Shown here: piece by piece, positions 1 to 64,000 of the stretch | Layout: each line of letters opens with the position of its first letter | How positions within the stretch are numbered: position 1 is the stretch's first letter | NCBI GenBank assembly: GCA_902623995.1 | Contig: CACNWE010000007.1 | Coordinates: 1 to 64,000 of the forward strand | Direction: 5' to 3' | DNA length: 64,000 bases | From: an uncultured SAR116 cluster alpha proteobacterium | Lineage (GTDB): Bacteria; Pseudomonadota; Alphaproteobacteria; Puniceispirillales; Marisalimonadaceae | Notes under the pieces: generated by a model | Databases searched by the model: none | Told to the model about the DNA's origin: nothing | Seen by the model: the letters and a program-made list of their open reading frames with translations, nothing else | Program-made: the position numbers and the translations under genes

Positions 1-753
1 CACTTTAGTATTGCTAAAAATAAAAAAGCCAAATTAGTTTCTAATAATTTACTTAAGTTATATGGACAAGAAGAAGTTTCTAAGGCTGAGGTTATTGTAG
101 CCGTTGGTGGAGATGGAGCTATGTTAGCTGCCATGCGTGAAAGTATCTTATATGACATTCCAGTTTTTGGATTGAATAGGGGAAATATAGGGTTCTTGAT
201 GAACGAATATAATAATTCAAATCTAATTGAAAGATTAAAAGCAGCTAATGAGATTATAGTTCACCCTCTTGAAATGATAGTTTTAGACACAAAAAATCAA
301 AAACATACCGAACTTGCTATTAATGAAGTTGCTATTTTTAGAAGAACCCACCAAAGTGCCATAATCTCAATAAAAATTGATGATACTGAAAGATTAAATG
401 AATTAACGTGTGACGGCGTTATGGTTGCAACACCAGTTGGGTCGACTGCTTATAATTTATCTGCTCATGGTCCTATATTACCAATTGGATCAGAACTTTT
501 AGCACTTACACCAATAAGTCCTTTCAGACCAAGAAGATGGAGAGGGGCATTAATCAAAAATAATTCTATAATAGAGTTTAATGTTATTAATCCAAAAATG
601 AGACCTGTAAGTGCAAGTGCTGATGCCTTTGAAGTAAAAAATATATCAAGAGTCGTTATCTCTCAGAAAAATGATATAAACCTTCGAATTCTTTATGACA
701 AGACAAACAGTATGGAAGATAAATATCTGAAAGAGCAATTTTCTATTGGCTGA
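1..753 (+). CDS. nadK: NAD kinase, 5' truncated by window edge
   Basis: ATP-dependent NAD kinase, which makes NADP+ in the cytoplasm. The reading frame is open from base 1, so the true start lies outside the window; 250 codons are visible against about 290 for the whole enzyme in E. coli. The diagnostic GGDGAML motif is at codons 37-43, followed by the conserved NEV segment (about codon 109) and DGVMVATPVGSTAYNLSAHG, which bind the nucleotide. An internal ATG at 121 falls inside the GGDG motif and cannot be the start. It converges on the Atm1-like gene with a 2-base gap. Identification is secure. Confidence 0.95.
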   Translation, partial: HFSIAKNKKAKLVSNNLLKLYGQEEVSKAEVIVAVGGDGAMLAAMRESILYDIPVFGLNRGNIGFLMNEYNNSNLIERLKAANEIIVHPLEMIVLDTKNQKHTELAINEVAIFRRTHQSAIISIKIDDTERLNELTCDGVMVATPVGSTAYNLSAHGPILPIGSELLALTPISPFRPRRWRGALIKNNSIIEFNVINPKMRPVSASADAFEVKNISRVVISQKNDINLRILYDKTNSMEDKYLKEQFSIG

Positions 754-755
754 TT

Positions 756-2552
756 TTAATTGATGTTTTCTTGCTGCCTAATCCACATTTCAGCATATAA
801 CCCGTTCTTGTTTATAAGATCTTGATGACTTCCTATTTCAATGATTGAGCCATTATCTAGTACGATAATTTTGTCTGCATCAATTATTGTTGATAATCTA
901 TGGGCGATTATAAGTGTGGTGTTTTTACTGGATAATTTTTTAAGAGATTTTTCAATTGATTTCTCAGTTTTTGTATCTAGTGCAGAAGTTGCTTCATCAA
1001 AAACAAATATCTGAGGATTTTTTAAAAGGGCCCTGGCAATAGCAACTCTTTGTTTTTCACCTCCTGATAGTTTTAATCCTCTCTCCCCTACTACAGTTTC
1101 GTATCCTGATTCAAGATTTGAAATAAACTTGTCTATAGAAGATAATTTAGCTGCATTAACAATTTCTTTCATAGAAGAATTAGGTTTTGAATAAGCAATA
1201 TTATATTTAATTGTATCATTAAAGAGAACTGTATCTTGAGGAACCACTCCAATATTTGATCTTAAAGAATTTTGAGTTATTTCAGATATACATTGACCAT
1301 CAATATAAATTTTACCTGAAGACGGATCATAAAATCTAAATAAAAGCTTTGATATAGTAGATTTACCAGCACCCGTTGGTCCTACAATAGCAACTTTTTC
1401 TCCAGACTCTATGGTGAACGTTAAGTTTTTTAAAATTTTACGTCTGTCAAATGAGAAATTTACATTAAGAAATTCAATTTTGCCTTTTTTAACTGTTAAT
1501 TCATTAGCATTTTCTTGATCAATTATATCAGGTTTTTCATCAACAAGAGCAAACATTCTACCCATATCTAATAATGACTGTCTGATTTCTCTATAAACAA
1601 AACCTAAAAAGTTTAATGGTAAATATAATTGTAATAAAAAAGTATTAACAACCACAAAATCTCCAACAGACATATTCCCTTTTGCTATATCTTCTCCAGC
1701 CATACCCATAACTAAAAAAAGACCTAAGGCTATTATTCCACCTTGACCTATGTTTACTATTGATAGAGATGCCCTAGCTTTGACAGCAGAATCTTCATAA
1801 ATTCTCATAGCTCTGTTAAATCTATCTGCCTCCATAATTTCAGCATTAAAGTATTTTACAGTTTCATAATTTAATAAACTATCTACAGCTTTAGTAGAAG
1901 CGTTTTCGTCTGCAATGTTCATTTTTTTTCTGATGGCGATCCTCCATTCAGTTACTTTAATTGTGAACAATATGTAAATTATGACTGTTAATATTGTGAT
2001 AACCGAGTATCTAAATCCAAAGGTTACCCATAAAACAATTCCTACTGTAATTAACTCAACTAAAACTGGGACTATTTCAAAAACAGTAAATCTTAATAAA
2101 AATTCAATACCTTTTGCACCTCTATCAATAGCTCTGGTTAATCCACCTGTTTGTCTATTTAAGTGAAAAGTTAGAGATAAATTATGCATGTGTTTGAAAG
2201 CTTTTAAAGCGGCGCCTCTCACAGCTCTTTGTGCAACTCTTGCAAAAACAAACTCTTTAGCTTCATCAAAAAAAACTTGTCCCAACCTAGCTAAAGCATA
2301 TGATCCTATGACAAACCAAAGTAAACTTAGGTTTATGGAGCTTTTATCAGAAACTAAATCCACAGCTTTACCATATAAAAATGGTGTATATACACTGACA
2401 AGTGTTGCTAGAATCAAAAACATTAAAGCTAAGGTTATTCTGATCGGCATTTCTTTATTGCCTTTTGGAATAACAAATCTTAACAATTCGTTTAGTGTTC
2501 TGAGTGGTGTTAAAATTTTATCATTTGAAGAAAATGCTTCTGCATTTTTCAT
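756..2552 (-). CDS. Atm1/HMT1-type ABC exporter (fused membrane and ATPase domains)
   Basis: A 598-aa half-transporter: a six-helix ABC exporter membrane domain (about residues 35-325) followed by an ATPase domain. Walker A (VGPTGAGKS) starts near residue 390, the ABC signature LSGGEKQR at 495 and Walker B (VFDEATSALD) near 517. The sequence type fits the mitochondrial Atm1/bacterial HMT1 subfamily, which exports glutathione-linked sulfur, persulfide or metal species from the cytoplasm. It lies 27 bases behind sufA as the last gene of the SUF operon, so a role linked to Fe-S assembly or thiol/metal detoxification is a reasonable inference. The substrate cannot be read from sequence. Confidence 0.88.
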   Translation of the reverse strand: MKNAEAFSSNDKILTPLRTLNELLRFVIPKGNKEMPIRITLALMFLILATLVSVYTPFLYGKAVDLVSDKSSINLSLLWFVIGSYALARLGQVFFDEAKEFVFARVAQRAVRGAALKAFKHMHNLSLTFHLNRQTGGLTRAIDRGAKGIEFLLRFTVFEIVPVLVELITVGIVLWVTFGFRYSVITILTVIIYILFTIKVTEWRIAIRKKMNIADENASTKAVDSLLNYETVKYFNAEIMEADRFNRAMRIYEDSAVKARASLSIVNIGQGGIIALGLFLVMGMAGEDIAKGNMSVGDFVVVNTFLLQLYLPLNFLGFVYREIRQSLLDMGRMFALVDEKPDIIDQENANELTVKKGKIEFLNVNFSFDRRKILKNLTFTIESGEKVAIVGPTGAGKSTISKLLFRFYDPSSGKIYIDGQCISEITQNSLRSNIGVVPQDTVLFNDTIKYNIAYSKPNSSMKEIVNAAKLSSIDKFISNLESGYETVVGERGLKLSGGEKQRVAIARALLKNPQIFVFDEATSALDTKTEKSIEKSLKKLSSKNTTLIIAHRLSTIIDADKIIVLDNGSIIEIGSHQDLINKNGLYAEMWIRQQENIN

Positions 2553-2579
2553 AATTTATTCCTAAAATATTTAGTATTT

Positions 2580-2927
2580 TTATGCTACGGTAAAACTTTC
2601 ACCACATCCGCAGCGTGCAATTTCATTTGGATTATTAAACTCAAATCCTGAGCTAAATTTTTGCTCTTTATAATCCATCTCAGATCCTATCAAAAACATT
2701 ATTGCAGCAGGATCAATGCAAATAGTAATATCTTTTGATATAATTTTCTCTTCAAATGGTTTAATTTCCTCTGCGTATTCCACGTTATATTTCATCCCAG
2801 AACAACCAGCTGTCTTAATCCCAATTCTAAGACCAATTACTTTTGAATCAGCTTTGCTCATTAAGTCTTTAACTCTATTAGCTGCTGCATCTGTTAAAGT
2901 TAATAAAGGTTTTTTTTCATTATTCAT
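2580..2927 (-). CDS. sufA: A-type Fe-S carrier/assembly protein (SufA/IscA/ErpA family)
   Basis: Small A-type carrier that accepts Fe-S clusters from the SufBCD scaffold and passes them to apoproteins. The three ligand cysteines are present: C42 in GCSGMK, and C106 and C108 in the CGCGESF tail (numbering from the start used here; 115 aa). An upstream in-frame ATG at 2939 has no ribosome binding site, whereas GGAG lies six bases before the ATG at 2927, so the shorter start is preferred. It sits five to seventeen bases after sufT in the SUF operon. Whether it is functionally SufA or ErpA cannot be decided. Confidence 0.92.
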   Translation of the reverse strand: MNNEKKPLLTLTDAAANRVKDLMSKADSKVIGLRIGIKTAGCSGMKYNVEYAEEIKPFEEKIISKDITICIDPAAIMFLIGSEMDYKEQKFSSGFEFNNPNEIARCGCGESFTVA

Positions 2928-2944
2928 TAAAGGCTCCATGAAAA

Positions 2945-3361
2945 TTAATAAATATCAAGTGCCAATTTTGCATCTTCACTCATTTTATCCTTAGTCCATG
3001 CGGGCTCCCAAACAAGCTCTACCTCAATTAAGCCAACATTTGGGATTTTTGCAAGTGTATTCGCAACTAGTCCAGGCATTTCTCCAGCTACAGGACAAGC
3101 AGGAGCTGTAAGAGACATTTTAATATTTATGTCGTTTCTATCAATTATTCTAATATCATATATAAGTCCTAAATCATAAATATTTACTGGTAATTCAGGA
3201 TCATGAATAGTTTTAAGGCTCTCGACTATTTCACTTTTTTCGATGATCCTAGTAGAGCTATTATTTTTTTTACCTGCTGTTGCAATAAAAGGTGCATGAG
3301 GATCTAAGGAAGGGTGATTAGGCATAAATGCTGATAATGGAAGTTTGTTATCGCTATTCAT
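2945..3361 (-). CDS. sufT: SufT, DUF59/MIP18-family Fe-S assembly factor
   Basis: DUF59 (MIP18/PaaD) family protein of 138 aa. The first part of the domain has DPELPVNIYDLGLIYDI and the second has the TAPACPVAGEMP segment with the conserved cysteine. An N-terminal extension of about 45 residues is low in conserved motifs. SufT proteins assist Fe-S maturation of target enzymes in several bacteria. A TTG-initiated longer reading (3373) would overlap sufS by 11 bases; the ATG at 3361 directly after the sufS stop is preferred. It lies between sufS and sufA, the usual SUF context in alphaproteobacteria. Confidence 0.9.
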   Translation of the reverse strand: MNSDNKLPLSAFMPNHPSLDPHAPFIATAGKKNNSSTRIIEKSEIVESLKTIHDPELPVNIYDLGLIYDIRIIDRNDINIKMSLTAPACPVAGEMPGLVANTLAKIPNVGLIEVELVWEPAWTKDKMSEDAKLALDIY

Positions 3362-3362
3362 A

Positions 3363-4586
3363 CTAAACACCAAATATTTTTTTTACTTTTGTAAGTGAAT
3401 TTGCTAACTCATCAAAATCTTCTTTTGTTGAATAGGCTCCAACCGATGCTCTGGTAGTTGAAACTAATTTAAAAGCATCCATTAAAGGCTGTGCACAATG
3501 ATGCCCTGCTCTTACTGCAATCCCTTCTCTATCAATAATTGTAGCTATATCATGTGGATGAGCACAATCCATTGTAAAAGATATAACACCTGTTTTATTA
3601 GGAGCTTTTCCAAATACAGATACACCATTAATTGAATCTAATAAAGAAGTACCATAGTCGATAATATTTTTTTCATGATGCCCAATTTCTTCAATTCCAA
3701 TTTCATTAACCCAATCAATTGCTTCTCCCAAAGCAATTGCTTCAACGATTGGTGGTGTTCCAGCTTCAAATCTCAAAGGAGGATCAGCGTATGTAGATTT
3801 TTGGATTTTTACAATATCTATCATGTCACCACCACCTAAGAATGGTGGCATCTTATCTAACAAGTTATATTTTCCAAATAAAATTCCTATCCCAGTAGGA
3901 CCATATAATTTGTGTCCTGAGAAACAGTAAAAGTCACAACCCAGATCAATTACATCAACTTTTTCATGTATAATACCCTGGCAACCATCCACCACACTTA
4001 TTGCTCCACATTCTTTGGCTATTTTACAGATTTCTTTTACAGGAAAAGTAGTTCCTAAAACATTAGAAACATGTGGGAAAGAAATAATTTTAGTTTTATC
4101 AGTGACTAATTCTCTGATTATATCTGGGTTAAAGTCAGAATTTGGATCAACATGTGCAGCTTTTATCTTAACATTTTTTTGTTCTGAGATAATTTGCCAT
4201 GGGACTATATTAGCATGATGTTCGGCAATGGTAATAATTATTTCGTCGCCGGCAGATAAATTCTTCATACCCCAACTATATGCTACAAGGTTTAATGCTG
4301 CAGTAGCACCAGATGTAAAAACTACTTCATTTTCAGAACAATTTATAAATTTAGCTACTTTTATTCTTGAACCTTCATAGTTGGCAGTTGCCTCTTCAGA
4401 TAACTTGTGAAGACCTCTGTGGACATTAGAATAATTAAAGGAATAACTTTTGCTTATAGCATCTAATACTCTTTTAGGTTTTTGCATAGAAGCTGCAGAG
4501 TCAAGATAAACTAGTTTTTTATCCCAAACTTTCCTTTGAAGAGCTGGAAATTGATCTTTAATAAAAGTTGTATCAAATACTTTCAT
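3363..4586 (-). CDS. sufS: Cysteine desulfurase SufS
   Basis: PLP-dependent group II cysteine desulfurase, 407 aa, which takes sulfur from L-cysteine as a persulfide for Fe-S assembly. The PLP lysine is K226 in SGHKLYGPTG, the substrate-binding region is TSGATAALNL (91-100), and the catalytic cysteine is C364 in RAGHHCAQP. It starts 4 bases after sufD. No SufE or SufU sulfur-acceptor gene is seen in this operon, so the sulfur relay partner must be encoded elsewhere or be replaced. Confidence 0.97.
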   Translation of the reverse strand: MKVFDTTFIKDQFPALQRKVWDKKLVYLDSAASMQKPKRVLDAISKSYSFNYSNVHRGLHKLSEEATANYEGSRIKVAKFINCSENEVVFTSGATAALNLVAYSWGMKNLSAGDEIIITIAEHHANIVPWQIISEQKNVKIKAAHVDPNSDFNPDIIRELVTDKTKIISFPHVSNVLGTTFPVKEICKIAKECGAISVVDGCQGIIHEKVDVIDLGCDFYCFSGHKLYGPTGIGILFGKYNLLDKMPPFLGGGDMIDIVKIQKSTYADPPLRFEAGTPPIVEAIALGEAIDWVNEIGIEEIGHHEKNIIDYGTSLLDSINGVSVFGKAPNKTGVISFTMDCAHPHDIATIIDREGIAVRAGHHCAQPLMDAFKLVSTTRASVGAYSTKEDFDELANSLTKVKKIFGV

Positions 4587-4590
4587 ATAA

Positions 4591-5850
4591 TTATATATCT
4601 TTACTAATAATTTCTAACAACGCCAACTCGGCTTCTTCAAAAACTAAATTTTGTATAAATTTTTCAACTGACTCATTAATGATGTCCCTAAGAAAAGCGG
4701 TTACAAGTATTTGCTTTGCTTTTTTTTCAGAGACACCCCTACTTTTAAGATAAAACAATTGCTCATCGTCTATTTCTCCAACAGTTGCACCATGTGCACA
4801 AATTACATCATCTGCATAAATTTCAAGCTCAGGTTTTGCGTTTGCAGTTGCATATTCTGATAATAAAATAGCCCTGCTCATTTGTTGTCCATCAGTTTTC
4901 TGTGCATCTGGAGCCACCCTAACTTTACCTTGAAAAACGCCTGTAGATTTACCCCCCAATACACCTCTAACAATTTGTTTTGAAGTGCAGTTGGGTACGT
5001 CATGATAGATAGCTGTTGTGAGGTCATGGTGTTGATTTTTAGAAGACAGATATACTCCATTAAGATTTAGATTACAGTTTTCCCCTTTTAAATAAGCATG
5101 TGTTTCAGAGCGCGTAAATAAACCACCTTTAATTAGTGAAAAAGAGTTATAATTAGATTTATCTGATAAAAAAATACAATTTGCCGACAAATTATAAGAT
5201 TGTTGATTATCATTAAAGATTTTCAATGAATTCATTGACGCATTTTTTTTTAGTTCAACTAATTGTAAAGGCATAATAAGAGAACTTAAATGATTAAATT
5301 GTTCAATTAGTGTTATGCTACTGTTTTCTTTCAACTCTATATACAAAACAGGATGAACAGATGTGTAGTCATCACCACCTTCATAAATTATTTCAAAAAG
5401 ATCTCTTATCTTTACATCTTTTTCAATTGTTAATTTTACTATTGAAGGGGTACAAGAAAATGAAACATTTGTAGAAGGATGATCTTTCAAGTTACTATCT
5501 TTAAACTTATGAAAGCATCTAAGGGAGTCGTCTTCCCCTAAAACATTCAAAGATGAACCTGGTGGTAATTTTGATGATAAATCTTCTCGGAGAGCACCAT
5601 CTACAAATCTTATTATTTTTGAACCGTCAAACTTTGATACAGAAGAAATTTGTTTTTTGAAATTAGGTGTTATGGGGATTATCTCTTTCCTGGATAAAAC
5701 ACCTAACCTACTTAATCTCCAAGTTTCTTCTCGAGGACTGGGCCAACTTTTGAAATCATTCGATGCTAATTTTCTAAAACTTTTTTCTTCAAATTGACTA
5801 ACGTGATCTTTTACGGAAATGATATAATTATCTTTAACATTATGCAGCAT
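4591..5850 (-). CDS. sufD: SufD, scaffold subunit of SufBCD
   Basis: SufD subunit of the SufBC2D Fe-S scaffold, 419 aa. The poorly conserved N-terminal half is followed by the beta-helix core with HHDLTTAIYHDVPNCTSKQ and the strongly conserved C-terminal block containing VAPDAQKTDGQQMSRAILL, CAHGATVGEID and LFYLKSRG. The homologous block in sufB confirms the pair. It overlaps the end of sufC by 11 bases, which suggests translational coupling. Confidence 0.95.
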   Translation of the reverse strand: MLHNVKDNYIISVKDHVSQFEEKSFRKLASNDFKSWPSPREETWRLSRLGVLSRKEIIPITPNFKKQISSVSKFDGSKIIRFVDGALREDLSSKLPPGSSLNVLGEDDSLRCFHKFKDSNLKDHPSTNVSFSCTPSIVKLTIEKDVKIRDLFEIIYEGGDDYTSVHPVLYIELKENSSITLIEQFNHLSSLIMPLQLVELKKNASMNSLKIFNDNQQSYNLSANCIFLSDKSNYNSFSLIKGGLFTRSETHAYLKGENCNLNLNGVYLSSKNQHHDLTTAIYHDVPNCTSKQIVRGVLGGKSTGVFQGKVRVAPDAQKTDGQQMSRAILLSEYATANAKPELEIYADDVICAHGATVGEIDDEQLFYLKSRGVSEKKAKQILVTAFLRDIINESVEKFIQNLVFEEAELALLEIISKDI

Positions 5851-6592
5851 TAATCAAACCTGCATAACCATTTTTTTCAACTTCCAGTGCTAGTTCAGGA
5901 CCTCCAGATTTTATAATTCTACCATCAGATAAAATATGAACAAAATCTGGAACTATATAATCTAAGAGTCTTTGATAATGGGTAATTACAACTATAGCAT
6001 TTTCGTCATTTCTTTGCGCATTTACTCCATCCGAAACTATTTTCAACGCATCAACATCTAAACCTGAATCAGTTTCGTCTAAAATTGAAACTTTTGGCTT
6101 AAGCATTGCCATTTGTAAAATTTCAAAACGTTTTTTTTCTCCACCAGAAAAACCAACATTTACAGCTCTCTTTAACATATCATCTTTAACAAACATTTTT
6201 GAAGCAACTTTTCTAGCTTCTTTAACGAATGCTAAATGATCTAGTTCTCCCTCCCCTAGGAATTTTCTTCTAGAATTAACAGCTTCTCTTAAAAAACTCA
6301 TCCCACCTACACCTGGCAATTCAACAGGATATTGAAAAGCTAAAAATAAACCTGACCTTGCTCTCTCGTCAGCCTCCATGTCAGACAAAGCCTGTCCCTG
6401 TAAAAAAACTTCGCCACTTTCTAATTCATAACCATCTCTTCCAGCTAACATGTATGATAAAGTACTTTTACCTGAGCCATTAGGTCCCATAATAGCATGT
6501 ACTTCACCACTACTTACTGATAAAGACAAACCTTTTAGAATATCTTTATTATCAAGTTTTAATTTAGCTTTTTTAATTTCAAGTAGTGGCAT
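5840..6592 (-). CDS. sufC: SufC, ATPase of the SufBCD scaffold
   Basis: Soluble ABC-type ATPase that drives conformational change in the SufBCD complex. It shows Walker A (MGPNGSGKST), the signature FSGGEKKR and Walker B followed by the SufC-specific ETDSGLDVDAL. The ORF can be extended to 6631, overlapping sufB, but the family begins at MPLLEIKKAKL and GGAAG precedes the ATG at 6592 at good spacing, so the 250-aa form is annotated, matching the usual SufC length. Confidence 0.95.
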   Translation of the reverse strand: MPLLEIKKAKLKLDNKDILKGLSLSVSSGEVHAIMGPNGSGKSTLSYMLAGRDGYELESGEVFLQGQALSDMEADERARSGLFLAFQYPVELPGVGGMSFLREAVNSRRKFLGEGELDHLAFVKEARKVASKMFVKDDMLKRAVNVGFSGGEKKRFEILQMAMLKPKVSILDETDSGLDVDALKIVSDGVNAQRNDENAIVVITHYQRLLDYIVPDFVHILSDGRIIKSGGPELALEVEKNGYAGLINAA

Positions 6593-6623
6593 CTTTCTTC
6601 CAATATTAGTGAAATAATTTAAA

Positions 6624-8075
6624 TTACCCAACTGATCCTTCTAAACTGATTCCAATCAGTTTTTGTGCTTCAACTGCAAACTCCATGGGTAATTCTTTCA
6701 TAACTTCTTTACAAAAACCATTGACGATTAATGATGTAGCCTGTTCTGTATCAAGACCTCTTTGTAAACAATAAAAAAGTTGATCTTCAGATATCTTTGA
6801 AGTAGTTGCTTCATGTTCAACCCGAGCGTGAGGTGTGAATTGATTAATATATGGAACAGTGTGTGCACCACATTTATCACCAATTAGCAAAGAGTCGCAT
6901 TGAGTAAAATTTCTTGAACCTTTTGCATTTTTTTGTATTTGAACTTGACCTCTATAAGTATTTTGGGCTTTACCAGCTGAAATTCCTTTAGAGATAATGG
7001 TTGATTTTGTGTTTTTTCCGATGTGAATCATTTTTGTACCAGTATCAGCTTGTTGTGCGTTATTAGCAACAGCTACTGAGTAAAATTCGCCAACAGAGTC
7101 ATCACCTTTAAGTACACATGACGGGTATTTCCATGTTATAGCAGAACCAGTTTCAACTTGTGTCCATGAAATTTTAGATTTTTTTCCAAGACAATTTCCT
7201 CTTTTAGTAACAAAATTGTAAATACCACCTCTACCATCTTTATCACCTGGATACCAGTTCTGAACTGTTGAATACTTTATCTCTGCGTTATTCATAGCAA
7301 CTAATTCGACTACTGCTGCGTGAAGTTGATTTTCATCTCTTTGTGGGGCAGTACATCCTTCTAGGTAGGATACATATGTATTATCTTCTGCAATAATAAG
7401 TGTCCTTTCAAACTGTCCAGAATTTTGTTCATTAATTCGGAAGTAGGTTGATAACTCCATAGGGCACTTAACGCCTTTTGGTATATATACAAAAGAACCA
7501 TCTGTAAAAACAGCAGAGTTTAAAGCAGCATAATAATTATCACTAATTGGTATAACTGATCCAATATATTTTTTCACGAGATCAGGATGAGATTGAACTG
7601 CTTCGGAAATAGGACAAAAAATTATACCTTCTTTAGCTAATTTTTCTCTAAATGTGGTTGCAACTGAGACAGAATCAAATACATAGTCTACCGCAACACC
7701 TGCTAATACTTGTTGTTCTTTAATAGGTATACCTAATTTTTCATAAGTCCTTAATAATTCTGGATCAACTTCATCCAGACTATTTAATTTTGGTTTGGTT
7801 TTAGGGGCTGAATAATAATAAATATCTTGAAAATTAATTTCAGGAAAATCAACCATAGCCCAATTAGGTGCTTCCATTGAAAGCCATTTTTTATATGCTT
7901 TTAGTCTCCATTCTAATAACCATTTAGGTTCTTTTTTCTTATGTGAAATAAATTTAACAATATCTTCACTAAGACCAAGTGGAGCTTTTTCAGCTTCAAG
8001 GTCAGTAACAAAACCATATTTATAAGTACTTGAAACCTCCTTTACTTTGTCAATTGTTTCTTGAGTAGCAACCAT
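6624..8075 (-). CDS. sufB: SufB, scaffold subunit of SufBCD
   Basis: Core Fe-S scaffold subunit, 483 aa, the normal size for SufB. Highly conserved stretches are easily seen: [40 protein letters not shown], the region around [12 protein letters not shown], and the C-terminal [20 protein letters not shown]. It is the first structural gene after the Rrf2 regulator, 10 bases downstream of it, so the operon is very likely co-transcribed from the regulator's promoter. Confidence 0.97.
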
Positions 8076-8085
8076 CTAATTCCTC

Positions 8086-8547
8086 TTAATTTATTCTATT
8101 AATCAATGAATCTTTATTATCTTCTAGTAAAAATGGAGTTTCATAACTTAGAAGCTCTTTTAGAGATATGTCATTAAGAGATTTTCTAATAATCTCATTA
8201 ATTTTGTTCCATTTTCCACCTAAAAAACAAATATCGCTGGCTTCACAAAAACTTTCAGATTTGTCAACACAAGATGTTAAAGTTATAGGTCCATCAAGTG
8301 CTTCTATAATCTCTACAACTGAAATTTCTGAGGAATTTCTGTTTAACATGTAACCACCAAGTACCCCACGATTAGCCCTAATAAAATCACTTTTTGAAAC
8401 TAGTAATTTTAGTAGCTTTTGAACTGTATATAATGCCAGTCCAGTTTCTTTTGATAATTCAGTTGCCGACATCGAGGACCCTGGTCTTCGGGCTAGGGTG
8501 CCGAGGCAGACAACAGCATAATCAGTCATTTTACTAAGTTTTAACAT
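8086..8547 (-). CDS. Rrf2-family regulator of the SUF operon
   Basis: Rrf2-type winged-helix regulator, 153 aa, beginning MLKLSKMTDYAV as in SUF-system regulators of this family. The HTH occupies about residues 20-65 (SATELSKETGLALYTVQKLL then the RGVLGGYML wing). Three cysteines, C93, C101 and C107 (spacing CX7CX5C), match cluster-ligand cysteines of IscR/RirA-like members, so it probably senses Fe-S status. An upstream in-frame start at 8565 would lie inside an inverted repeat that looks like an operator, so the 8547 ATG is preferred. It leads the operon and is likely autoregulated. Confidence 0.92.
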   Translation of the reverse strand: MLKLSKMTDYAVVCLGTLARRPGSSMSATELSKETGLALYTVQKLLKLLVSKSDFIRANRGVLGGYMLNRNSSEISVVEIIEALDGPITLTSCVDKSESFCEASDICFLGGKWNKINEIIRKSLNDISLKELLSYETPFLLEDNKDSLINRIN

Positions 8548-8557
8548 AAACTTTATA

Positions 8558-8576
8558 TAGTACACTTTTAGTACTA
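8558..8576 (-). promoter_or_regulatory. Inverted repeat, probable operator of the SUF regulator
   Basis: A perfect inverted repeat, TAGTAC-N7-GTACTA, lies 11-29 bases upstream of the chosen start of the Rrf2 regulator, in the only gap (about 48 bases) before the operon. Rrf2 regulators bind dyad sites overlapping their own promoters, so this is a good candidate for autoregulation. The symmetry is seen directly; the binding protein is inferred. Confidence 0.6.
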
Positions 8577-8595
8577 ATTAAAGATTAAAGTTGTA

Positions 8596-8997
8596 TTAAT
8601 TTCTAACTTCGTTTCTTAAGTGATATTTTCCTTTTTTCATACCACTGAAAATTTCATCCAAATCTGGGTGTTCAAGTGGTCCATTTTCTCCATCATCTAC
8701 TAGATTTTGTTGAGAAACGTAAGCTGTATAAAAAGTTTCTGTATTCTCAGCCATTAGATGATAATAAGGTTGATTTCGGGAGGGTCTAATTTCTGCAGGA
8801 ATAGATTGATACCACTCTTCAGTATTTGAAAATTCAGGATCAACATCTACAATAACTCCTCTAAAAGGATAAATACGGTGCTTTACAATATCTCCTATAT
8901 TAAATAATGGATCTCTGTAAACTTTAATATTGTTGGAATTTTTAATTTCAGAAATAGATTTATCTATTTTATCTTCATCTTTTTTTTTACTAGACAT
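8596..8997 (-). CDS. hspQ: HspQ-family heat-shock/hemimethylated-DNA-binding protein
   Basis: A 133-aa protein with the HspQ/YccV domain from about residue 28: IGDIVKHRIYPFRGVIVDVD, EEWYQSIP, QPYYHLMAEN and AYVSQQNL are family hallmarks. In E. coli HspQ binds hemimethylated oriC DNA and tunes Lon proteolysis. The first 25 residues form a charged, lysine-rich extension. It reads toward the SUF regulator with a 30-base gap to the regulator's operator region, so it may be transcribed separately from the SUF operon. Confidence 0.88.
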   Translation of the reverse strand: MSSKKKDEDKIDKSISEIKNSNNIKVYRDPLFNIGDIVKHRIYPFRGVIVDVDPEFSNTEEWYQSIPAEIRPSRNQPYYHLMAENTETFYTAYVSQQNLVDDGENGPLEHPDLDEIFSGMKKGKYHLRNEVRN

Positions 8998-9034
8998 TCT
9001 TTTACCTTAAATACTTTGATAAAATTTTATATAG

Positions 9035-9220
9035 TTAAGTCTTTGACTTAATATTTAATACTTGTCTACCTTTGTACATACCAGTTTTAAGGTCAATATG
9101 GTGAGGTCTATGAAGTTCACCAGTATCTTTGCTTTCAACATACGCATCAGGGCTCAATGAATCATGAGATCGTCTCATGCCTCTTCTAGATCTGGTAATT
9201 TTACTTTTTGGTACAGCCAT
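9035..9220 (-). CDS. rpmF: 50S ribosomal protein L32
   Basis: A 61-aa basic protein beginning [20 protein letters not shown], the typical L32 start, and continuing with [19 protein letters not shown]. No zinc-binding cysteine pairs are present, so it is the C-minus form. It lies directly downstream of the tRNA-Ala gene and upstream of hspQ on the same strand. Confidence 0.95.
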
Positions 9221-9251
9221 AATTTACTCTCAACTATTAAAATATGATATG

Positions 9252-9327
9252 TGGTGGAGCTGGACGGGATCGAACCGACGACCTCCTGCTTGCAAAGCAG
9301 GCGCTCTCCCAATTGAGCTACAGCCCC
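9252..9327 (-). tRNA. tRNA-Ala (anticodon TGC)
   Basis: A 76-nt cloverleaf on the minus strand. It begins GGGGCTGTAGCTCAATTGGG, has an anticodon stem-loop CCTGC-TTTGCAA-GCAGG with anticodon TGC, the T arm GTCGGTTCGATCCCG, and ends CCAGCTCCACCA with the CCA encoded. The acceptor pair GGGGCTG/CAGCTCC gives the G3-U70 wobble that identifies alanine tRNA. Confidence 0.97.
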
Positions 9328-9462
9328 ATACATTTATAATTGATTAGATATCCCTAGAAAACCATATCGTCAAGATTTTTTATAAATATAAGTCAATTTA
9401 TTTAACATTTTTTTTTAGATATTATATGTTATCAAGCTGTTAAAATATCAATAAGGAATAAA

Positions 9463-10455
9463 ATGTTTTTTGGTAAAGTGAAAACAGAGTTGTCTTTAGG
9501 TGGAATTCTATCATCATCCATAGAAATTTATAAAAATAAAAATAAAATAAAAATTTCAAAAGGAACAGTTATAAACAAAACTTTACTAGATCTTTTATTA
9601 TTAAATAACATTGAGCATATAAAATGTGCTAAATTGGAAGATGATGAAATTGATGAAAACTCATCAGTCCATGAGATATCAAAAAAGATTATTGCTTCTA
9701 AGAAATCAAATATCATAATTCAAGATCCCAAAAATGGAAGATGTAACTTAGTATCCAGTGTTGATGGAATAATAACATTTCAACCAAACCAACTATTTTC
9801 AATTAATTCAGTAACAAATGATATTGGAATAGCTTCTTTAAAAGCTTTTTCAAAAGTCAAAAAAAATCAGATAGTTGCCTCAATTAAAGCTATTCCTTTT
9901 GGAATTAAAAAAAATAACCTTCAAGATATAATCAATGTTTGCCAAGAATGTTTTAAAATTTTACCTTTTAAAAAAAAGAATATTCATCTTATTCAAACAA
10001 TTAATCAAAATACTCGTGCAAAAATATTAGAAAAAACTTTAGAAGTTACAAAGGATAGGTTGTCATCTTGTGGAAATAATAAAATTGCAGAAAAAAAATG
10101 TTCTCATGACATTAAATCCATTTGCGAACAATTAAAAAAAAGTGTTAATGAAGATGCAGATATAATTTTAATATTCGGAACATCCGCTATATCTGACATT
10201 AACGATACAATACCTCAGTCAATACTTGAAATTAATGGTACAATTTTACGTTTAGGAATGCCAGTTGAACCTGGAAATTTAATTCTGCTAGCTGATATTA
10301 AAATTTCAAAAAAACATATTTCAATAATTGGCATGCCTGGATGTGCTAGATCAAAAAAAGAAAATGGAGTTGATTGGATTTTATGGAGGAAATTATGTGA
10401 CTTAAAAATTTCTTTAGACGACATAAATCATATGGGTAATGGAGGTTTGTTATGA
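9463..10455 (+). CDS. Molybdopterin-binding-domain protein (N-terminal half of MobA-like fusions)
   Basis: A 330-aa protein. The C-terminal half resembles the molybdopterin-binding (MoaB/MogA/MoeA-like) domain: IILIFGTSAISD, the RLGMPVEPGNLILLADI segment and the IGMPGCARSKKENGVDWIL motif. In many alphaproteobacteria this protein is the N-terminal half of a roughly 530-aa fusion to a MobA-type nucleotidyltransferase; here the ORF stops before that domain. The first 100 residues are lysine- and isoleucine-rich. It overlaps the arsC-like gene by 4 bases (ATGA). Its exact role in cofactor biosynthesis is uncertain. Confidence 0.7.
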   Translation: MFFGKVKTELSLGGILSSSIEIYKNKNKIKISKGTVINKTLLDLLLLNNIEHIKCAKLEDDEIDENSSVHEISKKIIASKKSNIIIQDPKNGRCNLVSSVDGIITFQPNQLFSINSVTNDIGIASLKAFSKVKKNQIVASIKAIPFGIKKNNLQDIINVCQECFKILPFKKKNIHLIQTINQNTRAKILEKTLEVTKDRLSSCGNNKIAEKKCSHDIKSICEQLKKSVNEDADIILIFGTSAISDINDTIPQSILEINGTILRLGMPVEPGNLILLADIKISKKHISIIGMPGCARSKKENGVDWILWRKLCDLKISLDDINHMGNGGLL

Positions 10456-10826
10456 CAAAGATTAGTTTTAATATTTATCATAATCCAAGATGTTCAAAAT
10501 CTAGAAAAGCTTTAGAAATTCTCAATTCCAAAACTAAAGACTTTAAAATAATAAAATACTTAGAAAATGGAATAGATATTATTGAACTAGCATCTCTACT
10601 TGACATAAATAATATATCTAAAGAAGAAATAATAAGAACAAATGAAGATTCATATAAAGAATTAAAATTAACAAAAAAAGATTTGTCTAAAGACGCAATA
10701 ATTAATTTGATTTATAAATTTCCAATTTTATTGCAAAGGCCAATAATTTGTAAATATAAAAATAATAAGTTAGTCCAATCAGTTATTGGAAGGCCTCCAG
10801 AAACAGTTCTAGGTCTGTTTGATTAA
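10452..10826 (+). CDS. ArsC/Spx-family thioredoxin-fold protein (arsenate reductase-like)
   Basis: A 124-aa ArsC-family protein with the thioredoxin-like fold. The N-terminal YHNPRCSKSRKAL carries the single conserved cysteine (Cys-Ser-Lys-Ser), and the C-terminal QRPIICKYKNN and GRPPETVLGLF match the family, including the arginine used by glutaredoxin-dependent arsenate reductases. Members include true arsenate reductases and YfgD/Spx-like proteins of unknown substrate. No ars operon surrounds it, so arsenate reduction is only one possibility. Confidence 0.82.
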   Translation: MTKISFNIYHNPRCSKSRKALEILNSKTKDFKIIKYLENGIDIIELASLLDINNISKEEIIRTNEDSYKELKLTKKDLSKDAIINLIYKFPILLQRPIICKYKNNKLVQSVIGRPPETVLGLFD

Positions 10827-10829
10827 ATC

Positions 10830-11819
10830 TTAAGTTTTAACTTGACCGATGTGTGATTGATTTTTTTTTCTAGAAAGTTCAATTTGTTTTTGACGTTCTT
10901 TAAATCTCTTTTTTTGTTTATCATTTGAAGATTTAAAACAATGATGGCAACTCTCTCCTTGGACAAAATACTTATGCTTTTTATCATTTTGACTTATAGG
11001 CATTCTACAAGCAAAGCACATTTCATAATGACCTAGTTCTAAGTTGTGATCAACAGAAACTCTATAATCAAAAACAAAACAACTACCATTCCATCTACTT
11101 TCTTTTTTTGGAATCTGTTCAAGATATTTTAAAATTCCACCCTCTAGATGATATACTTCTTCAAAACCAAGAGACCTTAAATAAGATGTAGATTTTTCAC
11201 ATCTGATACCACCAGTACAAAACATAGCAATTTTTTTATTTTTAATTTCAGGATCTTTATTTATTAAGTTTTTATTAACCCAATCTGGAAATTCTCTAAA
11301 ATTTTTTATATTTGGATTTAAAGCATTTTCGAAAGAGCCTATTGATACTTCATAACTATTTCTTGTATCAATTAACAATAAATTCTTATCTGTTATTAAA
11401 TCATTCCAATTTTCTGGCTTAACATAATCTCCAACAATCTTTTTGGGTGAGATTTCTGGTAATCCAATTGTAACAATCTCTTTTTTTTGTCTTATTTTCA
11501 TTCTGAAGAAAGGATTTTTATATGCAAACGAGTATTTAGGCTCTAAATCCATTAAAAAATCTAAACACCAAAGTTTTTCTAATGCTACTGTAATCTCATT
11601 TATTGTTCCTGCTATTGTTCCATTAACACCCTCTTTTGCTATTAAAATTGTACCTTTAATTTCAGTCTTATTGAAAATTGATTTTAATGAATTGTGCAAC
11701 GCAACGGTATCTGAAACTTCAAAAAATTTGTAAAAAGCGGTTACAACTTTAACATCAGATGTATTTAGTTTTTTTTCATTAAGTTTTAAAAAATTAAGAT
11801 AATTTGATTTAGGTGACAT
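10830..11819 (-). CDS. trhO: TrhO, tRNA uridine-34 hydroxylase (rhodanese domain)
   Basis: A 329-aa YceA/TrhO-family protein. TrhO uses molecular oxygen to hydroxylate U34 of certain tRNAs as the first step to 5-methoxyuridine or 5-oxyacetyluridine. Domains: N-terminal YceA domain (about 20-120, with GTILIAKEGVNGTIAG), central rhodanese (about 140-240) with catalytic loop CTGGIRCEKS, and a C-terminal CxxC...CxxC segment (CFAC and CHHC) followed by a lysine-rich tail. It converges with the arsC-like gene. Confidence 0.92.
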   Translation of the reverse strand: MSPKSNYLNFLKLNEKKLNTSDVKVVTAFYKFFEVSDTVALHNSLKSIFNKTEIKGTILIAKEGVNGTIAGTINEITVALEKLWCLDFLMDLEPKYSFAYKNPFFRMKIRQKKEIVTIGLPEISPKKIVGDYVKPENWNDLITDKNLLLIDTRNSYEVSIGSFENALNPNIKNFREFPDWVNKNLINKDPEIKNKKIAMFCTGGIRCEKSTSYLRSLGFEEVYHLEGGILKYLEQIPKKESRWNGSCFVFDYRVSVDHNLELGHYEMCFACRMPISQNDKKHKYFVQGESCHHCFKSSNDKQKKRFKERQKQIELSRKKNQSHIGQVKT

Positions 11820-11925
11820 TTTGTTTTATTTAAAATTTAAATATAGAAGACTTAAGTTTATTAGCATAAATAAGTATATAAGTTAAAAAAAATTTAAAAT
11901 TTATAAATTAATATGGAGAAATTAT

Positions 11926-12372
11926 ATGTCAGAGATAATTATGGAAAAAATTACCCTAGAAAAAGTAAATTTGATAATTCAAAACTCTATTAAAAAAGCT
12001 AGAGAAATTAAAATTAATCCTATAATGGTTGTAGTTTTAGATCATCGTGGTGCAATCAAAGGATGTTTAGGAGAAGATGGAATAAGTAGTTTACGTTTTA
12101 AGATTGCACATGGTAAAGCAAATGGAGCTTTTCAAATGGGAATGGGATCAAGAGCATTATTTAATAGAGCGGAACAACAAGCTTATTTCATAAATGCTGT
12201 AAATGCACTAACAAATGGCGAATTAGTTCCAGTCCCTGGAGGTGTTTTAATAAGAGACAAAAATAATAACATCATAGGTTCTGTAGGTATATCAGGAGAT
12301 ACATCCGATAATGATGAAATTGCTGCTGTTTTTGGCATTGAAGCAGCTGGATTTAAACCTGAAGTTGGATAA
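11926..12372 (+). CDS. GlcG/HbpS (DUF336) family protein
   Basis: A 148-aa GlcG/HbpS-like protein. Family features are the N-terminal LEKVNLIIQNSIKKA helix, VVVLDHRGAIKG, KIAHGKANGAF and the C-terminal IGSVGISGDTSDNDEIAA. Members bind heme or small cofactors (HbpS) or sit in glycolate utilisation clusters (GlcG), but most are uncharacterised. No glc operon is adjacent, although a GlcD-like FAD enzyme lies 3.1 kb downstream. A purine-rich GGAG is placed seven bases before the ATG. Confidence 0.82.
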   Translation: MSEIIMEKITLEKVNLIIQNSIKKAREIKINPIMVVVLDHRGAIKGCLGEDGISSLRFKIAHGKANGAFQMGMGSRALFNRAEQQAYFINAVNALTNGELVPVPGGVLIRDKNNNIIGSVGISGDTSDNDEIAAVFGIEAAGFKPEVG

Positions 12373-12373
12373 G

Positions 12374-13024
12374 TTAATTAAAATATAGTAAAATTAAGAT
12401 AGGTGAAAATGTCAAAATTAATAATAAAAGAATACCAATTAATGGTTTTTCATTAATTGAAACAATGTTTATTATTTCAATTCTTGAATAACCATCCAGA
12501 ATTCTTTCTATAATTTTCATTTTTTTTACAATTTGATAATACAAAATAGCTAAGATATGAATTCCAATTAATATGTATAAAAAATAATGCAGAATATTAT
12601 GAATATAGGTCCAATCACTTGTAAGATCTGGTGTTAAAAACGAAAGTGGTGCGTCATAAAGAATATCATCACTCGAAAACAACCCTGACACAGATATTGA
12701 TAATAAAACCATCATGAATATTAAAGTAGAATAGCATCCTATTGGTGTCCTAATTGATGTAATAGTATTAGTTTTTGAAAATTGGGATAATGCATCTACA
12801 ATTGAAAGATTAAAGCTTGTGAATCTCGAATAATAAGTGCCGTAAAAACCCCACAATAATCTAAAAAAAACCAAACCTAACAATGCCACACCAAAATACT
12901 GATGAAGATCTAACATATTTAATTTTGCTGATGATATTGAACTTATGACAAGAAAAATTAAACTTATATGAAATAGTCTTAAAGGGAGATCCCATATTTT
13001 TTTATTTCTTATATTTTCTTTCAA
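12374..13024 (-). CDS. Cytochrome b561-family membrane protein
   Basis: A 216-aa integral membrane protein with four to five hydrophobic helices. Histidines suited to heme b ligation occur in RLFHISLIF, LDLHQYFGVALL, WTYIHNILHYFLY and IGIHILAILYY, and the order matches bacterial cytochrome b561/Ni,Fe-hydrogenase b-subunit-like domains. It probably passes electrons across the inner membrane, with no partner cytochrome or dehydrogenase visible nearby. It converges on the DUF336 gene with a 1-base gap. Confidence 0.85.
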   Translation of the reverse strand: MKENIRNKKIWDLPLRLFHISLIFLVISSISSAKLNMLDLHQYFGVALLGLVFFRLLWGFYGTYYSRFTSFNLSIVDALSQFSKTNTITSIRTPIGCYSTLIFMMVLLSISVSGLFSSDDILYDAPLSFLTPDLTSDWTYIHNILHYFLYILIGIHILAILYYQIVKKMKIIERILDGYSRIEIINIVSINEKPLIGILLLLILTFSPILILLYFN

Positions 13025-13075
13025 AATAATGTTTCTTTATGTTAGTTGTAATTTATTATTATAGAGTTACTAGAA

Positions 13076-13708
13076 ATGAATTTAAAATGGAATAGTAAAA
13101 TGCTTACTGCATTTTACGAGATCAAAGAAAAAGATAAAAACTTCAAAAAAATATTTGATCAGTTTGGATTACCAGAAAATCGTGCTATTAAAAAAAATTT
13201 TGAAAGCATTGCAAAAATTATAATTGGACAGCAAATTTCAACAAATGTTGCAAAAAAAATTTATGAAAAACTTTCTCAAAATAATATGTTAGACGAAGAG
13301 ATTTTATCAAAAGCCAGTATTGAAGAACTAAAGCATTTTGGGTTATCTACACAAAAATCATTTTATATTAAGAATTTGGCTACATTGTCATTAAAAAATC
13401 AAATAGATATAAGTTCCCTAGATAAATTATCAAGTAAAAAGGTAACCGATGTGTTACTGCCAATCAAAGGAATTGGAGAATGGACGATTAACAACTTCAA
13501 GATCTTTGCCTTACAAGATGTAAATGCATGGCCGTCAGCGGACTTGGCACTTCAAGAAGCAGTAAAAATATTGACAAATTTAATTAGAAGACCAAATCAA
13601 GTCGAAATGGAAAAATTAGGAAAAAATTGGGAACCTTACAGAGGCGCGGCTGCCTTGTTCCTTTGGCATTTTTATAATAAAATTAAGATAAAATCTTCAA
13701 AATTATGA
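13076..13708 (+). CDS. DNA-3-methyladenine glycosylase (AlkA-like, HhH-GPD family)
   Basis: A 210-aa base-excision repair glycosylase. The HhH-GPD core is clear: IIGQQISTNVAKKIYEKL, the helix-hairpin-helix LLPIKGIGEWTI and the catalytic-aspartate segment WPSADLALQEA, then WEPYRGAAALFLWH. It lacks the N-terminal AlkA domain of the E. coli protein, as in many short AlkA homologues. Its stop overlaps the start of the cysQ-tsaC fusion gene by 4 bases (ATGA), implying co-translation. Confidence 0.9.
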   Translation: MNLKWNSKMLTAFYEIKEKDKNFKKIFDQFGLPENRAIKKNFESIAKIIIGQQISTNVAKKIYEKLSQNNMLDEEILSKASIEELKHFGLSTQKSFYIKNLATLSLKNQIDISSLDKLSSKKVTDVLLPIKGIGEWTINNFKIFALQDVNAWPSADLALQEAVKILTNLIRRPNQVEMEKLGKNWEPYRGAAALFLWHFYNKIKIKSSKL

Positions 13709-15486
13709 TTACTAAGAATAAAATTATAAAAATAATAGAATTAGCAAAAAAATGTAATGAATGTGCTCTTAATCATTTCAAAAATTTTGATAAAAAATCG
13801 GTAGATTATAAAGATGATTATTCGCCATTAACAAAAGCTGATGTTAAAGTTAATAATATTGCCGTTTATGGATTACAAAAGTTATTTCCAAATATAGAAA
13901 TCATTAGTGAAGAACTTCATAATTCAAAACATATTTTTAAAAACAAAAAATATTTTTGGCTAATTGATCCTATAGATGGTACAAAAGAATTTATAAACAA
14001 AAGCCCAAACTTTACTGTTAATTTTGCTCTTGTAAAACACAACTTACCCATTTTTGGTTTAATTTCTCAGCCAACAACAGGAACAATTTGGTACAATTTT
14101 AATAATAAGGCATGGAAGTTAGATAAAGATCAAGACTTTAAGAGTTCTCAAATAATACAATGTAAAGAAATAAATTATAAAAAACTTAGAACTCTTAGTA
14201 GTTTCAATCATAGATCAAAAGAATTAGAGGACTGGATTTCTTTCGCTAAGCCATTTTCAGATCAAGACATAGGATCTAGTATTAAATTTTGTTATTTAGC
14301 TGAAGGCAAGGTAGATTTTTATCCAAGAACATCACCTACTATGGAATGGGATATTGCAGCGGGACACAGTATTTTAAAATCTGCTGGTGGTAACGTAATT
14401 TCTGATTCTGGTATTGAAATTAAATATGGAAAAAAGAAGTTTCTAAATGATGTTTTTCTTGCTCACGGGAAAACAAAAAATATACCCAACACATTTTTAA
14501 TAAAGTTAAAATACAAAAACTTTAATAATTATAATAAAAATTTGCAAGATAGCATTAATGAATTAAAAAAGGAAAATTTGGTAGTATTTCCAACTGAAAC
14601 TGTCTATGGACTTGGAGCTATAGGTAATAGTAAAAAAGCAATTAAAAGTATATATCACGCAAAAAAACGACCATCAAATAACCCACTAATTGTTCATACT
14701 TTTGATAAAAAAGAAGCAGAAAAATATGGCGTATTTACAAGTGTTGCAGATATCTTAACAGAAAGGTATTGGCCTGGTCCATTAACAGTCATTTTGCAGA
14801 CAAAACAAAATAATTTAGCAAAATTATTATCCCAAGGTAAAAGTTCAATAGCTATTAGAGTCCCATCCCATCCTGTCGCAAGAGACTTATTGGAACAGAT
14901 AAAAATCCCTATTTTAGCACCAAGTGCAAATAAATCTGGTTGTGTAAGTCCAACAGAAATCAAACACGTGAAAGATGATTTTGGACCTGAATTTAGAGGA
15001 AAAGATTGGAATTTATCTAAAATAATTGATTATGGATCATGTGAAGTTGGAATAGAGTCAACAGTAGTCGATTGTAGAGGCGATCTTCCAATTATACTTA
15101 GACATGGTTACATAACTTCAGAAATGATTTCAGATATATTTAATTGTGACATTTTAGGGTCCCAAGATTTTGATGAATTAATTTCACCTGGGCAAATGAA
15201 AAGTCATTATTCTCCAAAAGCCAATGTCTATTTAAATCAAAAGTCAAATATTAATGATAGTGCTTGGCTAACTTTTGGAAATCTTCCAAAAACATTGCAG
15301 AACGAAAAGATTATGTTTAACCTAAGTCCAAGTGGAAATTTATTTCAAGCTTGTAATTTGCTGTATTCTGGTCTGCGATATCTAGACTCATTTGGAGTTA
15401 AAATTATACAAGTTATGCCTATTCCCATGAAGGGCGTTGGTATTGCAATAAATGATAGATTAAAAAGAGCATCTTTTAAGAATTAG
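13705..15486 (+). CDS. Fusion of CysQ-like bisphosphate nucleotidase and TsaC/Sua5 tRNA threonylcarbamoyladenylate synthase
   Basis: A continuous 593-aa ORF with two complete enzyme domains. Residues 1-265 are an inositol-monophosphatase-fold CysQ (PAP phosphatase): the SEE metal ligands at 68-70, DPIDGT at 88-93 and MEWDIAAGH at 213-221. Residues about 275-593 are a Sua5/YrdC protein: PTETVYGLG at 296-304, the HAKKRPSNNPLIVH substrate-binding segment near 318-331, IESTVVD at 450-456, and a C-terminal Sua5-type domain. CysQ clears 3'-phosphoadenosine 5'-phosphate; TsaC makes threonylcarbamoyl-AMP for tRNA t6A37. No stop or shift separates them. The fusion is unusual and the link between the activities is unknown. 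Confidence 0.9.
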   Translation: MITKNKIIKIIELAKKCNECALNHFKNFDKKSVDYKDDYSPLTKADVKVNNIAVYGLQKLFPNIEIISEELHNSKHIFKNKKYFWLIDPIDGTKEFINKSPNFTVNFALVKHNLPIFGLISQPTTGTIWYNFNNKAWKLDKDQDFKSSQIIQCKEINYKKLRTLSSFNHRSKELEDWISFAKPFSDQDIGSSIKFCYLAEGKVDFYPRTSPTMEWDIAAGHSILKSAGGNVISDSGIEIKYGKKKFLNDVFLAHGKTKNIPNTFLIKLKYKNFNNYNKNLQDSINELKKENLVVFPTETVYGLGAIGNSKKAIKSIYHAKKRPSNNPLIVHTFDKKEAEKYGVFTSVADILTERYWPGPLTVILQTKQNNLAKLLSQGKSSIAIRVPSHPVARDLLEQIKIPILAPSANKSGCVSPTEIKHVKDDFGPEFRGKDWNLSKIIDYGSCEVGIESTVVDCRGDLPIILRHGYITSEMISDIFNCDILGSQDFDELISPGQMKSHYSPKANVYLNQKSNINDSAWLTFGNLPKTLQNEKIMFNLSPSGNLFQACNLLYSGLRYLDSFGVKIIQVMPIPMKGVGIAINDRLKRASFKN

Positions 15487-15490
15487 AGAA

Positions 15491-16948
15491 ATGGACAATA
15501 CTGCTTTAGAAATAAAACTTAAGTCACTAAATTTAAAACATAATCCAATATTCACAAAAAAAGATCATATCAAATATATTCAAGATTGGAGAGGACAATT
15601 TAAAGGCGATGCTGCTGCAATATTAAAACCAATCAACACGATAGAAGTTTCAGCTATTATGAAATTTGCAAATGAAAATAAGATTGGAGTGGTACCTCAG
15701 GGCGGAAACACAAGTCTTTGTGGAGCAGCAACACCAGATAAAAGTGGTAAGTCAATTGTGGTTTCATTTGAAAAGATGAATAAGGTTCGACAATTTAATA
15801 AAGAATCTCAAACAATAATAGTGGAATCCGGAGTTATTTTAAGTCAGATACATGATGTAGTAGAAAAGGAAAATTTGTTTTTCCCGCTGAGTTTAGGGGC
15901 CCAAGGTTCATGCATGATTGGCGGCAATTTATCTACTAATGCAGGTGGTGTAAATGTTTTAAAATATGGAAACACAAGAGAACTCTGCCTTGGTCTAGAG
16001 GTTGTTTTGCCAAGTGGCAAAATTATGAACTTAATTTCAGAACTTAAAAAAGATAATACGGGTTATGACTTAAAAAACCTTTTTATTGGTGCTGAAGGAA
16101 CACTTGGAATAATTACAGCTGCCACCCTAAAGCTTTTTCAATTACCTAAAATGATTACCACCTTATTTGTAGAGGCTAATGAAATTTCCAATGCGGTAAA
16201 GTTATTAAACACTTTTAAATCTCACTTCCCAGACAGGATTGAATCTTTTGAACTTATGCCAAAAAGTTTTTGGGAGGTTGCAAAAAATAATATTGATAAT
16301 ATTGTAATGCCCCTTGAAAAAATGCCTGAAATGGGTGTTTTAATAGATGTTTCTAGCTTTTCAAATAATGAAATTACTCCTAATCAAAATGGAGAAGTTC
16401 AAATTATTAAATCAATTGAAAATGTATTAGAAGAATGTTTTGAGGTTAATCTAATATCTGACGCCACAATTTGTACAAATGAGAATCAAAAAAAAGCACT
16501 TTGGTCTATCAGAGAAGCAGCTGCAGAATCTGAAAAAAAAGAGCTTGAAAGTTCCAATCTCATAAAGTGCTTGAAACATGATATATCTTTGCCAGTTGAA
16601 TCAATAGATAATTTTCATAAAGATGCACAAATTATGATTTCTAATTTTTTGCCTAATCTAAAAACAATTTTTTTTGGTCATTTAGGTGACGGTAATCTTC
16701 ACTATAATGTTTTTGGGAATGGATCTTTGCCTGACGGGTTTGAAGGAAAAAGTTTAGAATTAACTAGAGAACTCTACAAAATTGTTCATAATTATAATGG
16801 ATCATTTTCTGCTGAACATGGGATAGGTCAATTAAAAAAAGATAGTTTAAAAACTCATAAAGATGAAGTAGCATATTCAATTATGGGGTTAATAAAAAAA
16901 CAATTAGATCCGCAAGGAATTATGAACCCAGGAAAAGTAATATTTTAA
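15491..16948 (+). CDS. FAD-linked 2-hydroxyacid dehydrogenase (GlcD/D-2-hydroxyglutarate dehydrogenase family)
   Basis: A 485-aa FAD-binding PCMH-type oxidoreductase. The FAD domain shows VVPQGGNTSLCGA and the GGNLSTNAGGVNVLKYGNTR segment, while the C-terminal catalytic domain has FGHLGDGNLHYNVF (metal/substrate histidines) and SAEHGIGQLKKD, followed by MNPGKV. This pattern is typical of D-2-hydroxyglutarate dehydrogenases and related D-lactate/glycolate enzymes. The substrate cannot be fixed from sequence. It starts 4 bases after the cysQ-tsaC fusion and probably belongs to the same operon. Confidence 0.88.
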   Translation: MDNTALEIKLKSLNLKHNPIFTKKDHIKYIQDWRGQFKGDAAAILKPINTIEVSAIMKFANENKIGVVPQGGNTSLCGAATPDKSGKSIVVSFEKMNKVRQFNKESQTIIVESGVILSQIHDVVEKENLFFPLSLGAQGSCMIGGNLSTNAGGVNVLKYGNTRELCLGLEVVLPSGKIMNLISELKKDNTGYDLKNLFIGAEGTLGIITAATLKLFQLPKMITTLFVEANEISNAVKLLNTFKSHFPDRIESFELMPKSFWEVAKNNIDNIVMPLEKMPEMGVLIDVSSFSNNEITPNQNGEVQIIKSIENVLEECFEVNLISDATICTNENQKKALWSIREAAAESEKKELESSNLIKCLKHDISLPVESIDNFHKDAQIMISNFLPNLKTIFFGHLGDGNLHYNVFGNGSLPDGFEGKSLELTRELYKIVHNYNGSFSAEHGIGQLKKDSLKTHKDEVAYSIMGLIKKQLDPQGIMNPGKVIF

Positions 16949-17002
16949 ATTTTAACTAGTTAAAAGAAATTATATTTAAATTAATAATTTAAGTAAGGCA
17001 AA

Positions 17003-19192
17003 ATGAAAATTTTAAGTATAATCTTTGCAGTAATAATCATTCTCTCCAGTAAATCTTTTGGAGAAACCAAAAATAACTTATCTTCAAATACCAAAGAGGT
17101 AGAATTTACTAGTGATAAAATAAAAGTTGACGAAAAAAACAAAATAGTTACGGCATCAGGTAATGTTGTAATAATAAATGAAAATAGAAAAATTGTTGCT
17201 GATAAAGTGGTTTACGATCAAAATATAGATAAGGCCATTGCAACAGGTAAGGTGATTTTAACAGAAAAAGACGGATCTATATATGAAACTAATAAGGTAG
17301 TTTTAACTAATGAATTTAAGTCAGTTGTTGCAATTCCGCTTTTTGGAAAATTAAAAGATAAATCAAATGTAAGCGCTGAAAATTTAAAAAAAAATGATCT
17401 TGGTGAAAGTTTCTTTAACGAGGGTGTATATACAGCTTGCGATTGTGATTTAAAAAAACAAGAAACACCTATTTGGAGATTAGAATCTAAACAAATTTAT
17501 CATGATCCAAAAACACAAACTATTTACCTGAAACACCCAGTAATGAAAATATTTTCTTTACCTGTGTATTATTTACCATATTTAAGCTTTCCTGATTGGA
17601 CAGTTAAAAGAAGATCAGGTTTTTTGACTCCTACTTATGGTTATTCTAAAAGAAACAGATTTCATATTAAAATTCCATACTATTACGCTCCTGAAAATGA
17701 CCCAACATGGGACATGACGTTTACCACTCATCAAATGGGTAAAACAGGTCATGCAGATCAATTAAATTTAAGGAAGGAATATGAAAATACGTCTTTGGAA
17801 ACAAACATATTTAAAGGTAATTTAGACACTAATAAATCAAATGGTGATAATGTGTTTGCGGCAAATCTAAAAGCTAAATCTTTTTTAAAAAATAATTGGA
17901 ATATGACTATTGAAGGTAAATACACTGATCAAGAAACATTTATGAGAAGGTATGGCTTTGACAGTAATTCAAGTTATAAAAGCTATATTGAATTAAACAA
18001 AATAAATTATAATTCAATATCAAATATTGAAATTTACAACATTCAAAATCTTGACGAAACAAGTAGTAATAACGAACCTGTTTTAGCTCCATCAGTATCC
18101 CATCATATTTTTAACACTAATAAAAAGCATGGTTATAATTATGACATTAAACTTAATGCTCATTCAATATATAATGATGAAAGCTATGATATTAAAAGAT
18201 GGTCTGGATTTGGAAATATAAATAAGAAATTATATTTTGAAAATTTATTATTAGATGCTAATGCTAATATTGGGCTGGATTTATATTCTATACAAGGAAG
18301 ACCGTCAAATGACACAAATGATAATAGATATATTGATAGAATTTCTTCTGGATTTTCAGTTGCCGCTAGTAACCAATTTGAGTTTATTAGTGAAACCTCT
18401 AGTTTTAGCATAGAGCCCAAGATTCAATTGAGTTCCCTTTTTAGCACTGATAGAACTGACGAAGTCCCTAATAGAGATTCTTCTGAATTTATTTTAGATC
18501 AAGCTAACTTATTTTTAAACAATCAATATCAAGGTAGGGATAATATACAATCAAATGATAGATTGAATTTTGGCATTACTGTTTTAGGAATAAATGAAAC
18601 TTTTGGTGATTTCAATTTTTTCGTTGGTCAAAGCCAAAAATTAAGTGGAACTCAAAAAAATATTTCCATTGCTAATAAAGATAGGCAATCGCATTTAATT
18701 AATTCAATAAGCTGGAATATAAATGAAAAGTTTAATTTTTCTTGGTTTTCTCTTTATAATCATCATGATTTAAAATCTGACACTTCAGATTTTCAATTTA
18801 TTGGTTCTATTGATGGTTGGTCATATTCTGCTAATCATAGATCTGTTAACAAAGCATTTGTTTCTGATAATAATAATAGAGAAGAATTATCGTTAGGTTT
18901 ATCAAAAAACTTTTCAAATTTGAAAACAAGTTATTCAAGAACATATGATCTCAAAAATAATGACGAAGAACTAATTTCTGAAACTCTAGCATTAGAATAT
19001 ACTGGAACTGGATATATGTTTGATAATTGTTTAACTGTTTTATTTGAGTATAAAAGTACTGGTGGGATTGCTGATAGAGATATATTACCAGAAGATTCTG
19101 TTTATTTGACATTTAGTTTCAGAAATCTTGGTGATTTTAAATATCAACCTAAGGCTATCACGAGAGCGTTAGGTGAAATTGTTAAAAATTAA
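17003..19192 (+). CDS. lptD: LPS-assembly protein LptD
   Basis: A 729-aa outer-membrane protein. A signal peptide (about residues 1-20) precedes an OstA/LptA-like jelly-roll domain (about 33-140, with VTASGNVVIINENRKIVADK) and a long beta-barrel that includes the conserved LPYLSFPDWTVKRRSGFLTP region. Cysteines at 146, 148 and 676 could form the inter-domain disulfides that LptD needs for activity. LptD with LptE inserts LPS into the outer leaflet. It converges with a methyltransferase-like gene, overlapping by 4 bases. Confidence 0.93.
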   Translation: MKILSIIFAVIIILSSKSFGETKNNLSSNTKEVEFTSDKIKVDEKNKIVTASGNVVIINENRKIVADKVVYDQNIDKAIATGKVILTEKDGSIYETNKVVLTNEFKSVVAIPLFGKLKDKSNVSAENLKKNDLGESFFNEGVYTACDCDLKKQETPIWRLESKQIYHDPKTQTIYLKHPVMKIFSLPVYYLPYLSFPDWTVKRRSGFLTPTYGYSKRNRFHIKIPYYYAPENDPTWDMTFTTHQMGKTGHADQLNLRKEYENTSLETNIFKGNLDTNKSNGDNVFAANLKAKSFLKNNWNMTIEGKYTDQETFMRRYGFDSNSSYKSYIELNKINYNSISNIEIYNIQNLDETSSNNEPVLAPSVSHHIFNTNKKHGYNYDIKLNAHSIYNDESYDIKRWSGFGNINKKLYFENLLLDANANIGLDLYSIQGRPSNDTNDNRYIDRISSGFSVAASNQFEFISETSSFSIEPKIQLSSLFSTDRTDEVPNRDSSEFILDQANLFLNNQYQGRDNIQSNDRLNFGITVLGINETFGDFNFFVGQSQKLSGTQKNISIANKDRQSHLINSISWNINEKFNFSWFSLYNHHDLKSDTSDFQFIGSIDGWSYSANHRSVNKAFVSDNNNREELSLGLSKNFSNLKTSYSRTYDLKNNDEELISETLALEYTGTGYMFDNCLTVLFEYKSTGGIADRDILPEDSVYLTFSFRNLGDFKYQPKAITRALGEIVKN

Positions 19193-19743
19193 TCCATAAC
19201 ATATATAAATTTTTTTAACAATTCTTCTGCTAATTTTTTGTTAAACACCTTTGGCACTTTGAAAATTGCTTGGCGACCAAAATTTTCATAAACTTCTAAA
19301 ACTTCTTCTACAACATGATAGTGTGGTCTATTCATATAGTCGTCAAAAATTAATACACTACCCTCTTTTGCGTTCATGAGACTAAATAAAAAAGAAGCTA
19401 CACGAAACCTACCATCAATTAAAACTACATCAGCTTTAAGCTTAAAATTCCACATACAACTAATATAATCAATAAAATTTTTTCTATATTCATAAGTTTT
19501 TGGTCGACCCCAATTCTCTATATCTCCAAGATTAATCCAGTGTATGTCTATTCTTTGTTTTCTGTTAGTTATATCAACTTTACTAATCCATTTTTTGTCT
19601 GTATCTACTGATATTACTCTAGATGATGTATTTTCCAACACCCAAGTAGTTGAGTCACCTACACCATATTCAAAGTAAATATCACACTTTTTTAAGTATT
19701 TTTTGAAAAGAAGATCATCGCCATCAAAAAGAGTTTTTTTCAT
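19189..19743 (-). CDS. Methyltransferase-like protein of unknown substrate
   Basis: A 184-aa protein that looks like a class I SAM-methyltransferase fold: FEYGVGDSTTWVLE (glycine-rich motif I-like loop), RVISVDTDKKW (acidic residue ending strand 2), and KADVVLIDGRFRVASFL (motif like O-methyltransferases and class I families with DG at strand 4). No closer assignment is possible. It lies in a short leftward group of glycan- or lipid-like modification genes next to lptD, which weakly suggests envelope modification. Confidence 0.6.
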   Translation of the reverse strand: MKKTLFDGDDLLFKKYLKKCDIYFEYGVGDSTTWVLENTSSRVISVDTDKKWISKVDITNRKQRIDIHWINLGDIENWGRPKTYEYRKNFIDYISCMWNFKLKADVVLIDGRFRVASFLFSLMNAKEGSVLIFDDYMNRPHYHVVEEVLEVYENFGRQAIFKVPKVFNKKLAEELLKKFIYVMD

Positions 19744-19761
19744 CCTTTGATTTTTTTTCCA

Positions 19762-19896
19762 TTATTTATTTAAATCTCTTAGAATTGCAAAAAAATTGAA
19801 CCAATAAAAACGAAGTTTACCCAAAACAGTTTTATTCATTTTTAATTTGTTATATTTTTCAATACCACAAGAGGTTTTTATTCTTAATTTTTTCAT
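19762..19896 (-). CDS. Small hypothetical ORF (44 aa), possible gene remnant
   Basis: In the gap between the two methyltransferase-like genes a 44-codon frame begins at the ATG at 19894-19896 and ends at the TAA at 19762-19764. It encodes a basic peptide with the aromatic stretch LRFYWFNFFAILRDL. It has no clear ribosome binding site and no recognised family. It could be the C-terminal remnant of a decayed gene or a genuine small protein; support is weak. Confidence 0.25.
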   Translation of the reverse strand: MKKLRIKTSCGIEKYNKLKMNKTVLGKLRFYWFNFFAILRDLNK

Positions 19897-19952
19897 CAAA
19901 CTAATCATAAAATTTGAAAGATAATTAATAACACATACAAGTTAATTTTAAA

Positions 19953-20588
19953 TTATTTTTTATAAAAAAGAACTATATTTTCTGATGGGAAAAAAACCTT
20001 CCAGTTTCTTTGAAACGCAATATACTGAAAAGTTTCTTTTTTATAAAAAACAACATGAGTTGGATCTCTTCTATAATACCAGTTTTCAAAAAGGTCATCC
20101 TTTGGTAGAAACGTAGTCATTACACCAAACCAAGAGTTATTATCTAGAAGATTATTAATTTTATCAAATTCATCATAAGGATTGAAAAAGTGTTCAACGA
20201 CCTCAGAACAAGTAATAAACTTATACTTTTTTAATAAAACATCTTTATTAGGAAAAAAAAATGGATCATATAATTCTATTTTAAATCCATAACTCTTAAA
20301 TATATCTGCTAAAGCAGGAGCAAACCCACAACCATAATCTAAACCTATATCACTATTTGAAATTTTATCTTTAATTGGTTCAAATAATTTTAAGAGAAAA
20401 TTTTTGTAGTTTGGATCTTTTATTGAATTATTATGTTTTAAATAATTTTTTTTCTCAGAATTATTCGAAATGTAATTTTTGGGATCTAAAAGCTTTGAAC
20501 CACAAACGTTGCATCCCCAATAAATTGATTTTTCTTGTTTTAAAAAAATTTTAAGATTAGAACTTTTGCATACTTTACATTTATTCAT
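19953..20588 (-). CDS. Class I SAM-dependent methyltransferase with N-terminal zinc ribbon
   Basis: A 211-aa protein. The N-terminal CKVCKSSNL ... WGCNVCGS has two CxxC pairs forming a zinc-ribbon, common in methyltransferases of the Methyltransf_23/sugar C-methyltransferase type. Motif I is DIGLDYGCGFAPALADIF (about residue 80), followed by acidic IELYDPFF and the FITCSEVVEHF post-I region. The PTHVVFYKKETFQYIA segment also matches this group. Likely an envelope-sugar or small-molecule methyltransferase; the substrate is unknown. Confidence 0.8.
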   Translation of the reverse strand: MNKCKVCKSSNLKIFLKQEKSIYWGCNVCGSKLLDPKNYISNNSEKKNYLKHNNSIKDPNYKNFLLKLFEPIKDKISNSDIGLDYGCGFAPALADIFKSYGFKIELYDPFFFPNKDVLLKKYKFITCSEVVEHFFNPYDEFDKINNLLDNNSWFGVMTTFLPKDDLFENWYYRRDPTHVVFYKKETFQYIAFQRNWKVFFPSENIVLFYKK

Positions 20589-20669
20589 AAAAAATACTTT
20601 TCGAAAACTATAAATAAAATATTATATTATATAATAAATTAAATTTATTATAAATAACGCGTATGGATA

Positions 20670-21152
20670 ATGAATTTTTTAAATTATTTTAATTTTAAAA
20701 ATCGTAATCACAAACTAATTATTCTTTTGAGTATTTTAGGTTTGTTGCCTTTTATCTTTGGATTAATGGATCTATTTTTAAATAAAGATAATTTATTTTT
20801 TGTAATTAATTTACCAAAATATTATGGCTCAATTATTTTGACATTTTTAGGTGCTGTATATTGGGGAATTATTCTAAATGATAGTAATAAGAATTTAATA
20901 ACTGAAAAAGTTAAAACATTCATCATATGCTGGTCAATTATTCCAGCTTTATGTAGTGGATTAATTTTAATTTTCAATCACAACATAACTATAATCATTT
21001 TAGCTTTATGCTTTATTATTGTTCAGTTTGTAGATGAGTTTATTTTAAAATTTTTTAAATTTCCTAATTGGTATTTGTTTTTGAGACGATCATTAACTAT
21101 ATCAGTTACATCTATTTTAATATTTTCTTTTTTTTTAGTTAGAAAAATTTGA
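20670..21152 (+). CDS. DUF3429 family membrane protein
   Basis: A 160-aa protein with four to five hydrophobic helices and the DUF3429 hallmarks GSIILTFLGAVYWG and FPNWYLFLRRSLT. Function is unknown. In many alphaproteobacteria DUF3429 genes accompany photolyase or cryptochrome genes; here the photolyase-like gene follows after 4 bases, so the two are probably an operon. A role in the membrane connected to light or oxidative response is only an inference. Confidence 0.8.
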   Translation: MNFLNYFNFKNRNHKLIILLSILGLLPFIFGLMDLFLNKDNLFFVINLPKYYGSIILTFLGAVYWGIILNDSNKNLITEKVKTFIICWSIIPALCSGLILIFNHNITIIILALCFIIVQFVDEFILKFFKFPNWYLFLRRSLTISVTSILIFSFFLVRKI

Positions 21153-21156
21153 TTAC

Positions 21157-22305
21157 ATGAAAATGTTTCCTACAAAAAAATCTCAGCTAATTGAAAATCT
21201 AATTAAATTTAGTGCAAAGGAACTATCTAGTTATTCAAAAAGAAGAAATTATGATCTAGGACCTCCTCATAAAAATGTTTCTAAACTCTCTCCTTATTTA
21301 AGAACAAGATTTATAACTGAAGAAGAAGTTTTAAAAATTTCAGTTAGCAATAATAATAATAAAAATATTGAAAAATTTATTGAAGAAATTTTCTGGAGAA
21401 CTTATTGGAGAGGTTGGTTAGAATCACATCCTTGGATCTATCATGAATATTTAGATAATAATAAACATCAACCCTTGCCAATGAGAACAGGAATAAAATG
21501 TTTTGATAATTGGAAAGAAGAATTAATTGACACTGGATATTTGCACAATCATTCTAGAATGTGGTTTGCTAGTATCTGGATTTTTACTTTAGGTTATAGC
21601 TGGCAATCCGGAGCAGAATTTTTTAAAAGAAATTTACTTGATTTTTGTCCTGCTGCAAATACATTAGGATGGAGATGGGTAGCAGGTTTGCAAACAATCA
21701 ATAAGCCATATTTGGCAAAGGCAGATAACATAAACTACTTTACAAATGGTAGATTTAATCCCGTTGGCCAACTCAATGAAATGGTCAATTTAAATTATAT
21801 TGAACAGAATAATTATCGCGTATTACCATGCATAAACCCTGAAAAAATCGAATTTAAAAATTTTGATAACTTAGGAATAATTTTAAATAGAAATGATTTA
21901 TCTCTTAATAATATCTTTAAAATTAAAAAAATGACTTATGAATGTTGTGTTTATTCAACTGAGCATGAGAATAAATTGGTAAATGAATTTAACAAAAATA
22001 TCATTCAAGATGTTTTAAATAACAATAAAAATTTTGAAATCACTAAAGATTATAATCAAATTATTGATTGGTTAACTAATAAAAAAATCAAAAATTTAGT
22101 TTTACCCTACGAAACTGTTGGAAATAAAATCTTTAACACTGAAAAATTTAAAAATGAATTAAGAAAACTAAATATTCAATATCATTTTTTCTTAAGAGAT
22201 TGGGATCGTAATGCTTTCCCTTATGCTACGAAAGGTTTTTTTAAATTTAAAAAAAATATCCCAGATTTAATTAATATCTTAGATATTGGAATGAAACTAA
22301 AATGA
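21157..22305 (+). CDS. Photolyase/cryptochrome FAD-binding-domain protein
   Basis: A 382-aa protein whose N-terminal part is the helical FAD-binding domain of photolyases: IFWRTYWRGWLESHP (about 88-102), HNHSRMWFASIW, GAEFFKRNLLDFCPAANTLG and WRWVAGLQTINKPYLA (FAD contacts). The usual N-terminal antenna-binding Rossmann domain is missing. Instead a C-terminal section (about 235-382) with LVLPYETVG, YHFFLRDWDRNAFPYATKG and KGFFKFKKN looks like an alpha/beta domain. It may repair DNA or sense light. It follows the DUF3429 gene by 4 bases. Confidence 0.78.
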   Translation: MKMFPTKKSQLIENLIKFSAKELSSYSKRRNYDLGPPHKNVSKLSPYLRTRFITEEEVLKISVSNNNNKNIEKFIEEIFWRTYWRGWLESHPWIYHEYLDNNKHQPLPMRTGIKCFDNWKEELIDTGYLHNHSRMWFASIWIFTLGYSWQSGAEFFKRNLLDFCPAANTLGWRWVAGLQTINKPYLAKADNINYFTNGRFNPVGQLNEMVNLNYIEQNNYRVLPCINPEKIEFKNFDNLGIILNRNDLSLNNIFKIKKMTYECCVYSTEHENKLVNEFNKNIIQDVLNNNKNFEITKDYNQIIDWLTNKKIKNLVLPYETVGNKIFNTEKFKNELRKLNIQYHFFLRDWDRNAFPYATKGFFKFKKNIPDLINILDIGMKLK

Positions 22306-22332
22306 TCTTAAGTCAAACAATATTTCTTTGGG

Positions 22333-22368
22333 TTGACATGTTAATTTAAATACATAATATGTATTATT
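22333..22368 (+). promoter_or_regulatory. Promoter and overlapping palindrome of the XRE regulator
   Basis: TTGACA at 22333-22338 and TAATAT at 22355-22360, separated by 16 bases, form a good sigma-70 promoter. A perfect inverted repeat AATACATA-A-TATGTATT (22349-22365) covers the -10. The coding start is at 22369, only about 2 bases after the expected transcription start, so the mRNA may be leaderless. The palindrome is a candidate autoregulatory operator. Confidence 0.6.
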
Positions 22369-22779
22369 ATGAATTATATTAAAAATATTACTAACCCTCT
22401 TGAAAGAAGAAGACTTCAAATAGGATACAGTCAAAAAGAAATATCTAAACTTCTTGGTATAACCCAATCTCAGTATTCTAGAATTGAAAAAGGTGATACG
22501 GATCCAAACAAACATTTAAAAAAATTATCAAAGATCTTTAATTGTGAACCAAATGAAGTTTTTCATGGCAAAATATTAAGAGAAATAGAAGACGATTTTT
22601 TAAATGATCCAACTAATACTTTTCATAGAATATTTCATGAAAGAAAACCTGGATATGTAAATTTAAAAATAAAAGGATGGTTCACAAAGAGGCAAATTAT
22701 AGATAATTACGAAATGCTCATAAAAGAATTAGATGATTGGAAAGTCAATGAAGATGGAATTAGATGGAAATATAAATAA
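22369..22779 (+). CDS. XRE-family transcriptional regulator
   Basis: A 136-aa protein with an N-terminal Cro/cI-type HTH (about residues 10-62): ERRRLQIGYSQKEISKLLG and ITQSQYSRIEKGDTDP are the helix-turn-helix pattern. The C-terminal 70 residues (RKPGYVNLKIKGWFTKRQII) match nothing I recognise and may sense a ligand or dimerise. No Shine-Dalgarno precedes the ATG, and the promoter almost abuts it. It marks the left side of the accessory island and has no clear partner gene. Confidence 0.85.
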   Translation: MNYIKNITNPLERRRLQIGYSQKEISKLLGITQSQYSRIEKGDTDPNKHLKKLSKIFNCEPNEVFHGKILREIEDDFLNDPTNTFHRIFHERKPGYVNLKIKGWFTKRQIIDNYEMLIKELDDWKVNEDGIRWKYK

Positions 22780-23169
22780 TAAAGATAATTTTGAGTAAAT
22801 ATCTGAAAAAAATTAAAAGAAATCAAACTAGAATTTCCAGATCTTACACAAAATTATACAATCAATTATTATAAAAAAATAGAATAGTCAATGAATGAAA
22901 ATACTAGTGTGTTTGAAATCAATGAAATAATGTTTAGAAATGTGAACTCTGTTAGTAAAGTAATAGAAAATGTAGTTAAAACTGAAATAAATATTAAGTA
23001 ATTTTGTCAAAACATTTAATACTTAATTATTTAAAAATACTCTATGGCCAAAATATTCAACATAACAGTATCATAATTACTCATATTTTAAATATAATAA
23101 ACAGAGCTAACAATTAACATTAGCCAGAAAAAAGTTTCAATACTCACTACTTTATAAAAAAAATTTGTT
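22780..23169. other. Intergenic stretch without supported gene
   Basis: About 390 bases of AT-rich sequence. It holds only very short frames, such as a 36-codon frame at 22891-23001 on the plus strand, with no recognisable domain. It is probably eroded accessory DNA at the left side of the glmS island. No terminator hairpin or RNA gene is evident. Confidence 0.4.
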
Positions 23170-23318
23170 TCATTTCTTATTTTCATTTTTATTAATACAG
23201 TTCAAAAATAACTCAACGGAAGTCTGATTAACATATTCTTCACATTTTTTAAATGAATTTAATAGAAGTTTTTTTTCAATGAGTTTTTTTTTATGTTGAT
23301 CATAATTGAATTTTTTTT
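23170..23318 (-). pseudogene. Truncated copy of the secreted protein gene at 30343-30843
   Basis: The minus-strand frame reads EKKFNYDQHKKKLIEKKL and continues to ELFLNC before diverging and stopping at 23170. It is nearly identical to residues about 22-62 of the protein encoded at 30343-30843, and the DNA is identical for roughly 68 bases (about 23238-23305). The start codon and signal peptide are absent: a stop lies just upstream in this frame. It is a partial duplicate, same strand as the full copy. Confidence 0.8.
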
Positions 23319-23321
23319 CAT

Positions 23322-23825
23322 TTATATTTTATTTTTATTAGGTTTGTTATCATAAATATTTTGATAATTTTCAGATAATCTATTCATTTCATTAAAAAAT
23401 TCAATTTCTGAAAACGGCTGACACTTTCTAGTGTTATATTTTTCTGTTTTTGTAATATTCATTTTGCTTAAAATTAATGTCTTTCTATCTAAAGAATAAG
23501 CGTAAATATTTAAACTATCTTTATAGGTCCATTTAATTTTATTTTCATCAGACAAAAATCTTTTTTTCTTTCGAAGAGTTGTTTGGATATTCTCACCTAC
23601 CATAATTTTATCACCAATTTTTCTTATATAATATATAGCTACTTTATTAATTTTAAAATGAAATCCAATTTCTGTTGGAATATTATTTGGCATATATGAT
23701 GAAGGGTCTAAATGTTCTAACTTACAATCTAAACACTTACAAACAATTCCTTTGCCATCTACACTTCCAAAAGATGGAAAAGACTGTATTAAAAGTATCA
23801 AAGTTATTATAAAAAGATTTTTCAT
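23322..23825 (-). CDS. Secreted hypothetical protein
   Basis: A 167-aa protein with a clear signal peptide (MKNLFIITLILLIQSFPSFG) and three close cysteines at the mature N-terminus (CKCLDC), plus one near the C-terminus (RKCQPF). The leader resembles that of the protein at 30343-30843 (both contain LxLQSFP/IQSFP), which suggests a related or recombined family. No domain is recognised. It begins 2 bases after the stop of a decayed gene (23828-24028) and ends where the truncated duplicate begins. Confidence 0.6.
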   Translation of the reverse strand: MKNLFIITLILLIQSFPSFGSVDGKGIVCKCLDCKLEHLDPSSYMPNNIPTEIGFHFKINKVAIYYIRKIGDKIMVGENIQTTLRKKKRFLSDENKIKWTYKDSLNIYAYSLDRKTLILSKMNITKTEKYNTRKCQPFSEIEFFNEMNRLSENYQNIYDNKPNKNKI

Positions 23826-23827
23826 TA

Positions 23828-24028
23828 TTAAATTCTCAAAATTTTTTCTGACCTAATTACTAAATGTTCTTTTAAATTAATTATTTTATAATCTTTTACT
23901 TTTTTCAATCTTTTTAAATAATTTTGTCTATTCAAATCAACTAACTATGATGTACATTCTAATCCACTAAATATTATATTGTTATTACTATTTAAGAAGT
24001 TTGGAATTCTTTTAGTGCCAAATCCCAT
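23828..24028 (-). pseudogene. Decayed gene fragment with internal stop
   Basis: Minus-strand reading from an ATG at 24028 gives MGFGTKRIPNFLNS, continues to FSGLECTS, meets a TAG at 23945-23947, and stays in frame with LVDLNRQNYLKRLKKVKDY until a TAA at 23828. The composition before and after the stop looks like one protein. The remnant ends 2 bases before the start of the secreted protein gene, like an old operon. The family is not recognised. Confidence 0.45.
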
Positions 24029-24157
24029 ATCGTATTGTGATTGGAAAAGTTTCAATTTAATTCTCTTTGGGATTTAAGTTTGCAGATAATTCTTAGTTTC
24101 GATTTATACGTTAAACTTAATTGATTTAGGAAATAATAAAAGTATATAAAATCAATT

Positions 24158-24198
24158 GCTTATTCGACAGTCTTTGAACTGGGTTGAATACGGATTTA
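24158..24198. repeat. glmS-end-like repeat remnants
   Basis: On the minus strand, 24158-24176 reads AAGACTGTCGAATAAG, close to the last bases of glmS (TGACTGTGGAATAG). Immediately beside it on the plus strand is a weaker copy with GAATACGGATTTA. These lie just beyond the 3' end of the gene at 24221-24652. Confidence 0.4.
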
Positions 24199-24220
24199 AA
24201 CTGATACAATACTTTTTACA

Positions 24221-24652
24221 TCAATACTCTAATATATAAATCGCTCCTTCAAAGACATAATAACCTTTATTAGAATTATTTTGAGTAATAAAAGGATACA
24301 TAACTTTTCTATCAAAACCTTTTGTTCCATTACAAGTTATTCGGTGAACAAATATTTCTTCATCTATAAAATTAACTTTTAATTTTTTAAATAAATAAAA
24401 TTCCCTATTTTTTAAAAATTCATCAGGAGTGTATGAATTATATGTTTTTGACTGTCCAGCGTAATCACAGGAATAAAAAACTCCTTTAGACCATCCTTTA
24501 TAAAAATTTTGTGTTTTACCGATTATATTCTTTGTGTCCGCAAACCATGCTTCACCTAAAAAATCCATAACTTTCCATTTTGTATCAATAAATTGTCCAA
24601 ATGCGTAAGTAACATAAAATAAAAACATAATTAGAAAAAAAACACGTTTCAT
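24221..24652 (-). CDS. Secreted hypothetical protein
   Basis: A 143-aa protein with an N-terminal signal peptide (MKRVFFLIMFLFYVTYAFGQ) and two cysteines in the mature part (YSCDYAG and RITCNG), which could form a disulfide in the periplasm. The mature region is rich in aromatic residues. No family is recognised. It is in the glmS island, flanked on both sides by decayed sequence. Confidence 0.6.
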   Translation of the reverse strand: MKRVFFLIMFLFYVTYAFGQFIDTKWKVMDFLGEAWFADTKNIIGKTQNFYKGWSKGVFYSCDYAGQSKTYNSYTPDEFLKNREFYLFKKLKVNFIDEEIFVHRITCNGTKGFDRKVMYPFITQNNSNKGYYVFEGAIYILEY

Positions 24653-24702
24653 AAAATTCTCTACTTATTAATCAAAATGCTAATTGTAAAAGTAACATAA
24701 CT

Positions 24703-24870
24703 TTAATTCTTTTCCCACTTAACTTCCATAGTTCCCCACTCAAGTTCATACTCCTATTCAGAAGTTCTAGTTTCTCTTCTCTTAGACAGTACTTCTTGAG
24801 AACTGAGTTAACAGAGTTTATATTTGCAACTTGGAATACCCTTTCCCTCCTCGCCTACTCATCAATTTAT
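24703..24870 (-). pseudogene. Frameshifted fragment of a recombinase-like DNA-binding protein
   Basis: Two minus-strand frames read as one broken protein: NSVNSVLKKYCLREEKLELL in one frame, then EYELEWGTMEVKWEKN and a TAA at 24703 in another. The first part aligns by eye with VHSIVKKKRLKDEKLE of the remnant at 26287-26578. This pattern is typical of the C-terminal end of serine-recombinase-like ORFs. The rest of the gap 24653-24966 holds no other gene. Confidence 0.5.
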
Positions 24871-24944
24871 TAGTTTGGACTATAACTACAAAACACAAAA
24901 AATTAGCATATTTAGGTTCAGAGTTTTGACCACTCAAACCTAAT

Positions 24945-24967
24945 CGACGGTAACCTTCTAGGTTTCC
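24945..24967 (+). repeat. glmS-end-like repeat
   Basis: Plus-strand GACGGTAACCTTCTAGGTTT resembles the copies at 25541 (GACTGTAACAGAATAGATTT) and 27238. It lies at the 3' end of the 2H phosphoesterase gene. Similarity is partial and was judged by eye. Confidence 0.4.
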
Positions 24968-25479
24968 TATAAAACGAAAGTTTTAATTATCTTCCATGAA
25001 AACTTATCTTCATTAACATCTACTATACAAATTTTATTCAAAATAATTTTCATGTTCACATCACCCAACTCATCCTTTATTATATTTTTTTCTTTTTTTG
25101 GGAAGTTACCGTAAGTTAAACTTACATGTGGTGAAAATGAAGTAAATTGATTTTCTTGCAAGGAACCCCGCAAATCATTTCTAAAATTTATCAAAGTAGA
25201 GGATTTTTTAATTTCGATAAAAAAAGAAGTAAAAAAATTGTTACTTGTCATATATCTTTTAGCAAAAATTTCTATTGGTTTCCGGTTTGTACATATATTT
25301 TTAATTTCGTTTATTTTGTCTTTGTCCATAGACATAAATGGACCTAATAATGTAAGGTGTATATCGAAATTTGGTCCTTTTAATTTTTCATTTACACGTG
25401 ATTTAATACTATCAAGGTAAACCATATCCCTATCTAGAAATTGACCCCAAATCCAATGTGCTTTACTAATCCTTTTCAT
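24967..25479 (-). CDS. 2H phosphoesterase (2'-5' RNA ligase/cyclic phosphodiesterase-like)
   Basis: A 170-aa protein with the two HxT/S motifs that define the 2H superfamily: H41-L-T in IHLTLLGPF and H118-V-S in SPHVSLTYG, about 77 residues apart. Such enzymes hydrolyse cyclic or 2',5'-linked phosphodiesters in RNA or nucleotides. The specific substrate is unknown. It is in the glmS island; defence-related or RNA-repair roles are possible but not shown here. Confidence 0.75.
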   Translation of the reverse strand: MKRISKAHWIWGQFLDRDMVYLDSIKSRVNEKLKGPNFDIHLTLLGPFMSMDKDKINEIKNICTNRKPIEIFAKRYMTSNNFFTSFFIEIKKSSTLINFRNDLRGSLQENQFTSFSPHVSLTYGNFPKKEKNIIKDELGDVNMKIILNKICIVDVNEDKFSWKIIKTFVL

Positions 25480-25540
25480 ACTTATAATCTTTTATATAGC
25501 TTTAGAAATTACAATATAAAAAAATATTTATAGGAAACCA

Positions 25541-25570
25541 TTGACTGTAACAGAATAGATTTCAAATGAC
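25541..25570 (+). repeat. glmS-end-like repeat
   Basis: Plus-strand TTGACTGTAACAGAATAG followed by ATTTCAAATGAC matches the glmS end (GTGACTGTGGAATAG then ATTTAGAACTAC) apart from a 3-base insertion and a few changes. It is inverted relative to glmS and sits at the 3' end of the 90-aa coiled-coil gene. Confidence 0.55.
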
Positions 25571-25842
25571 TATATTTTTAAATTTAATTTCTTTAATTCC
25601 TCTTTTTCCTCATCCGTGAATGTAGAAGATATTTCAGATATTTTATTATGGGTTTCTTTAAATTCTTTCATAATTTTATTTATAATTTTTATATCACTTT
25701 TTAATTTTTTTTTACTATTGATAGTAGAATTAGAAAATTCATTTTCATCTTCATCATTATTAAGTTCTACTAATTTAGTACTAAGTTCTTCAGACTTTTT
25801 TAATAATTTTTCTAATTTAATTAATTTTTTAGATACTGTCAT
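25570..25842 (-). CDS. Hypothetical coiled-coil protein
   Basis: A 90-aa, highly charged protein without signal peptide or membrane segment. Lysine, glutamate and leucine heptad-like spacing (LIKLEKLLKKSEELSTKL and MKEFKETHNKISEIS) predicts a coiled coil. The low-complexity composition means the ORF could arise by chance in AT-rich DNA, although the start and length are reasonable. No function can be offered. Confidence 0.45.
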   Translation of the reverse strand: MTVSKKLIKLEKLLKKSEELSTKLVELNNDEDENEFSNSTINSKKKLKSDIKIINKIMKEFKETHNKISEISSTFTDEEKEELKKLNLKI

Positions 25843-25873
25843 TTTTTAAAACCATGATTAAATATAATTAATA

Positions 25874-26086
25874 TTATCTCATAAATCTTTCAATATAAAG
25901 TCTTTCCCTCAAACTTATGATTTGATTATTTGTGAAACGATTTAGTCTTTGGTTGTATTTTTTAATACCCATAAAGACATCTTTTGGTGTGTATTTAGTA
26001 TTGGTTTTAAACTTTTTAATATTACTAACATTTAAAAAGTCTGTGATCTCTCTATTTGAAAAACCAATAATACAAAGGTGATTCAT
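25874..26086 (-). CDS. Recombinase-like DNA-binding fragment (paralogue of 30925-31233)
   Basis: The 70-aa ORF contains GFSNREITDFLNVSNIKKF and a basic C-terminal helix, aligned with GWSNKQITDYLNSKNFKTL of the ORF at 30925. The pattern (G-x-S-x-x-E/Q-I-x-x-x-L-N) is that of the recombinase domain following serine-recombinase catalytic domains. The same frame is open upstream to at least 26203 without an ATG and still aligns with the other copy (NLGVFRL against QLGVFNL; NKFRK against NRFRT). The true start is unclear; the gene is probably a truncated recombinase. Confidence 0.5.
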   Translation of the reverse strand: MNHLCIIGFSNREITDFLNVSNIKKFKTNTKYTPKDVFMGIKKYNQRLNRFTNNQIISLRERLYIERFMR

Positions 26087-26195
26087 TAATTCTAATCTTA
26101 ATGACCTCTTATTATTAAGTCTAAATACACCTAAATTGTTTGATTGAATTGTAAGATTGAATATAAAATAAAACTTATATTCGAATATAGTCTTC

Positions 26196-26215
26196 CGAAA
26201 TTTATTACACTGTTT
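26196..26215 (-). repeat. glmS-end-like repeat at the head of a recombinase fragment
   Basis: Minus-strand CAGTGTAATAAATTTCGGAA corresponds to glmS-end GTGGAATAGATTTAGAA and to the same codons that begin the recombinase-like ORF next to glmS. It therefore marks a second copy of the glmS-end/recombinase junction. The match is imperfect. Confidence 0.45.
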
Positions 26216-26286
26216 TGAATATTGCGTGTGGGTATACTTTTTTAAACACCGACTTTTTCTTCTGTTTTACAATCACTCAAAGATCT

Positions 26287-26578
26287 CCTCACTTAAATGT
26301 TCCATTGTATTCAGAATACCAATTCTTTGTTTATGAAACAATTACTGCTCTAAGAAAAAAAAGGAAAGACCTTTGACCAAATCGCACAGTGGTTAAACAA
26401 GAAAGGTTATCTATCTGTTCGTGGGAAGAAGTTCAAAGGTAATCATGTTCATTCAATAGTGAAGAAAAAAAGACTCAAAGATGAGAAGTTAGAACGAGTG
26501 CATACGGAGGTTCGTTCTGATTTTTATTTAGATATTTTTGATAGAACCTTAATTAATATAGAAAAAAGCGACGAATAG
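26287..26578 (+). pseudogene. Recombinase-like gene remnant with a frameshift in a poly-A run
   Basis: Plus strand: PLYSEYQFFVYETITALRKK in one frame, then, after a run of eight A (about 26355-26362), TFDQIAQWLNKKGYLSVRGK in another frame, continuing through NHVHSIVKKKRLKDEKLE to a TAG at 26576. The two parts make a sensible single protein only if the frame changes at the A-run. The IAxWLNKKG and SVRGKKF pattern is that of serine-recombinase DNA-binding domains. Divergent from the fragment at 25874. Confidence 0.6.
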
Positions 26579-26705
26579 ATTTTTTCAGATATTTTTGTTA
26601 ATCTGTAAATAGTTAGTAATGTTATGAAGTAGAAATTGTGAAAAAAATTTTCATTGAAATGGTTTTTCTAATTTGACTCGTTTTTATCAATTTTTTAATT
26701 CTTAG

Positions 26706-27020
26706 TTAGAAAGTAACATTACATTTTTGTCCAATGCCTATCATTGCAATTCCAACATTCATTAAAGATTCCATATTATTGTTATCCATTTTATCTTGAC
26801 CATTTGCTCTGGCATTCCACATTTCAATGTATTTGTTCCATTCGTCTTTTTTAACTAAGGGTTTAGTCTCTTTAATCAAACATTTTACCTGTTTTTCAGT
26901 AATTTTATAATCATACATTAGTCCTTGGATAACATTATCTTCTTTACTGGAAGTTTCTGAACAAGCACCATACAAAACTGAAATTAATAATATTGAAATA
27001 TATAAGATTAATTTTTTCAT
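26706..27020 (-). CDS. Small exported protein, possible lipoprotein
   Basis: A 104-aa protein with a hydrophobic N-terminus (MKKLILYISILLISVLYGAC). The cysteine at 20 follows GA, so it may be a lipoprotein, although tyrosine at -3 is not a standard lipobox residue. Two further cysteines (QVKCLIK and GQKCNVTF) could form a disulfide. The mature region is helical and charged. No family is recognised. Confidence 0.55.
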   Translation of the reverse strand: MKKLILYISILLISVLYGACSETSSKEDNVIQGLMYDYKITEKQVKCLIKETKPLVKKDEWNKYIEMWNARANGQDKMDNNNMESLMNVGIAMIGIGQKCNVTF

Positions 27021-27169
27021 AAATTTGTTTTAACATATCTATTCAATGAAATCTTCTTTTAAATTCCTTTTGGATTAAGTTTGAAAAATGATTAATGATA
27101 ATGAATGTTTTTCTATTAAGTCTGTAAATAGTGATATTTTTGAAGTCAAAATTTTGCATACCTATGTGA

Positions 27170-27185
27170 CTATTCCACAGTAACC
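27170..27185 (-). repeat. glmS-end-like repeat
   Basis: The minus strand reads GGTTACTGTGGAATAG, in which the last 12 bases (ACTGTGGAATAG) are identical to the last 12 bases of glmS including its stop codon. Orientation is the same as glmS. Confidence 0.55.
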
Positions 27186-27189
27186 AAAT

Positions 27190-27231
27190 GAGTTTAAAGT
27201 ACTACATTCTGAATTGTAATACTTTAAACTC
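27190..27231. repeat. Strong hairpin between two glmS-end-like repeats
   Basis: GAGTTTAAAGTACTACA (27190-27206) pairs with TGTAATACTTTAAACTC (27215-27231), 16 of 17 positions, with an 8-base loop. The hairpin is enclosed by direct repeats CCACAGTAACCAAAT (27175) and CCACTGTAACCGAAT (27235). No T-run follows, so it is not a typical terminator. It resembles the tip of a small mobile or recombination element. Confidence 0.6.
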
Positions 27232-27234
27232 ACT

Positions 27235-27267
27235 CCACTGTAACCGAATAGATTTAGAATTACTTTT
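27235..27267 (+). repeat. glmS-end-like repeat, inverted relative to glmS
   Basis: Plus strand GAATAGATTTAGAATTAC followed by TTTT (27246-27267) matches the bases spanning the glmS stop codon (31267-31288, minus strand) at 21 of 22 positions. This is the best copy in the island and lies at the 3' end of the small membrane protein gene. Confidence 0.7.
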
Positions 27268-27273
27268 AAAAGT

Positions 27274-27393
27274 TTATTTTTGATTTGTTCTTATAAAAAA
27301 CTTTATATCGTCAAGTGTAATATATATTCTGTGTAACCCAAATATTATCAATATTAATAATAAAATCATTATTATTTCAAACCATATACCCAT
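27274..27393 (-). CDS. Small membrane protein (39 aa)
   Basis: A 39-codon ORF with an unusually strong ribosome binding site for this genome (GAGGAG, six bases before the ATG at 27391-27393). The peptide MGIWFEIIMILLLILIIFG is a single hydrophobic helix followed by a basic tail. Such small membrane proteins often modulate larger membrane proteins. The family is unknown and it was too short for standard ORF cut-offs. Confidence 0.5.
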   Translation of the reverse strand: MGIWFEIIMILLLILIIFGLHRIYITLDDIKFFIRTNQK

Positions 27394-27564
27394 AAAGTCT
27401 CCTCATTTTTAATAATATAGAGTTCTAACAATTTATAAATCCCAAACTAGTAAATCAAATACCAAATTAGACTTTTTAGAATTTTTGGATATTCAATATA
27501 CAAAAACAAAAATAATGATATGTAAATTTCCCATCTAATAATTTTAAAAATTATATCAAATTGA

Positions 27565-28446
27565 TTAGTCATTTAATTTTTGTTTTCTCCCGTCCTTCCA
27601 ACTTATAGTTTTTTTAAAGGTACCATCCTCGTGGTAATATTTCCAAACACCATCTCTTTCATTCTTTATGTATGTACCTTCTTGTTTTAACTGACCATTC
27701 TTGTGGAATAATTTCCAAACTCCCACTCTTTTTCCATTAACAAATTTACCTTTTTGTTGTAATTTTTTACCTCCATAAAAATACTCCCAAATACCCTCTT
27801 TAAAATTTCCTTCTTGGTCAAATGTACCTTGAGAGATTAAAATACCTTCTGGATTAAAATACTTCCATACACCACTTCTTTTATTATTTTTGAAATTACC
27901 TTTATAACGAAATCCTATACCATTTTTAAAATTGACTCTTAGATACTTATAATCTTCAATTTCCCAAAAACCTTCTCTTTTATTATTTATATACTTACCT
28001 TTCATTTCTAACTGACCATTTTCTTTGAAATACTCCCATCCACCATTCATTTTACCATTTACATATTTCCCATGATGATCAATTTTTCCGTTAACTTTGA
28101 AATACTCCCAAAAACCCTCCTTTTTACCATTTACAAATTTTCCTTTTGAATTTAATTTACCATTACTGTCAAAATCTTTCCAAACACCTTCTTCTTTACC
28201 ATTTTTAAAATTTCCTTTTTTAGATAACTGACCGTTACTATGATAAAATGTCCAAGTTCCATTTTTTTTTCCATTTTTGAATTTACCTTGTATCCTTCCA
28301 ATTACTTTTCCTGTGAAGGGTAAATCAGAAAATTTTTCATAATAATTATTTTCTCTGATCACTAAATCTTTATATGTTAAATCTTTACTCCATCCAGATG
28401 TAAAAAAAAGAGAAAAAAACAACGAAATTATAAGGATTTTTTTCAT
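27565..28446 (-). CDS. Exported MORN_2/YwqK-type repeat protein
   Basis: A 293-aa protein with a signal peptide (residues 1-20, ending SGWSK) followed by about nine repeats of the form NGxxxGxWxxFxxNGxLxxxGxF, for example GTWTFYHSNGQLSKKGNF and GVWKDFDSNGKLNSKGKF. This is the MORN_2 variant found in YwqK antitoxin-like proteins. The export signal argues for a periplasmic or outer-membrane role and against a cytosolic antitoxin. It overlaps the upstream MORN_2 gene by one base (TAATG), so the two are coupled. Confidence 0.8.
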   Translation of the reverse strand: MKKILIISLFFSLFFTSGWSKDLTYKDLVIRENNYYEKFSDLPFTGKVIGRIQGKFKNGKKNGTWTFYHSNGQLSKKGNFKNGKEEGVWKDFDSNGKLNSKGKFVNGKKEGFWEYFKVNGKIDHHGKYVNGKMNGGWEYFKENGQLEMKGKYINNKREGFWEIEDYKYLRVNFKNGIGFRYKGNFKNNKRSGVWKYFNPEGILISQGTFDQEGNFKEGIWEYFYGGKKLQQKGKFVNGKRVGVWKLFHKNGQLKQEGTYIKNERDGVWKYYHEDGTFKKTISWKDGRKQKLND

Positions 28447-29471
28447 TAATCTTTACCTTTAGTCTTAATTAATTCATCGTCCTCATAGTAAGACCATAAA
28501 CCAATATCTCTGTTAAAATATCTCATTCCACTACTTTTCAATATACCTTCATTATTAAACATTTTTATAAAACGTTTCTCAAATTCTTCTTTGTCATATT
28601 CTTCAGTCATTTGAAGTTTTCCATTTAGACGATAGTAAGTCCAATTCCCATATTTGTAATTATCGTAATATTCACCTTTAGAAGACAATTCTCCGTTATC
28701 AAAAAAAGACTCATATAATCCGTGTTTCCAACCCTCTTTGTAATTTATTTTTCTATGAACATTTCCATTTTCATAATATTCAATTAGAAGACCATCTTGT
28801 TCACCATCTACATAGAAACTTTTCCATTCAAGATTTCCATTTTCATAAAATTTTTCTTCTACTCCAACTTGTTTTCCGTCTATGAAAGTCTGAGATAATT
28901 GTATGTTTCCATTTTCATAAAACTCTTTCCAAAAACCGTGTTTTCTTCCATTTTTAAACTGAAAATGACTCCCTACCTTATTTTGTTCATAAAAATGAAT
29001 AACATCTCCATTCCATAAACCATCTTTGAATTCAAATCTTTGTGATATTTCTCCATCTTCATATTGTTCAAACAGACCATCAAGTTTTCCATTTTTGTAA
29101 GTTCCTTTTCTATACAACTTCTTTCTTATATACTGTTCAAACTTTCCGTGTTCTTTTCCATCTTTCCAGTTTTTAAAACCATCATAAATTCCCTTTAAAT
29201 TGAACTTTTCTGATAGTCCATGTTTAAGACCATTCTTATAATTAATTCTCCTGACTACTTTTCCTTTCTCAAAAAACTCCCACGGACCTTCTCTTTTACC
29301 CTCAATTAACCTTCCAACTGAAGTACCTTCAACAATACCTGTAAAAGGTTTATGTATTCCTTTCTTATAAAAAAGTCCTTTATAAACGTATGTGTCCTGA
29401 GAGTTAATAGTTTCACTAATTGATACAGAAGATATCAGGGTGGATATAATTATTAATAAAAATTTGGTCAT
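28446..29471 (-). CDS. Exported MORN_2/YwqK-type repeat protein
   Basis: A 341-aa protein from the ATG at 29471, chosen because it gives a proper signal peptide (MTKFLLIIISTLISSVSIS); an ATG at 29513 would add 14 residues. About ten MORN_2 repeats follow, such as EGPWEFFEKGKVVRRINYKN and GFWKEFYENGNIQLSQTF. It is the first gene of a two-gene coupled unit and divergent from a third MORN_2 gene at 29529. Specific function unknown. Confidence 0.8.
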   Translation of the reverse strand: MTKFLLIIISTLISSVSISETINSQDTYVYKGLFYKKGIHKPFTGIVEGTSVGRLIEGKREGPWEFFEKGKVVRRINYKNGLKHGLSEKFNLKGIYDGFKNWKDGKEHGKFEQYIRKKLYRKGTYKNGKLDGLFEQYEDGEISQRFEFKDGLWNGDVIHFYEQNKVGSHFQFKNGRKHGFWKEFYENGNIQLSQTFIDGKQVGVEEKFYENGNLEWKSFYVDGEQDGLLIEYYENGNVHRKINYKEGWKHGLYESFFDNGELSSKGEYYDNYKYGNWTYYRLNGKLQMTEEYDKEEFEKRFIKMFNNEGILKSSGMRYFNRDIGLWSYYEDDELIKTKGKD

Positions 29472-29528
29472 AATTAAATTTTGATTTAAAATTTTGTTAA
29501 AATTATGTTTCATTAAAAGTGTATAGAA

Positions 29529-30311
29529 ATGAAAATATTATTAATTCTATTTTTACTATTTTTTTTATCTTCAAAATCTTATTCAAACGATTTTTTATGT
29601 AAATATTTTGATACTAATTGTGAGACGGTAAGTTTCAAAAAAGTTCAAATAAGAGAAAAGAAGTTTTATAAATTTAATTCTTTAAAACCTTTTACAGGAA
29701 ATATTGTTATTAATTTAGAAGAATTTATATTGGTTGATTATTTAGAAATGGGTGAAGAAGGAAAAGTTATTGATGGTATCAGAGATGGAGAATGGAATGA
29801 GTATAAAATATACAACAAACAAACCGATTTATGGTCAAAAGAAATATATGAACATGGTAAATTAATACAACAAAGTTTTTGGGAAAATGGAATTTTACTA
29901 AAAATTAGAAATTATAAAAATGGAGTATTAGATGGAAATTACGAAGACTGGGGTGTTTTCAATTCACTAGGGGTTCCATGGGAAAAGGGAAATTACAAAA
30001 ATGGTAAAAGGATTGGATGTTGGGAGTTTCTTAAGTTTGTTGATAATAATTCCTCTAACAATTACATCGTGAAAGATTGTTATAATTCAAAAGATTTCAT
30101 ATTTAGTGAGATTTATGAAGTTGGTAAAAATAATCCTTTATATTCAGGGAAAAAAAAGTATCAAGGATGTTATTTTGGAGAATGGACCCAATATGATTTT
30201 AAGGGTAAAGTTAAAGAAAAAATAAATTTAGGTAGTCAGTGTAATTTTGGGTATTTTGTTCCTGAAATAGAAAAATTATTTAAAAATCCTATATGGTATC
30301 GGTTAAAATAA
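29529..30311 (+). CDS. Exported MORN_2/YwqK-type repeat protein
   Basis: A 260-aa protein with signal peptide (MKILLILFLLFFLSSKSYS). The mature N-terminus has a cysteine pair (CKYFDTNC), then imperfect MORN_2 repeats (GEWNEYKIYNK, GNYEDWGVFNSLGVPWEKG, CWEFL, GEWTQYDFKGK). Repeats are more degenerate than in the two divergent neighbours. The three genes form a MORN_2 cluster in the island and probably arose by duplication. Confidence 0.75.
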   Translation: MKILLILFLLFFLSSKSYSNDFLCKYFDTNCETVSFKKVQIREKKFYKFNSLKPFTGNIVINLEEFILVDYLEMGEEGKVIDGIRDGEWNEYKIYNKQTDLWSKEIYEHGKLIQQSFWENGILLKIRNYKNGVLDGNYEDWGVFNSLGVPWEKGNYKNGKRIGCWEFLKFVDNNSSNNYIVKDCYNSKDFIFSEIYEVGKNNPLYSGKKKYQGCYFGEWTQYDFKGKVKEKINLGSQCNFGYFVPEIEKLFKNPIWYRLK

Positions 30312-30342
30312 TTTAAGTTCTTTTCTCATAATTCTACAGATT

Positions 30343-30843
30343 TCATTTTTTAATATACTTCTGTAAATCTTTAGTTAATTCTTTTATTGAAGACAAATAA
30401 CTACATTTATATTCTTCTCTACCTTTAGTATGTATTAAAATTAATTTATCTTTGTAAACAGTACCAATATATCTTATTTCAATATAAGATTTTTTTTCAT
30501 TATAATTTACATTTCTACTTTTTATTTGTTTGTCTGATAAAAAATAACTATTCAATATTTTTGAATTTTCAAAGTAAAAGTAAAATGGATAACCTCTAAT
30601 AGTAGGTTCTTTTTTTTCACATTTTATTGATTTTCCTAAAAATTCATTTCCGTCACTACAATTCAAAAACAATTCAACTGATGTTTTATTAATGTACTCT
30701 TCACATTTTTTAAATGAATTTAATAGAAGTTTTTTTTCAATGAGTTTTTTTTTATGTTGATCATAACTAAATTTTTTTTCTTCAGATAATAAAGGGAATG
30801 ATTGAAGAACAAAAATTAGAATTAAAAGGACTATTTTTTTCAT
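30343..30843 (-). CDS. Secreted hypothetical protein
   Basis: A 166-aa protein with signal peptide (MKKIVLLILIFVLQSFPLLS), a lysine-rich helical region (YDQHKKKLIEKKLLLNSFKK) and four cysteines (KKCEEY, LNCSDG, IKCEKK, YKCSYL) likely to form disulfides. Residues about 22-62 have a near-identical truncated copy at 23170-23318. No domain is recognised. It ends just after the MORN_2 gene at 29529, facing it. Confidence 0.6.
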   Translation of the reverse strand: MKKIVLLILIFVLQSFPLLSEEKKFSYDQHKKKLIEKKLLLNSFKKCEEYINKTSVELFLNCSDGNEFLGKSIKCEKKEPTIRGYPFYFYFENSKILNSYFLSDKQIKSRNVNYNEKKSYIEIRYIGTVYKDKLILIHTKGREEYKCSYLSSIKELTKDLQKYIKK

Positions 30844-30924
30844 TTTTTATTTATAACGAATAAAGAATAAAAACGAAAATAATACTTACTACAATCATTA
30901 ACAAAAACTTCTTATAAACTTCCT

Positions 30925-31233
30925 TCATTTTATCCTTTTTTTTACCAATTCTCGAATTTTTTCTAACGGTAGAGACACATTTATACTTTCTTTAATTCTT
31001 AAAATTCTATCAGATTTTCTAGACAATCTATTTTTAAATTTATGAATAGTCATCCAAATCAATTTTGTAGTGTATTGTTTTCTTGTTCTAAGTGTCTTAA
31101 AATTTTTTGAATTTAAGTAATCTGTAATTTGTTTGTTTGACCAACCTTGAAGATGTAAATCATAGATCAATTTTAATCTTTGTTTTCTTTTAGGATCTAA
31201 ATTAAACACACCTAATTGTGTTGATTCGACCAA
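30925..31233 (-). CDS. Recombinase-like DNA-binding protein next to glmS
   Basis: A 102-aa ORF (TTG start) with LIYDLHLQGWSNKQITDYLN and TLRTRKQYTTKLIWMTIHKF, a pattern like the recombinase domain of serine recombinases without any catalytic domain. The frame is open upstream through KFYFEYN and NRFRTTFG, which still align with the paralogue at 25874, and runs into the last bases of glmS in a shifted frame. It therefore looks like the remaining 3' part of a recombinase brought in at the glmS end. Confidence 0.5.
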   Translation of the reverse strand: MVESTQLGVFNLDPKRKQRLKLIYDLHLQGWSNKQITDYLNSKNFKTLRTRKQYTTKLIWMTIHKFKNRLSRKSDRILRIKESINVSLPLEKIRELVKKRIK

Positions 31234-31266
31234 GACATTATACTCAAAGTAAAACTTTTCATCACC

Positions 31267-31288
31267 AAAAGTAGTTCTAAATCTATTC
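31267..31288 (-). repeat. Reference glmS 3'-end sequence for the dispersed repeats
   Basis: Minus strand: GAATAGATTTAGAACTAC then TTTT, including the glmS stop codon TAG. Related copies occur at about 24158, 24945, 25541, 26196, 27170 and 27246. The 3' end of glmS is the recognition site of Tn7-family elements, which insert just downstream of the gene. Confidence 0.6.
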
Positions 31289-33130
31289 CACAGTCACTGA
31301 TTTTGCTAAATTCCTTGGTTGATCCACATCAGTCCCTCTTTCATTAGCAACATGATAAGCTAGTAATTGAGCTGGGATTGCCATAAGAAATGGTGATAAT
31401 AATGATTTAAAATCCGTTTCAAAATTTGGTATTTCTATTTTATGATGAGCAAAAGAGGCCTTTTGAATACAATTTTTGTCTGCAATTAAAATTATATTTG
31501 CACCTCTTGAGAAAGCTTCTTGCAAGTTACTTATTGCTTTATCTTCGTTGCCATCCGATACTAAAAACATAATTACTGGCACTTGATCTTCAATAAGGGC
31601 AATTGGACCATGCTTCATTTCGCCAGCTGCAAATCCTTCAGCATGAATATAACTGATTTCTTTCAATTTCAATGCACCCTCCAATGCAAGAGGATATAAA
31701 AGTCCTCTGCCAAGAAATATTATATTCTTTGCATTTTTTATATTCTGAGCTACCAACTTTATTTCATTTGCCATATTTAACATTTGAGCAATAGCGTTAG
31801 GTAAAGCTAATATATTAAAACAAATTTTTTGTGTTTGATCTGTTGTGATATTGTTAAATTTTTTTCCAAGAGCAACAGCAATTAAAAATAAAATAACCAA
31901 CTGAGAAGTAAAAGATTTTGTGCTTGCAACACCAATTTCTGCTCCTACTCTAGTATATAGACTATAATCTACTTCCCTATCTATTGTACTACCTTCAACA
32001 TTAACAATTGCATTAGTATTTAGTCCAAGTTCTTTGCCATGTCTTAATGCCATAAGCGTGTCCAAACTTTCACCAGATTGAGAAATAACTAACATAGCAC
32101 TTTGACCAAAAACAGATGGTTTTCTGTATCTATATTCTGACGCTAAGTCAATTATAACAGGTAAATCAGCTAGTTGTTCTATCCAATATTTACCAACCAT
32201 TGCAGCATAATAACTTGTCCCAGCTGCGGATATTAGTAATGTATTTTTATTTTTAAATCCTAATTTATTTAGATCTATTTTAATTTCAGAGTTATTTTTA
32301 ATAAATGTTGAAATTGTCTGAGGAATAACTGAAGGCTGTTCAAATATTTCCTTTTCCATGAAATGTCTATAACCACCTTTTGTAATCAAACCAATTTCAG
32401 CTCTTATATTTATAATTTTTCTATCAACTTTCTCATCATTCATATTAAAAATCTGAACATCTTCTAAGTTAATTAATGCATGATCGCCATCTTCTAAGTA
32501 AATTATCTTTTGGGTAAGATGATCTATTGAGTGAGCATCTGATCCTACAAAGTATGATTTGTCACCCAAACCAATAGCTAGAGGTGACGAATTTCTTGAT
32601 ACAAATAATTCATTTGGAAAATCTACACTCATTGCAACAAAAGCAAATGCGCCTTTAATATCTTTTAAAACCATCCTACCTGCTTGCAACAAATTATTTC
32701 CTAATTTGATATATTTTGTAAAGAGATGTGGTAATACCTCAGTATCAGTTTGACTTTTAAAACTATATCCCTCTGACATAAGTTTGTTTTTTATTAATTC
32801 ATAATTTTCAATAATTCCGTTATGGACAACAGCTACTTTATTTTCACTAGTCAATGGATGAGCATTTTCAATGCTAACATTACCGTGTGTAGCCCACCTT
32901 GTATGACCCAAAGCTATATCAGTAACAGATTTTAAATTTGAATAAGATACTTTACTTAACTTATTAATTAAATTTATTAATTTACCTTCAGATTTAATAA
33001 TGTTGAGGGTCTCATTAGAAACTGAAGCAATGCCCGCAGAGTCATATCCTCTATATTCAAGTTTTTTTAAACCTTCAATTACGAGTTCACTTGCATTTTG
33101 CTTTCCTATAACTGCAACAACACCGCACAT
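31283..33130 (-). CDS. glmS: Glutamine--fructose-6-phosphate aminotransferase
   Basis: A 615-aa enzyme making glucosamine-6-phosphate for peptidoglycan and LPS. The N-terminal glutaminase starts MCGVVAVIG with the catalytic cysteine at position 2, followed by LEYRGYDSAGIA, GHTRWATHG and HNGIIENY. Two SIS sugar-isomerase domains follow (LLISAAGTSYYAAMVGKYW, IFLGRGLLYPLALEGALKLK), and the C-terminus DQPRNLAKSVTVE is typical. It is divergent from glmU. Its 3' end borders the accessory island. Confidence 0.98.
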   Translation of the reverse strand: MCGVVAVIGKQNASELVIEGLKKLEYRGYDSAGIASVSNETLNIIKSEGKLINLINKLSKVSYSNLKSVTDIALGHTRWATHGNVSIENAHPLTSENKVAVVHNGIIENYELIKNKLMSEGYSFKSQTDTEVLPHLFTKYIKLGNNLLQAGRMVLKDIKGAFAFVAMSVDFPNELFVSRNSSPLAIGLGDKSYFVGSDAHSIDHLTQKIIYLEDGDHALINLEDVQIFNMNDEKVDRKIINIRAEIGLITKGGYRHFMEKEIFEQPSVIPQTISTFIKNNSEIKIDLNKLGFKNKNTLLISAAGTSYYAAMVGKYWIEQLADLPVIIDLASEYRYRKPSVFGQSAMLVISQSGESLDTLMALRHGKELGLNTNAIVNVEGSTIDREVDYSLYTRVGAEIGVASTKSFTSQLVILFLIAVALGKKFNNITTDQTQKICFNILALPNAIAQMLNMANEIKLVAQNIKNAKNIIFLGRGLLYPLALEGALKLKEISYIHAEGFAAGEMKHGPIALIEDQVPVIMFLVSDGNEDKAISNLQEAFSRGANIILIADKNCIQKASFAHHKIEIPNFETDFKSLLSPFLMAIPAQLLAYHVANERGTDVDQPRNLAKSVTVE

Positions 33131-33221
33131 TTCTCACCTCTTTTTTAAAATTTAATTAATATAATTTTCATAGTAAATTTTAAAGCTTTATATTTATAAA
33201 CTTAAGAGATATAACATTTTT

Positions 33222-34514
33222 ATGGAAATTTGTTCAATTATATTAAGTGCTGGAAAAGGAAGTAGGATGCTATCAAGCACTCCTAAACCCTTACATACAA
33301 TTTCTGGTAAGACCATGCTTCAATGGGTAATTGATGCCAATCAGTCTGCTGGAATTAAAAAATCAATAATTGTTACTCCTCAAGAGTTTGATAAATTTGC
33401 TATTGAAAATAAGAACGTAATTCAGACAATCCAAAAAAAACCTCTGGGCACTGGGGATGCAGTTCGAAAAGCAACCTCATTGCTTGACAATTTTGAAGGC
33501 GCAGTACTTATATGTTTTGCGGACACTCCATTCGTAACACCCAAGACACTTAAGAAAATTATTAACTCTTTAAACAATGATAATGACCTAGTATTAACTG
33601 GCTTTAGAAAATTTGATAAAAATAAATATGGAAAAATAATTTTTGATAATAACAAAAAACCTTGTGAAATTATAGAGTATAAAGACAACAAAAGAAATAA
33701 AGTAGATTCAATTTTCTGCAACGGTGGAATTATGGGCATACATAGTTCTTGTTTAACACACTTAAATAAAATTAGAAAAAATTCACTCTCAGGTGAATTT
33801 TACTTAACAGATATTGTAAAAATATTGAGTAAAGAGAATAAAAATATATCTTTTATTGAAATTAATGAAGAAGAGATAATAGGTATAAATACTCAACTAG
33901 ACTTATCAATTGCAGAGGGTATTTCTCAAAATTTAATCCGAAATAAGGCTATGATGAATGGTGTAAAATTAATCGATCCTAATACAACTTTCATCAATTA
34001 TGACACTAAATTTGGAAAAGATATAATAATACAGCCTAATGTTGTTTTTGGGAACAATGTAGTAATTGAATCCTTTGTGGAAATTAAATCTTTCTCTTAC
34101 ATTGAAGAATGTAAAATTAAGAAAGGTTCAATAATTGGACCTTTTGCAAGAATCAGAGGTGGCACAATAATCGGTGAGAACACTAGAATTGGTAACTTTG
34201 TTGAAATCAAAAAAAGTAATATTTCAAATAAAGTTAAAATCAACCATTTGTCATATATCGGCGATGCTGAAATAGGATCTTCCACCAACATTGGGGCAGG
34301 CACAATAACTTGTAATTATGATGGCAAAAATAAGAATCAAACAAGAATAGGTAAAAATTCTTTTGTTGGTTCAAACTCAACTATAATAGCACCAATTAAA
34401 ATAGGCGATAATGTGACAATGGGAGCAGGAAGTGTGTTCAACAAAAACATACCTAAAAACAATCTTTCAATTGGCAGAGCCTATCAAATTAATAAAAAAA
34501 ATAAAAAAAATTAA
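33222..34514 (+). CDS. glmU: Bifunctional GlmU: N-acetylglucosamine-1-P uridyltransferase/glucosamine-1-P acetyltransferase
   Basis: A 430-aa bifunctional enzyme making UDP-N-acetylglucosamine. The N-terminal nucleotidyltransferase shows LSAGKGSRM (8-16), QKKPLGTGDAV and FCNGGIMGI; the C-terminal left-handed beta-helix has hexapeptide repeats (about 250-415) with the acetyl-CoA site NHLSYIGDAEIG and GAGTITCNYDGKNKNQTRIG. It is slightly shorter than the E. coli enzyme (456 aa). It pairs functionally and divergently with glmS. Confidence 0.96.
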   Translation: MEICSIILSAGKGSRMLSSTPKPLHTISGKTMLQWVIDANQSAGIKKSIIVTPQEFDKFAIENKNVIQTIQKKPLGTGDAVRKATSLLDNFEGAVLICFADTPFVTPKTLKKIINSLNNDNDLVLTGFRKFDKNKYGKIIFDNNKKPCEIIEYKDNKRNKVDSIFCNGGIMGIHSSCLTHLNKIRKNSLSGEFYLTDIVKILSKENKNISFIEINEEEIIGINTQLDLSIAEGISQNLIRNKAMMNGVKLIDPNTTFINYDTKFGKDIIIQPNVVFGNNVVIESFVEIKSFSYIEECKIKKGSIIGPFARIRGGTIIGENTRIGNFVEIKKSNISNKVKINHLSYIGDAEIGSSTNIGAGTITCNYDGKNKNQTRIGKNSFVGSNSTIIAPIKIGDNVTMGAGSVFNKNIPKNNLSIGRAYQINKKNKKN

Positions 34515-35311
34515 TAACCGCGGTGTGATAAACGATTATGCTTAAATAATCCTGGAGCAATGAGAATTTTAAATTCATTATTTCGCCACCAGGAATTGTT
34601 TAACTCAATTTCAATATTTTTAAAACCATTAATATTTTTTGTAGATTTAATTTGTTCTGCTGTTTTTATTATTTTTTCTAAATAAATATCTCGATCAACT
34701 AATATGGCTAAATTAGCCCAATTCAAAACTGAACTAGTTACTACATAAAAATTCTTGTCAATTTTTTTTACACTGTCGGGATGAATTTTATCAGGTTCTT
34801 CGTGATAATAAATAGAAGTTCCAATTAATCTGTGAGCCTTAAAAGGTCTAAAAATTCTTTTAGTTCTTGAAATTATATTATCTGACCAATAGCTTTTGTA
34901 CTTTTTTAATCCTATAAAGGGTTCTCCTGGGTTTTTTCTACTCCTTAATCTTACTTGAATTAACCTGTTTTTATTCAATAGATTTATTGATTTTTGTAAT
35001 TGTGAATAAGTCTCTTTTTTTTTCTCAACCAATTCCAGATCATTTTCTAACAATAATATTGGGCCCTTAGGCATTTCTTCAGCAAGTTTTTTAAAACCTC
35101 CTAGGATACCTAAATTTTTTTTTATTAATATTGGTCTATAATTATATTTTTCTACAATTTTTATTCCTTCTTCTTTATATTCTGGTAAACAAACAAATTT
35201 ATGATTAGTCATATTTGAAAGACCATTTTTTTTATAGGAATATAATGAGTTTTCTAAACTATCGTATCCTTTCCAACTTAATATTCCAATTGAAAAAGAT
35301 AATTTGTTCAT
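34511..35311 (-). CDS. Glycosyltransferase-like protein
   Basis: A 266-aa protein with a GT-A style N-terminus: SFSIGILSWKGYDSLENSL, then GPILLLENDLELV, where the END residues are in the position of the DxD-like metal motif, and later RLIGTSIYYHEEP. No signal peptide or membrane helix. The acceptor is unknown; it may act in surface polysaccharide synthesis. It overlaps the end of glmU by 4 bases, convergent. Confidence 0.6.
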   Translation of the reverse strand: MNKLSFSIGILSWKGYDSLENSLYSYKKNGLSNMTNHKFVCLPEYKEEGIKIVEKYNYRPILIKKNLGILGGFKKLAEEMPKGPILLLENDLELVEKKKETYSQLQKSINLLNKNRLIQVRLRSRKNPGEPFIGLKKYKSYWSDNIISRTKRIFRPFKAHRLIGTSIYYHEEPDKIHPDSVKKIDKNFYVVTSSVLNWANLAILVDRDIYLEKIIKTAEQIKSTKNINGFKNIEIELNNSWWRNNEFKILIAPGLFKHNRLSHRGY

Positions 35312-35326
35312 AAAAATTACCCGAAG

Positions 35327-36298
35327 TTAATCTTCTAAAATTCGATTTTCAAATTCTCTTAAACGTCTATAAACACTTGCTAGCTCAATGATCGTTGGCC
35401 ATGCCCTTAACAAATATTGCATAGAACCCTCGACTCTACCAAAAGCCCTTATTATTTGTTGCATTACTCCAAGAGTTACAACTCCTGCAACTATGGCTGG
35501 AGCTAAAAAAACATATGCAGATAAAACATTTGCCTGCATATAAGCCATTCGCCCAATATTAAAATATAAATATCTAATAAAACTAAAAAAATGTATAGAT
35601 CTTACGTCTTCAAATAATTCTTCAATATTTTTAGGACGAACAGTATTATCATCTTCGGCAATGACCAGGAGTTTCCTGTATGCAGCTTCCCTTTTTTGCA
35701 GATCATATTCAACGCCAACTAATCTTAAAATCCATCCAAGACCAATTAAAAAAATTGTACCTCCAATAGTCCATAACAAAGCACCAGTTACTAATCCATA
35801 TTCCCAATCTCCAAAAAAATATATTGGTATACCTACTGAAAGTCCTAATAAAATTGGTATAAATTGAACAAGCACCATTATTGATTCAATCAAACTTGTG
35901 CCCAATGACTCCATTATGCGTGAAAATTTAATTGTGTCCTCTTGAACTCTTTGTGCTGCTCCTTCAATTTTACATGCCTTATCATAAACAGAATGATACC
36001 ACTCAACCATTGCTGTTCGCCATCTAAATAGATAATGTGCAGTAAAAAAAATCATAACGACATATACTGAAACATAAAGACCTGCTAAGGAAATAAATGA
36101 AAACAAGCTATCCCAGTACTCTTTCATAGTAATTGAATTAGGTTTTGAAAGAGCTTTTTGAATCATATCATAAAACTCACCAAACCATTCGTTAATTTTT
36201 ACATCAATTTTAACCTGAACCCATAAAGATGATAATATTATGAAAGAGCCTAACCAAGACCATAAAAACCATTTTTTTATTATGAAGAACCTAAACAA
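35327..36298 (-). CDS. SbmA/BacA-family peptide transporter, short form
   Basis: A 323-aa inner-membrane protein (TTG start) closely resembling SbmA/BacA: INEWFGEFYDMIQKALSKP, SAHYVFRWRTAM-like TAHYLFRWRTAMVEWYHSV, IEGAAQRVQEDTIKFSRI, AFGRVEGSMQYLLRAWPTI and YRRLREFENRILED. SbmA imports proline-rich and microcin peptides by proton drive. Compared with E. coli SbmA (406 aa) about 80 N-terminal residues with the first helices are absent, as in other short homologues. No ATPase domain is attached. Confidence 0.85.
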   Translation of the reverse strand: MFRFFIIKKWFLWSWLGSFIILSSLWVQVKIDVKINEWFGEFYDMIQKALSKPNSITMKEYWDSLFSFISLAGLYVSVYVVMIFFTAHYLFRWRTAMVEWYHSVYDKACKIEGAAQRVQEDTIKFSRIMESLGTSLIESIMVLVQFIPILLGLSVGIPIYFFGDWEYGLVTGALLWTIGGTIFLIGLGWILRLVGVEYDLQKREAAYRKLLVIAEDDNTVRPKNIEELFEDVRSIHFFSFIRYLYFNIGRMAYMQANVLSAYVFLAPAIVAGVVTLGVMQQIIRAFGRVEGSMQYLLRAWPTIIELASVYRRLREFENRILED

Positions 36299-36326
36299 TT
36301 TTTACTCTATATTATTAACTATCATA

Positions 36327-37454
36327 TCATAAAACTTCTTTATCATTAATACTAATACTTAATACTATACCTAACCCGATTAACACTGTTAATAATGAAG
36401 TACCTCCATAACTTATCAATGGTAGCGGCGCTCCTACTACAGGCAGTAATCCACACACCATTCCAATATTTAAAGTTAAGTATAGAAATAACAGAAAACC
36501 TATTCCAAATGTAACTATTTTTGAAAACAAAGATTTAACTCTAAAAGAGATTTTCATAATAGAAGTAATTAAAATACAAAAAATTAATATAATAGAAATT
36601 GATCCTAAAAATCCAAGTTCTTCTGAAATTAATGTAAAAATAAAATCTGTATGTTTTTCAGGTAAGTAATTTAATCTACTTTGACTTCCCAATAAATACC
36701 CCTTTCCAAATAATCCACCAGAACCAATTGCAATTTTTGATTGTATTATTTGATATCCACTTCCTAAACTATCAATTTCAGGGTTTAGAAATACTAAAAT
36801 TCTATCCTTTTGATAGTCATATAGTTGGTTCCAGATAAAAGGAATTGAAGAAGCTAAAAGAATAAAGCACAATATTACAAATTTCATTGAAATACCAACA
36901 AAGAACAAAATAGCAAGCCCTAGTAGAATTATTGTCAAACCTGTTCCTAAATCTGGTTGAGAAATAACTAAAAATCCAGGTAAGAGAATTAGAAAAATAG
37001 GAAGAATGTAAGTTTTAAGTTTATCTAGCTCAATCCTTGAAATGTGATCAAAATACCTAGCCAGAATTAGTATCAAAGCTAGTTTCATAGCTTCAGATGG
37101 TTGAAAGTTAATTCCCCCTAGCGTTATCCACCTTTGAACGTTACCTGTACCAATAAATTTTACTAAAATTAAACTTAATATCCCAATTAGAAACGAAAAA
37201 ACACTTAATTTAAAAAAAATATCTTGGGGTAAAAAAGCTAAAATTAACATTAAGCACATTCCAAATATTAATCTAATTAGATGGTTTTTAGCCCAAGGAT
37301 CCCAATAACCTCCTGCAGCAGAATATAAAGACGCAACCCCAACAAAACCAAGCAAAATTATGCTTAAAATTATTATTAAATTTATCTTTGACAATTTTGA
37401 AAAAAACATATAGCTAAAGCTTTTTTCAGAAAATTTATTTAATTTATAATTCAT
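36327..37454 (-). CDS. rodA: RodA, SEDS-family peptidoglycan glycosyltransferase
   Basis: A 375-aa polytopic membrane protein (about ten helices) of the SEDS family, polymerising lipid II for cell elongation with PBP2. Family marks: FQPSEAMKLALILILARYF, SQPDLGTGLTIILLGLA, YQIIQSKIAIGSGGLFGKGY, PEKHTDFIFTLISEELGF and the C-terminal LPLISYGGTSL. It is 12 bases from mrdA and is the last gene of the leftward mreBCD-mrdA-rodA cluster. Confidence 0.96.
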   Translation of the reverse strand: MNYKLNKFSEKSFSYMFFSKLSKINLIIILSIILLGFVGVASLYSAAGGYWDPWAKNHLIRLIFGMCLMLILAFLPQDIFFKLSVFSFLIGILSLILVKFIGTGNVQRWITLGGINFQPSEAMKLALILILARYFDHISRIELDKLKTYILPIFLILLPGFLVISQPDLGTGLTIILLGLAILFFVGISMKFVILCFILLASSIPFIWNQLYDYQKDRILVFLNPEIDSLGSGYQIIQSKIAIGSGGLFGKGYLLGSQSRLNYLPEKHTDFIFTLISEELGFLGSISIILIFCILITSIMKISFRVKSLFSKIVTFGIGFLLFLYLTLNIGMVCGLLPVVGAPLPLISYGGTSLLTVLIGLGIVLSISINDKEVL

Positions 37455-37466
37455 CTGTTAACCACA

Positions 37467-39398
37467 TTAAACTTTAAAAATATATTTGAAAATATCTCTT
37501 GCTATTGGGGCGGCTACTGATGAACCACTTCCTCCGTGTTCTACTACTACGGTAATAGCATATTTTGGTTTTGAAACTGGGGCATATCCAACAAATAACG
37601 CATGATCTCTTTTTTTCCAAGGTCGATCTTCATTTTTAATTAAGCCCTTTTCTCTTTCTGCCTCAGAAATTCTTACAACTTGTACTGTTCCAGTTTTACC
37701 AGCCATTTCAATTTTTTTTGAACCAATTTGATAATTTCTTGCGGTTCCATTAATTCCTTTAACTACCCTTTCCATAGATTTTTTAATAAAATCTAAATGT
37801 TTATAATTTATGTTCAAAGGTTCAAATCTGTTTTGACTTTTTCCCAACATTAATGTCGGGGTGATAGCAAATTTACCGTTAGCTATTCTCGAAACCATTG
37901 TAGTTAATTGTAATGGAGTGGTTAGTAAATAGCCTTGACCAATAGACGCATTTAATGTTTCGCCCATAGACCACTGAAGACCATCACGTTTTAACTTCCA
38001 TTCAATATTTGGAACAACACCTTTAGATCTATCTTTAATTTCTAAATCATAATATTGACCTAAGCCTAGTTTTTTCATCATCAATGCTATTTTATCAATT
38101 CCAACCTTTAAACCTAACTCATAAAAGTATACATCACATGATTGTTCAATCGCTTCTATCAAATTTAATTTACCATGGCCATCTTTAGCCCAGCAATGAA
38201 ATGTACTAGAACCTAATTCTTTCATACCATTACAGTAGAATTTTGTATTATAGTCAATTATACCATTTTCGAGCGCTGCAAGTGCAACAGCCATTTTTAT
38301 AGTTGAGCCTGGTGGATAAACCCCAGACATACTTCTATTTAAAAGAGGTGCTCTAGAATTGTTTTTAAGATCATTCCAAACATTAATTTCTAAATCTTCA
38401 GAAAATATATTTGGATCATAACCTGGAGAAGATACAGAACATAAAATTTCTCCATTTTCGATATCCATTACAATAAGTGAACCAGATTGAGGATTTACAA
38501 TTTTATTTTTTTTGTCTTTATAAAGAAAATCTTTATTTACGTATTCAATATTTTTGGTCTTTAGAATTTGTTTCTTAATGTTGTCGTTTTTAATAGGAAT
38601 TAAGGTATTATTACCTCTTTCAAATCTCTCAATTGCAAACGCTTGAAGTCCCATATCTAGTGATGTTTGTATATCTTTTCCTGGTATTGTATTTTCGTAA
38701 ATTTGTGATGCAATTATATGTCCTTTTGATGTTACTTCGTTTCTTTTTCTACCAAACTTTCCTCTTAGCTCATTATCAAAAAATTGTTCCAGGCCTGTCT
38801 TTCCTACTTCAAGCCAGGACGTATTCGGTTTCATTTTTATTTCACTATCATTTTTAGAATACGGGCCAATATAACCTGTAATATGCCCCGCAATGATACC
38901 TTGAGGATAAAATCTTTTCTTAGTCATTAAAAAGGTTACTTCAGGGAATTCAATACTTCTAACAGCTAATTTTGAAACATCTTTTTGTGATAAATTTTTA
39001 GTTATCAAAATCTCTTTTGCAAATTCATTTTTATTAGATTTAATTTCCTCGTAAAATTTATTTAAACTTTTCTGACTGATATTAACAATCTTTAAAACTT
39101 TTTTAATTATTTCATCTACATTTATATTTTTATTCCATTTAAGTACTAAAGAAAATCCATCCATATTACCTGCAAGTAATCTCATTTTACGATCTAATAT
39201 ACGTCCCCTTTCAGGTGCTATCATAAGAAAATTAAATTGATTATTATCTGAAAGTTTCTCATATTTTCTATTTTCTATCATCTGCAAGTCAAAAAACCTC
39301 CAACCTATCGCACCAACCACAGATCCCTTTAATATTGATAATAAAAAAAATCTTTTAGAGATTGTATTTTCTAAATTTTTTTGATTTTTATTTTTCAT
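37467..39398 (-). CDS. mrdA: Penicillin-binding protein 2 (elongation transpeptidase)
   Basis: A 643-aa class B PBP that cross-links peptidoglycan in the elongasome. It has an N-terminal membrane anchor (about 13-35), a PBP dimerisation domain (about 60-240), and a transpeptidase domain with SxxK in GVYPPGSTIKMAVALAAL, SxN near EQSCDVYFYELG and KTGT in MAGKTGTVQVV. It is preceded by mreD with a 3-base gap and followed by rodA, its functional partner. Confidence 0.96.
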   Translation of the reverse strand: MKNKNQKNLENTISKRFFLLSILKGSVVGAIGWRFFDLQMIENRKYEKLSDNNQFNFLMIAPERGRILDRKMRLLAGNMDGFSLVLKWNKNINVDEIIKKVLKIVNISQKSLNKFYEEIKSNKNEFAKEILITKNLSQKDVSKLAVRSIEFPEVTFLMTKKRFYPQGIIAGHITGYIGPYSKNDSEIKMKPNTSWLEVGKTGLEQFFDNELRGKFGRKRNEVTSKGHIIASQIYENTIPGKDIQTSLDMGLQAFAIERFERGNNTLIPIKNDNIKKQILKTKNIEYVNKDFLYKDKKNKIVNPQSGSLIVMDIENGEILCSVSSPGYDPNIFSEDLEINVWNDLKNNSRAPLLNRSMSGVYPPGSTIKMAVALAALENGIIDYNTKFYCNGMKELGSSTFHCWAKDGHGKLNLIEAIEQSCDVYFYELGLKVGIDKIALMMKKLGLGQYYDLEIKDRSKGVVPNIEWKLKRDGLQWSMGETLNASIGQGYLLTTPLQLTTMVSRIANGKFAITPTLMLGKSQNRFEPLNINYKHLDFIKKSMERVVKGINGTARNYQIGSKKIEMAGKTGTVQVVRISEAEREKGLIKNEDRPWKKRDHALFVGYAPVSKPKYAITVVVEHGGSGSSVAAPIARDIFKYIFKV

Positions 39399-39401
39399 GA
39401 G

Positions 39402-39926
39402 TTAGCTTTTAATTAATCTTGATACAAAACTAAATAAATTTATACTAGTATTTATAATAGGATAAAGTATTAAAGTAATTCCTACATGAAAAAAAATCGG
39501 GCTCAATTCAGGTATAGAAAAATTTATTATCAAATTAAATAATAAAACAATAACAAACGAAAAAATAAAAATTATTGTAAAGTAGATCCAATCCTCTTGA
39601 TTTTTTTTGTTTATCTTTTCTAATATTATACTGTAAGTAAAATATTTAAATAGAAGTAGAAAGATTGAAGTAGTTCCAACATTATTTCCTATCATTATGT
39701 CATGTAAAAAACCGGTCAACAATAAAATTATATTAGAGGGGTTTAAATTAAACTTTACTATATACAAATAAATCATTATTGATATCAAACTAGGAGTTGA
39801 TATTTCAAATATTAAAAAAAAACTTAAGGATGTTTGTAAATTTAATAAACAAAATATAAAAACAAAAAATAGTGTACTTAATGATAATTTATAGAAATAA
39901 TAAAAAATTTTGTTGTGTTTCGTCAA
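39402..39926 (-). CDS. mreD: MreD, rod-shape membrane protein
   Basis: A 174-aa protein with five to six hydrophobic helices and little conserved sequence, typical of MreD. The LTGFLHDIMIGNNVGTTSIF stretch matches the family's conserved F-x-x-D-x-x-x-G-x-x-x-G region. Assignment is supported by position between mreC (4-base overlap) and mrdA. Confidence 0.9.
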   Translation of the reverse strand: MTKHNKIFYYFYKLSLSTLFFVFIFCLLNLQTSLSFFLIFEISTPSLISIMIYLYIVKFNLNPSNIILLLTGFLHDIMIGNNVGTTSIFLLLFKYFTYSIILEKINKKNQEDWIYFTIIFIFSFVIVLLFNLIINFSIPELSPIFFHVGITLILYPIINTSINLFSFVSRLIKS

Positions 39927-40867
39927 TTATCTAGACTTTCAATAACTCTTTTTCCACTTAAATTCAAACCTTTCAAATTTATAGATGATTCAGGCTTTTG
40001 TAATGGTGCAAAACCATCAAAAGTCTTGGAAAAAAAAGGTTGGGAGGTTTTATTAGTAATTATAGAAATATAAGTTAGCCTATGAAATTCAACGGTAGGT
40101 GCCACATAAAATTTTCCAGAAAAACTTTTTACAATTTTCCCTACATTAATTCCAGCAGGTAATCTATTACCATGTCCAGATGTTTGAACTACTTCACCAT
40201 CTATTGGTTCAGCTTTCGAAGACAAAAATTTAATTTTTAATAATTTACCACTTTGTCCTTGAACAACAGCGGGCCAATTACTATTAGTTAGATATACAGG
40301 TATCATCGAATTGATATCTATTAATAATAAAATTCTGCTTGTCTTTAAACCAACATTAACTACATATCCAACTAAACCAAGAGAAGATATAGCTGGTTGC
40401 CCAACTTTAATTCCAAAATCTTCCCCCGCATTAATTAATACAGTATTAGCAAAAACACCTCCAGGAGCTGTTATTGCTCTTCCAGTAATAATATTATTTT
40501 TCTTTTCTGGTAAAACTTTAAGTAATTGTCTGAGTTCCAATAATTCAAGTTCTTGACTAGATGCTTTACTATTAATCACTTTAAGTTTTCTAACTTCACT
40601 TTTAAGTCTAATATTCTCTTCTCTGAGTGAACCAGCTGATTTTACATCTTCAAACACTCCAGCTATTTCTTTAACAGGTTTATTGATAGCATATGTAACT
40701 GGAGCCAGAAAATCAGAAAGAAAAGCCTTAACATTCCTTATAGCAATAAGATCTAACTTGCCTAAAAAAACTAAAGTTAAACATAAAAATATCAAAATAA
40801 AATTAAAATTTCTGCTATTTTTAAAAGATTTTAAATTTGACGGCTTACCTGAAACCATCTTTCTCAC
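39923..40867 (-). CDS. mreC: MreC, rod-shape-determining protein
   Basis: A 314-aa bitopic protein: a single N-terminal helix (about 22-42), a coiled coil (about 75-115, with LREENIRLKSEVRKLKVIN) and a beta-rich periplasmic domain with AITAPGGVFANTVLINAGED and VVQGQSGKLLKIKFL. It links MreB filaments to PBP2 and RodA. The C-terminal 40 residues are extended relative to E. coli. Confidence 0.94.
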   Translation of the reverse strand: MRKMVSGKPSNLKSFKNSRNFNFILIFLCLTLVFLGKLDLIAIRNVKAFLSDFLAPVTYAINKPVKEIAGVFEDVKSAGSLREENIRLKSEVRKLKVINSKASSQELELLELRQLLKVLPEKKNNIITGRAITAPGGVFANTVLINAGEDFGIKVGQPAISSLGLVGYVVNVGLKTSRILLLIDINSMIPVYLTNSNWPAVVQGQSGKLLKIKFLSSKAEPIDGEVVQTSGHGNRLPAGINVGKIVKSFSGKFYVAPTVEFHRLTYISIITNKTSQPFFSKTFDGFAPLQKPESSINLKGLNLSGKRVIESLDN

Positions 40868-40887
40868 TCATAATTAATTTTTTAGTC

Positions 40888-41928
<1,041 letters not shown>

Positions 41929-42021
41929 TTATCCCTTCTATAAGGCTTTAATTGTTTTAATATGAAATGATACACAAATTCATACTCAAACTAATAACCT
42001 AAATCCAAGAATAAATAAATA

Positions 42022-43041
<1,020 letters not shown>

Positions 43042-43110
43042 TTAATACTCCTTGTATATCATTTAAATTTTGTGATCTTATTATTAGATTTGTACTTATT
43101 AACAGGAATG

Positions 43111-43662
43111 TTAAATTTGATCTAGTAGTTTTGTTTCTGTTTTCTCACCTCTAGAGATAGCCGATACACCTGTTCTCGAAATTTCTGTATCTCCAAGTGA
43201 ACGCATCAAGTCGATAAAAGCATCTAATTTACTAGGCTTGCCAGTAAGTTCAAAAACAAAACTTGATAACGTAACGTCAAGTGTTCTAGCTCTAAACGTC
43301 TCAGCAATTCTTAGGGCTTCAACCCTATTAGCACCTTTAACGACAAGTTTAACTAGTGCAAGTTCACTTTTTATAAATGGTCCTTCAAGCGTTAAATCTC
43401 TTACTATGTGTACCGGAACTATTCTTAATAATTGTGATTTTATCTGTTCAATTGTCATTGATGTTCCTCTAGTCACAAGTGATATTCTTGATAAATTTCG
43501 AATTTTTTCTATTTCAGTAACAGTCAAACTTTCTATATTGTAACCTCTTCCTGAGAAAAGACCAATAACTCTAGCCAATGTTCCAGGTTGATTATCTACA
43601 ACTAAAGATAATGTCCTTGAAGTTTCAACTTCTTTAACTTCATTTTTTTGATAAACAGACAT
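43111..43662 (-). CDS. ilvH: Acetolactate synthase regulatory subunit
   Basis: A 183-aa small subunit of acetohydroxyacid synthase. The N-terminal ACT domain (LSLVVDNQPGTLARVIGLFS, GRGYNIESLTV) binds valine for feedback inhibition, and the C-terminal domain has VDLTLEGPF-like segments and ELTGKPSKLDAFIDLMRSLG. It is 11 bases from ilvB, so the subunits are co-translated. Confidence 0.96.
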   Translation of the reverse strand: MSVYQKNEVKEVETSRTLSLVVDNQPGTLARVIGLFSGRGYNIESLTVTEIEKIRNLSRISLVTRGTSMTIEQIKSQLLRIVPVHIVRDLTLEGPFIKSELALVKLVVKGANRVEALRIAETFRARTLDVTLSSFVFELTGKPSKLDAFIDLMRSLGDTEISRTGVSAISRGEKTETKLLDQI

Positions 43663-43673
43663 TTTGGCTAACC

Positions 43674-45452
43674 TTATACTAGTGCAAGACCTTCATTTGA
43701 AGTATCATGGTTATTGTCATCAGAATTTAAAATCATCTCATTATGAGCAGCACCCGATGGTATCATAGGAAAACAATTTTCCTCTTTTACTACTCTAATA
43801 TCTGCAATCACAGGCCCCTTTATATTTATCATTTCATCAATAGTAGCCTCTAAATTAGTAATATTATCAACTCTCAATCCATTAATACCGAAAGATTCAG
43901 CTAGTTTTACGAAGTCTGGTAATGATGCTGTATAGCTCTCACTATACCTAGATCCATGATTTAACTCTTGCCACTGCCTAACCATACCCATCCATTCATT
44001 ATTTAAAATAAAAATTTTAATAGGAAGTTTATATTGCACTATTGTTGAAAGCTCTTGCATATTCATCAAAAAAGAAGCTTCTCCAGAGATATCAATAACT
44101 AATGATTTCGGGTGAGCGATTTGGACACCAACAGATGATGGAAGTCCATACCCCATTGTACCTAATCCACCAGATGTCATCCAATGATTGGGTTTAGAAA
44201 ACCCAAAATACTGTGCGGCCCACATTTGGTGTTGTCCTACTTCTGTTGTAATATAAGTGTCAAAATTTTTAGTCTTTTCATATAAAGATTTAATAGCTTG
44301 TTGTGGTTTAATATTATTTCCAATTTGTTTAAAACCTAATGAATCTTTATCTTTCCATTTTTTTATTTGAGACCACCATTTTGCTTTTGATTTTACCGTT
44401 TTTTGGTTATGAAGTTTTTTTACTTCTTGTAATAATGCTGACAATACTTCTTTACAATCACCAACAATACCATAATCAACTGAAACAACTTTATTTATAG
44501 ATGATTTATCAACGTCAATATGTACTTTTTTTGAGTTGGGGGCAAAGGCGTTTAGCCTACCTGTTACTCTGTCATCAAAACGTGCTCCAACATTGAGCAT
44601 AACATCACAATTATGCATAGCTAAGTTTGCTTCATATGTTCCATGCATACCTAACATACCTAAAAAATTTTTATTTGTATTAGGAACGCAACCTAAACCC
44701 ATAAGAGTAAGAGTAACTGGACAGTCTAATACATTTACTAATTCCGTTAAAAGTTTTGAAGCATTTGGTCCAGAATTTACTATACCACCTCCACCGTAAA
44801 TTATTGGTCGTTCTGCCTGTAATAATAAATTTGCAACTTTATTAATTAAATTTTCATCTATATTTGAAGAATAATCATTATTAAGTTTTTTTATTTTAGA
44901 TATTTTATTTACATATTTTACATTTGAAAGCTGTATATCTTTTGGTAAATCAACTAAAACTGGGCCAGGCCTGCCTGAAGATGCAATTTCAAAAGATTTA
45001 TGAATAATCTCACACAATTTATCAGCGTCTTTTACTAAATAATTGTGCTTTGTACATGGTCTTGAAATACCTATGGTATCAGCTTCTTGAAAAGCATCTG
45101 TACCAATTAAATGAGTAGGTACTTGTCCACTTAAACAAATAATTGGTATAGAGTCCATCAGTGCATCTGTTAACCCAGTAATTGCATTAGTTGCGCCAGG
45201 ACCAGAAGTAACTAAAACACAACCCACCTTTCCGGTTGATCTTGCATAACCTTCTGCAGCATGGACGGCCGCCTGCTCATGCCTGACCAAAATATGTTTA
45301 ATTTTTTTATTTTCAAATAAAGCATCATATAGAGGAAGTACAGCTCCACCAGGATATCCAAATATTACTTCAACTCCATTATCGACTAAGGCTTTAATAA
45401 CGGCTTCTGCGCCGCTCATATAATTTAATGTCATTTTATTTAATACTCTCAT
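43674..45452 (-). CDS. ilvB: Acetolactate synthase catalytic subunit
   Basis: A 592-aa thiamine-diphosphate enzyme. The catalytic glutamate is in VRHEQAAVHAAEGYARSTGK, the FAD region has LGMLGMHGTYEAN, and the ThDP motif is DISGEASFLMNMQELSTIV...NNEW. E replaces the usual D in the GDG-type motif (GEA), which is a minor variation. Internal in-frame ATGs a few codons downstream (MTLNYM, MSGAEAV) could be the real start. Confidence 0.95.
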   Translation of the reverse strand: MRVLNKMTLNYMSGAEAVIKALVDNGVEVIFGYPGGAVLPLYDALFENKKIKHILVRHEQAAVHAAEGYARSTGKVGCVLVTSGPGATNAITGLTDALMDSIPIICLSGQVPTHLIGTDAFQEADTIGISRPCTKHNYLVKDADKLCEIIHKSFEIASSGRPGPVLVDLPKDIQLSNVKYVNKISKIKKLNNDYSSNIDENLINKVANLLLQAERPIIYGGGGIVNSGPNASKLLTELVNVLDCPVTLTLMGLGCVPNTNKNFLGMLGMHGTYEANLAMHNCDVMLNVGARFDDRVTGRLNAFAPNSKKVHIDVDKSSINKVVSVDYGIVGDCKEVLSALLQEVKKLHNQKTVKSKAKWWSQIKKWKDKDSLGFKQIGNNIKPQQAIKSLYEKTKNFDTYITTEVGQHQMWAAQYFGFSKPNHWMTSGGLGTMGYGLPSSVGVQIAHPKSLVIDISGEASFLMNMQELSTIVQYKLPIKIFILNNEWMGMVRQWQELNHGSRYSESYTASLPDFVKLAESFGINGLRVDNITNLEATIDEMINIKGPVIADIRVVKEENCFPMIPSGAAHNEMILNSDDNNHDTSNEGLALV

Positions 45453-45536
45453 TCAAAAAAATATTAGTTACCAACAATTGTTTACGTAGTCAACTTGATA
45501 ATATAAAATTTTAAATTTTCTTTATAATTTATAATT

Positions 45537-46463
45537 TTATTTCATATAAATTGTTTTATATGGAATATAATTATGAGAAAACCATGTCATTTGCCTTTTA
45601 ACATATCTTCTTGTATCTCTCTTACTTAACCTTACAGCTTCTTCAAAGGACATTTTCTTATCTAAATAACTTAACAACCACTTTACTCCAAGGCTTTTAG
45701 CAATTGGGAGCGATCTATCAATATTTGTATCATGTATTTTTTTTACCTCATCAAGTGCTCCTTTTTCAAGCATGTTATCAAACCTTAATTCACATCTTTT
45801 ATAAATTAATTTTCTGTCTGAATTTATTAAAAAACTATAAATATTTTTTTTTGTACCGCCTTGTCTAGGTTTTTCGTACCAGAATGTCATATTTTTTTTA
45901 GTTTGAAGAAAAACACCATATAATCTTAATAATCTATGTTTATCAGGATTTTTTAATACAAATTTAGGGTCAATCTTGAAATTTAATTCCTTAAAACTAT
46001 CAATTCCAATTTCATTTAACTTTAATAAACTCTCTTTTTTAATTTCTTCTCTAATTCTTGGAATTGGAGCTAAACCATTAATTACTGCATTTAAATATAA
46101 ACCTGATCCTCCAACTAAGATTGCTGTTTTTTTTAATTTATCTACATCTAATAGTACTTTACTCAATCGTTGCAACCAATCAGCAATTGAATAATTTTTC
46201 TGTGATTTAACGTATCCATATAAGAAATGAGGAATTTGTTGCATATCTTCTTCTGAAGGTCTTGCAGACAATAATTTTAGGTCTTCGTAAACTTGAACTG
46301 AATCAGCATTAATCAGCACGCCATTGATCTTTTTTGCTAATTTCATTGCTATTGATGATTTACCTACACAGGTAGGTCCAGCAATAATAAGAAGATCATT
46401 CTCATAATTATATTGATTTTTAGCAATATCAAAAGATACTTCAACATTTAATAAACTGGACAT
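45537..46463 (-). CDS. miaA: tRNA dimethylallyltransferase
   Basis: A 308-aa enzyme that adds the isopentenyl group to A37 of tRNAs reading UNN codons. The P-loop is IIAGPTCVGKSSIAMKL (usually GPTASGKT), followed by LINADSVQVYEDL, SARPSEEDM, and AILVGGSGLYLNAVI. It is divergent from serB with only 29 bases between the starts, so the promoters overlap. Confidence 0.95.
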   Translation of the reverse strand: MSSLLNVEVSFDIAKNQYNYENDLLIIAGPTCVGKSSIAMKLAKKINGVLINADSVQVYEDLKLLSARPSEEDMQQIPHFLYGYVKSQKNYSIADWLQRLSKVLLDVDKLKKTAILVGGSGLYLNAVINGLAPIPRIREEIKKESLLKLNEIGIDSFKELNFKIDPKFVLKNPDKHRLLRLYGVFLQTKKNMTFWYEKPRQGGTKKNIYSFLINSDRKLIYKRCELRFDNMLEKGALDEVKKIHDTNIDRSLPIAKSLGVKWLLSYLDKKMSFEEAVRLSKRDTRRYVKRQMTWFSHNYIPYKTIYMK

Positions 46464-46492
46464 AATTATTACAATAATATAATTAAATTTTC

Positions 46493-47407
46493 ATGAAAGA
46501 CTACTTATTAATATCAAATACAATTGAAAATAAAATTAGTAATTTTTATATAGATTTAGTTTCGTCTCATGTAGAAAAATCAACAAATCAAAAAGTATCC
46601 TTTAGAGAATTAAGTTTTAGAAAAGCCTATGAGTGGGAATTAGTTTCAAATAAATATAATTCAAAACTTAAAAAAATTATGTCTGATTTTCAATTAAATT
46701 ATAAAATTGATTGTAATTTTATTAGAGGATCTGAAAAAAGAAAGAAAAAGTTGTTAATAGCTGATATGGATAGCACCATTATTAAAGAAGAAAGCTTGGA
46801 TGAACTTGCAAGACAAATTGGCAAAGAAAAAGAAGTTAGTTTTATTACTAATGAAGCTATGAATGGTAGGGTGGAATTCAAAAAAGCACTTATGGATAGA
46901 GTTGCCATATTAAAAGGAAATTCTACAGACATTTTAGAAACTTTAAAAAAAAATATAAATATTAATGACGGGGCAAAGGAATTAGTTAAAACAATGAATA
47001 TGAATGGATCAATAACTGTTCTAGCATCTGGAGGCTTTACCTTTTTAACAGAGTATTTAAAAGAAGAATTAGGCTTCAAATACACTCATGCTAATAAACT
47101 CAATATTATTAAAAATGAATTTAAAAAATTTGTAATAACAGGAAAAGTTGAAGAACCAATTTTAGATAAAAAAGCTAAATTTGAATACTTAAAAAAATAC
47201 GTTAAAAAATATAACCTTAATTATAACGATACAATATGCGTTGGAGACGGAGCAAATGATATTGAAATGATAAGCCATGCTGGTATAGGAGTGTCTTACT
47301 ATGGTAAAACTGCCCTTAATAAGGTTGCAGACATTCATTTCAAAAATACAAGCTTATTAGGCTTGTTATATGCTCAAGGTTATTCAGATGACTATATCTT
47401 AAAATAA
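46493..47407 (+). CDS. serB: Phosphoserine phosphatase
   Basis: A 304-aa HAD-family phosphatase catalysing the last step of serine synthesis. Motif I is LLIADMDSTIIKEESLDELA, motif II VLASGGFTFLTEYL, and motif III/IV DTICVGDGANDIEMISHAGIG. An N-terminal domain of about 85 residues precedes the core, as in the SerB family. Convergent with the Deg protease gene. Confidence 0.95.
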   Translation: MKDYLLISNTIENKISNFYIDLVSSHVEKSTNQKVSFRELSFRKAYEWELVSNKYNSKLKKIMSDFQLNYKIDCNFIRGSEKRKKKLLIADMDSTIIKEESLDELARQIGKEKEVSFITNEAMNGRVEFKKALMDRVAILKGNSTDILETLKKNININDGAKELVKTMNMNGSITVLASGGFTFLTEYLKEELGFKYTHANKLNIIKNEFKKFVITGKVEEPILDKKAKFEYLKKYVKKYNLNYNDTICVGDGANDIEMISHAGIGVSYYGKTALNKVADIHFKNTSLLGLLYAQGYSDDYILK

Positions 47408-47412
47408 AATAT

Positions 47413-48855
47413 TTAATTAAGTTCTAATGCGACGAACCTAGTTCCATTTTCAACTTTCACCAAAAACAACAAGGCTTTTCTTTTTTGTTTCAGGGCGTTT
47501 TTGATAGCCTCATCTATAACATTTATAGAATCTACTTCTACCTGACCAACTCTTATTATGACCATACCTGGATTTAAACCAGCTTTCTGAGCTGAACTAT
47601 CATCTTTAACAGATGTTATAACCACACCAACATCAATGTCACTAATTTTAAACTTTGATTTATTTTGTTCTGACAACTCTTCTGCTGTGAAGCCTAGTTT
47701 ATCATATTCTTTAGCCTTAGTGTTATTTTTAGAAGTTTTACCAATTAAGTTTTCTTTTTCGGCTAATTCAAGCTCACCCAAAGTGACATTTAGTGTTAAT
47801 TCTTTTCCATCTCTTAAAATTACTATTGGAACAGATTTACCTACAGGAGTACCAGCTACAACTTTAGGAAGTTCCTTCATATTTTTAATTTCAATTTCAT
47901 TAAATTTAATTATAACATCACCTGTTTTGACACCAGCTTTTTCAGCAGGACCTCCTGCAGTTGCAGAAGATACTAAGGCTCCTCTAGCAGTTTTCATACC
48001 CAAACCTTCAGCAATTTCATCTGAAATTTCTTGGATTAGAACACCAAGCCAACCTCTTTTTGTTCTACCATATTGTTTTAATTGGTCGGTAACCTGTTTC
48101 GCTAAATTTGACGAAACAGCGAAACCTATACCTACTGAACCGCCAGATTGTGAAAAAATAGCAGTATTAATACCTACAACATTCCCCTTCATATCAAATA
48201 ATGGTCCGCCAGAATTACCTCTATTTATAGATGCATCTGTTTGAATATAATCATCATATGATCCAGATAGATTTCTACCTCTTGCAGACACTATACCAGC
48301 TGTAACTGTTCCACCAAAGCCAAAAGGATTTCCTATTGCCATTACCCAATCGCCAACTCTAAGTTCGTTAGAATCACCAAACTTTACAGCTTTAAGTTTT
48401 TTATTTTTTGGATCAATTTTTAAAAGAGCAACATCAGTTTTAGGATCCTTACCGACTACAGTAGCTTCAAAAGAGGTATCATCATACAAAATTACCATTA
48501 TTTTTTCAGCATTATCAATAACGTGATTGTTAGTAATTACATAGCCTGTTTTATCTATAATAAAACCAGAGCCTAATGATTGAGCTCTTCTTTTTTTGTT
48601 TTCGGGTTTATCAAATTGTTTAAAAAAATCCTCAAAAGGTGAGCCAGGTGGAAAGGATGGCATATTTCTAGATTTTTGTTCAATAACTGTAGTAGTAGAT
48701 ATATTAACAACAGAAGGACTTAATTTTTCAGCTAAATCAGCAAAACTTTCAGGTGCACTTTTTGCATTTGCAGAATTTAATGTTAAAAATAAAATTAACA
48801 AACTCGTAATTATCGAAAACTTATGATTATTTTTAAACTTAAACACGTAAGACAT
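47413..48855 (-). CDS. Deg/HtrA-family periplasmic serine protease (Do-like)
   Basis: A 480-aa protein with an N-terminal signal peptide (about 1-31, ending SANA). The trypsin-like catalytic triad is H111 (NNHVID), D141 (KTDVALLK) and S215 (RGNSGGPLF). Two PDZ domains follow (about 265-365 and 385-475). It degrades or chaperones misfolded envelope proteins. It lies near hflKC, as in many alphaproteobacteria; degP and degQ cannot be separated by sequence alone. Confidence 0.93.
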   Translation of the reverse strand: MSYVFKFKNNHKFSIITSLLILFLTLNSANAKSAPESFADLAEKLSPSVVNISTTTVIEQKSRNMPSFPPGSPFEDFFKQFDKPENKKRRAQSLGSGFIIDKTGYVITNNHVIDNAEKIMVILYDDTSFEATVVGKDPKTDVALLKIDPKNKKLKAVKFGDSNELRVGDWVMAIGNPFGFGGTVTAGIVSARGRNLSGSYDDYIQTDASINRGNSGGPLFDMKGNVVGINTAIFSQSGGSVGIGFAVSSNLAKQVTDQLKQYGRTKRGWLGVLIQEISDEIAEGLGMKTARGALVSSATAGGPAEKAGVKTGDVIIKFNEIEIKNMKELPKVVAGTPVGKSVPIVILRDGKELTLNVTLGELELAEKENLIGKTSKNNTKAKEYDKLGFTAEELSEQNKSKFKISDIDVGVVITSVKDDSSAQKAGLNPGMVIIRVGQVEVDSINVIDEAIKNALKQKRKALLFLVKVENGTRFVALELN

Positions 48856-48948
48856 TTACTCACCATTAATAATTTATAGATTAATATATAATAAAGGCAC
48901 TTTTAAGGCTAAATTAAGCAATTGTTATGTCATTTAAAGATAATAAAT

Positions 48949-49827
48949 TTAATTTTTTTTACCATCTTGTTTACCAAAAAAACTAAAAAAGTCACTGTCA
49001 GGGCTCAACAACATCGTCGTTCCATCATCCGCAAAAGTGTTTTCGTATGCTAGCATCGATCTGTAAAATTTAAAAAATTTTTCATCTTGTCCAAAAGCAT
49101 CAGAATAAATTTTTATGGCTTGAGCATCACCATTACCTCTTAAAGCTTCTGCTTTCCTTTTACTCTCCGCAACGAGAACGACTTTTTGTTTTTCTGCGTC
49201 TGCTCGTATCTTTTGGGCTTCTTCTGCTCCTTCTGCTCTAAACTCTTTAGCCTCTTGCTCTCGTTCAGTTTTCATTCTATTAAATATATTTTGACTAGTT
49301 GCTTCCGGGTAATCTGCTCTTCTAATACGAACATCAACTATTTCCATACCTAATTTTTTAATTGTGGAATTAACTTCATCACCGATATCCTCTACAATTT
49401 TTGTTCTTGAATCAGATAAAATAGCTGTAAGTTCAAATTTACCAAAAACCCTTCTAACAGACGAGTCAATTATGGATTCTAAACGTTGACGGGCACCAAA
49501 TTCATTTCTAACTGTTTGATAGAATAAAAGTGGATCGGTTATTCTAAATCTAGAATATGTATCGACTTCAAGTCTTTTTTGATCAGCTAAAATAACTTCT
49601 TCCGAATCTTGAGATACCAATGACAAAACTCTTTTTTCAAAGTAAGTAACTTCTTGAATAAATGGTATTTTAAAGTTCAAGCCTGGTCTATTAACAAGTC
49701 TTTTTGGTTCGCCAAATTGAAGAACTAGAGCTTGTTGGGTTTGATCAACAGTAAAAAAGGAACTTAGCACAGCAAATAAAACTGCTAAAATACCTAAACC
49801 TGACATAATTTTTGTAGAAGACATCAC
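48949..49827 (-). CDS. hflC: HflC, modulator of FtsH protease
   Basis: A 292-aa SPFH/prohibitin-family protein with an N-terminal membrane anchor (about 8-25) and periplasmic SPFH domain (TVDQTQQALVLQFGEPKR, FKIPFIQEVTYFEKRVL, DVRIRRADYPE). With HflK it forms a cage around FtsH and limits its activity. Its start overlaps hflK by 4 bases. Confidence 0.95.
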   Translation of the reverse strand: MMSSTKIMSGLGILAVLFAVLSSFFTVDQTQQALVLQFGEPKRLVNRPGLNFKIPFIQEVTYFEKRVLSLVSQDSEEVILADQKRLEVDTYSRFRITDPLLFYQTVRNEFGARQRLESIIDSSVRRVFGKFELTAILSDSRTKIVEDIGDEVNSTIKKLGMEIVDVRIRRADYPEATSQNIFNRMKTEREQEAKEFRAEGAEEAQKIRADAEKQKVVLVAESKRKAEALRGNGDAQAIKIYSDAFGQDEKFFKFYRSMLAYENTFADDGTTMLLSPDSDFFSFFGKQDGKKN

Positions 49828-50921
49828 TGGTTTCCTTTTTGTTTAAGTTGGTCTAAAGGTAAATATGGAACAACACCAGAAGAACTAGCGGAATTATCCA
49901 TAATGATTTTTTTAACTCTTGAAAAGACTTTTTCCATTGTTTCTAAATATATTCTTGATTCTGTTACTTCAGGATTAAGTTTATAACTTTTATAAATTGA
50001 ATTAAATCTATCGGCATCACCCTTAGCTCTATTTACTACTTCGCTGGCATATGCTTCTGCTTCTGAAATAAGTTGTGCAGCTTCACCTCTAGCTCTAGGC
50101 ACTATATCATTTCTAAATGCTTCAGCTTCGTTGATAAGAGTATCTCTATCTTGTCTAGCTCTTTGAACATCATTAAATGCATCAATAACTTCAGAAGGAG
50201 GATTTACTGAGAGCAATTGAACGTCTCTTATTTCAACTCCCGCCTCATACTCATTTAAAAGTTCTTGAAGAGTATTTTTAGCTTTCAATTGAATATCTTG
50301 ACGTCCACCTGTAAGAGCTGTTTGTATTTTTGTCTGACCTATTATATCCCTCATAACGGATTGCGCTGCAACTTTTACAGTTTCAGGTGGATCTTGTATA
50401 TTGAATAGATAAGCACCAGCATCAGCAATTTTCCAAAAAACAATAAAATCAATATCAATATTGTTTTCGTCACCGGTAATCATTTTCGATTCATCTGGTA
50501 CATCTCTCCTACTTGTAGCTGCACCTCCAAAGGATCTGTAACCAATTTCAATTCTATTATCTCTTGTAACATCAGGTGTTAAAACTTTTTCAATTGGACT
50601 TGGGAGATGATAATGCAACCCAGGTGGCGTAGTCCTTACCCATTCTCCAAATCTCATTACTACACCCTGTTGTTGTGGATTAACTCTGTATATACCTGTC
50701 ATCAACCAGATAGCTAATAAAACAAATAAAAGTATTGTTAGACCTTTACCGCCACCAAAGCCTGTCGGCATCATTTTTTTTAATTTGTCTCTGCTTTCTT
50801 TAAGCATTTGATCTACATCGGGAGGAGTTCCATTTGAGTTAGGTCTTTTTCCCCAAGGGTTCTGGTTATTACCACCACCCCAAGGTCCTGAACCGTTATC
50901 ATTGATATTATATGTTATCAT
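49824..50921 (-). CDS. hflK: HflK, modulator of FtsH protease
   Basis: A 365-aa SPFH-family protein. A glycine/asparagine-rich cytoplasmic N-terminus (GSGPWGGGNNQNPWGKRP) precedes a single membrane helix (about 58-78) and the SPFH domain (QQGVVMRFGEWVRTTPPGLH). It is translationally coupled with hflC and divergent from mrp. Confidence 0.95.
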   Translation of the reverse strand: MITYNINDNGSGPWGGGNNQNPWGKRPNSNGTPPDVDQMLKESRDKLKKMMPTGFGGGKGLTILLFVLLAIWLMTGIYRVNPQQQGVVMRFGEWVRTTPPGLHYHLPSPIEKVLTPDVTRDNRIEIGYRSFGGAATSRRDVPDESKMITGDENNIDIDFIVFWKIADAGAYLFNIQDPPETVKVAAQSVMRDIIGQTKIQTALTGGRQDIQLKAKNTLQELLNEYEAGVEIRDVQLLSVNPPSEVIDAFNDVQRARQDRDTLINEAEAFRNDIVPRARGEAAQLISEAEAYASEVVNRAKGDADRFNSIYKSYKLNPEVTESRIYLETMEKVFSRVKKIIMDNSASSSGVVPYLPLDQLKQKGNQ

Positions 50922-51038
50922 AAATTACTCCAGAAAGATTTAGACGCTAAGTAGAAATTTGAATTAAATTAGTATATGATATTTGCACTAGAATTATAAA
51001 TTTCAACCTTTACTAAAAATTATTTCTTGGCGTATGTA

Positions 51039-52106
51039 ATGAATAATAAAAAATTAGAAGAAATTATTACAATTTTAAGATCTATTATCTTACAAAACCA
51101 ATCACAAAACATTTATGAAAGCAAAATGATAAATGGTTTGAAGTATGAAAATAACATAATTTCGTTTACCCTTGAACTCCTCCCGGAACAATTAAAGCAA
51201 TCTGAAGCAATTAAAAAATTTATTCAAGAAAAATTATATGTTGTTAATGATGTCAAGAAAGTAGAAATAATTTTGACTTCACATAAAACTAATAAAAATG
51301 TTACTGATGTAAATGAACCATTAAGACCTGCTAAAAATATTATTGCAATAGCTAGTGGAAAGGGTGGAGTTGGAAAATCAACTACCGCTATTAATTTAGC
51401 TCTTTCGTTATCAAAATTAAATAATAGTGTAGGAATTTTGGATGCCGACATATATGGCCCAAGCCTTCCAAAGTTAACTGGTATTAACAACAAGCCTAAA
51501 AGTGATGGAAAAAAAATAATTCCACATATTGCGTTTGGTTTACAGGTAATGTCCATTGGATATTTAGTTCCTGAAGATGCTGCTACTATTTGGAGAGGGC
51601 CTATGGTTATGAGCGCAATCGAACAATTACTAAGAGATGTAAACTGGTCAAACCTTGACTTTTTAATAATTGATATGCCACCTGGAACTGGAGATGCTCA
51701 ATTAACATTATCTCAACGTGTTCAACTTTCTGGAGCAATAATTGTTTCAACTCCCCAAGACTTGTCACTAATAGACGCAAGAAAAGGTCTGAATATGTTT
51801 AAAAAAGTAAATGTTCCTATTTTAGGAATTATTGAAAATATGAGTTATTTTGAATGCCATAATTGTAATACAAAACATGAGATTTTTGGAAATGGTGGTG
51901 CAAAAGCCGAAGCTGAAAAATTGGGTGTAACATTTTTAGATGCAATTCCTTTAGATATTTCTTTGAGAACAACATCAGATGAAGGCAACCCAGTTGTTCA
52001 TAAAGAACCTAATAACTATATTTCAAAAAAATATATGGAAATAGGAACCAAAATATTGGATCAAATTGAAAAAAACATAAAACAATCACCTCAAATTATT
52101 CAATGA
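51039..52106 (+). CDS. mrp: Mrp/ApbC-family Fe-S cluster carrier ATPase
   Basis: A 355-aa P-loop ATPase. An N-terminal MIP18-like region (about 1-85) is followed by the deviant Walker A IASGKGGVGKSTT, DADIYGPSLPKL, DMPPGTGDAQLT, and the Fe-S-binding CxxC in ECHNCNTKH. Mrp/ApbC carries Fe-S clusters to target proteins, complementing the SUF system seen at 2.5-8.6 kb. A longer TTG start at 51027 is possible; the ATG at 51039 is preferred. Confidence 0.93.
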   Translation: MNNKKLEEIITILRSIILQNQSQNIYESKMINGLKYENNIISFTLELLPEQLKQSEAIKKFIQEKLYVVNDVKKVEIILTSHKTNKNVTDVNEPLRPAKNIIAIASGKGGVGKSTTAINLALSLSKLNNSVGILDADIYGPSLPKLTGINNKPKSDGKKIIPHIAFGLQVMSIGYLVPEDAATIWRGPMVMSAIEQLLRDVNWSNLDFLIIDMPPGTGDAQLTLSQRVQLSGAIIVSTPQDLSLIDARKGLNMFKKVNVPILGIIENMSYFECHNCNTKHEIFGNGGAKAEAEKLGVTFLDAIPLDISLRTTSDEGNPVVHKEPNNYISKKYMEIGTKILDQIEKNIKQSPQIIQ

Positions 52107-52107
52107 A

Positions 52108-52656
52108 TTAGACTATCCTTTTGTAATGCCAAAAACTATGTTCAGGCACATCATTTGTTGCAAAATAATGTTCAAGTTTAGTTTTTTCCCAATCTTTATC
52201 ATTTAACTTAGGAAATTTAATACCAGTTTTTGTATTAAATTTAACTTTTGTCATTTCAATGTTGTTACAATATTTTAAACCTATTTTATAAATTTCTGCT
52301 CCACCAAATAAAAATATTTTTTTTTGGGTTACATTCTGATTAATTTGTATATTAAGATCAATCCATTCATCTGCTTTGTTAATAGCATCTTTAAATGAAT
52401 TAACAACTATAGCCCCCGCAGGACTCCAGGAAATGGATTTAGTCAACACAATATTTGCTCTTCCTGGCAGAGGTCTTCCAATGGAATCCCATGTTTTCCT
52501 ACCCATTATCAAAGGACTACCCATGGTCATTTTTTTTAATCGTTTTAGATCCCCTGGTAAATGCCAAAGTAAATTTTTACCATCCCCAATTATTCTATCT
52601 TCATTCATAGCAACAATGCAAAATAATGGATTTTTTAAATTTTTTTTATTTATCAT
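52108..52656 (-). CDS. folA: Dihydrofolate reductase
   Basis: A 182-aa DHFR. Motifs: FCIVAMNEDRIIGDGKNLLWHLPGDL (substrate and cofactor loop), MGRKTWDSIGRPLPGRANIV and FLFGGAEIYKIGL. It is immediately downstream of thyA, whose product makes the dihydrofolate it recycles; the two genes abut with no intergenic bases. Confidence 0.96.
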   Translation of the reverse strand: MINKKNLKNPLFCIVAMNEDRIIGDGKNLLWHLPGDLKRLKKMTMGSPLIMGRKTWDSIGRPLPGRANIVLTKSISWSPAGAIVVNSFKDAINKADEWIDLNIQINQNVTQKKIFLFGGAEIYKIGLKYCNNIEMTKVKFNTKTGIKFPKLNDKDWEKTKLEHYFATNDVPEHSFWHYKRIV

Positions 52657-53451
52657 TTAAACTGCTACGGGTGCTGGGATGTTTGGATATGGATCATAAT
52701 CAGTAATATTAAAATCAACAAATCTAAATTCATTTATATCAGAATGTGTTTTAGTTATTTTTAATTTAGGCAATTGTTTAGTGGATCTAGTCAATTGTAA
52801 TTTAGCTTGTTCAAAATGATTCGTATATAAATGAGCATCACCTAGTGTATGGACAAAATCACCTACAGACAAACCAGTAATATTAGCTATCATGTGTGTT
52901 AATATTGAATATGAGGCTATGTTAAATGGTACTCCAAGAAAAATGTCTGCACTTCTTTGGTATAATTGACAAGATAACTTGTTTTTAGAGACATAAAATT
53001 GAAACAAACAATGACATGGTGGAAGAGCCATGCTTCCAACGTCTGAAGGGTTCCAAGCAGAAACTATCATTCTTCTTGAGCTGGGTTTCTGTTTGATTTC
53101 ATTAATGACATCATTTAATTGATCAAGCTTTCTTCCATCTGGAGTATCCCATCTTCTCCATTGCTTTCCATAAACAGGGCCAAGATCGCCATTTTCATCT
53201 GCCCACTCGTCCCATATTGAAACGTTGTTTTCTTTTAAGTAAGATATATTGGTATCACCTTTAATAAACCATAATAACTCATGAATAATTGATTTTAAAT
53301 GAAGTCTCTTAGTAGTTAATAATGGAAGCCCATCATTTAAATCAAATCTCATCTGCCAACCAAAAACTGACTTTGTGCCTGTGCCAGTTCTGTCTTCTTT
53401 TAAATCACCATTTTGTAAAACATGATTTAATAAATCTAAATATTGCTTCAT
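52657..53451 (-). CDS. thyA: Thymidylate synthase (ThyA type)
   Basis: A 264-aa ThyA, the same length as the E. coli enzyme. [18 protein letters not shown], the catalytic-cysteine segment [32 protein letters not shown] and the C-terminal [11 protein letters not shown] are all typical. It uses methylene-THF, giving DHF that the adjacent FolA reduces. Confidence 0.98.
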
Positions 53452-53572
53452 ACGAATGTCTCAAAAAAAAGTTATACACAATCATTATGTGCTCTTTAAT
53501 AAAAAAAATAAATGCTGTATAGTAAAAAAGTCATTTCTATGACTATGGTGATAAACATTTTTTAGAATAAGC

Positions 53573-53824
53573 TTAGCGGACCCGGGGGCGGTACCCGGCA
53601 CCTCCACCAATATTTGGGGGTGAAACAGGATCGACGTATGTAGTAAAAATTAAACTTTCACTCGGCATTGTACCACCGTTATCGGACTAATTTAAATAGT
53701 TGCAAACGACAACTATGCTCCGGTAGCTGCAGCAGCGTAAGCAGCCAAAGCAACCGAAAACTAGTCCTGTTCTATAGCTAGAACTGGCGGGGTTATTGTT
53801 TACCTGGCAACAGAAAAACTTTGG
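53573..53824 (+). ncRNA. ssrA: tmRNA, circularly permuted two-piece type
   Basis: The 3' acceptor piece comes first: T-arm CCGGGGGCGGTACCCGG then CACCTCCACCA (CCA at 53607-53609). After only six bases (ATATTT) the 5' piece starts GGGGGTGAAACAGGATCGAC (53616). GGGGGUG pairs with CACCUCC, leaving a G3-U wobble, the alanine identity element. The tag frame at 53702-53740 reads ANDNYAPVAAAA and stop, within stems resembling P5 (GCTGC...GCAGC). The outer ends are approximate. tmRNA rescues stalled ribosomes. It precedes sspB. Confidence 0.92.
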
Positions 53825-53860
53825 TGGCGAGAAGTAACTTCTCGCCATCTTAAAATTTTT
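53825..53860 (+). terminator. Rho-independent terminator after ssrA
   Basis: A perfect 10-bp stem TGGCGAGAAG/CTTCTCGCCA with a TAA loop (53825-53847), followed by a T-rich tract ending TTTTT. It is the most GC-rich hairpin in the region and fits the end of the tmRNA transcript. Confidence 0.85.
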
Positions 53861-53917
53861 ATTGAAAAAACAGCTTTCAAAAATGTAAAGTATTTTAAAC
53901 ATTCGTAAGGTATAAAA

Positions 53918-54433
53918 TTGACAAATAATAAAGATAATAATGGTTCTAATTCTCAAGGTTTTGACTATGACTTTTTAGTTGAAGAAAGTCTTAAAAATGT
54001 TGTTAAAAAAGTTTTAAAAATAACTTCTGAAACGGGTCTTGTCGGAAACAGTCATTTTTTTATTACATTTAATGGTAATGATCCAAACGTAATTGTACCC
54101 CCCGAGTTAAAAAATACTGAAAATTCGGAAATAAAAATAATAATTCAGCATCAATTTTGGGAACTAAAAACATCTGATGATCATTTTGAAGTTACTCTAT
54201 CTTTTAACGGAGACAAAAAGAGTATTTTTGTTCCTTTTAAAGCAATAACATCTTTTACTGATCCATCAGTTGGTTTTGCACTTCAATTTAAAATCGAAGA
54301 TAATTTAAAAGATACTAATTTAAGTAAAATTGAAAGTTCAGATATTAACAAACCATTGATAACAAATTTAAAAGATACAGATGCAAAATCTGGAGAAGTA
54401 GTTTCTCTTGATGAATTTAGAGATAAAAAATAA
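53918..54433 (+). CDS. sspB: SspB, ClpXP adaptor for ssrA-tagged proteins (alpha type)
   Basis: A 171-aa protein from a TTG start preceded by TAAGG at suitable distance. The core (about residues 15-120), with FDYDFLVEESLKNVVKKVL, HFFITFNG and PPELKNTENSEIKIIIQHQFWEL, matches alphaproteobacterial SspB, and the acidic/basic C-terminal tail (GEVVSLDEFRDKK) ends with the ClpX-binding type motif. It delivers tmRNA-tagged polypeptides to ClpXP. Its location beside ssrA places tag maker and tag reader together. Confidence 0.92.
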   Translation: MTNNKDNNGSNSQGFDYDFLVEESLKNVVKKVLKITSETGLVGNSHFFITFNGNDPNVIVPPELKNTENSEIKIIIQHQFWELKTSDDHFEVTLSFNGDKKSIFVPFKAITSFTDPSVGFALQFKIEDNLKDTNLSKIESSDINKPLITNLKDTDAKSGEVVSLDEFRDKK

Positions 54434-54454
54434 GGTTGTTTATAGGAGATAATT

Positions 54455-56065
54455 TTGAACGATTTTAATTATTCACCAATTTTTCCTACTTCAATTGATG
54501 AAACTGAATACGTAAAAATATCAGATTCACATGTGAAAACTCTAAAAATAAACAATCAAGAAATTTTGATTGTTGACCCAAAGGCACTTACTCTTCTATC
54601 ACAAAGAGCTTTTAAAGATGTTTCTCACCTACTTAGAAAATCACATTTAAAACAACTTAGAGATATACTTGATGATAAAGAAGCCTCTAGTAATGACAAA
54701 TTTGTAGCATTAACAATGTTAAAAAATGCGAACATATCTGCATCAGGAGTGCTTCCTATGTGTCAAGATACTGGTACTGCAATAATCTTAGGTTATAAAG
54801 GAGAAAAAGTTTTTACTAACTCAGATGATAACGAATTTCTATCTTTAGGTGTTTACAAAACATACAAAGAAAATAACTTGCGTTTCTCTCAACTTGCACC
54901 AGTATCTATGTTTGAAGAAAAAAATACTGCAAATAATTTACCAGCAGAAATAAGTATATCTGCTAATGAAGGACAAGAGTATAAATTTGCATTTGTGCAA
55001 AAAGGTGGTGGATCTGCTAATAAAAGTTTTTTATTCCAGGCAACTCCTGCTACTCTAAATCCAGAGAATTTAAAAAAATTTCTTTATGATAAAATCATTT
55101 CTTTGGGCACTGCAGCTTGCCCACCTTATCATTTATCGGTAGTTATTGGAGGCACATCAGCTGAATTTAATTTAAAGACCGTTAAACTTGGATCTATGCG
55201 TTATTTAGATAATTTACCTAAAGCTGGAAACTTTAAATCTGGTCATGCATATAGAGATTTAGAATGGGAAAAGATAATATTAAACCTTACAAGAGAAATG
55301 GGTGTGGGCGCACAATTTGGAGGAAAATATTTTTGTCACGATGTTAGAGTTATTAGACTTCCAAGGCATGGTGCATCACTACCAATTGGAATTGGTGTTT
55401 CTTGTTCGGCCGATAGACAAATTTTAGGCAAGATCAATAAGGACGGAATTTTTATTGAAAAACTTGAAACAGAACCAAGTAAATATTTGCCCGATGTGAA
55501 TTTAGACGAAATATCAGAAAATGCTACACATATTGATTTAAATCAACCAATGAAAAATATTTTAGAACAATTAAATGAATGTAAAATTAAGAAGAGAGTT
55601 ATTCTTTCTGGACCAATGGTCGTTGCAAGAGACATAGCTCATGCAAAGTTACTTCAAAGATTAGATGAGGATGGGAAGCTACCTGATTATATAAAAGATC
55701 ATCCTGTATACTATGCTGGCCCAGCCAAAACTCCAAAGGGTATGCCTTCTGGATCTTTTGGACCCACAACTGCCGGTAGAATGGATGCTTATGTAGATAA
55801 ATTTCAAGAAAATGGTGGATCTTTGGTTATGTTAGCAAAAGGAAACAGATCAAAGCAAGTAAAAGAAGCGTGCAAAAAACATGGTGGATTTTACCTTGGA
55901 ACTATCGGAGGAACTGCTGCAAAAGTTGCATTAAATTGCATAAAAAAAATAGAGGTTTTAGAATATCCAGAACTAGGAATGGAGGCTGTTTGGAAAATTG
56001 AAGTTAAAGACTTTCCTGCATTTGTTGTAATTGACAATAAAGGAAATGATTTTTTTGAAATTTAA
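54455..56065 (+). CDS. Class I fumarate hydratase (4Fe-4S)
   Basis: A 536-aa iron-sulfur fumarase interconverting fumarate and malate in the TCA cycle. [20 protein letters not shown] (first cluster cysteine), [33 protein letters not shown] and the C-terminal [20 protein letters not shown] are characteristic. The TTG start has AGGAG six to seven bases upstream. It requires Fe-S delivery, linking it to the SUF genes. It converges on the tartrate-dehydratase-like gene with a 4-base overlap. Confidence 0.95.
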
Positions 56066-57228
56066 AAAACCAACTGCTTCATTATTGAAAATAGATCGGA
56101 TTTTCCTTCGAAACCAACTCCAGTTATTTCTGGTAAAGTCACAAAACTTTTTTCAACCTTAACGCCATCAGGAAATCCTCCATATGGTTGAAAAAGATCT
56201 GGATAACTCTCATTTCCACCAAGTCCTAATCCCGCAGCAATTGCTAAGGACATTTGATGACCTCCATGAGGAATACACCTTGAAACATCCCATTGATTTT
56301 CCTTGAGCATTTCAATAATTCTTAAATATTCAACTAGCCCATAACTTAAAGCACAATCAAATTGTAACCAATCTTTATCTTTTCTCATTCCAGCGTATCT
56401 AATAAGATTTCTTGCGTCATGAACTGAAAACAAATTCTCGCCAGTTGCTAATGGATATAAGTAATGCTTTGATAATTCTTTATGAAGTTCAAAATCTAAA
56501 GGATCGCCTGGCTCTTCGTACCAAAATAAATTATAGTTAGATAAAGCTTTACCATATTCAATCGCTGTTTCAAGATCAAACCTTCCATTTGCATCAACAG
56601 CAAGTTGATCTTCAGGACCTAATATTTTTAAAATAGCTTCTATCCTTTCACAATCTTCCGATAGAGTAGCTCCTCCTATTTTCTTTTTGACTACTGAATA
56701 GCCAAGATCTAAATATTTTTTTATTTCGTCAGTTAAACCATTAATTCCTTGATTTGGCCAATAATATCCACCAGCAGCATAAACAAACACTTTTCTATTT
56801 GGTACACCATCACCATATCTTTCAGCTAGTAATTGAAATAATGGCTTATCTTCGATTTTTGAAATAAGGTCCCATATTGCCATGTCAATTGTCCCTACAG
56901 CAACAGATCTTTCACCATGTCCACCAGGTTTTTCATTTTTCATCATGACATTCCACATCTTTATAGGATCGAAATTTGTACCTTCATCATTTAATATTTC
57001 ATTGGTTTTAGCTTCCAATAATCTTGGAGCAAATCTCTCTCTGATAAGGTGACCCTGTCCATACCTTCCATTCGAATTAAACCCATAACCAATTAAAGGC
57101 TTGCCATTTTTAACAACATTAGAACAAACTGCGACAAGACTTATCGTCATTTTTGAAAAATCTATATATGCATTCCTAATATTGGAACTTATAGATTTCG
57201 TTTCTTCAATTATATTAGTAATCTTCAT
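56062..57228 (-). CDS. Enolase-superfamily dehydratase, D-tartrate-dehydratase-like
   Basis: A 388-aa enolase-superfamily enzyme of the mandelate-racemase type. The KxK-like base region [14 protein letters not shown], the metal ligands in [12 protein letters not shown] and [11 protein letters not shown], and the histidine base in [20 protein letters not shown] agree closely with D(-)-tartrate dehydratase (TarD). It would convert tartrate to oxaloacetate. The start at 57228 is used because the family begins near MKITNIIEE. Substrate assignment is by resemblance only. Confidence 0.82.
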
Positions 57229-57304
57229 TATACTATGCCTATGTATGAAAATACATATCAAGGATTAACTAAGACAATTTATTGTTTAAAAAAAAGCCTA
57301 GAAT

Positions 57305-57430
57305 TTAACCCTGCCGAGCTTTAAATCTTGGATTCCTCTTATTAATAACGTATAGACGGCCTCTACGTTTTACAATTTGAGAGTTTCTATCTCTGACTTT
57401 AAGAGTTTTTAAAGAACTTACTACTTTCAT
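57305..57430 (-). CDS. rpmJ: 50S ribosomal protein L36
   Basis: A 41-aa basic protein, [20 protein letters not shown] then [20 protein letters not shown], recognisable as L36 of the type without zinc-binding cysteines. The open frame extends upstream to 57595, but that longer version overlaps msrA and does not fit the family; the start at 57428-57430 (ATG) gives the standard length. Confidence 0.93.
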
Positions 57431-57509
57431 GATCACCCTATTAGATAATTGTTTGATTTGATATAATAACAATTCATTTTGGTCAAGATCTAAAATAACT
57501 TTAGCAAAT

Positions 57510-58136
57510 TTATTTAAATTTAACTCCACAACCACCCAAGCCACAATAACCATTTGGATTTTTGTAGAGATATTGTTGATGATAAGTTTCAGCATAATAA
57601 AAATCTATATTTTTTTTAATTTCAGTCGTGATTTCATTAAATCCTGCTGAATAAAGTAAAGATTGAAATTCTCTTTTAGAAATCTTCACATCATATAGGT
57701 TTTCAGAATTATTTACAAAAATTGCAGATCTATATTGAGTGCCAATATCATTACCTTGCCTCATACCCTGAGTTGGATCATGTCCTTCCCAAAATTCAAT
57801 TAAAATAGTTTTTAAATTTAATTTTTTAGGATCATATACTACTCTAACAACTTCTGTATGACCCGTTAACCCACTACAAACTTCATCATAGGTTGGATTT
57901 TTAGTATAACCACCAGCATACCCAACTGAAGTATGATAAACCCCTTCAAGCTTCCAAAAAATTTTTTCAGCACCCCAAAAACATCCCATCCCAAGTATAA
58001 TTATTTCAAAATCCTTTGGAATTTCCATTAGATTACGACCATTAATCTCGTGAAACAACTCATTTTCAATAGGATCATTTCTCCCTGCTAATGCATCTGA
58101 TTTATTAATGAGATTATTTTTTTTATTAAAAAACAT
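57510..58136 (-). CDS. msrA: Peptide-methionine (S)-S-oxide reductase
   Basis: A 208-aa MsrA that repairs oxidised methionine. The catalytic C52 is in [19 protein letters not shown], with [32 protein letters not shown] and a C-terminal [13 protein letters not shown] holding the resolving cysteines C198 and C203. The N-terminal 35 residues are an extension without signal-peptide character. Confidence 0.95.
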
Positions 58137-58189
58137 TAGAAAATAGTTACATAAATAAATTAAGTTTTTAAATTAGATAAAAGCATAAC

Positions 58190-58216
58190 TTGACCAATCG
58201 TAAATAGCAATATAAT
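58190..58216 (+). promoter_or_regulatory. Candidate sigma-70 promoter of the spermidine cluster
   Basis: TTGACC (58190-58195) and TATAAT (58211-58216) separated by 15 bases, 31 bases upstream of the speA ATG. The elements are good but the spacer is one to two bases shorter than optimal. Confidence 0.45.
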
Positions 58217-58247
58217 CAAATCATTTTAAAAATTAAAGGCCAAAAAT

Positions 58248-60125
58248 ATGGATGATGATATTTATGGAATTAAAAAATGGGGTAATGATATCCTTGAGGT
58301 CCTGAATAATGGAAATATAGGACTTAAAAATCCATTTTATCCATCTAATCCTTCTATCGACCTAATTAAAATTATAGAAAGCCTTAATGAAAGAGGTATA
58401 AATTGCCCAGTACTATTAAGAGTTACAGATTACTTAGCATATAGAATAAAGCAAATTAATGAGTCTTTTTTTAGAGCAATAAAAGAAGTTAGATACAAAA
58501 GTTATTATAAGGGTGTTTTTCCAGTTAAAGTTAATCAACAGGCACAAGTAATTGACAGAATAGTTGATTTTGGAAAAAAATTTGATTTTGGTTTAGAAGT
58601 TGGATCGAAACCTGAATTATTAATAGCTTTAGCACACGATCTCACTAGTGAATCTACCATTATATGTAATGGAATTAAAGACAGAGAATTTATTAATTTG
58701 GCAATATTATCACTGAAAATTGGTTTTAAAACTATTTTAGTCCTAGAAAGTTCACGTGAACTTGATCTAATCATTGAAATTTCTAAAGAACTAAATGTAA
58801 GACCATTACTTGGAATAAGAGTAAAGTTAACAAACAAAGTAAGTGGTAAGTGGTCTCAATCAAGTGGAGATCGAAGTGCATTTGGAATGTCTGTTGAACA
58901 AGTTATGAAAGTTATCACAAAATTAAAAATTAATAACTATCTTGATTGCTTGGTTCTTCAACACTCACATCTTGGAAGCCAAATTCCTGATATCATTGAA
59001 ATTAGAAAAGCAACACAAGAGGCTTGTAGATTTTACTCAGAAATGTGTAAACAGGGTGCACCATTAGAATATTTAGATCTTGGAGGCGGCTTAGGAGTGG
59101 ATTATACGGGGGAACAAAAATGTTCTCTTAACTCAATAAATTATTCATTAGATGAATACTGTATAAATATTGTTGAAACTGTTAAATATGAATTAGATCA
59201 ATCAAACGTGGATCATCCCATAATTGTTACTGAATCTGGAAGAGCATGCATTGCATCAAGTTCAATGCTAATTTTTAATATTTTAGAAACAACAAACTTT
59301 GATAGCGAAAAAAAACAGGAAATAAATTCGAAAGATCATCCCTTATTGAAAAATATGATTCAAATTCCTGAATATTTAAATTCAGAAAGAGCCCAAGAAT
59401 GTTTGAACGATTTAAATTATTATAGAGAAGAAATAAGAGCTCTTTTTAGAAGTGGTCAAATAGATTTATCGAATATGGCCAAAACTGAAGAGACTTATTT
59501 ATACATCATAAATAAAATTAAAAGTATACTTTCTTCAACACCGGAGATAACTGAAGAACTTCAAAATGCAATTGATAATATGGCAGATATATATCATGGC
59601 AACTTTTCTTTATTCCAAAGCCTACCTGATGTTTGGGCTATTGATCAAATTCATCCTATTGCACCACTTCAAAAACATAATAAGCGACCAAATAGAAGAG
59701 TTATTTTAAATGATATTACATGCGATAGTGATGGTATAATAAATAAATTTGTACTTAAAGACGGTATTTCAAACACATTACCTTTACATGACATTAGTGA
59801 TAATGAGGACTATTTTTTAGGCGTGTTTTATATTGGTGCCTATCAAGAAACATTGGGAGATCTTCATAACTTATTTGGTGATACAAATGTTGCTACAATA
59901 AAATTAAAAGAAAATGGGGGATTTCAGTTATTACATGAGCAAGAAGGTGATACTATTTCAGAAGTTTTAACTTATGTTGAATATGAACCTAAGAGTATAA
60001 TTAATAGGTTCAAACATATAGTAGAGGATGCAGTAAGAAGTAGAGACTTATCACTTTCAGAAAGAAAAAAAATAACTCAATCATTCAAGGATTCGATTTC
60101 TGGTTATACTTATTTCGAAAAATAA
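58248..60125 (+). CDS. speA: Biosynthetic arginine decarboxylase
   Basis: A 625-aa PLP-dependent, alanine-racemase-fold arginine decarboxylase producing agmatine. The PLP lysine is K94 in GVFPVKVNQQAQV; the region LVLQHSHLGSQIPDI, LDLGGGLGVDYTGEQ and TESGRACIASSSMLIFN confirm the family. It is the first gene of the polyamine cluster; the next start is 28 bases downstream. Confidence 0.95.
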   Translation: MDDDIYGIKKWGNDILEVLNNGNIGLKNPFYPSNPSIDLIKIIESLNERGINCPVLLRVTDYLAYRIKQINESFFRAIKEVRYKSYYKGVFPVKVNQQAQVIDRIVDFGKKFDFGLEVGSKPELLIALAHDLTSESTIICNGIKDREFINLAILSLKIGFKTILVLESSRELDLIIEISKELNVRPLLGIRVKLTNKVSGKWSQSSGDRSAFGMSVEQVMKVITKLKINNYLDCLVLQHSHLGSQIPDIIEIRKATQEACRFYSEMCKQGAPLEYLDLGGGLGVDYTGEQKCSLNSINYSLDEYCINIVETVKYELDQSNVDHPIIVTESGRACIASSSMLIFNILETTNFDSEKKQEINSKDHPLLKNMIQIPEYLNSERAQECLNDLNYYREEIRALFRSGQIDLSNMAKTEETYLYIINKIKSILSSTPEITEELQNAIDNMADIYHGNFSLFQSLPDVWAIDQIHPIAPLQKHNKRPNRRVILNDITCDSDGIINKFVLKDGISNTLPLHDISDNEDYFLGVFYIGAYQETLGDLHNLFGDTNVATIKLKENGGFQLLHEQEGDTISEVLTYVEYEPKSIINRFKHIVEDAVRSRDLSLSERKKITQSFKDSISGYTYFEK

Positions 60126-60153
60126 ATAATTAGAAAATTTGTTGGAGTTTGAA

Positions 60154-61359
60154 ATGGACAATATTTTAGTTGTTGGAGCAGGTGGTGTTAGTAATGTAAC
60201 TGTTCACAAAATGGCACAAAATCCTAATTATTTTAAAAATATAATTTTAGTAAGTAGATCTATCGAGAAATGCTTCCAAATTAAAGAAAGTGTTAAAGAT
60301 AAATATAATATTAACATTACAGTAGCAGAGCTAGATGCAGACAATATTGACGAAACAGTGGCATTAATTAGAAAATTTAACCCCTTTTTAGTTGTAAACT
60401 TAGCTCTTCCCTATCAAGATCTTAATATAATGGATGCTTGTTTGTTAACTAATACACATTATTTAGATACTGCAAATTATGAACCTAGGCACGAAGCAAA
60501 GTTTGAATACAAATGGCAATGGGATTATGATAAAAAATTTAAAGAAAAGGGCCTTATGGCTCTTTTAGGATCAGGTTTTGATCCGGGTGTAACAAATGTT
60601 TTTACAGCTTTTACTAAAAAACATCATTTGGATAGTATTGATTTTTTAGATATTCTAGACTGTAATGATGGTGATCATGGACACCCATTTGCTACTAATT
60701 TTAATCCTGAAATTAATATTAGAGAGGTTACATCTGATTCTAAGCATTGGGAAGATAATCAATGGAAAATGGGACCTGCTCTTAAGAAAAAAGTCTTTTT
60801 TAAATTTCCTGAAATTGGAAATAAAAATATGTATTTAATGTATCATGAAGAATTGGAGAGTTTAATAAAACATTATCCTGAGATTAAAAGAGCAAGATTT
60901 TGGATGACATTCAGTGATAACTATTTAAAATATTTAGACGTTCTCCAAAATATAGGTATGACATCTATCGACCCAGTCAATTATAATGGGACAGAAATAA
61001 TTCCATTACAATTTTTAAAAAGTGTTTTACCAGATCCTGGCAGTCTTGGAGAAAAAACAAAAGGTAAGACTTGTATAGGCACAATAGTTACTGGTAAAAA
61101 AAACAATTTAGAAAAAACATATTACACATATAATATCTGCAATCATGAAGATTGCTTCAAAGAGGTGGGTAGTCAGGCAATTTCATACACTACTGGTGTC
61201 CCAGCAATGATAGGATCATTACTAATGTTAAAAAAAAGCTGGTTCAAACCAGGAGTTTGGAACATGGAGCAATTTGATCCAGATCCATTTATGGAACTTC
61301 TCAATAAGCATGGTTTACCTACGAAAACCATAGAGCTAGAAAATAAAGTAAATTTCTAG
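60154..61359 (+). CDS. Carboxynorspermidine/carboxyspermidine dehydrogenase (synthase)
   Basis: A 401-aa NADPH-dependent, saccharopine-dehydrogenase-like enzyme: DNILVVGAGGVSNVTVHKMA (Rossmann), VVNLALPYQDLNIMDACL, GSGFDPGVTNVFTAFTKKH and the segment SYTTGVPAMIGSLLML. It condenses aspartate semialdehyde with putrescine (or diaminopropane) to carboxyspermidine (or carboxynorspermidine). The ATG at 60154 has GGAG 6 bases upstream and is preferred over a TTG at 60139. Confidence 0.9.
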   Translation: MDNILVVGAGGVSNVTVHKMAQNPNYFKNIILVSRSIEKCFQIKESVKDKYNINITVAELDADNIDETVALIRKFNPFLVVNLALPYQDLNIMDACLLTNTHYLDTANYEPRHEAKFEYKWQWDYDKKFKEKGLMALLGSGFDPGVTNVFTAFTKKHHLDSIDFLDILDCNDGDHGHPFATNFNPEINIREVTSDSKHWEDNQWKMGPALKKKVFFKFPEIGNKNMYLMYHEELESLIKHYPEIKRARFWMTFSDNYLKYLDVLQNIGMTSIDPVNYNGTEIIPLQFLKSVLPDPGSLGEKTKGKTCIGTIVTGKKNNLEKTYYTYNICNHEDCFKEVGSQAISYTTGVPAMIGSLLMLKKSWFKPGVWNMEQFDPDPFMELLNKHGLPTKTIELENKVNF

Positions 61360-62540
61360 TGGATAAAATTTTTCAAACTATGGGAGGTGACCCAAAAAAT
61401 TTTAATAAACTAGATTTGTATAAATTACCAAGTCCTTGTTTTGTTATAGATAAAAGAGCATTAATTGATAATTTATTGACCTTAAATCATCTAAAATTAC
61501 AAACAGGTGTAAAAATTTTAGTTGCTCTGAAAGCTTTTTCCACTCCTTATTTTGGTCCCTTAATATCTGAATATTTAGATGGATGTTGCAGTTCTGGTTT
61601 GTATGAAACAAAGTTAGCTAAAAAATATTTTAAAGGAGAAATTAGTACTTTTTCTCCAGCATATAAAAAAGACGATATTAGAGAAATTTTTAAATTATCA
61701 GATCATATAGTTTTTAATTCCTCAAACCAATTGAATGATTTTTATGATATCGCAATAAAATTTAAGAATGAAATTGGTTTAAGAATTAATCCACTTTATT
61801 CTGAAATAAATAATAACAAATATAATGCTGCTAGTATCAATTCTAGATTAGGCATGCATTTAAATGATTTGGATAATATTGATATTAACAAATTAAATGG
61901 TATTCATTTTCATACCTTATGTGAACAAAATTTCACTCCTCTGGAAAACACTTGGAATAAAATTAAAAATGATATAGTTCCCATCTGTAAAAAATTAAAT
62001 TGGCTTAATCTTGGTGGAGGTCACCATATTACTAGAAATGATTATGAGATTGATAGATTAGAAATTTTTCTAAAACAACTTGCAGATGAAACTAACTGTC
62101 AAATTTATATTGAACCAGGAGAAGCTGTGGTATTAGACTCGGGTATTTTAGTTGGAGAAATTATAGATAGTTTTAAACCTAGCAATGAACTCTCACCAAA
62201 TATTGCAATTACAGATATTAGTGCAGTCTCTCACATGCCTGACGTAATTGAGGCGCCATATAGACCAGCATTACTAAATGAACCTAAATACGGATACAAA
62301 GTTATGCTTGGCGGACCTAGCTGTTTAGCAGGTGATATCATTGGAGAGTATAATTTTAAGTCTACACCCAAAGTTGGAGATAGAATAGCTATATTAGATC
62401 AAGCACATTATACAATGGTAAAAACTAGTTTTTTTAATGGAGTAAAAATACCATCTGTAGCAATTTGGGATAGCGATAATGATAATCTAGAAGTAATCAA
62501 AAGATTTACTTATGAAGACTTTGAAAATAAATTATCTTAA
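61359..62540 (+). CDS. nspC: Carboxynorspermidine/carboxyspermidine decarboxylase
   Basis: A 393-aa PLP enzyme of the alanine-racemase fold that decarboxylates carboxyspermidine to spermidine. The lysine is K58 in ILVALKAFSTPYFG, followed by INPLYSEINNNKYN, SRLGMHL, GIHFHTLCEQNFTPLE, LNLGGGHHITR and YIEPGEAVVLDSG; the CLAGDIIGEY segment carries the partner cysteine. It starts at a GTG that overlaps the previous stop by one base (TAGTG). Confidence 0.94.
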   Translation: MDKIFQTMGGDPKNFNKLDLYKLPSPCFVIDKRALIDNLLTLNHLKLQTGVKILVALKAFSTPYFGPLISEYLDGCCSSGLYETKLAKKYFKGEISTFSPAYKKDDIREIFKLSDHIVFNSSNQLNDFYDIAIKFKNEIGLRINPLYSEINNNKYNAASINSRLGMHLNDLDNIDINKLNGIHFHTLCEQNFTPLENTWNKIKNDIVPICKKLNWLNLGGGHHITRNDYEIDRLEIFLKQLADETNCQIYIEPGEAVVLDSGILVGEIIDSFKPSNELSPNIAITDISAVSHMPDVIEAPYRPALLNEPKYGYKVMLGGPSCLAGDIIGEYNFKSTPKVGDRIAILDQAHYTMVKTSFFNGVKIPSVAIWDSDNDNLEVIKRFTYEDFENKLS

Positions 62541-62554
62541 TTTTAGGTAATGAG

Positions 62555-63433
62555 ATGAAAAACACAAAAAAAAATTTTTTAAACTCAGAACTCTCTGTGG
62601 AGGAGAGAAGTAAAGAAAAAGCGAAATTTCATATCCTCCCAATACCTCTAGAAAAAACAGTCTCTTGTGGCAGAGGCACATCAAAAGGTCCTGAAGCTAT
62701 ACTAGAGGCGAGCAACGAATTGGAAAGATTTACTGGTAAAAGTGAACCTTGCCTTAGTGGTATTTTCACTCATCCTTTTTTAAATTGTAATTTTCCTATA
62801 GAAAATGTGATGTTTAATATAGAAAAGACTACAAAAGAAATTTGTAAACAAAACAAAATACCGGTAATCATTGGTGGTGAGCACAGTATTACTTTTGGTG
62901 CTGTAAATGGTGTTTTTAAAGGATTAAATTTCTCAAAATATGAAGAAATAGGTATTATACAAATTGATGCTCATGCTGATTTAAGAAAAAATTATGAAAA
63001 TCAAGTGCATTCACACGCAAGTGTTATGTATCTTTTAAGCAAATCAAAATATAAAATAGCACAATTTGGTGTAAGAGCATTAAGCAAAGAAGAAGTAAAA
63101 AATAGAAATATTTTTGAAATATTCTATTTTGACGTTGAAGATATAAAAAATAGCAAAGACCTAAGATTACCTAAAAACTTTCCACAAAACATATATATTA
63201 CTTTCGACGTAGATGGATTAGATCCGTCAATAATGCCTGCTACGGGAACGCCAGTGCCTGGTGGTCTTGGATTTAATGAAAGTTTACGATTAATAAAAAG
63301 TTTAATCAGAGGTAGAAAAGTAATTGGATTTGATGTTGTTGAATTTGCACCAATTAAGAATTTTTTTGCATATGACTTTACAGTAGCATCTTTAGTTTAC
63401 AGGATAATTGAATTAATAGATTTAAATAACTAA
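62555..63433 (+). CDS. speB: Agmatinase/arginase-family ureohydrolase
   Basis: A 292-aa binuclear-Mn ureohydrolase. Metal-binding motifs are [26 protein letters not shown] and [20 protein letters not shown]. Next to speA and the carboxyspermidine genes it is best read as agmatinase, giving putrescine and urea from agmatine. It follows nspC after 14 bases and converges on trxB with a 4-base overlap. Confidence 0.93.
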
Positions 63434-64000
63434 AGATTGTGGCTTTGTATCCATTTTTCAGCATCAAGCGCAGCCATACAACCCATACCTGCAGCGGTAA
63501 CAGCTTGCCTATAAATTTTATCAACACAATCACCTGCAGCAAAAACACCATCTAAATTAGTAATTGTTGTACCTGGTTTTTGAGCTACAATATAACCTTC
63601 ATTGTCCATTTCCAGCAAATCTTTGAAAGGATTTGTTGATGGACTATGCCCAATTGCAATAAAAACACCCTCAACTTTAATTATCTTTGTTTTACTTTGT
63701 TTAGTTGAGATTAATTTAAGAGCATTAACCCCATTTTCATCACCTAGAATTTCGCTAACTTCATTATTCCAAATAATATTTATGTTTTTCTTTGAAAAAA
63801 GTCTGTCTTGTAAAATCTTCTCTGATCTAAGTGTATCACGTCTATGAATTAAATTTACACTAGAACATATATTTGATAAATATAAAGCCTCTTCAACAGC
63901 TGTATTTCCTCCTCCAACTACAGCAACTTCTTTGTTTCTGTAAAAAAAACCATCACAGGTTGCACAAGCAGATACACCTCTTCCATTATATTTGTTTTCA
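63430..64000 (-). CDS. trxB: Thioredoxin reductase, cut by window edge
   Basis: The minus-strand frame is open to the end of the window, giving the C-terminal 190 codons. The redox motif [13 protein letters not shown] is visible near the window edge, followed by the NADPH site [30 protein letters not shown] and the FAD-binding [15 protein letters not shown]. It reduces thioredoxin with NADPH. The start lies outside the window. Confidence 0.96.

What the first reader, a model, noticed from the sequence alone, without database searches (positions are those of the whole stretch)
24158..31288. Dispersed copies of the glmS 3' end through the island
At least six imperfect copies of the sequence around the glmS stop codon occur: about 24158 and 27170 and 26196 in glmS orientation, and 24945, 25541 and 27246 inverted. 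The best (27246-27267) matches 21 of 22 bases and another shares the last 12 coding bases exactly. Several sit at the 3' ends of island genes. They look like attachment-site footprints or element ends left by serial insertion.
Basis: partly seen in the sequence, partly recalled or inferred. Interest (0 to 1): 0.8.

Follow-up and report, generated by a model that had tools for sequence, protein, structure and literature searches.

The report
Serine-integrase cassette array behind glmS
The repeated scraps of the glmS gene end are the joints of a row of small gene cassettes that were inserted one after another into the last codons of glmS in a marine bacterium of the SAR116 group, most likely by a serine integrase.

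Summary
The window holds seven glmS-tail sites (the live end plus six downstream, three of them decayed), all in glmS orientation; the "inverted" copies are the other face of a quasi-palindromic site. In 61 regions from the window's genome and relatives (SAR116, Puniceispirillales) I found 169 sites, 56 of them live glmS ends. The stretches between neighbouring sites are cassettes, down to 60 bp (median 1.4 kb); 57 of 109 show clear inverted terminal arms.

Bases 0-8 of the 21-nt site follow the left neighbour and bases 11-20 the right one. The switch falls on a nearly invariant AC in the Thr codon of glmS ..T-V-E-stop, and the arms are palindromic about that same AC: the signature of serine-integrase strand exchange. 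Some relatives carry a large serine recombinase whose match ends 33-113 bp before a tail (8 of 9 loci) and whose sequence co-varies with the arms. The window's genome has no match to it, so its cassettes look non-autonomous.

65 of 109 cassettes encode a stand-alone HTH protein related to the recombinase's DNA-binding domain, usually beside an arm, reading inward; its role is unproven. The nearest known system is SCC/ECC at rlmH.

The parts
31283..33130 (-). glmS, host target gene; stop codon 31283-31285
   Evidence: C-terminus ..QPRNLAKSVTVE*
31283..31303 (-). site S0, live glmS tail AAATCAGTG-AC-TGTGGAATAG; inferred exchange dinucleotide AC at 31293-31294
27241..31292 (-). cassette E1 (4053 bp between core positions): arms, HTH gene, 166-aa, 260-aa and two MORN_2-repeat proteins
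   Evidence: arms agree at 21 of 28 positions; same arm and HTH type in G042 and G043
31267..31288 (-). left arm of E1, GAATAGATTTAGAACTACTTTT
   Evidence: nearest arm beside a recombinase is that of G088, 17 of 24
30925..31233 (-). stand-alone HTH protein, Pfam Recombinase (PF07508) DNA-binding domain; no resolvase domain among its matches
   Evidence: (22.8 bits, cut-off 21.1)
27230..27250 (-). site S1
   Evidence: 25.6 bits
27181..27239 (-). cassette E2: 60-bp element that is only two arms (a hairpin)
   Evidence: copy directly at glmS in G013 (100% over 60 bases) and 94% copy in another genus, G048
27170..27190 (-). site S2
   Evidence: 23.6 bits
26213..27179 (-). cassette E3 (968 bp): lipoprotein-like 26706-27020 and a broken HTH gene on the + strand (26351-26533) reading inward from the right end; arms weak (12 of 28)
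   Evidence: same cargo between two sites in G002
26202..26222 (-). site S3, decayed (ATATTCAAA-AC-AGTGTAATAA)
   Evidence: homologous site in G002
25548..26211 (-). cassette E4 (665 bp): second HTH gene (match 25886-26161) and 90-aa ORF 25570-25842
   Evidence: arms 20 of 28
25539..25557 (-). site S4, read as having a 2-nt deletion
24951..25546 (-). cassette E5 (597 bp): 2'-5' RNA ligase-like protein 24967-25479
   Evidence: arms 7 of 28 as they stand, 14 with GTTTCCTATAAA matched when a 2-nt gap is allowed; PF13563 4.9e-07
24940..24960 (-). site S5
   Evidence: 13.5 bits
24171..24949 (-). cassette E6 (780 bp): 143-aa protein 24221-24652; arms weak (12 of 28)
24160..24180 (-). site S6, decayed (..K-T-V-E-stop)
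22369..24159 (.). distal part, probably old: weak HTH remnant 23840-24118 (-), 167-aa 23322-23825 (-), XRE-type regulator 22369-22779 (+)
   Evidence: HTH remnant E 0.0045; XRE and 167-aa genes lie between sites in G018, where these sites score 11.9 to 19.4 bits

Best explanation
The island is a row of non-autonomous cassettes inserted by large serine integrases at an attachment site inside the last codons of glmS. attB is the end of glmS (codons for ..K-S-V-T-V-E-stop). The circular cassette's attP would be its two inverted arms joined around a copy of the same sequence. Recombination at the 2-bp core AC of the Thr codon replaces the third base of Thr, then Val, Glu and the stop codon, with the cassette's own version, so GlmS stays intact, and the displaced tail becomes the far end of the cassette. 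Every insertion therefore leaves one more tail in the same orientation, and sites between cassettes are hybrids of neighbouring arms. Shown by comparison: hybrid sites, position of the switch, dyad centre, shared orientation, shared elements between genera, recombinase matches next to sites, recombinase/arm co-variation. Inferred: that this recombinase catalyses the exchange, that it acts in trans on cassettes lacking it, and circular intermediates. For E1 the nearest arm beside a recombinase is that of G088 (AG-894-M09), 17 of 24 bases, next best 12; the other window cassettes have no clear partner. The small HTH protein probably binds the arm beside its gene and controls direction or stability of integration (inferred, weak).
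For: Mutual information with the neighbours: columns 0-8 follow only the left context (84 sites in 17 clusters; 0 of 500 shuffles reach the value in each column; right context 58 to 382 of 500); columns 11, 14, 17, 19, 20 follow only the right (138 sites in 24 clusters; 0 of 500; left 90 to 352); columns 9-10 (AC) follow neither. Live glmS ends alone (33 sites in 9 clusters) agree: 0 of 500 for columns 11, 17, 20, 6 for 14, 8 for 19. Independent: of 109 elements, 42 have arms palindromic at >=14 of 18 and all 42 centre between A and C; 57 reach >=12 (55 at that centre), 52% against 7.0% for arms of different elements. The recombinases have Resolvase + Recombinase domains and resemble A118 and TP901-1 integrases; a tail starts 33-113 bp behind the end of the tblastn match in 8 of 9 loci. 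Recombinase identity against arm identity: r 0.83, 0 of 5000 permutations, n 9. HTH: 87 of 105 non-recombinase hits lie 65-135 bp inside a site reading inward, 0 outward, 18 neither. In all 10 genomes outside the order found with the HTH among 385 of the class, it lies next to a glmS tail.
Against: The window's own genome (89% complete) has no match to the G042 recombinase at E<=1e-5. 52 of 109 elements do not reach 12 of 18 palindromic arm matches, and three of the window's six cassettes (E3, E5, E6) have weak arms: sites may be missed or decayed, and some cassettes have unlike arms. No excision or circle was observed. Loose pattern counts in the window's genome are not above control. The recombinase lies beside the right arm, and in 4 of 9 its open frame runs 17 to 395 nt past the start of the site, so co-variation may partly be common descent. 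The shuffles ignore relatedness between genomes.
Confidence: 0.88

Rival explanations
1. Tn7-like transposons inserting behind glmS (TnsD-guided), the repeats being transposon ends or target duplications.
For: Tn7 targets the same glmS end (recalled).
Against: The junction lies inside the coding end, not some 25 bp behind it (the Tn7 distance is recalled); each element carries its own tail; a dyad around a 2-bp core is seen, and a serine recombinase in some relatives. Tns proteins were not searched for by family.
Confidence: 0.03
2. A tyrosine-recombinase or integron-type cassette system.
For: Small cassettes in an array with sites in one orientation look like an integron (recalled).
Against: The left/right switch spans 2 bp rather than the 6-8 bp spacer of tyrosine recombinases (recalled), and the recombinase next to the sites is of the serine type. 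Tyrosine recombinases were not searched for by family.
Confidence: 0.04
3. The array is moved only by homologous recombination between glmS loci; the site features are relics.
For: Only 10 of 101 genomes searched have a match to the G042 recombinase, 3 of them fragments.
Against: Reassortment resolved to 2 bp within 21-nt sites and a 60-bp element found in three genomes of two genera are not expected from homologous exchange alone; it may still contribute.
Confidence: 0.05
4. Chance similarity, or a coding constraint (genes ending in the same residues).
For: Loose matches are as common as controls genome-wide.
Against: 54 against 5 orientation bias, and 41 against 0.55 expected at a strict cut. 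Of the tails other than live glmS ends, none closes an in-frame stretch longer than 54 codons.
Confidence: 0.01

Closest known systems
SCC / ECC cassette chromosomes (CcrAB serine recombinases, 3' end of rlmH)
   Different: Target is glmS; elements have a median spacing of 1.4 kb and go down to 60 bp; many arm types occur in one array; a stand-alone HTH gene sits beside an arm; two autonomous forms pair a large recombinase with a 196-199-aa one. Restriction-modification genes are among the cargo here.
Tn7 and Tn7-like elements
   Same: Same target, the glmS end (recalled).
   Different: Exchange inside the codons with replacement of the glmS end, and a serine recombinase. Tns genes and target duplications were not looked for.
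Integrons
   Same: Row of small cassettes with sites in one orientation, movable without a recombinase of their own (recalled).
   Different: Serine recombinase; the site copies a housekeeping gene end; arms differ between cassettes. attC was not searched for.
Phage serine integrases (A118, TP901-1)
   Same: Sequence similarity and domain order of the recombinase; 2-bp core and dyad att sites (core of phage integrases recalled).
   Different: The G042 recombinase has no tblastn match at E<=1e-20 in 50,697 phage or 72,556 plasmid records, and no relative was confirmed in IMG/VR by pattern search with the six-member alignment.

Membership tests
Large-serine-recombinase integrative elements | Recombinase with Resolvase + Recombinase domains, catalytic Ser motif and Zn ribbon | tested here: met
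   Resolvase and Recombinase in 4 of 4 large recombinases scanned; the Zn-ribbon model matched 1 of 4 (8.8e-05, below its cut-off); Y-x-R-V-S and two downstream Arg invariant in 6 of 6. Found in relatives, not in the window's genome.
Large-serine-recombinase integrative elements | Strand exchange at a conserved asymmetric 2-bp core, directional insertion | tested here: met
   (inferred from sequence, not biochemistry)
Large-serine-recombinase integrative elements | Integration and excision by the recombinase | not testable with these tools
   needs an experiment
SCC/ECC | Insertion in the 3' end of rlmH | tested here: not met
   Target is glmS
SCC/ECC | ccrA/ccrB or ccrC recombinases | not tested
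   no direct comparison with Ccr proteins was run
Tn7-like | TnsA/B/C/D genes | tested here: inconclusive
   Not among the 25 of 75 Pfam families shown for 100 cargo proteins; the other 50 were not shown
Tn7-like | Insertion downstream of the glmS stop codon | tested here: not met
   Exchange inferred at the Thr codon
Integron | IntI tyrosine recombinase and attC sites | not tested
   no family search for IntI or attC was run
HTH protein as stand-alone serine-recombinase DNA-binding domain | Sequence similarity to the Recombinase domain | tested here: met
   PF07508 22.8 bits against cut-off 21.1, profile positions 2-43 of 102; hhalign with the recombinases E 8.7e-05, probability 60
HTH protein as stand-alone serine-recombinase DNA-binding domain | Structural match over the whole domain | tested here: inconclusive

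The most novel reading that the evidence does not exclude
A serine-integrase counterpart of the integron: arrays of small cassettes mobilised in trans, in which a cassette encodes its own arm-matched DNA-binding partner (the stand-alone Recombinase-domain protein) that gives a shared catalytic integrase its arm specificity or its direction.
Probability: 0.25. Interest if true: 0.88.

Novelty: new variant of a known kind. Interest (0 to 1): 0.74.

Why it matters
If right, marine SAR116 bacteria have a nucleotide-defined port for gene acquisition in an essential gene, at the same place as Tn7 but by another enzyme. The C-terminus ..QPRNLAKSVTVE is shared by the glmS ends read here in several alphaproteobacterial families, so its DNA is a broadly available attB and the recombinases are candidate integration tools. 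The arrays carry restriction systems and many small unknown genes, a place to look for new anti-phage functions. The HTH gene makes the control of serine-integrase direction testable.

Tried and rejected
Ungapped Hamming scans alone were too weak to decide. Loose whole-genome pattern counts gave no excess over control. Growth by addition next to glmS was not supported: tail score against rank from glmS rho 0.002 (102 tails), and full-length HTH by rank 36 of 40, 21 of 28, 9 of 12, 7 of 7, 4 of 5. An adaptor-only idea, in which the HTH and not the recombinase reads the arms, was weakened by recombinase/arm co-variation, though the HTH also co-varies with the arms (61 HTH-element pairs; r 0.57 proximal, 0.32 distal, 0 of 2000 permutations). 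Viral, phage and plasmid collections gave nothing for the recombinase; the HTH search of viral contigs did not run.

Literature: searches listed no paper whose title or abstract start describes glmS cassettes moved by a serine recombinase. I saw listings only and opened none of those papers; the library holds open-access PMC papers alone.

Unexplained: some right ends keep a longer glmS-like stretch (..QPRNL..TVE) that is not part of a long frame. Left arms of the CATTGATTT type go with unlike right arms.
Full report
WHAT IS THERE. glmS (31283-33130, minus) is followed by an island of about 7 kb. One search, with a matrix from 156 tails of other genomes, gives 28.7 (live end), 25.6, 23.6 and 13.5 bits; three more sites (S3, S4, S6) are decayed, were not found at its 7-bit cut, and rest on position and arms. 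One match outside the island (1733-1753, 14.6 bits) has no other support.

THE COMPARATIVE PICTURE. In relatives, DNA diverges at the glmS stop codon, yet genomes of different genera share what follows it (G002 and G050; G003, G010, G046 and, less closely, G040; G004 and G042; genera). Downstream lie more tails: in 21 regions 54 same-orientation, 5 inverted and 5.1 expected per strand at >=8 bits. In 61 regions, the window's included, there are 169 tails at >=10.5 bits, 56 of them live glmS ends. 42 of 56 glmS regions have at least one further tail; some of the other 14 are short contigs. Between adjacent tails I count 109 elements, from 60 bp up, median 1364 bp. The longest spacing (18.2 kb, G041) probably rests on a chance site (12.7 bits).

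WHERE THE CUT IS. Site columns were tested against the sequence to the left and to the right. Columns 0-8 follow the left neighbour, the variable columns from 11 on the right one, and columns 9-10 (AC) neither. Separately, inverted arms of one element are centred between that A and C in 42 of 42 strongly palindromic cases and in 55 of 57 at a weaker cut; 52 of the 109 elements do not reach that weaker cut. Two signals meet at one dinucleotide, as expected of a serine integrase. glmS thereby receives its last codons from the cassette.

THE ENZYME. Two long first elements (G042, G009) end in a 196-199-aa resolvase-like protein and a 570-aa large serine recombinase. 10 of the 101 genomes searched match the G042 recombinase, 7 over nearly all its length and 3 as fragments; the window's genome does not. 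The organism names come: of 9 named loci, five are titled SAR116 cluster, one Rhodobacteraceae, one Paracoccaceae, one Alphaproteobacteria and one Proteobacteria. In 8 of 9 a tail starts 33-113 bp behind the end of the match; the exception is the Paracoccaceae locus, 29% identical. In 4 of 9 recombinases compared, the open frame itself runs past the start of the site. Recombinase similarity tracks arm similarity (r 0.83, n 9). E1's right arm is nearest to that of G088 (17 of 24, next 12).

THE SMALL HTH GENE. Of 110 HTH hits, 5 are the recombinases themselves; of the other 105, 87 lie 65-135 bp from a site and read inward, 0 outward, 18 neither. 65 of 109 elements contain an HTH match, and 33 of 56 glmS genes have one directly behind. 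In a class-wide draw 13 of 385 genomes have it at E<=1e-8; in all 10 outside the order it lies next to a glmS tail, at the live end in 9 and at a second tail 1.3 kb downstream in G219. Its model is confident (pLDDT 91.9); the structural match to serine integrases is suggestive only, the sequence match better.

CARGO AND FLANK. 100 of 174 cargo clusters were scanned; among the families shown (25 of 75 in Pfam, 25 of 322 in PADLOC) are type I, II, IIG and IV restriction-modification genes and DUF4379. The window's cassettes carry MORN_2-repeat proteins and a 2'-5' RNA ligase-like protein. The same 166-aa cargo sits in cassettes with different arms (E1 here; G002, G032), so cargo and arms reassort. 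Beyond the array a gene that I take for a photolyase (by eye, not scanned) is found behind the last detected tail in 13 relatives; the 167-aa and XRE genes before it lie between sites in G018.

SMALLEST CASSETTE. E2 is 60 bp, two arms and nothing else. It stands directly at glmS in G013 and occurs in another genus (G048, 94%). Arms are therefore probably sufficient in cis.

VERDICT. A serine-integrase cassette array, SCC-like in principle but not at the SCC target. The mechanism is strongly inferred from sequence; biochemistry, circles and the HTH role remain open.

Noticed in passing
L159/L166, L167, L168 (downstream tails); tails in G001, G010, G030, G035, G045, G088: Some right ends resemble the glmS coding end for 40-45 nt (e.g. 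DQPRSLTKKITVE-stop, DQPRNLTTTLTVE-stop) without being part of a long frame; possibly arms that copy the B half-site.
   Followed up: partly
window 23200-23320 and 30690-30775: Very similar DNA (by eye) at the ends of two small-protein genes, in the distal part and in E1: cargo duplicated or exchanged within the array.
   Followed up: no
window 22369-22779: XRE-type regulator kept near the photolyase-like gene in many relatives, but lying between tail sites in G018, G025 and G007.
   Followed up: partly
L080, L081: Autonomous elements encode two serine recombinases in tandem, one of 196-199 aa; the role of the small one is unknown.
   Followed up: no
cargo of relatives (2 of 100 scanned; by eye L064 and L066): DUF4379 zinc-finger proteins recur as cassette cargo.
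   Followed up: no
window 53513-53831: tmRNA gene with tag ANDNYAPVAAAA, unrelated to the island.
   Followed up: no
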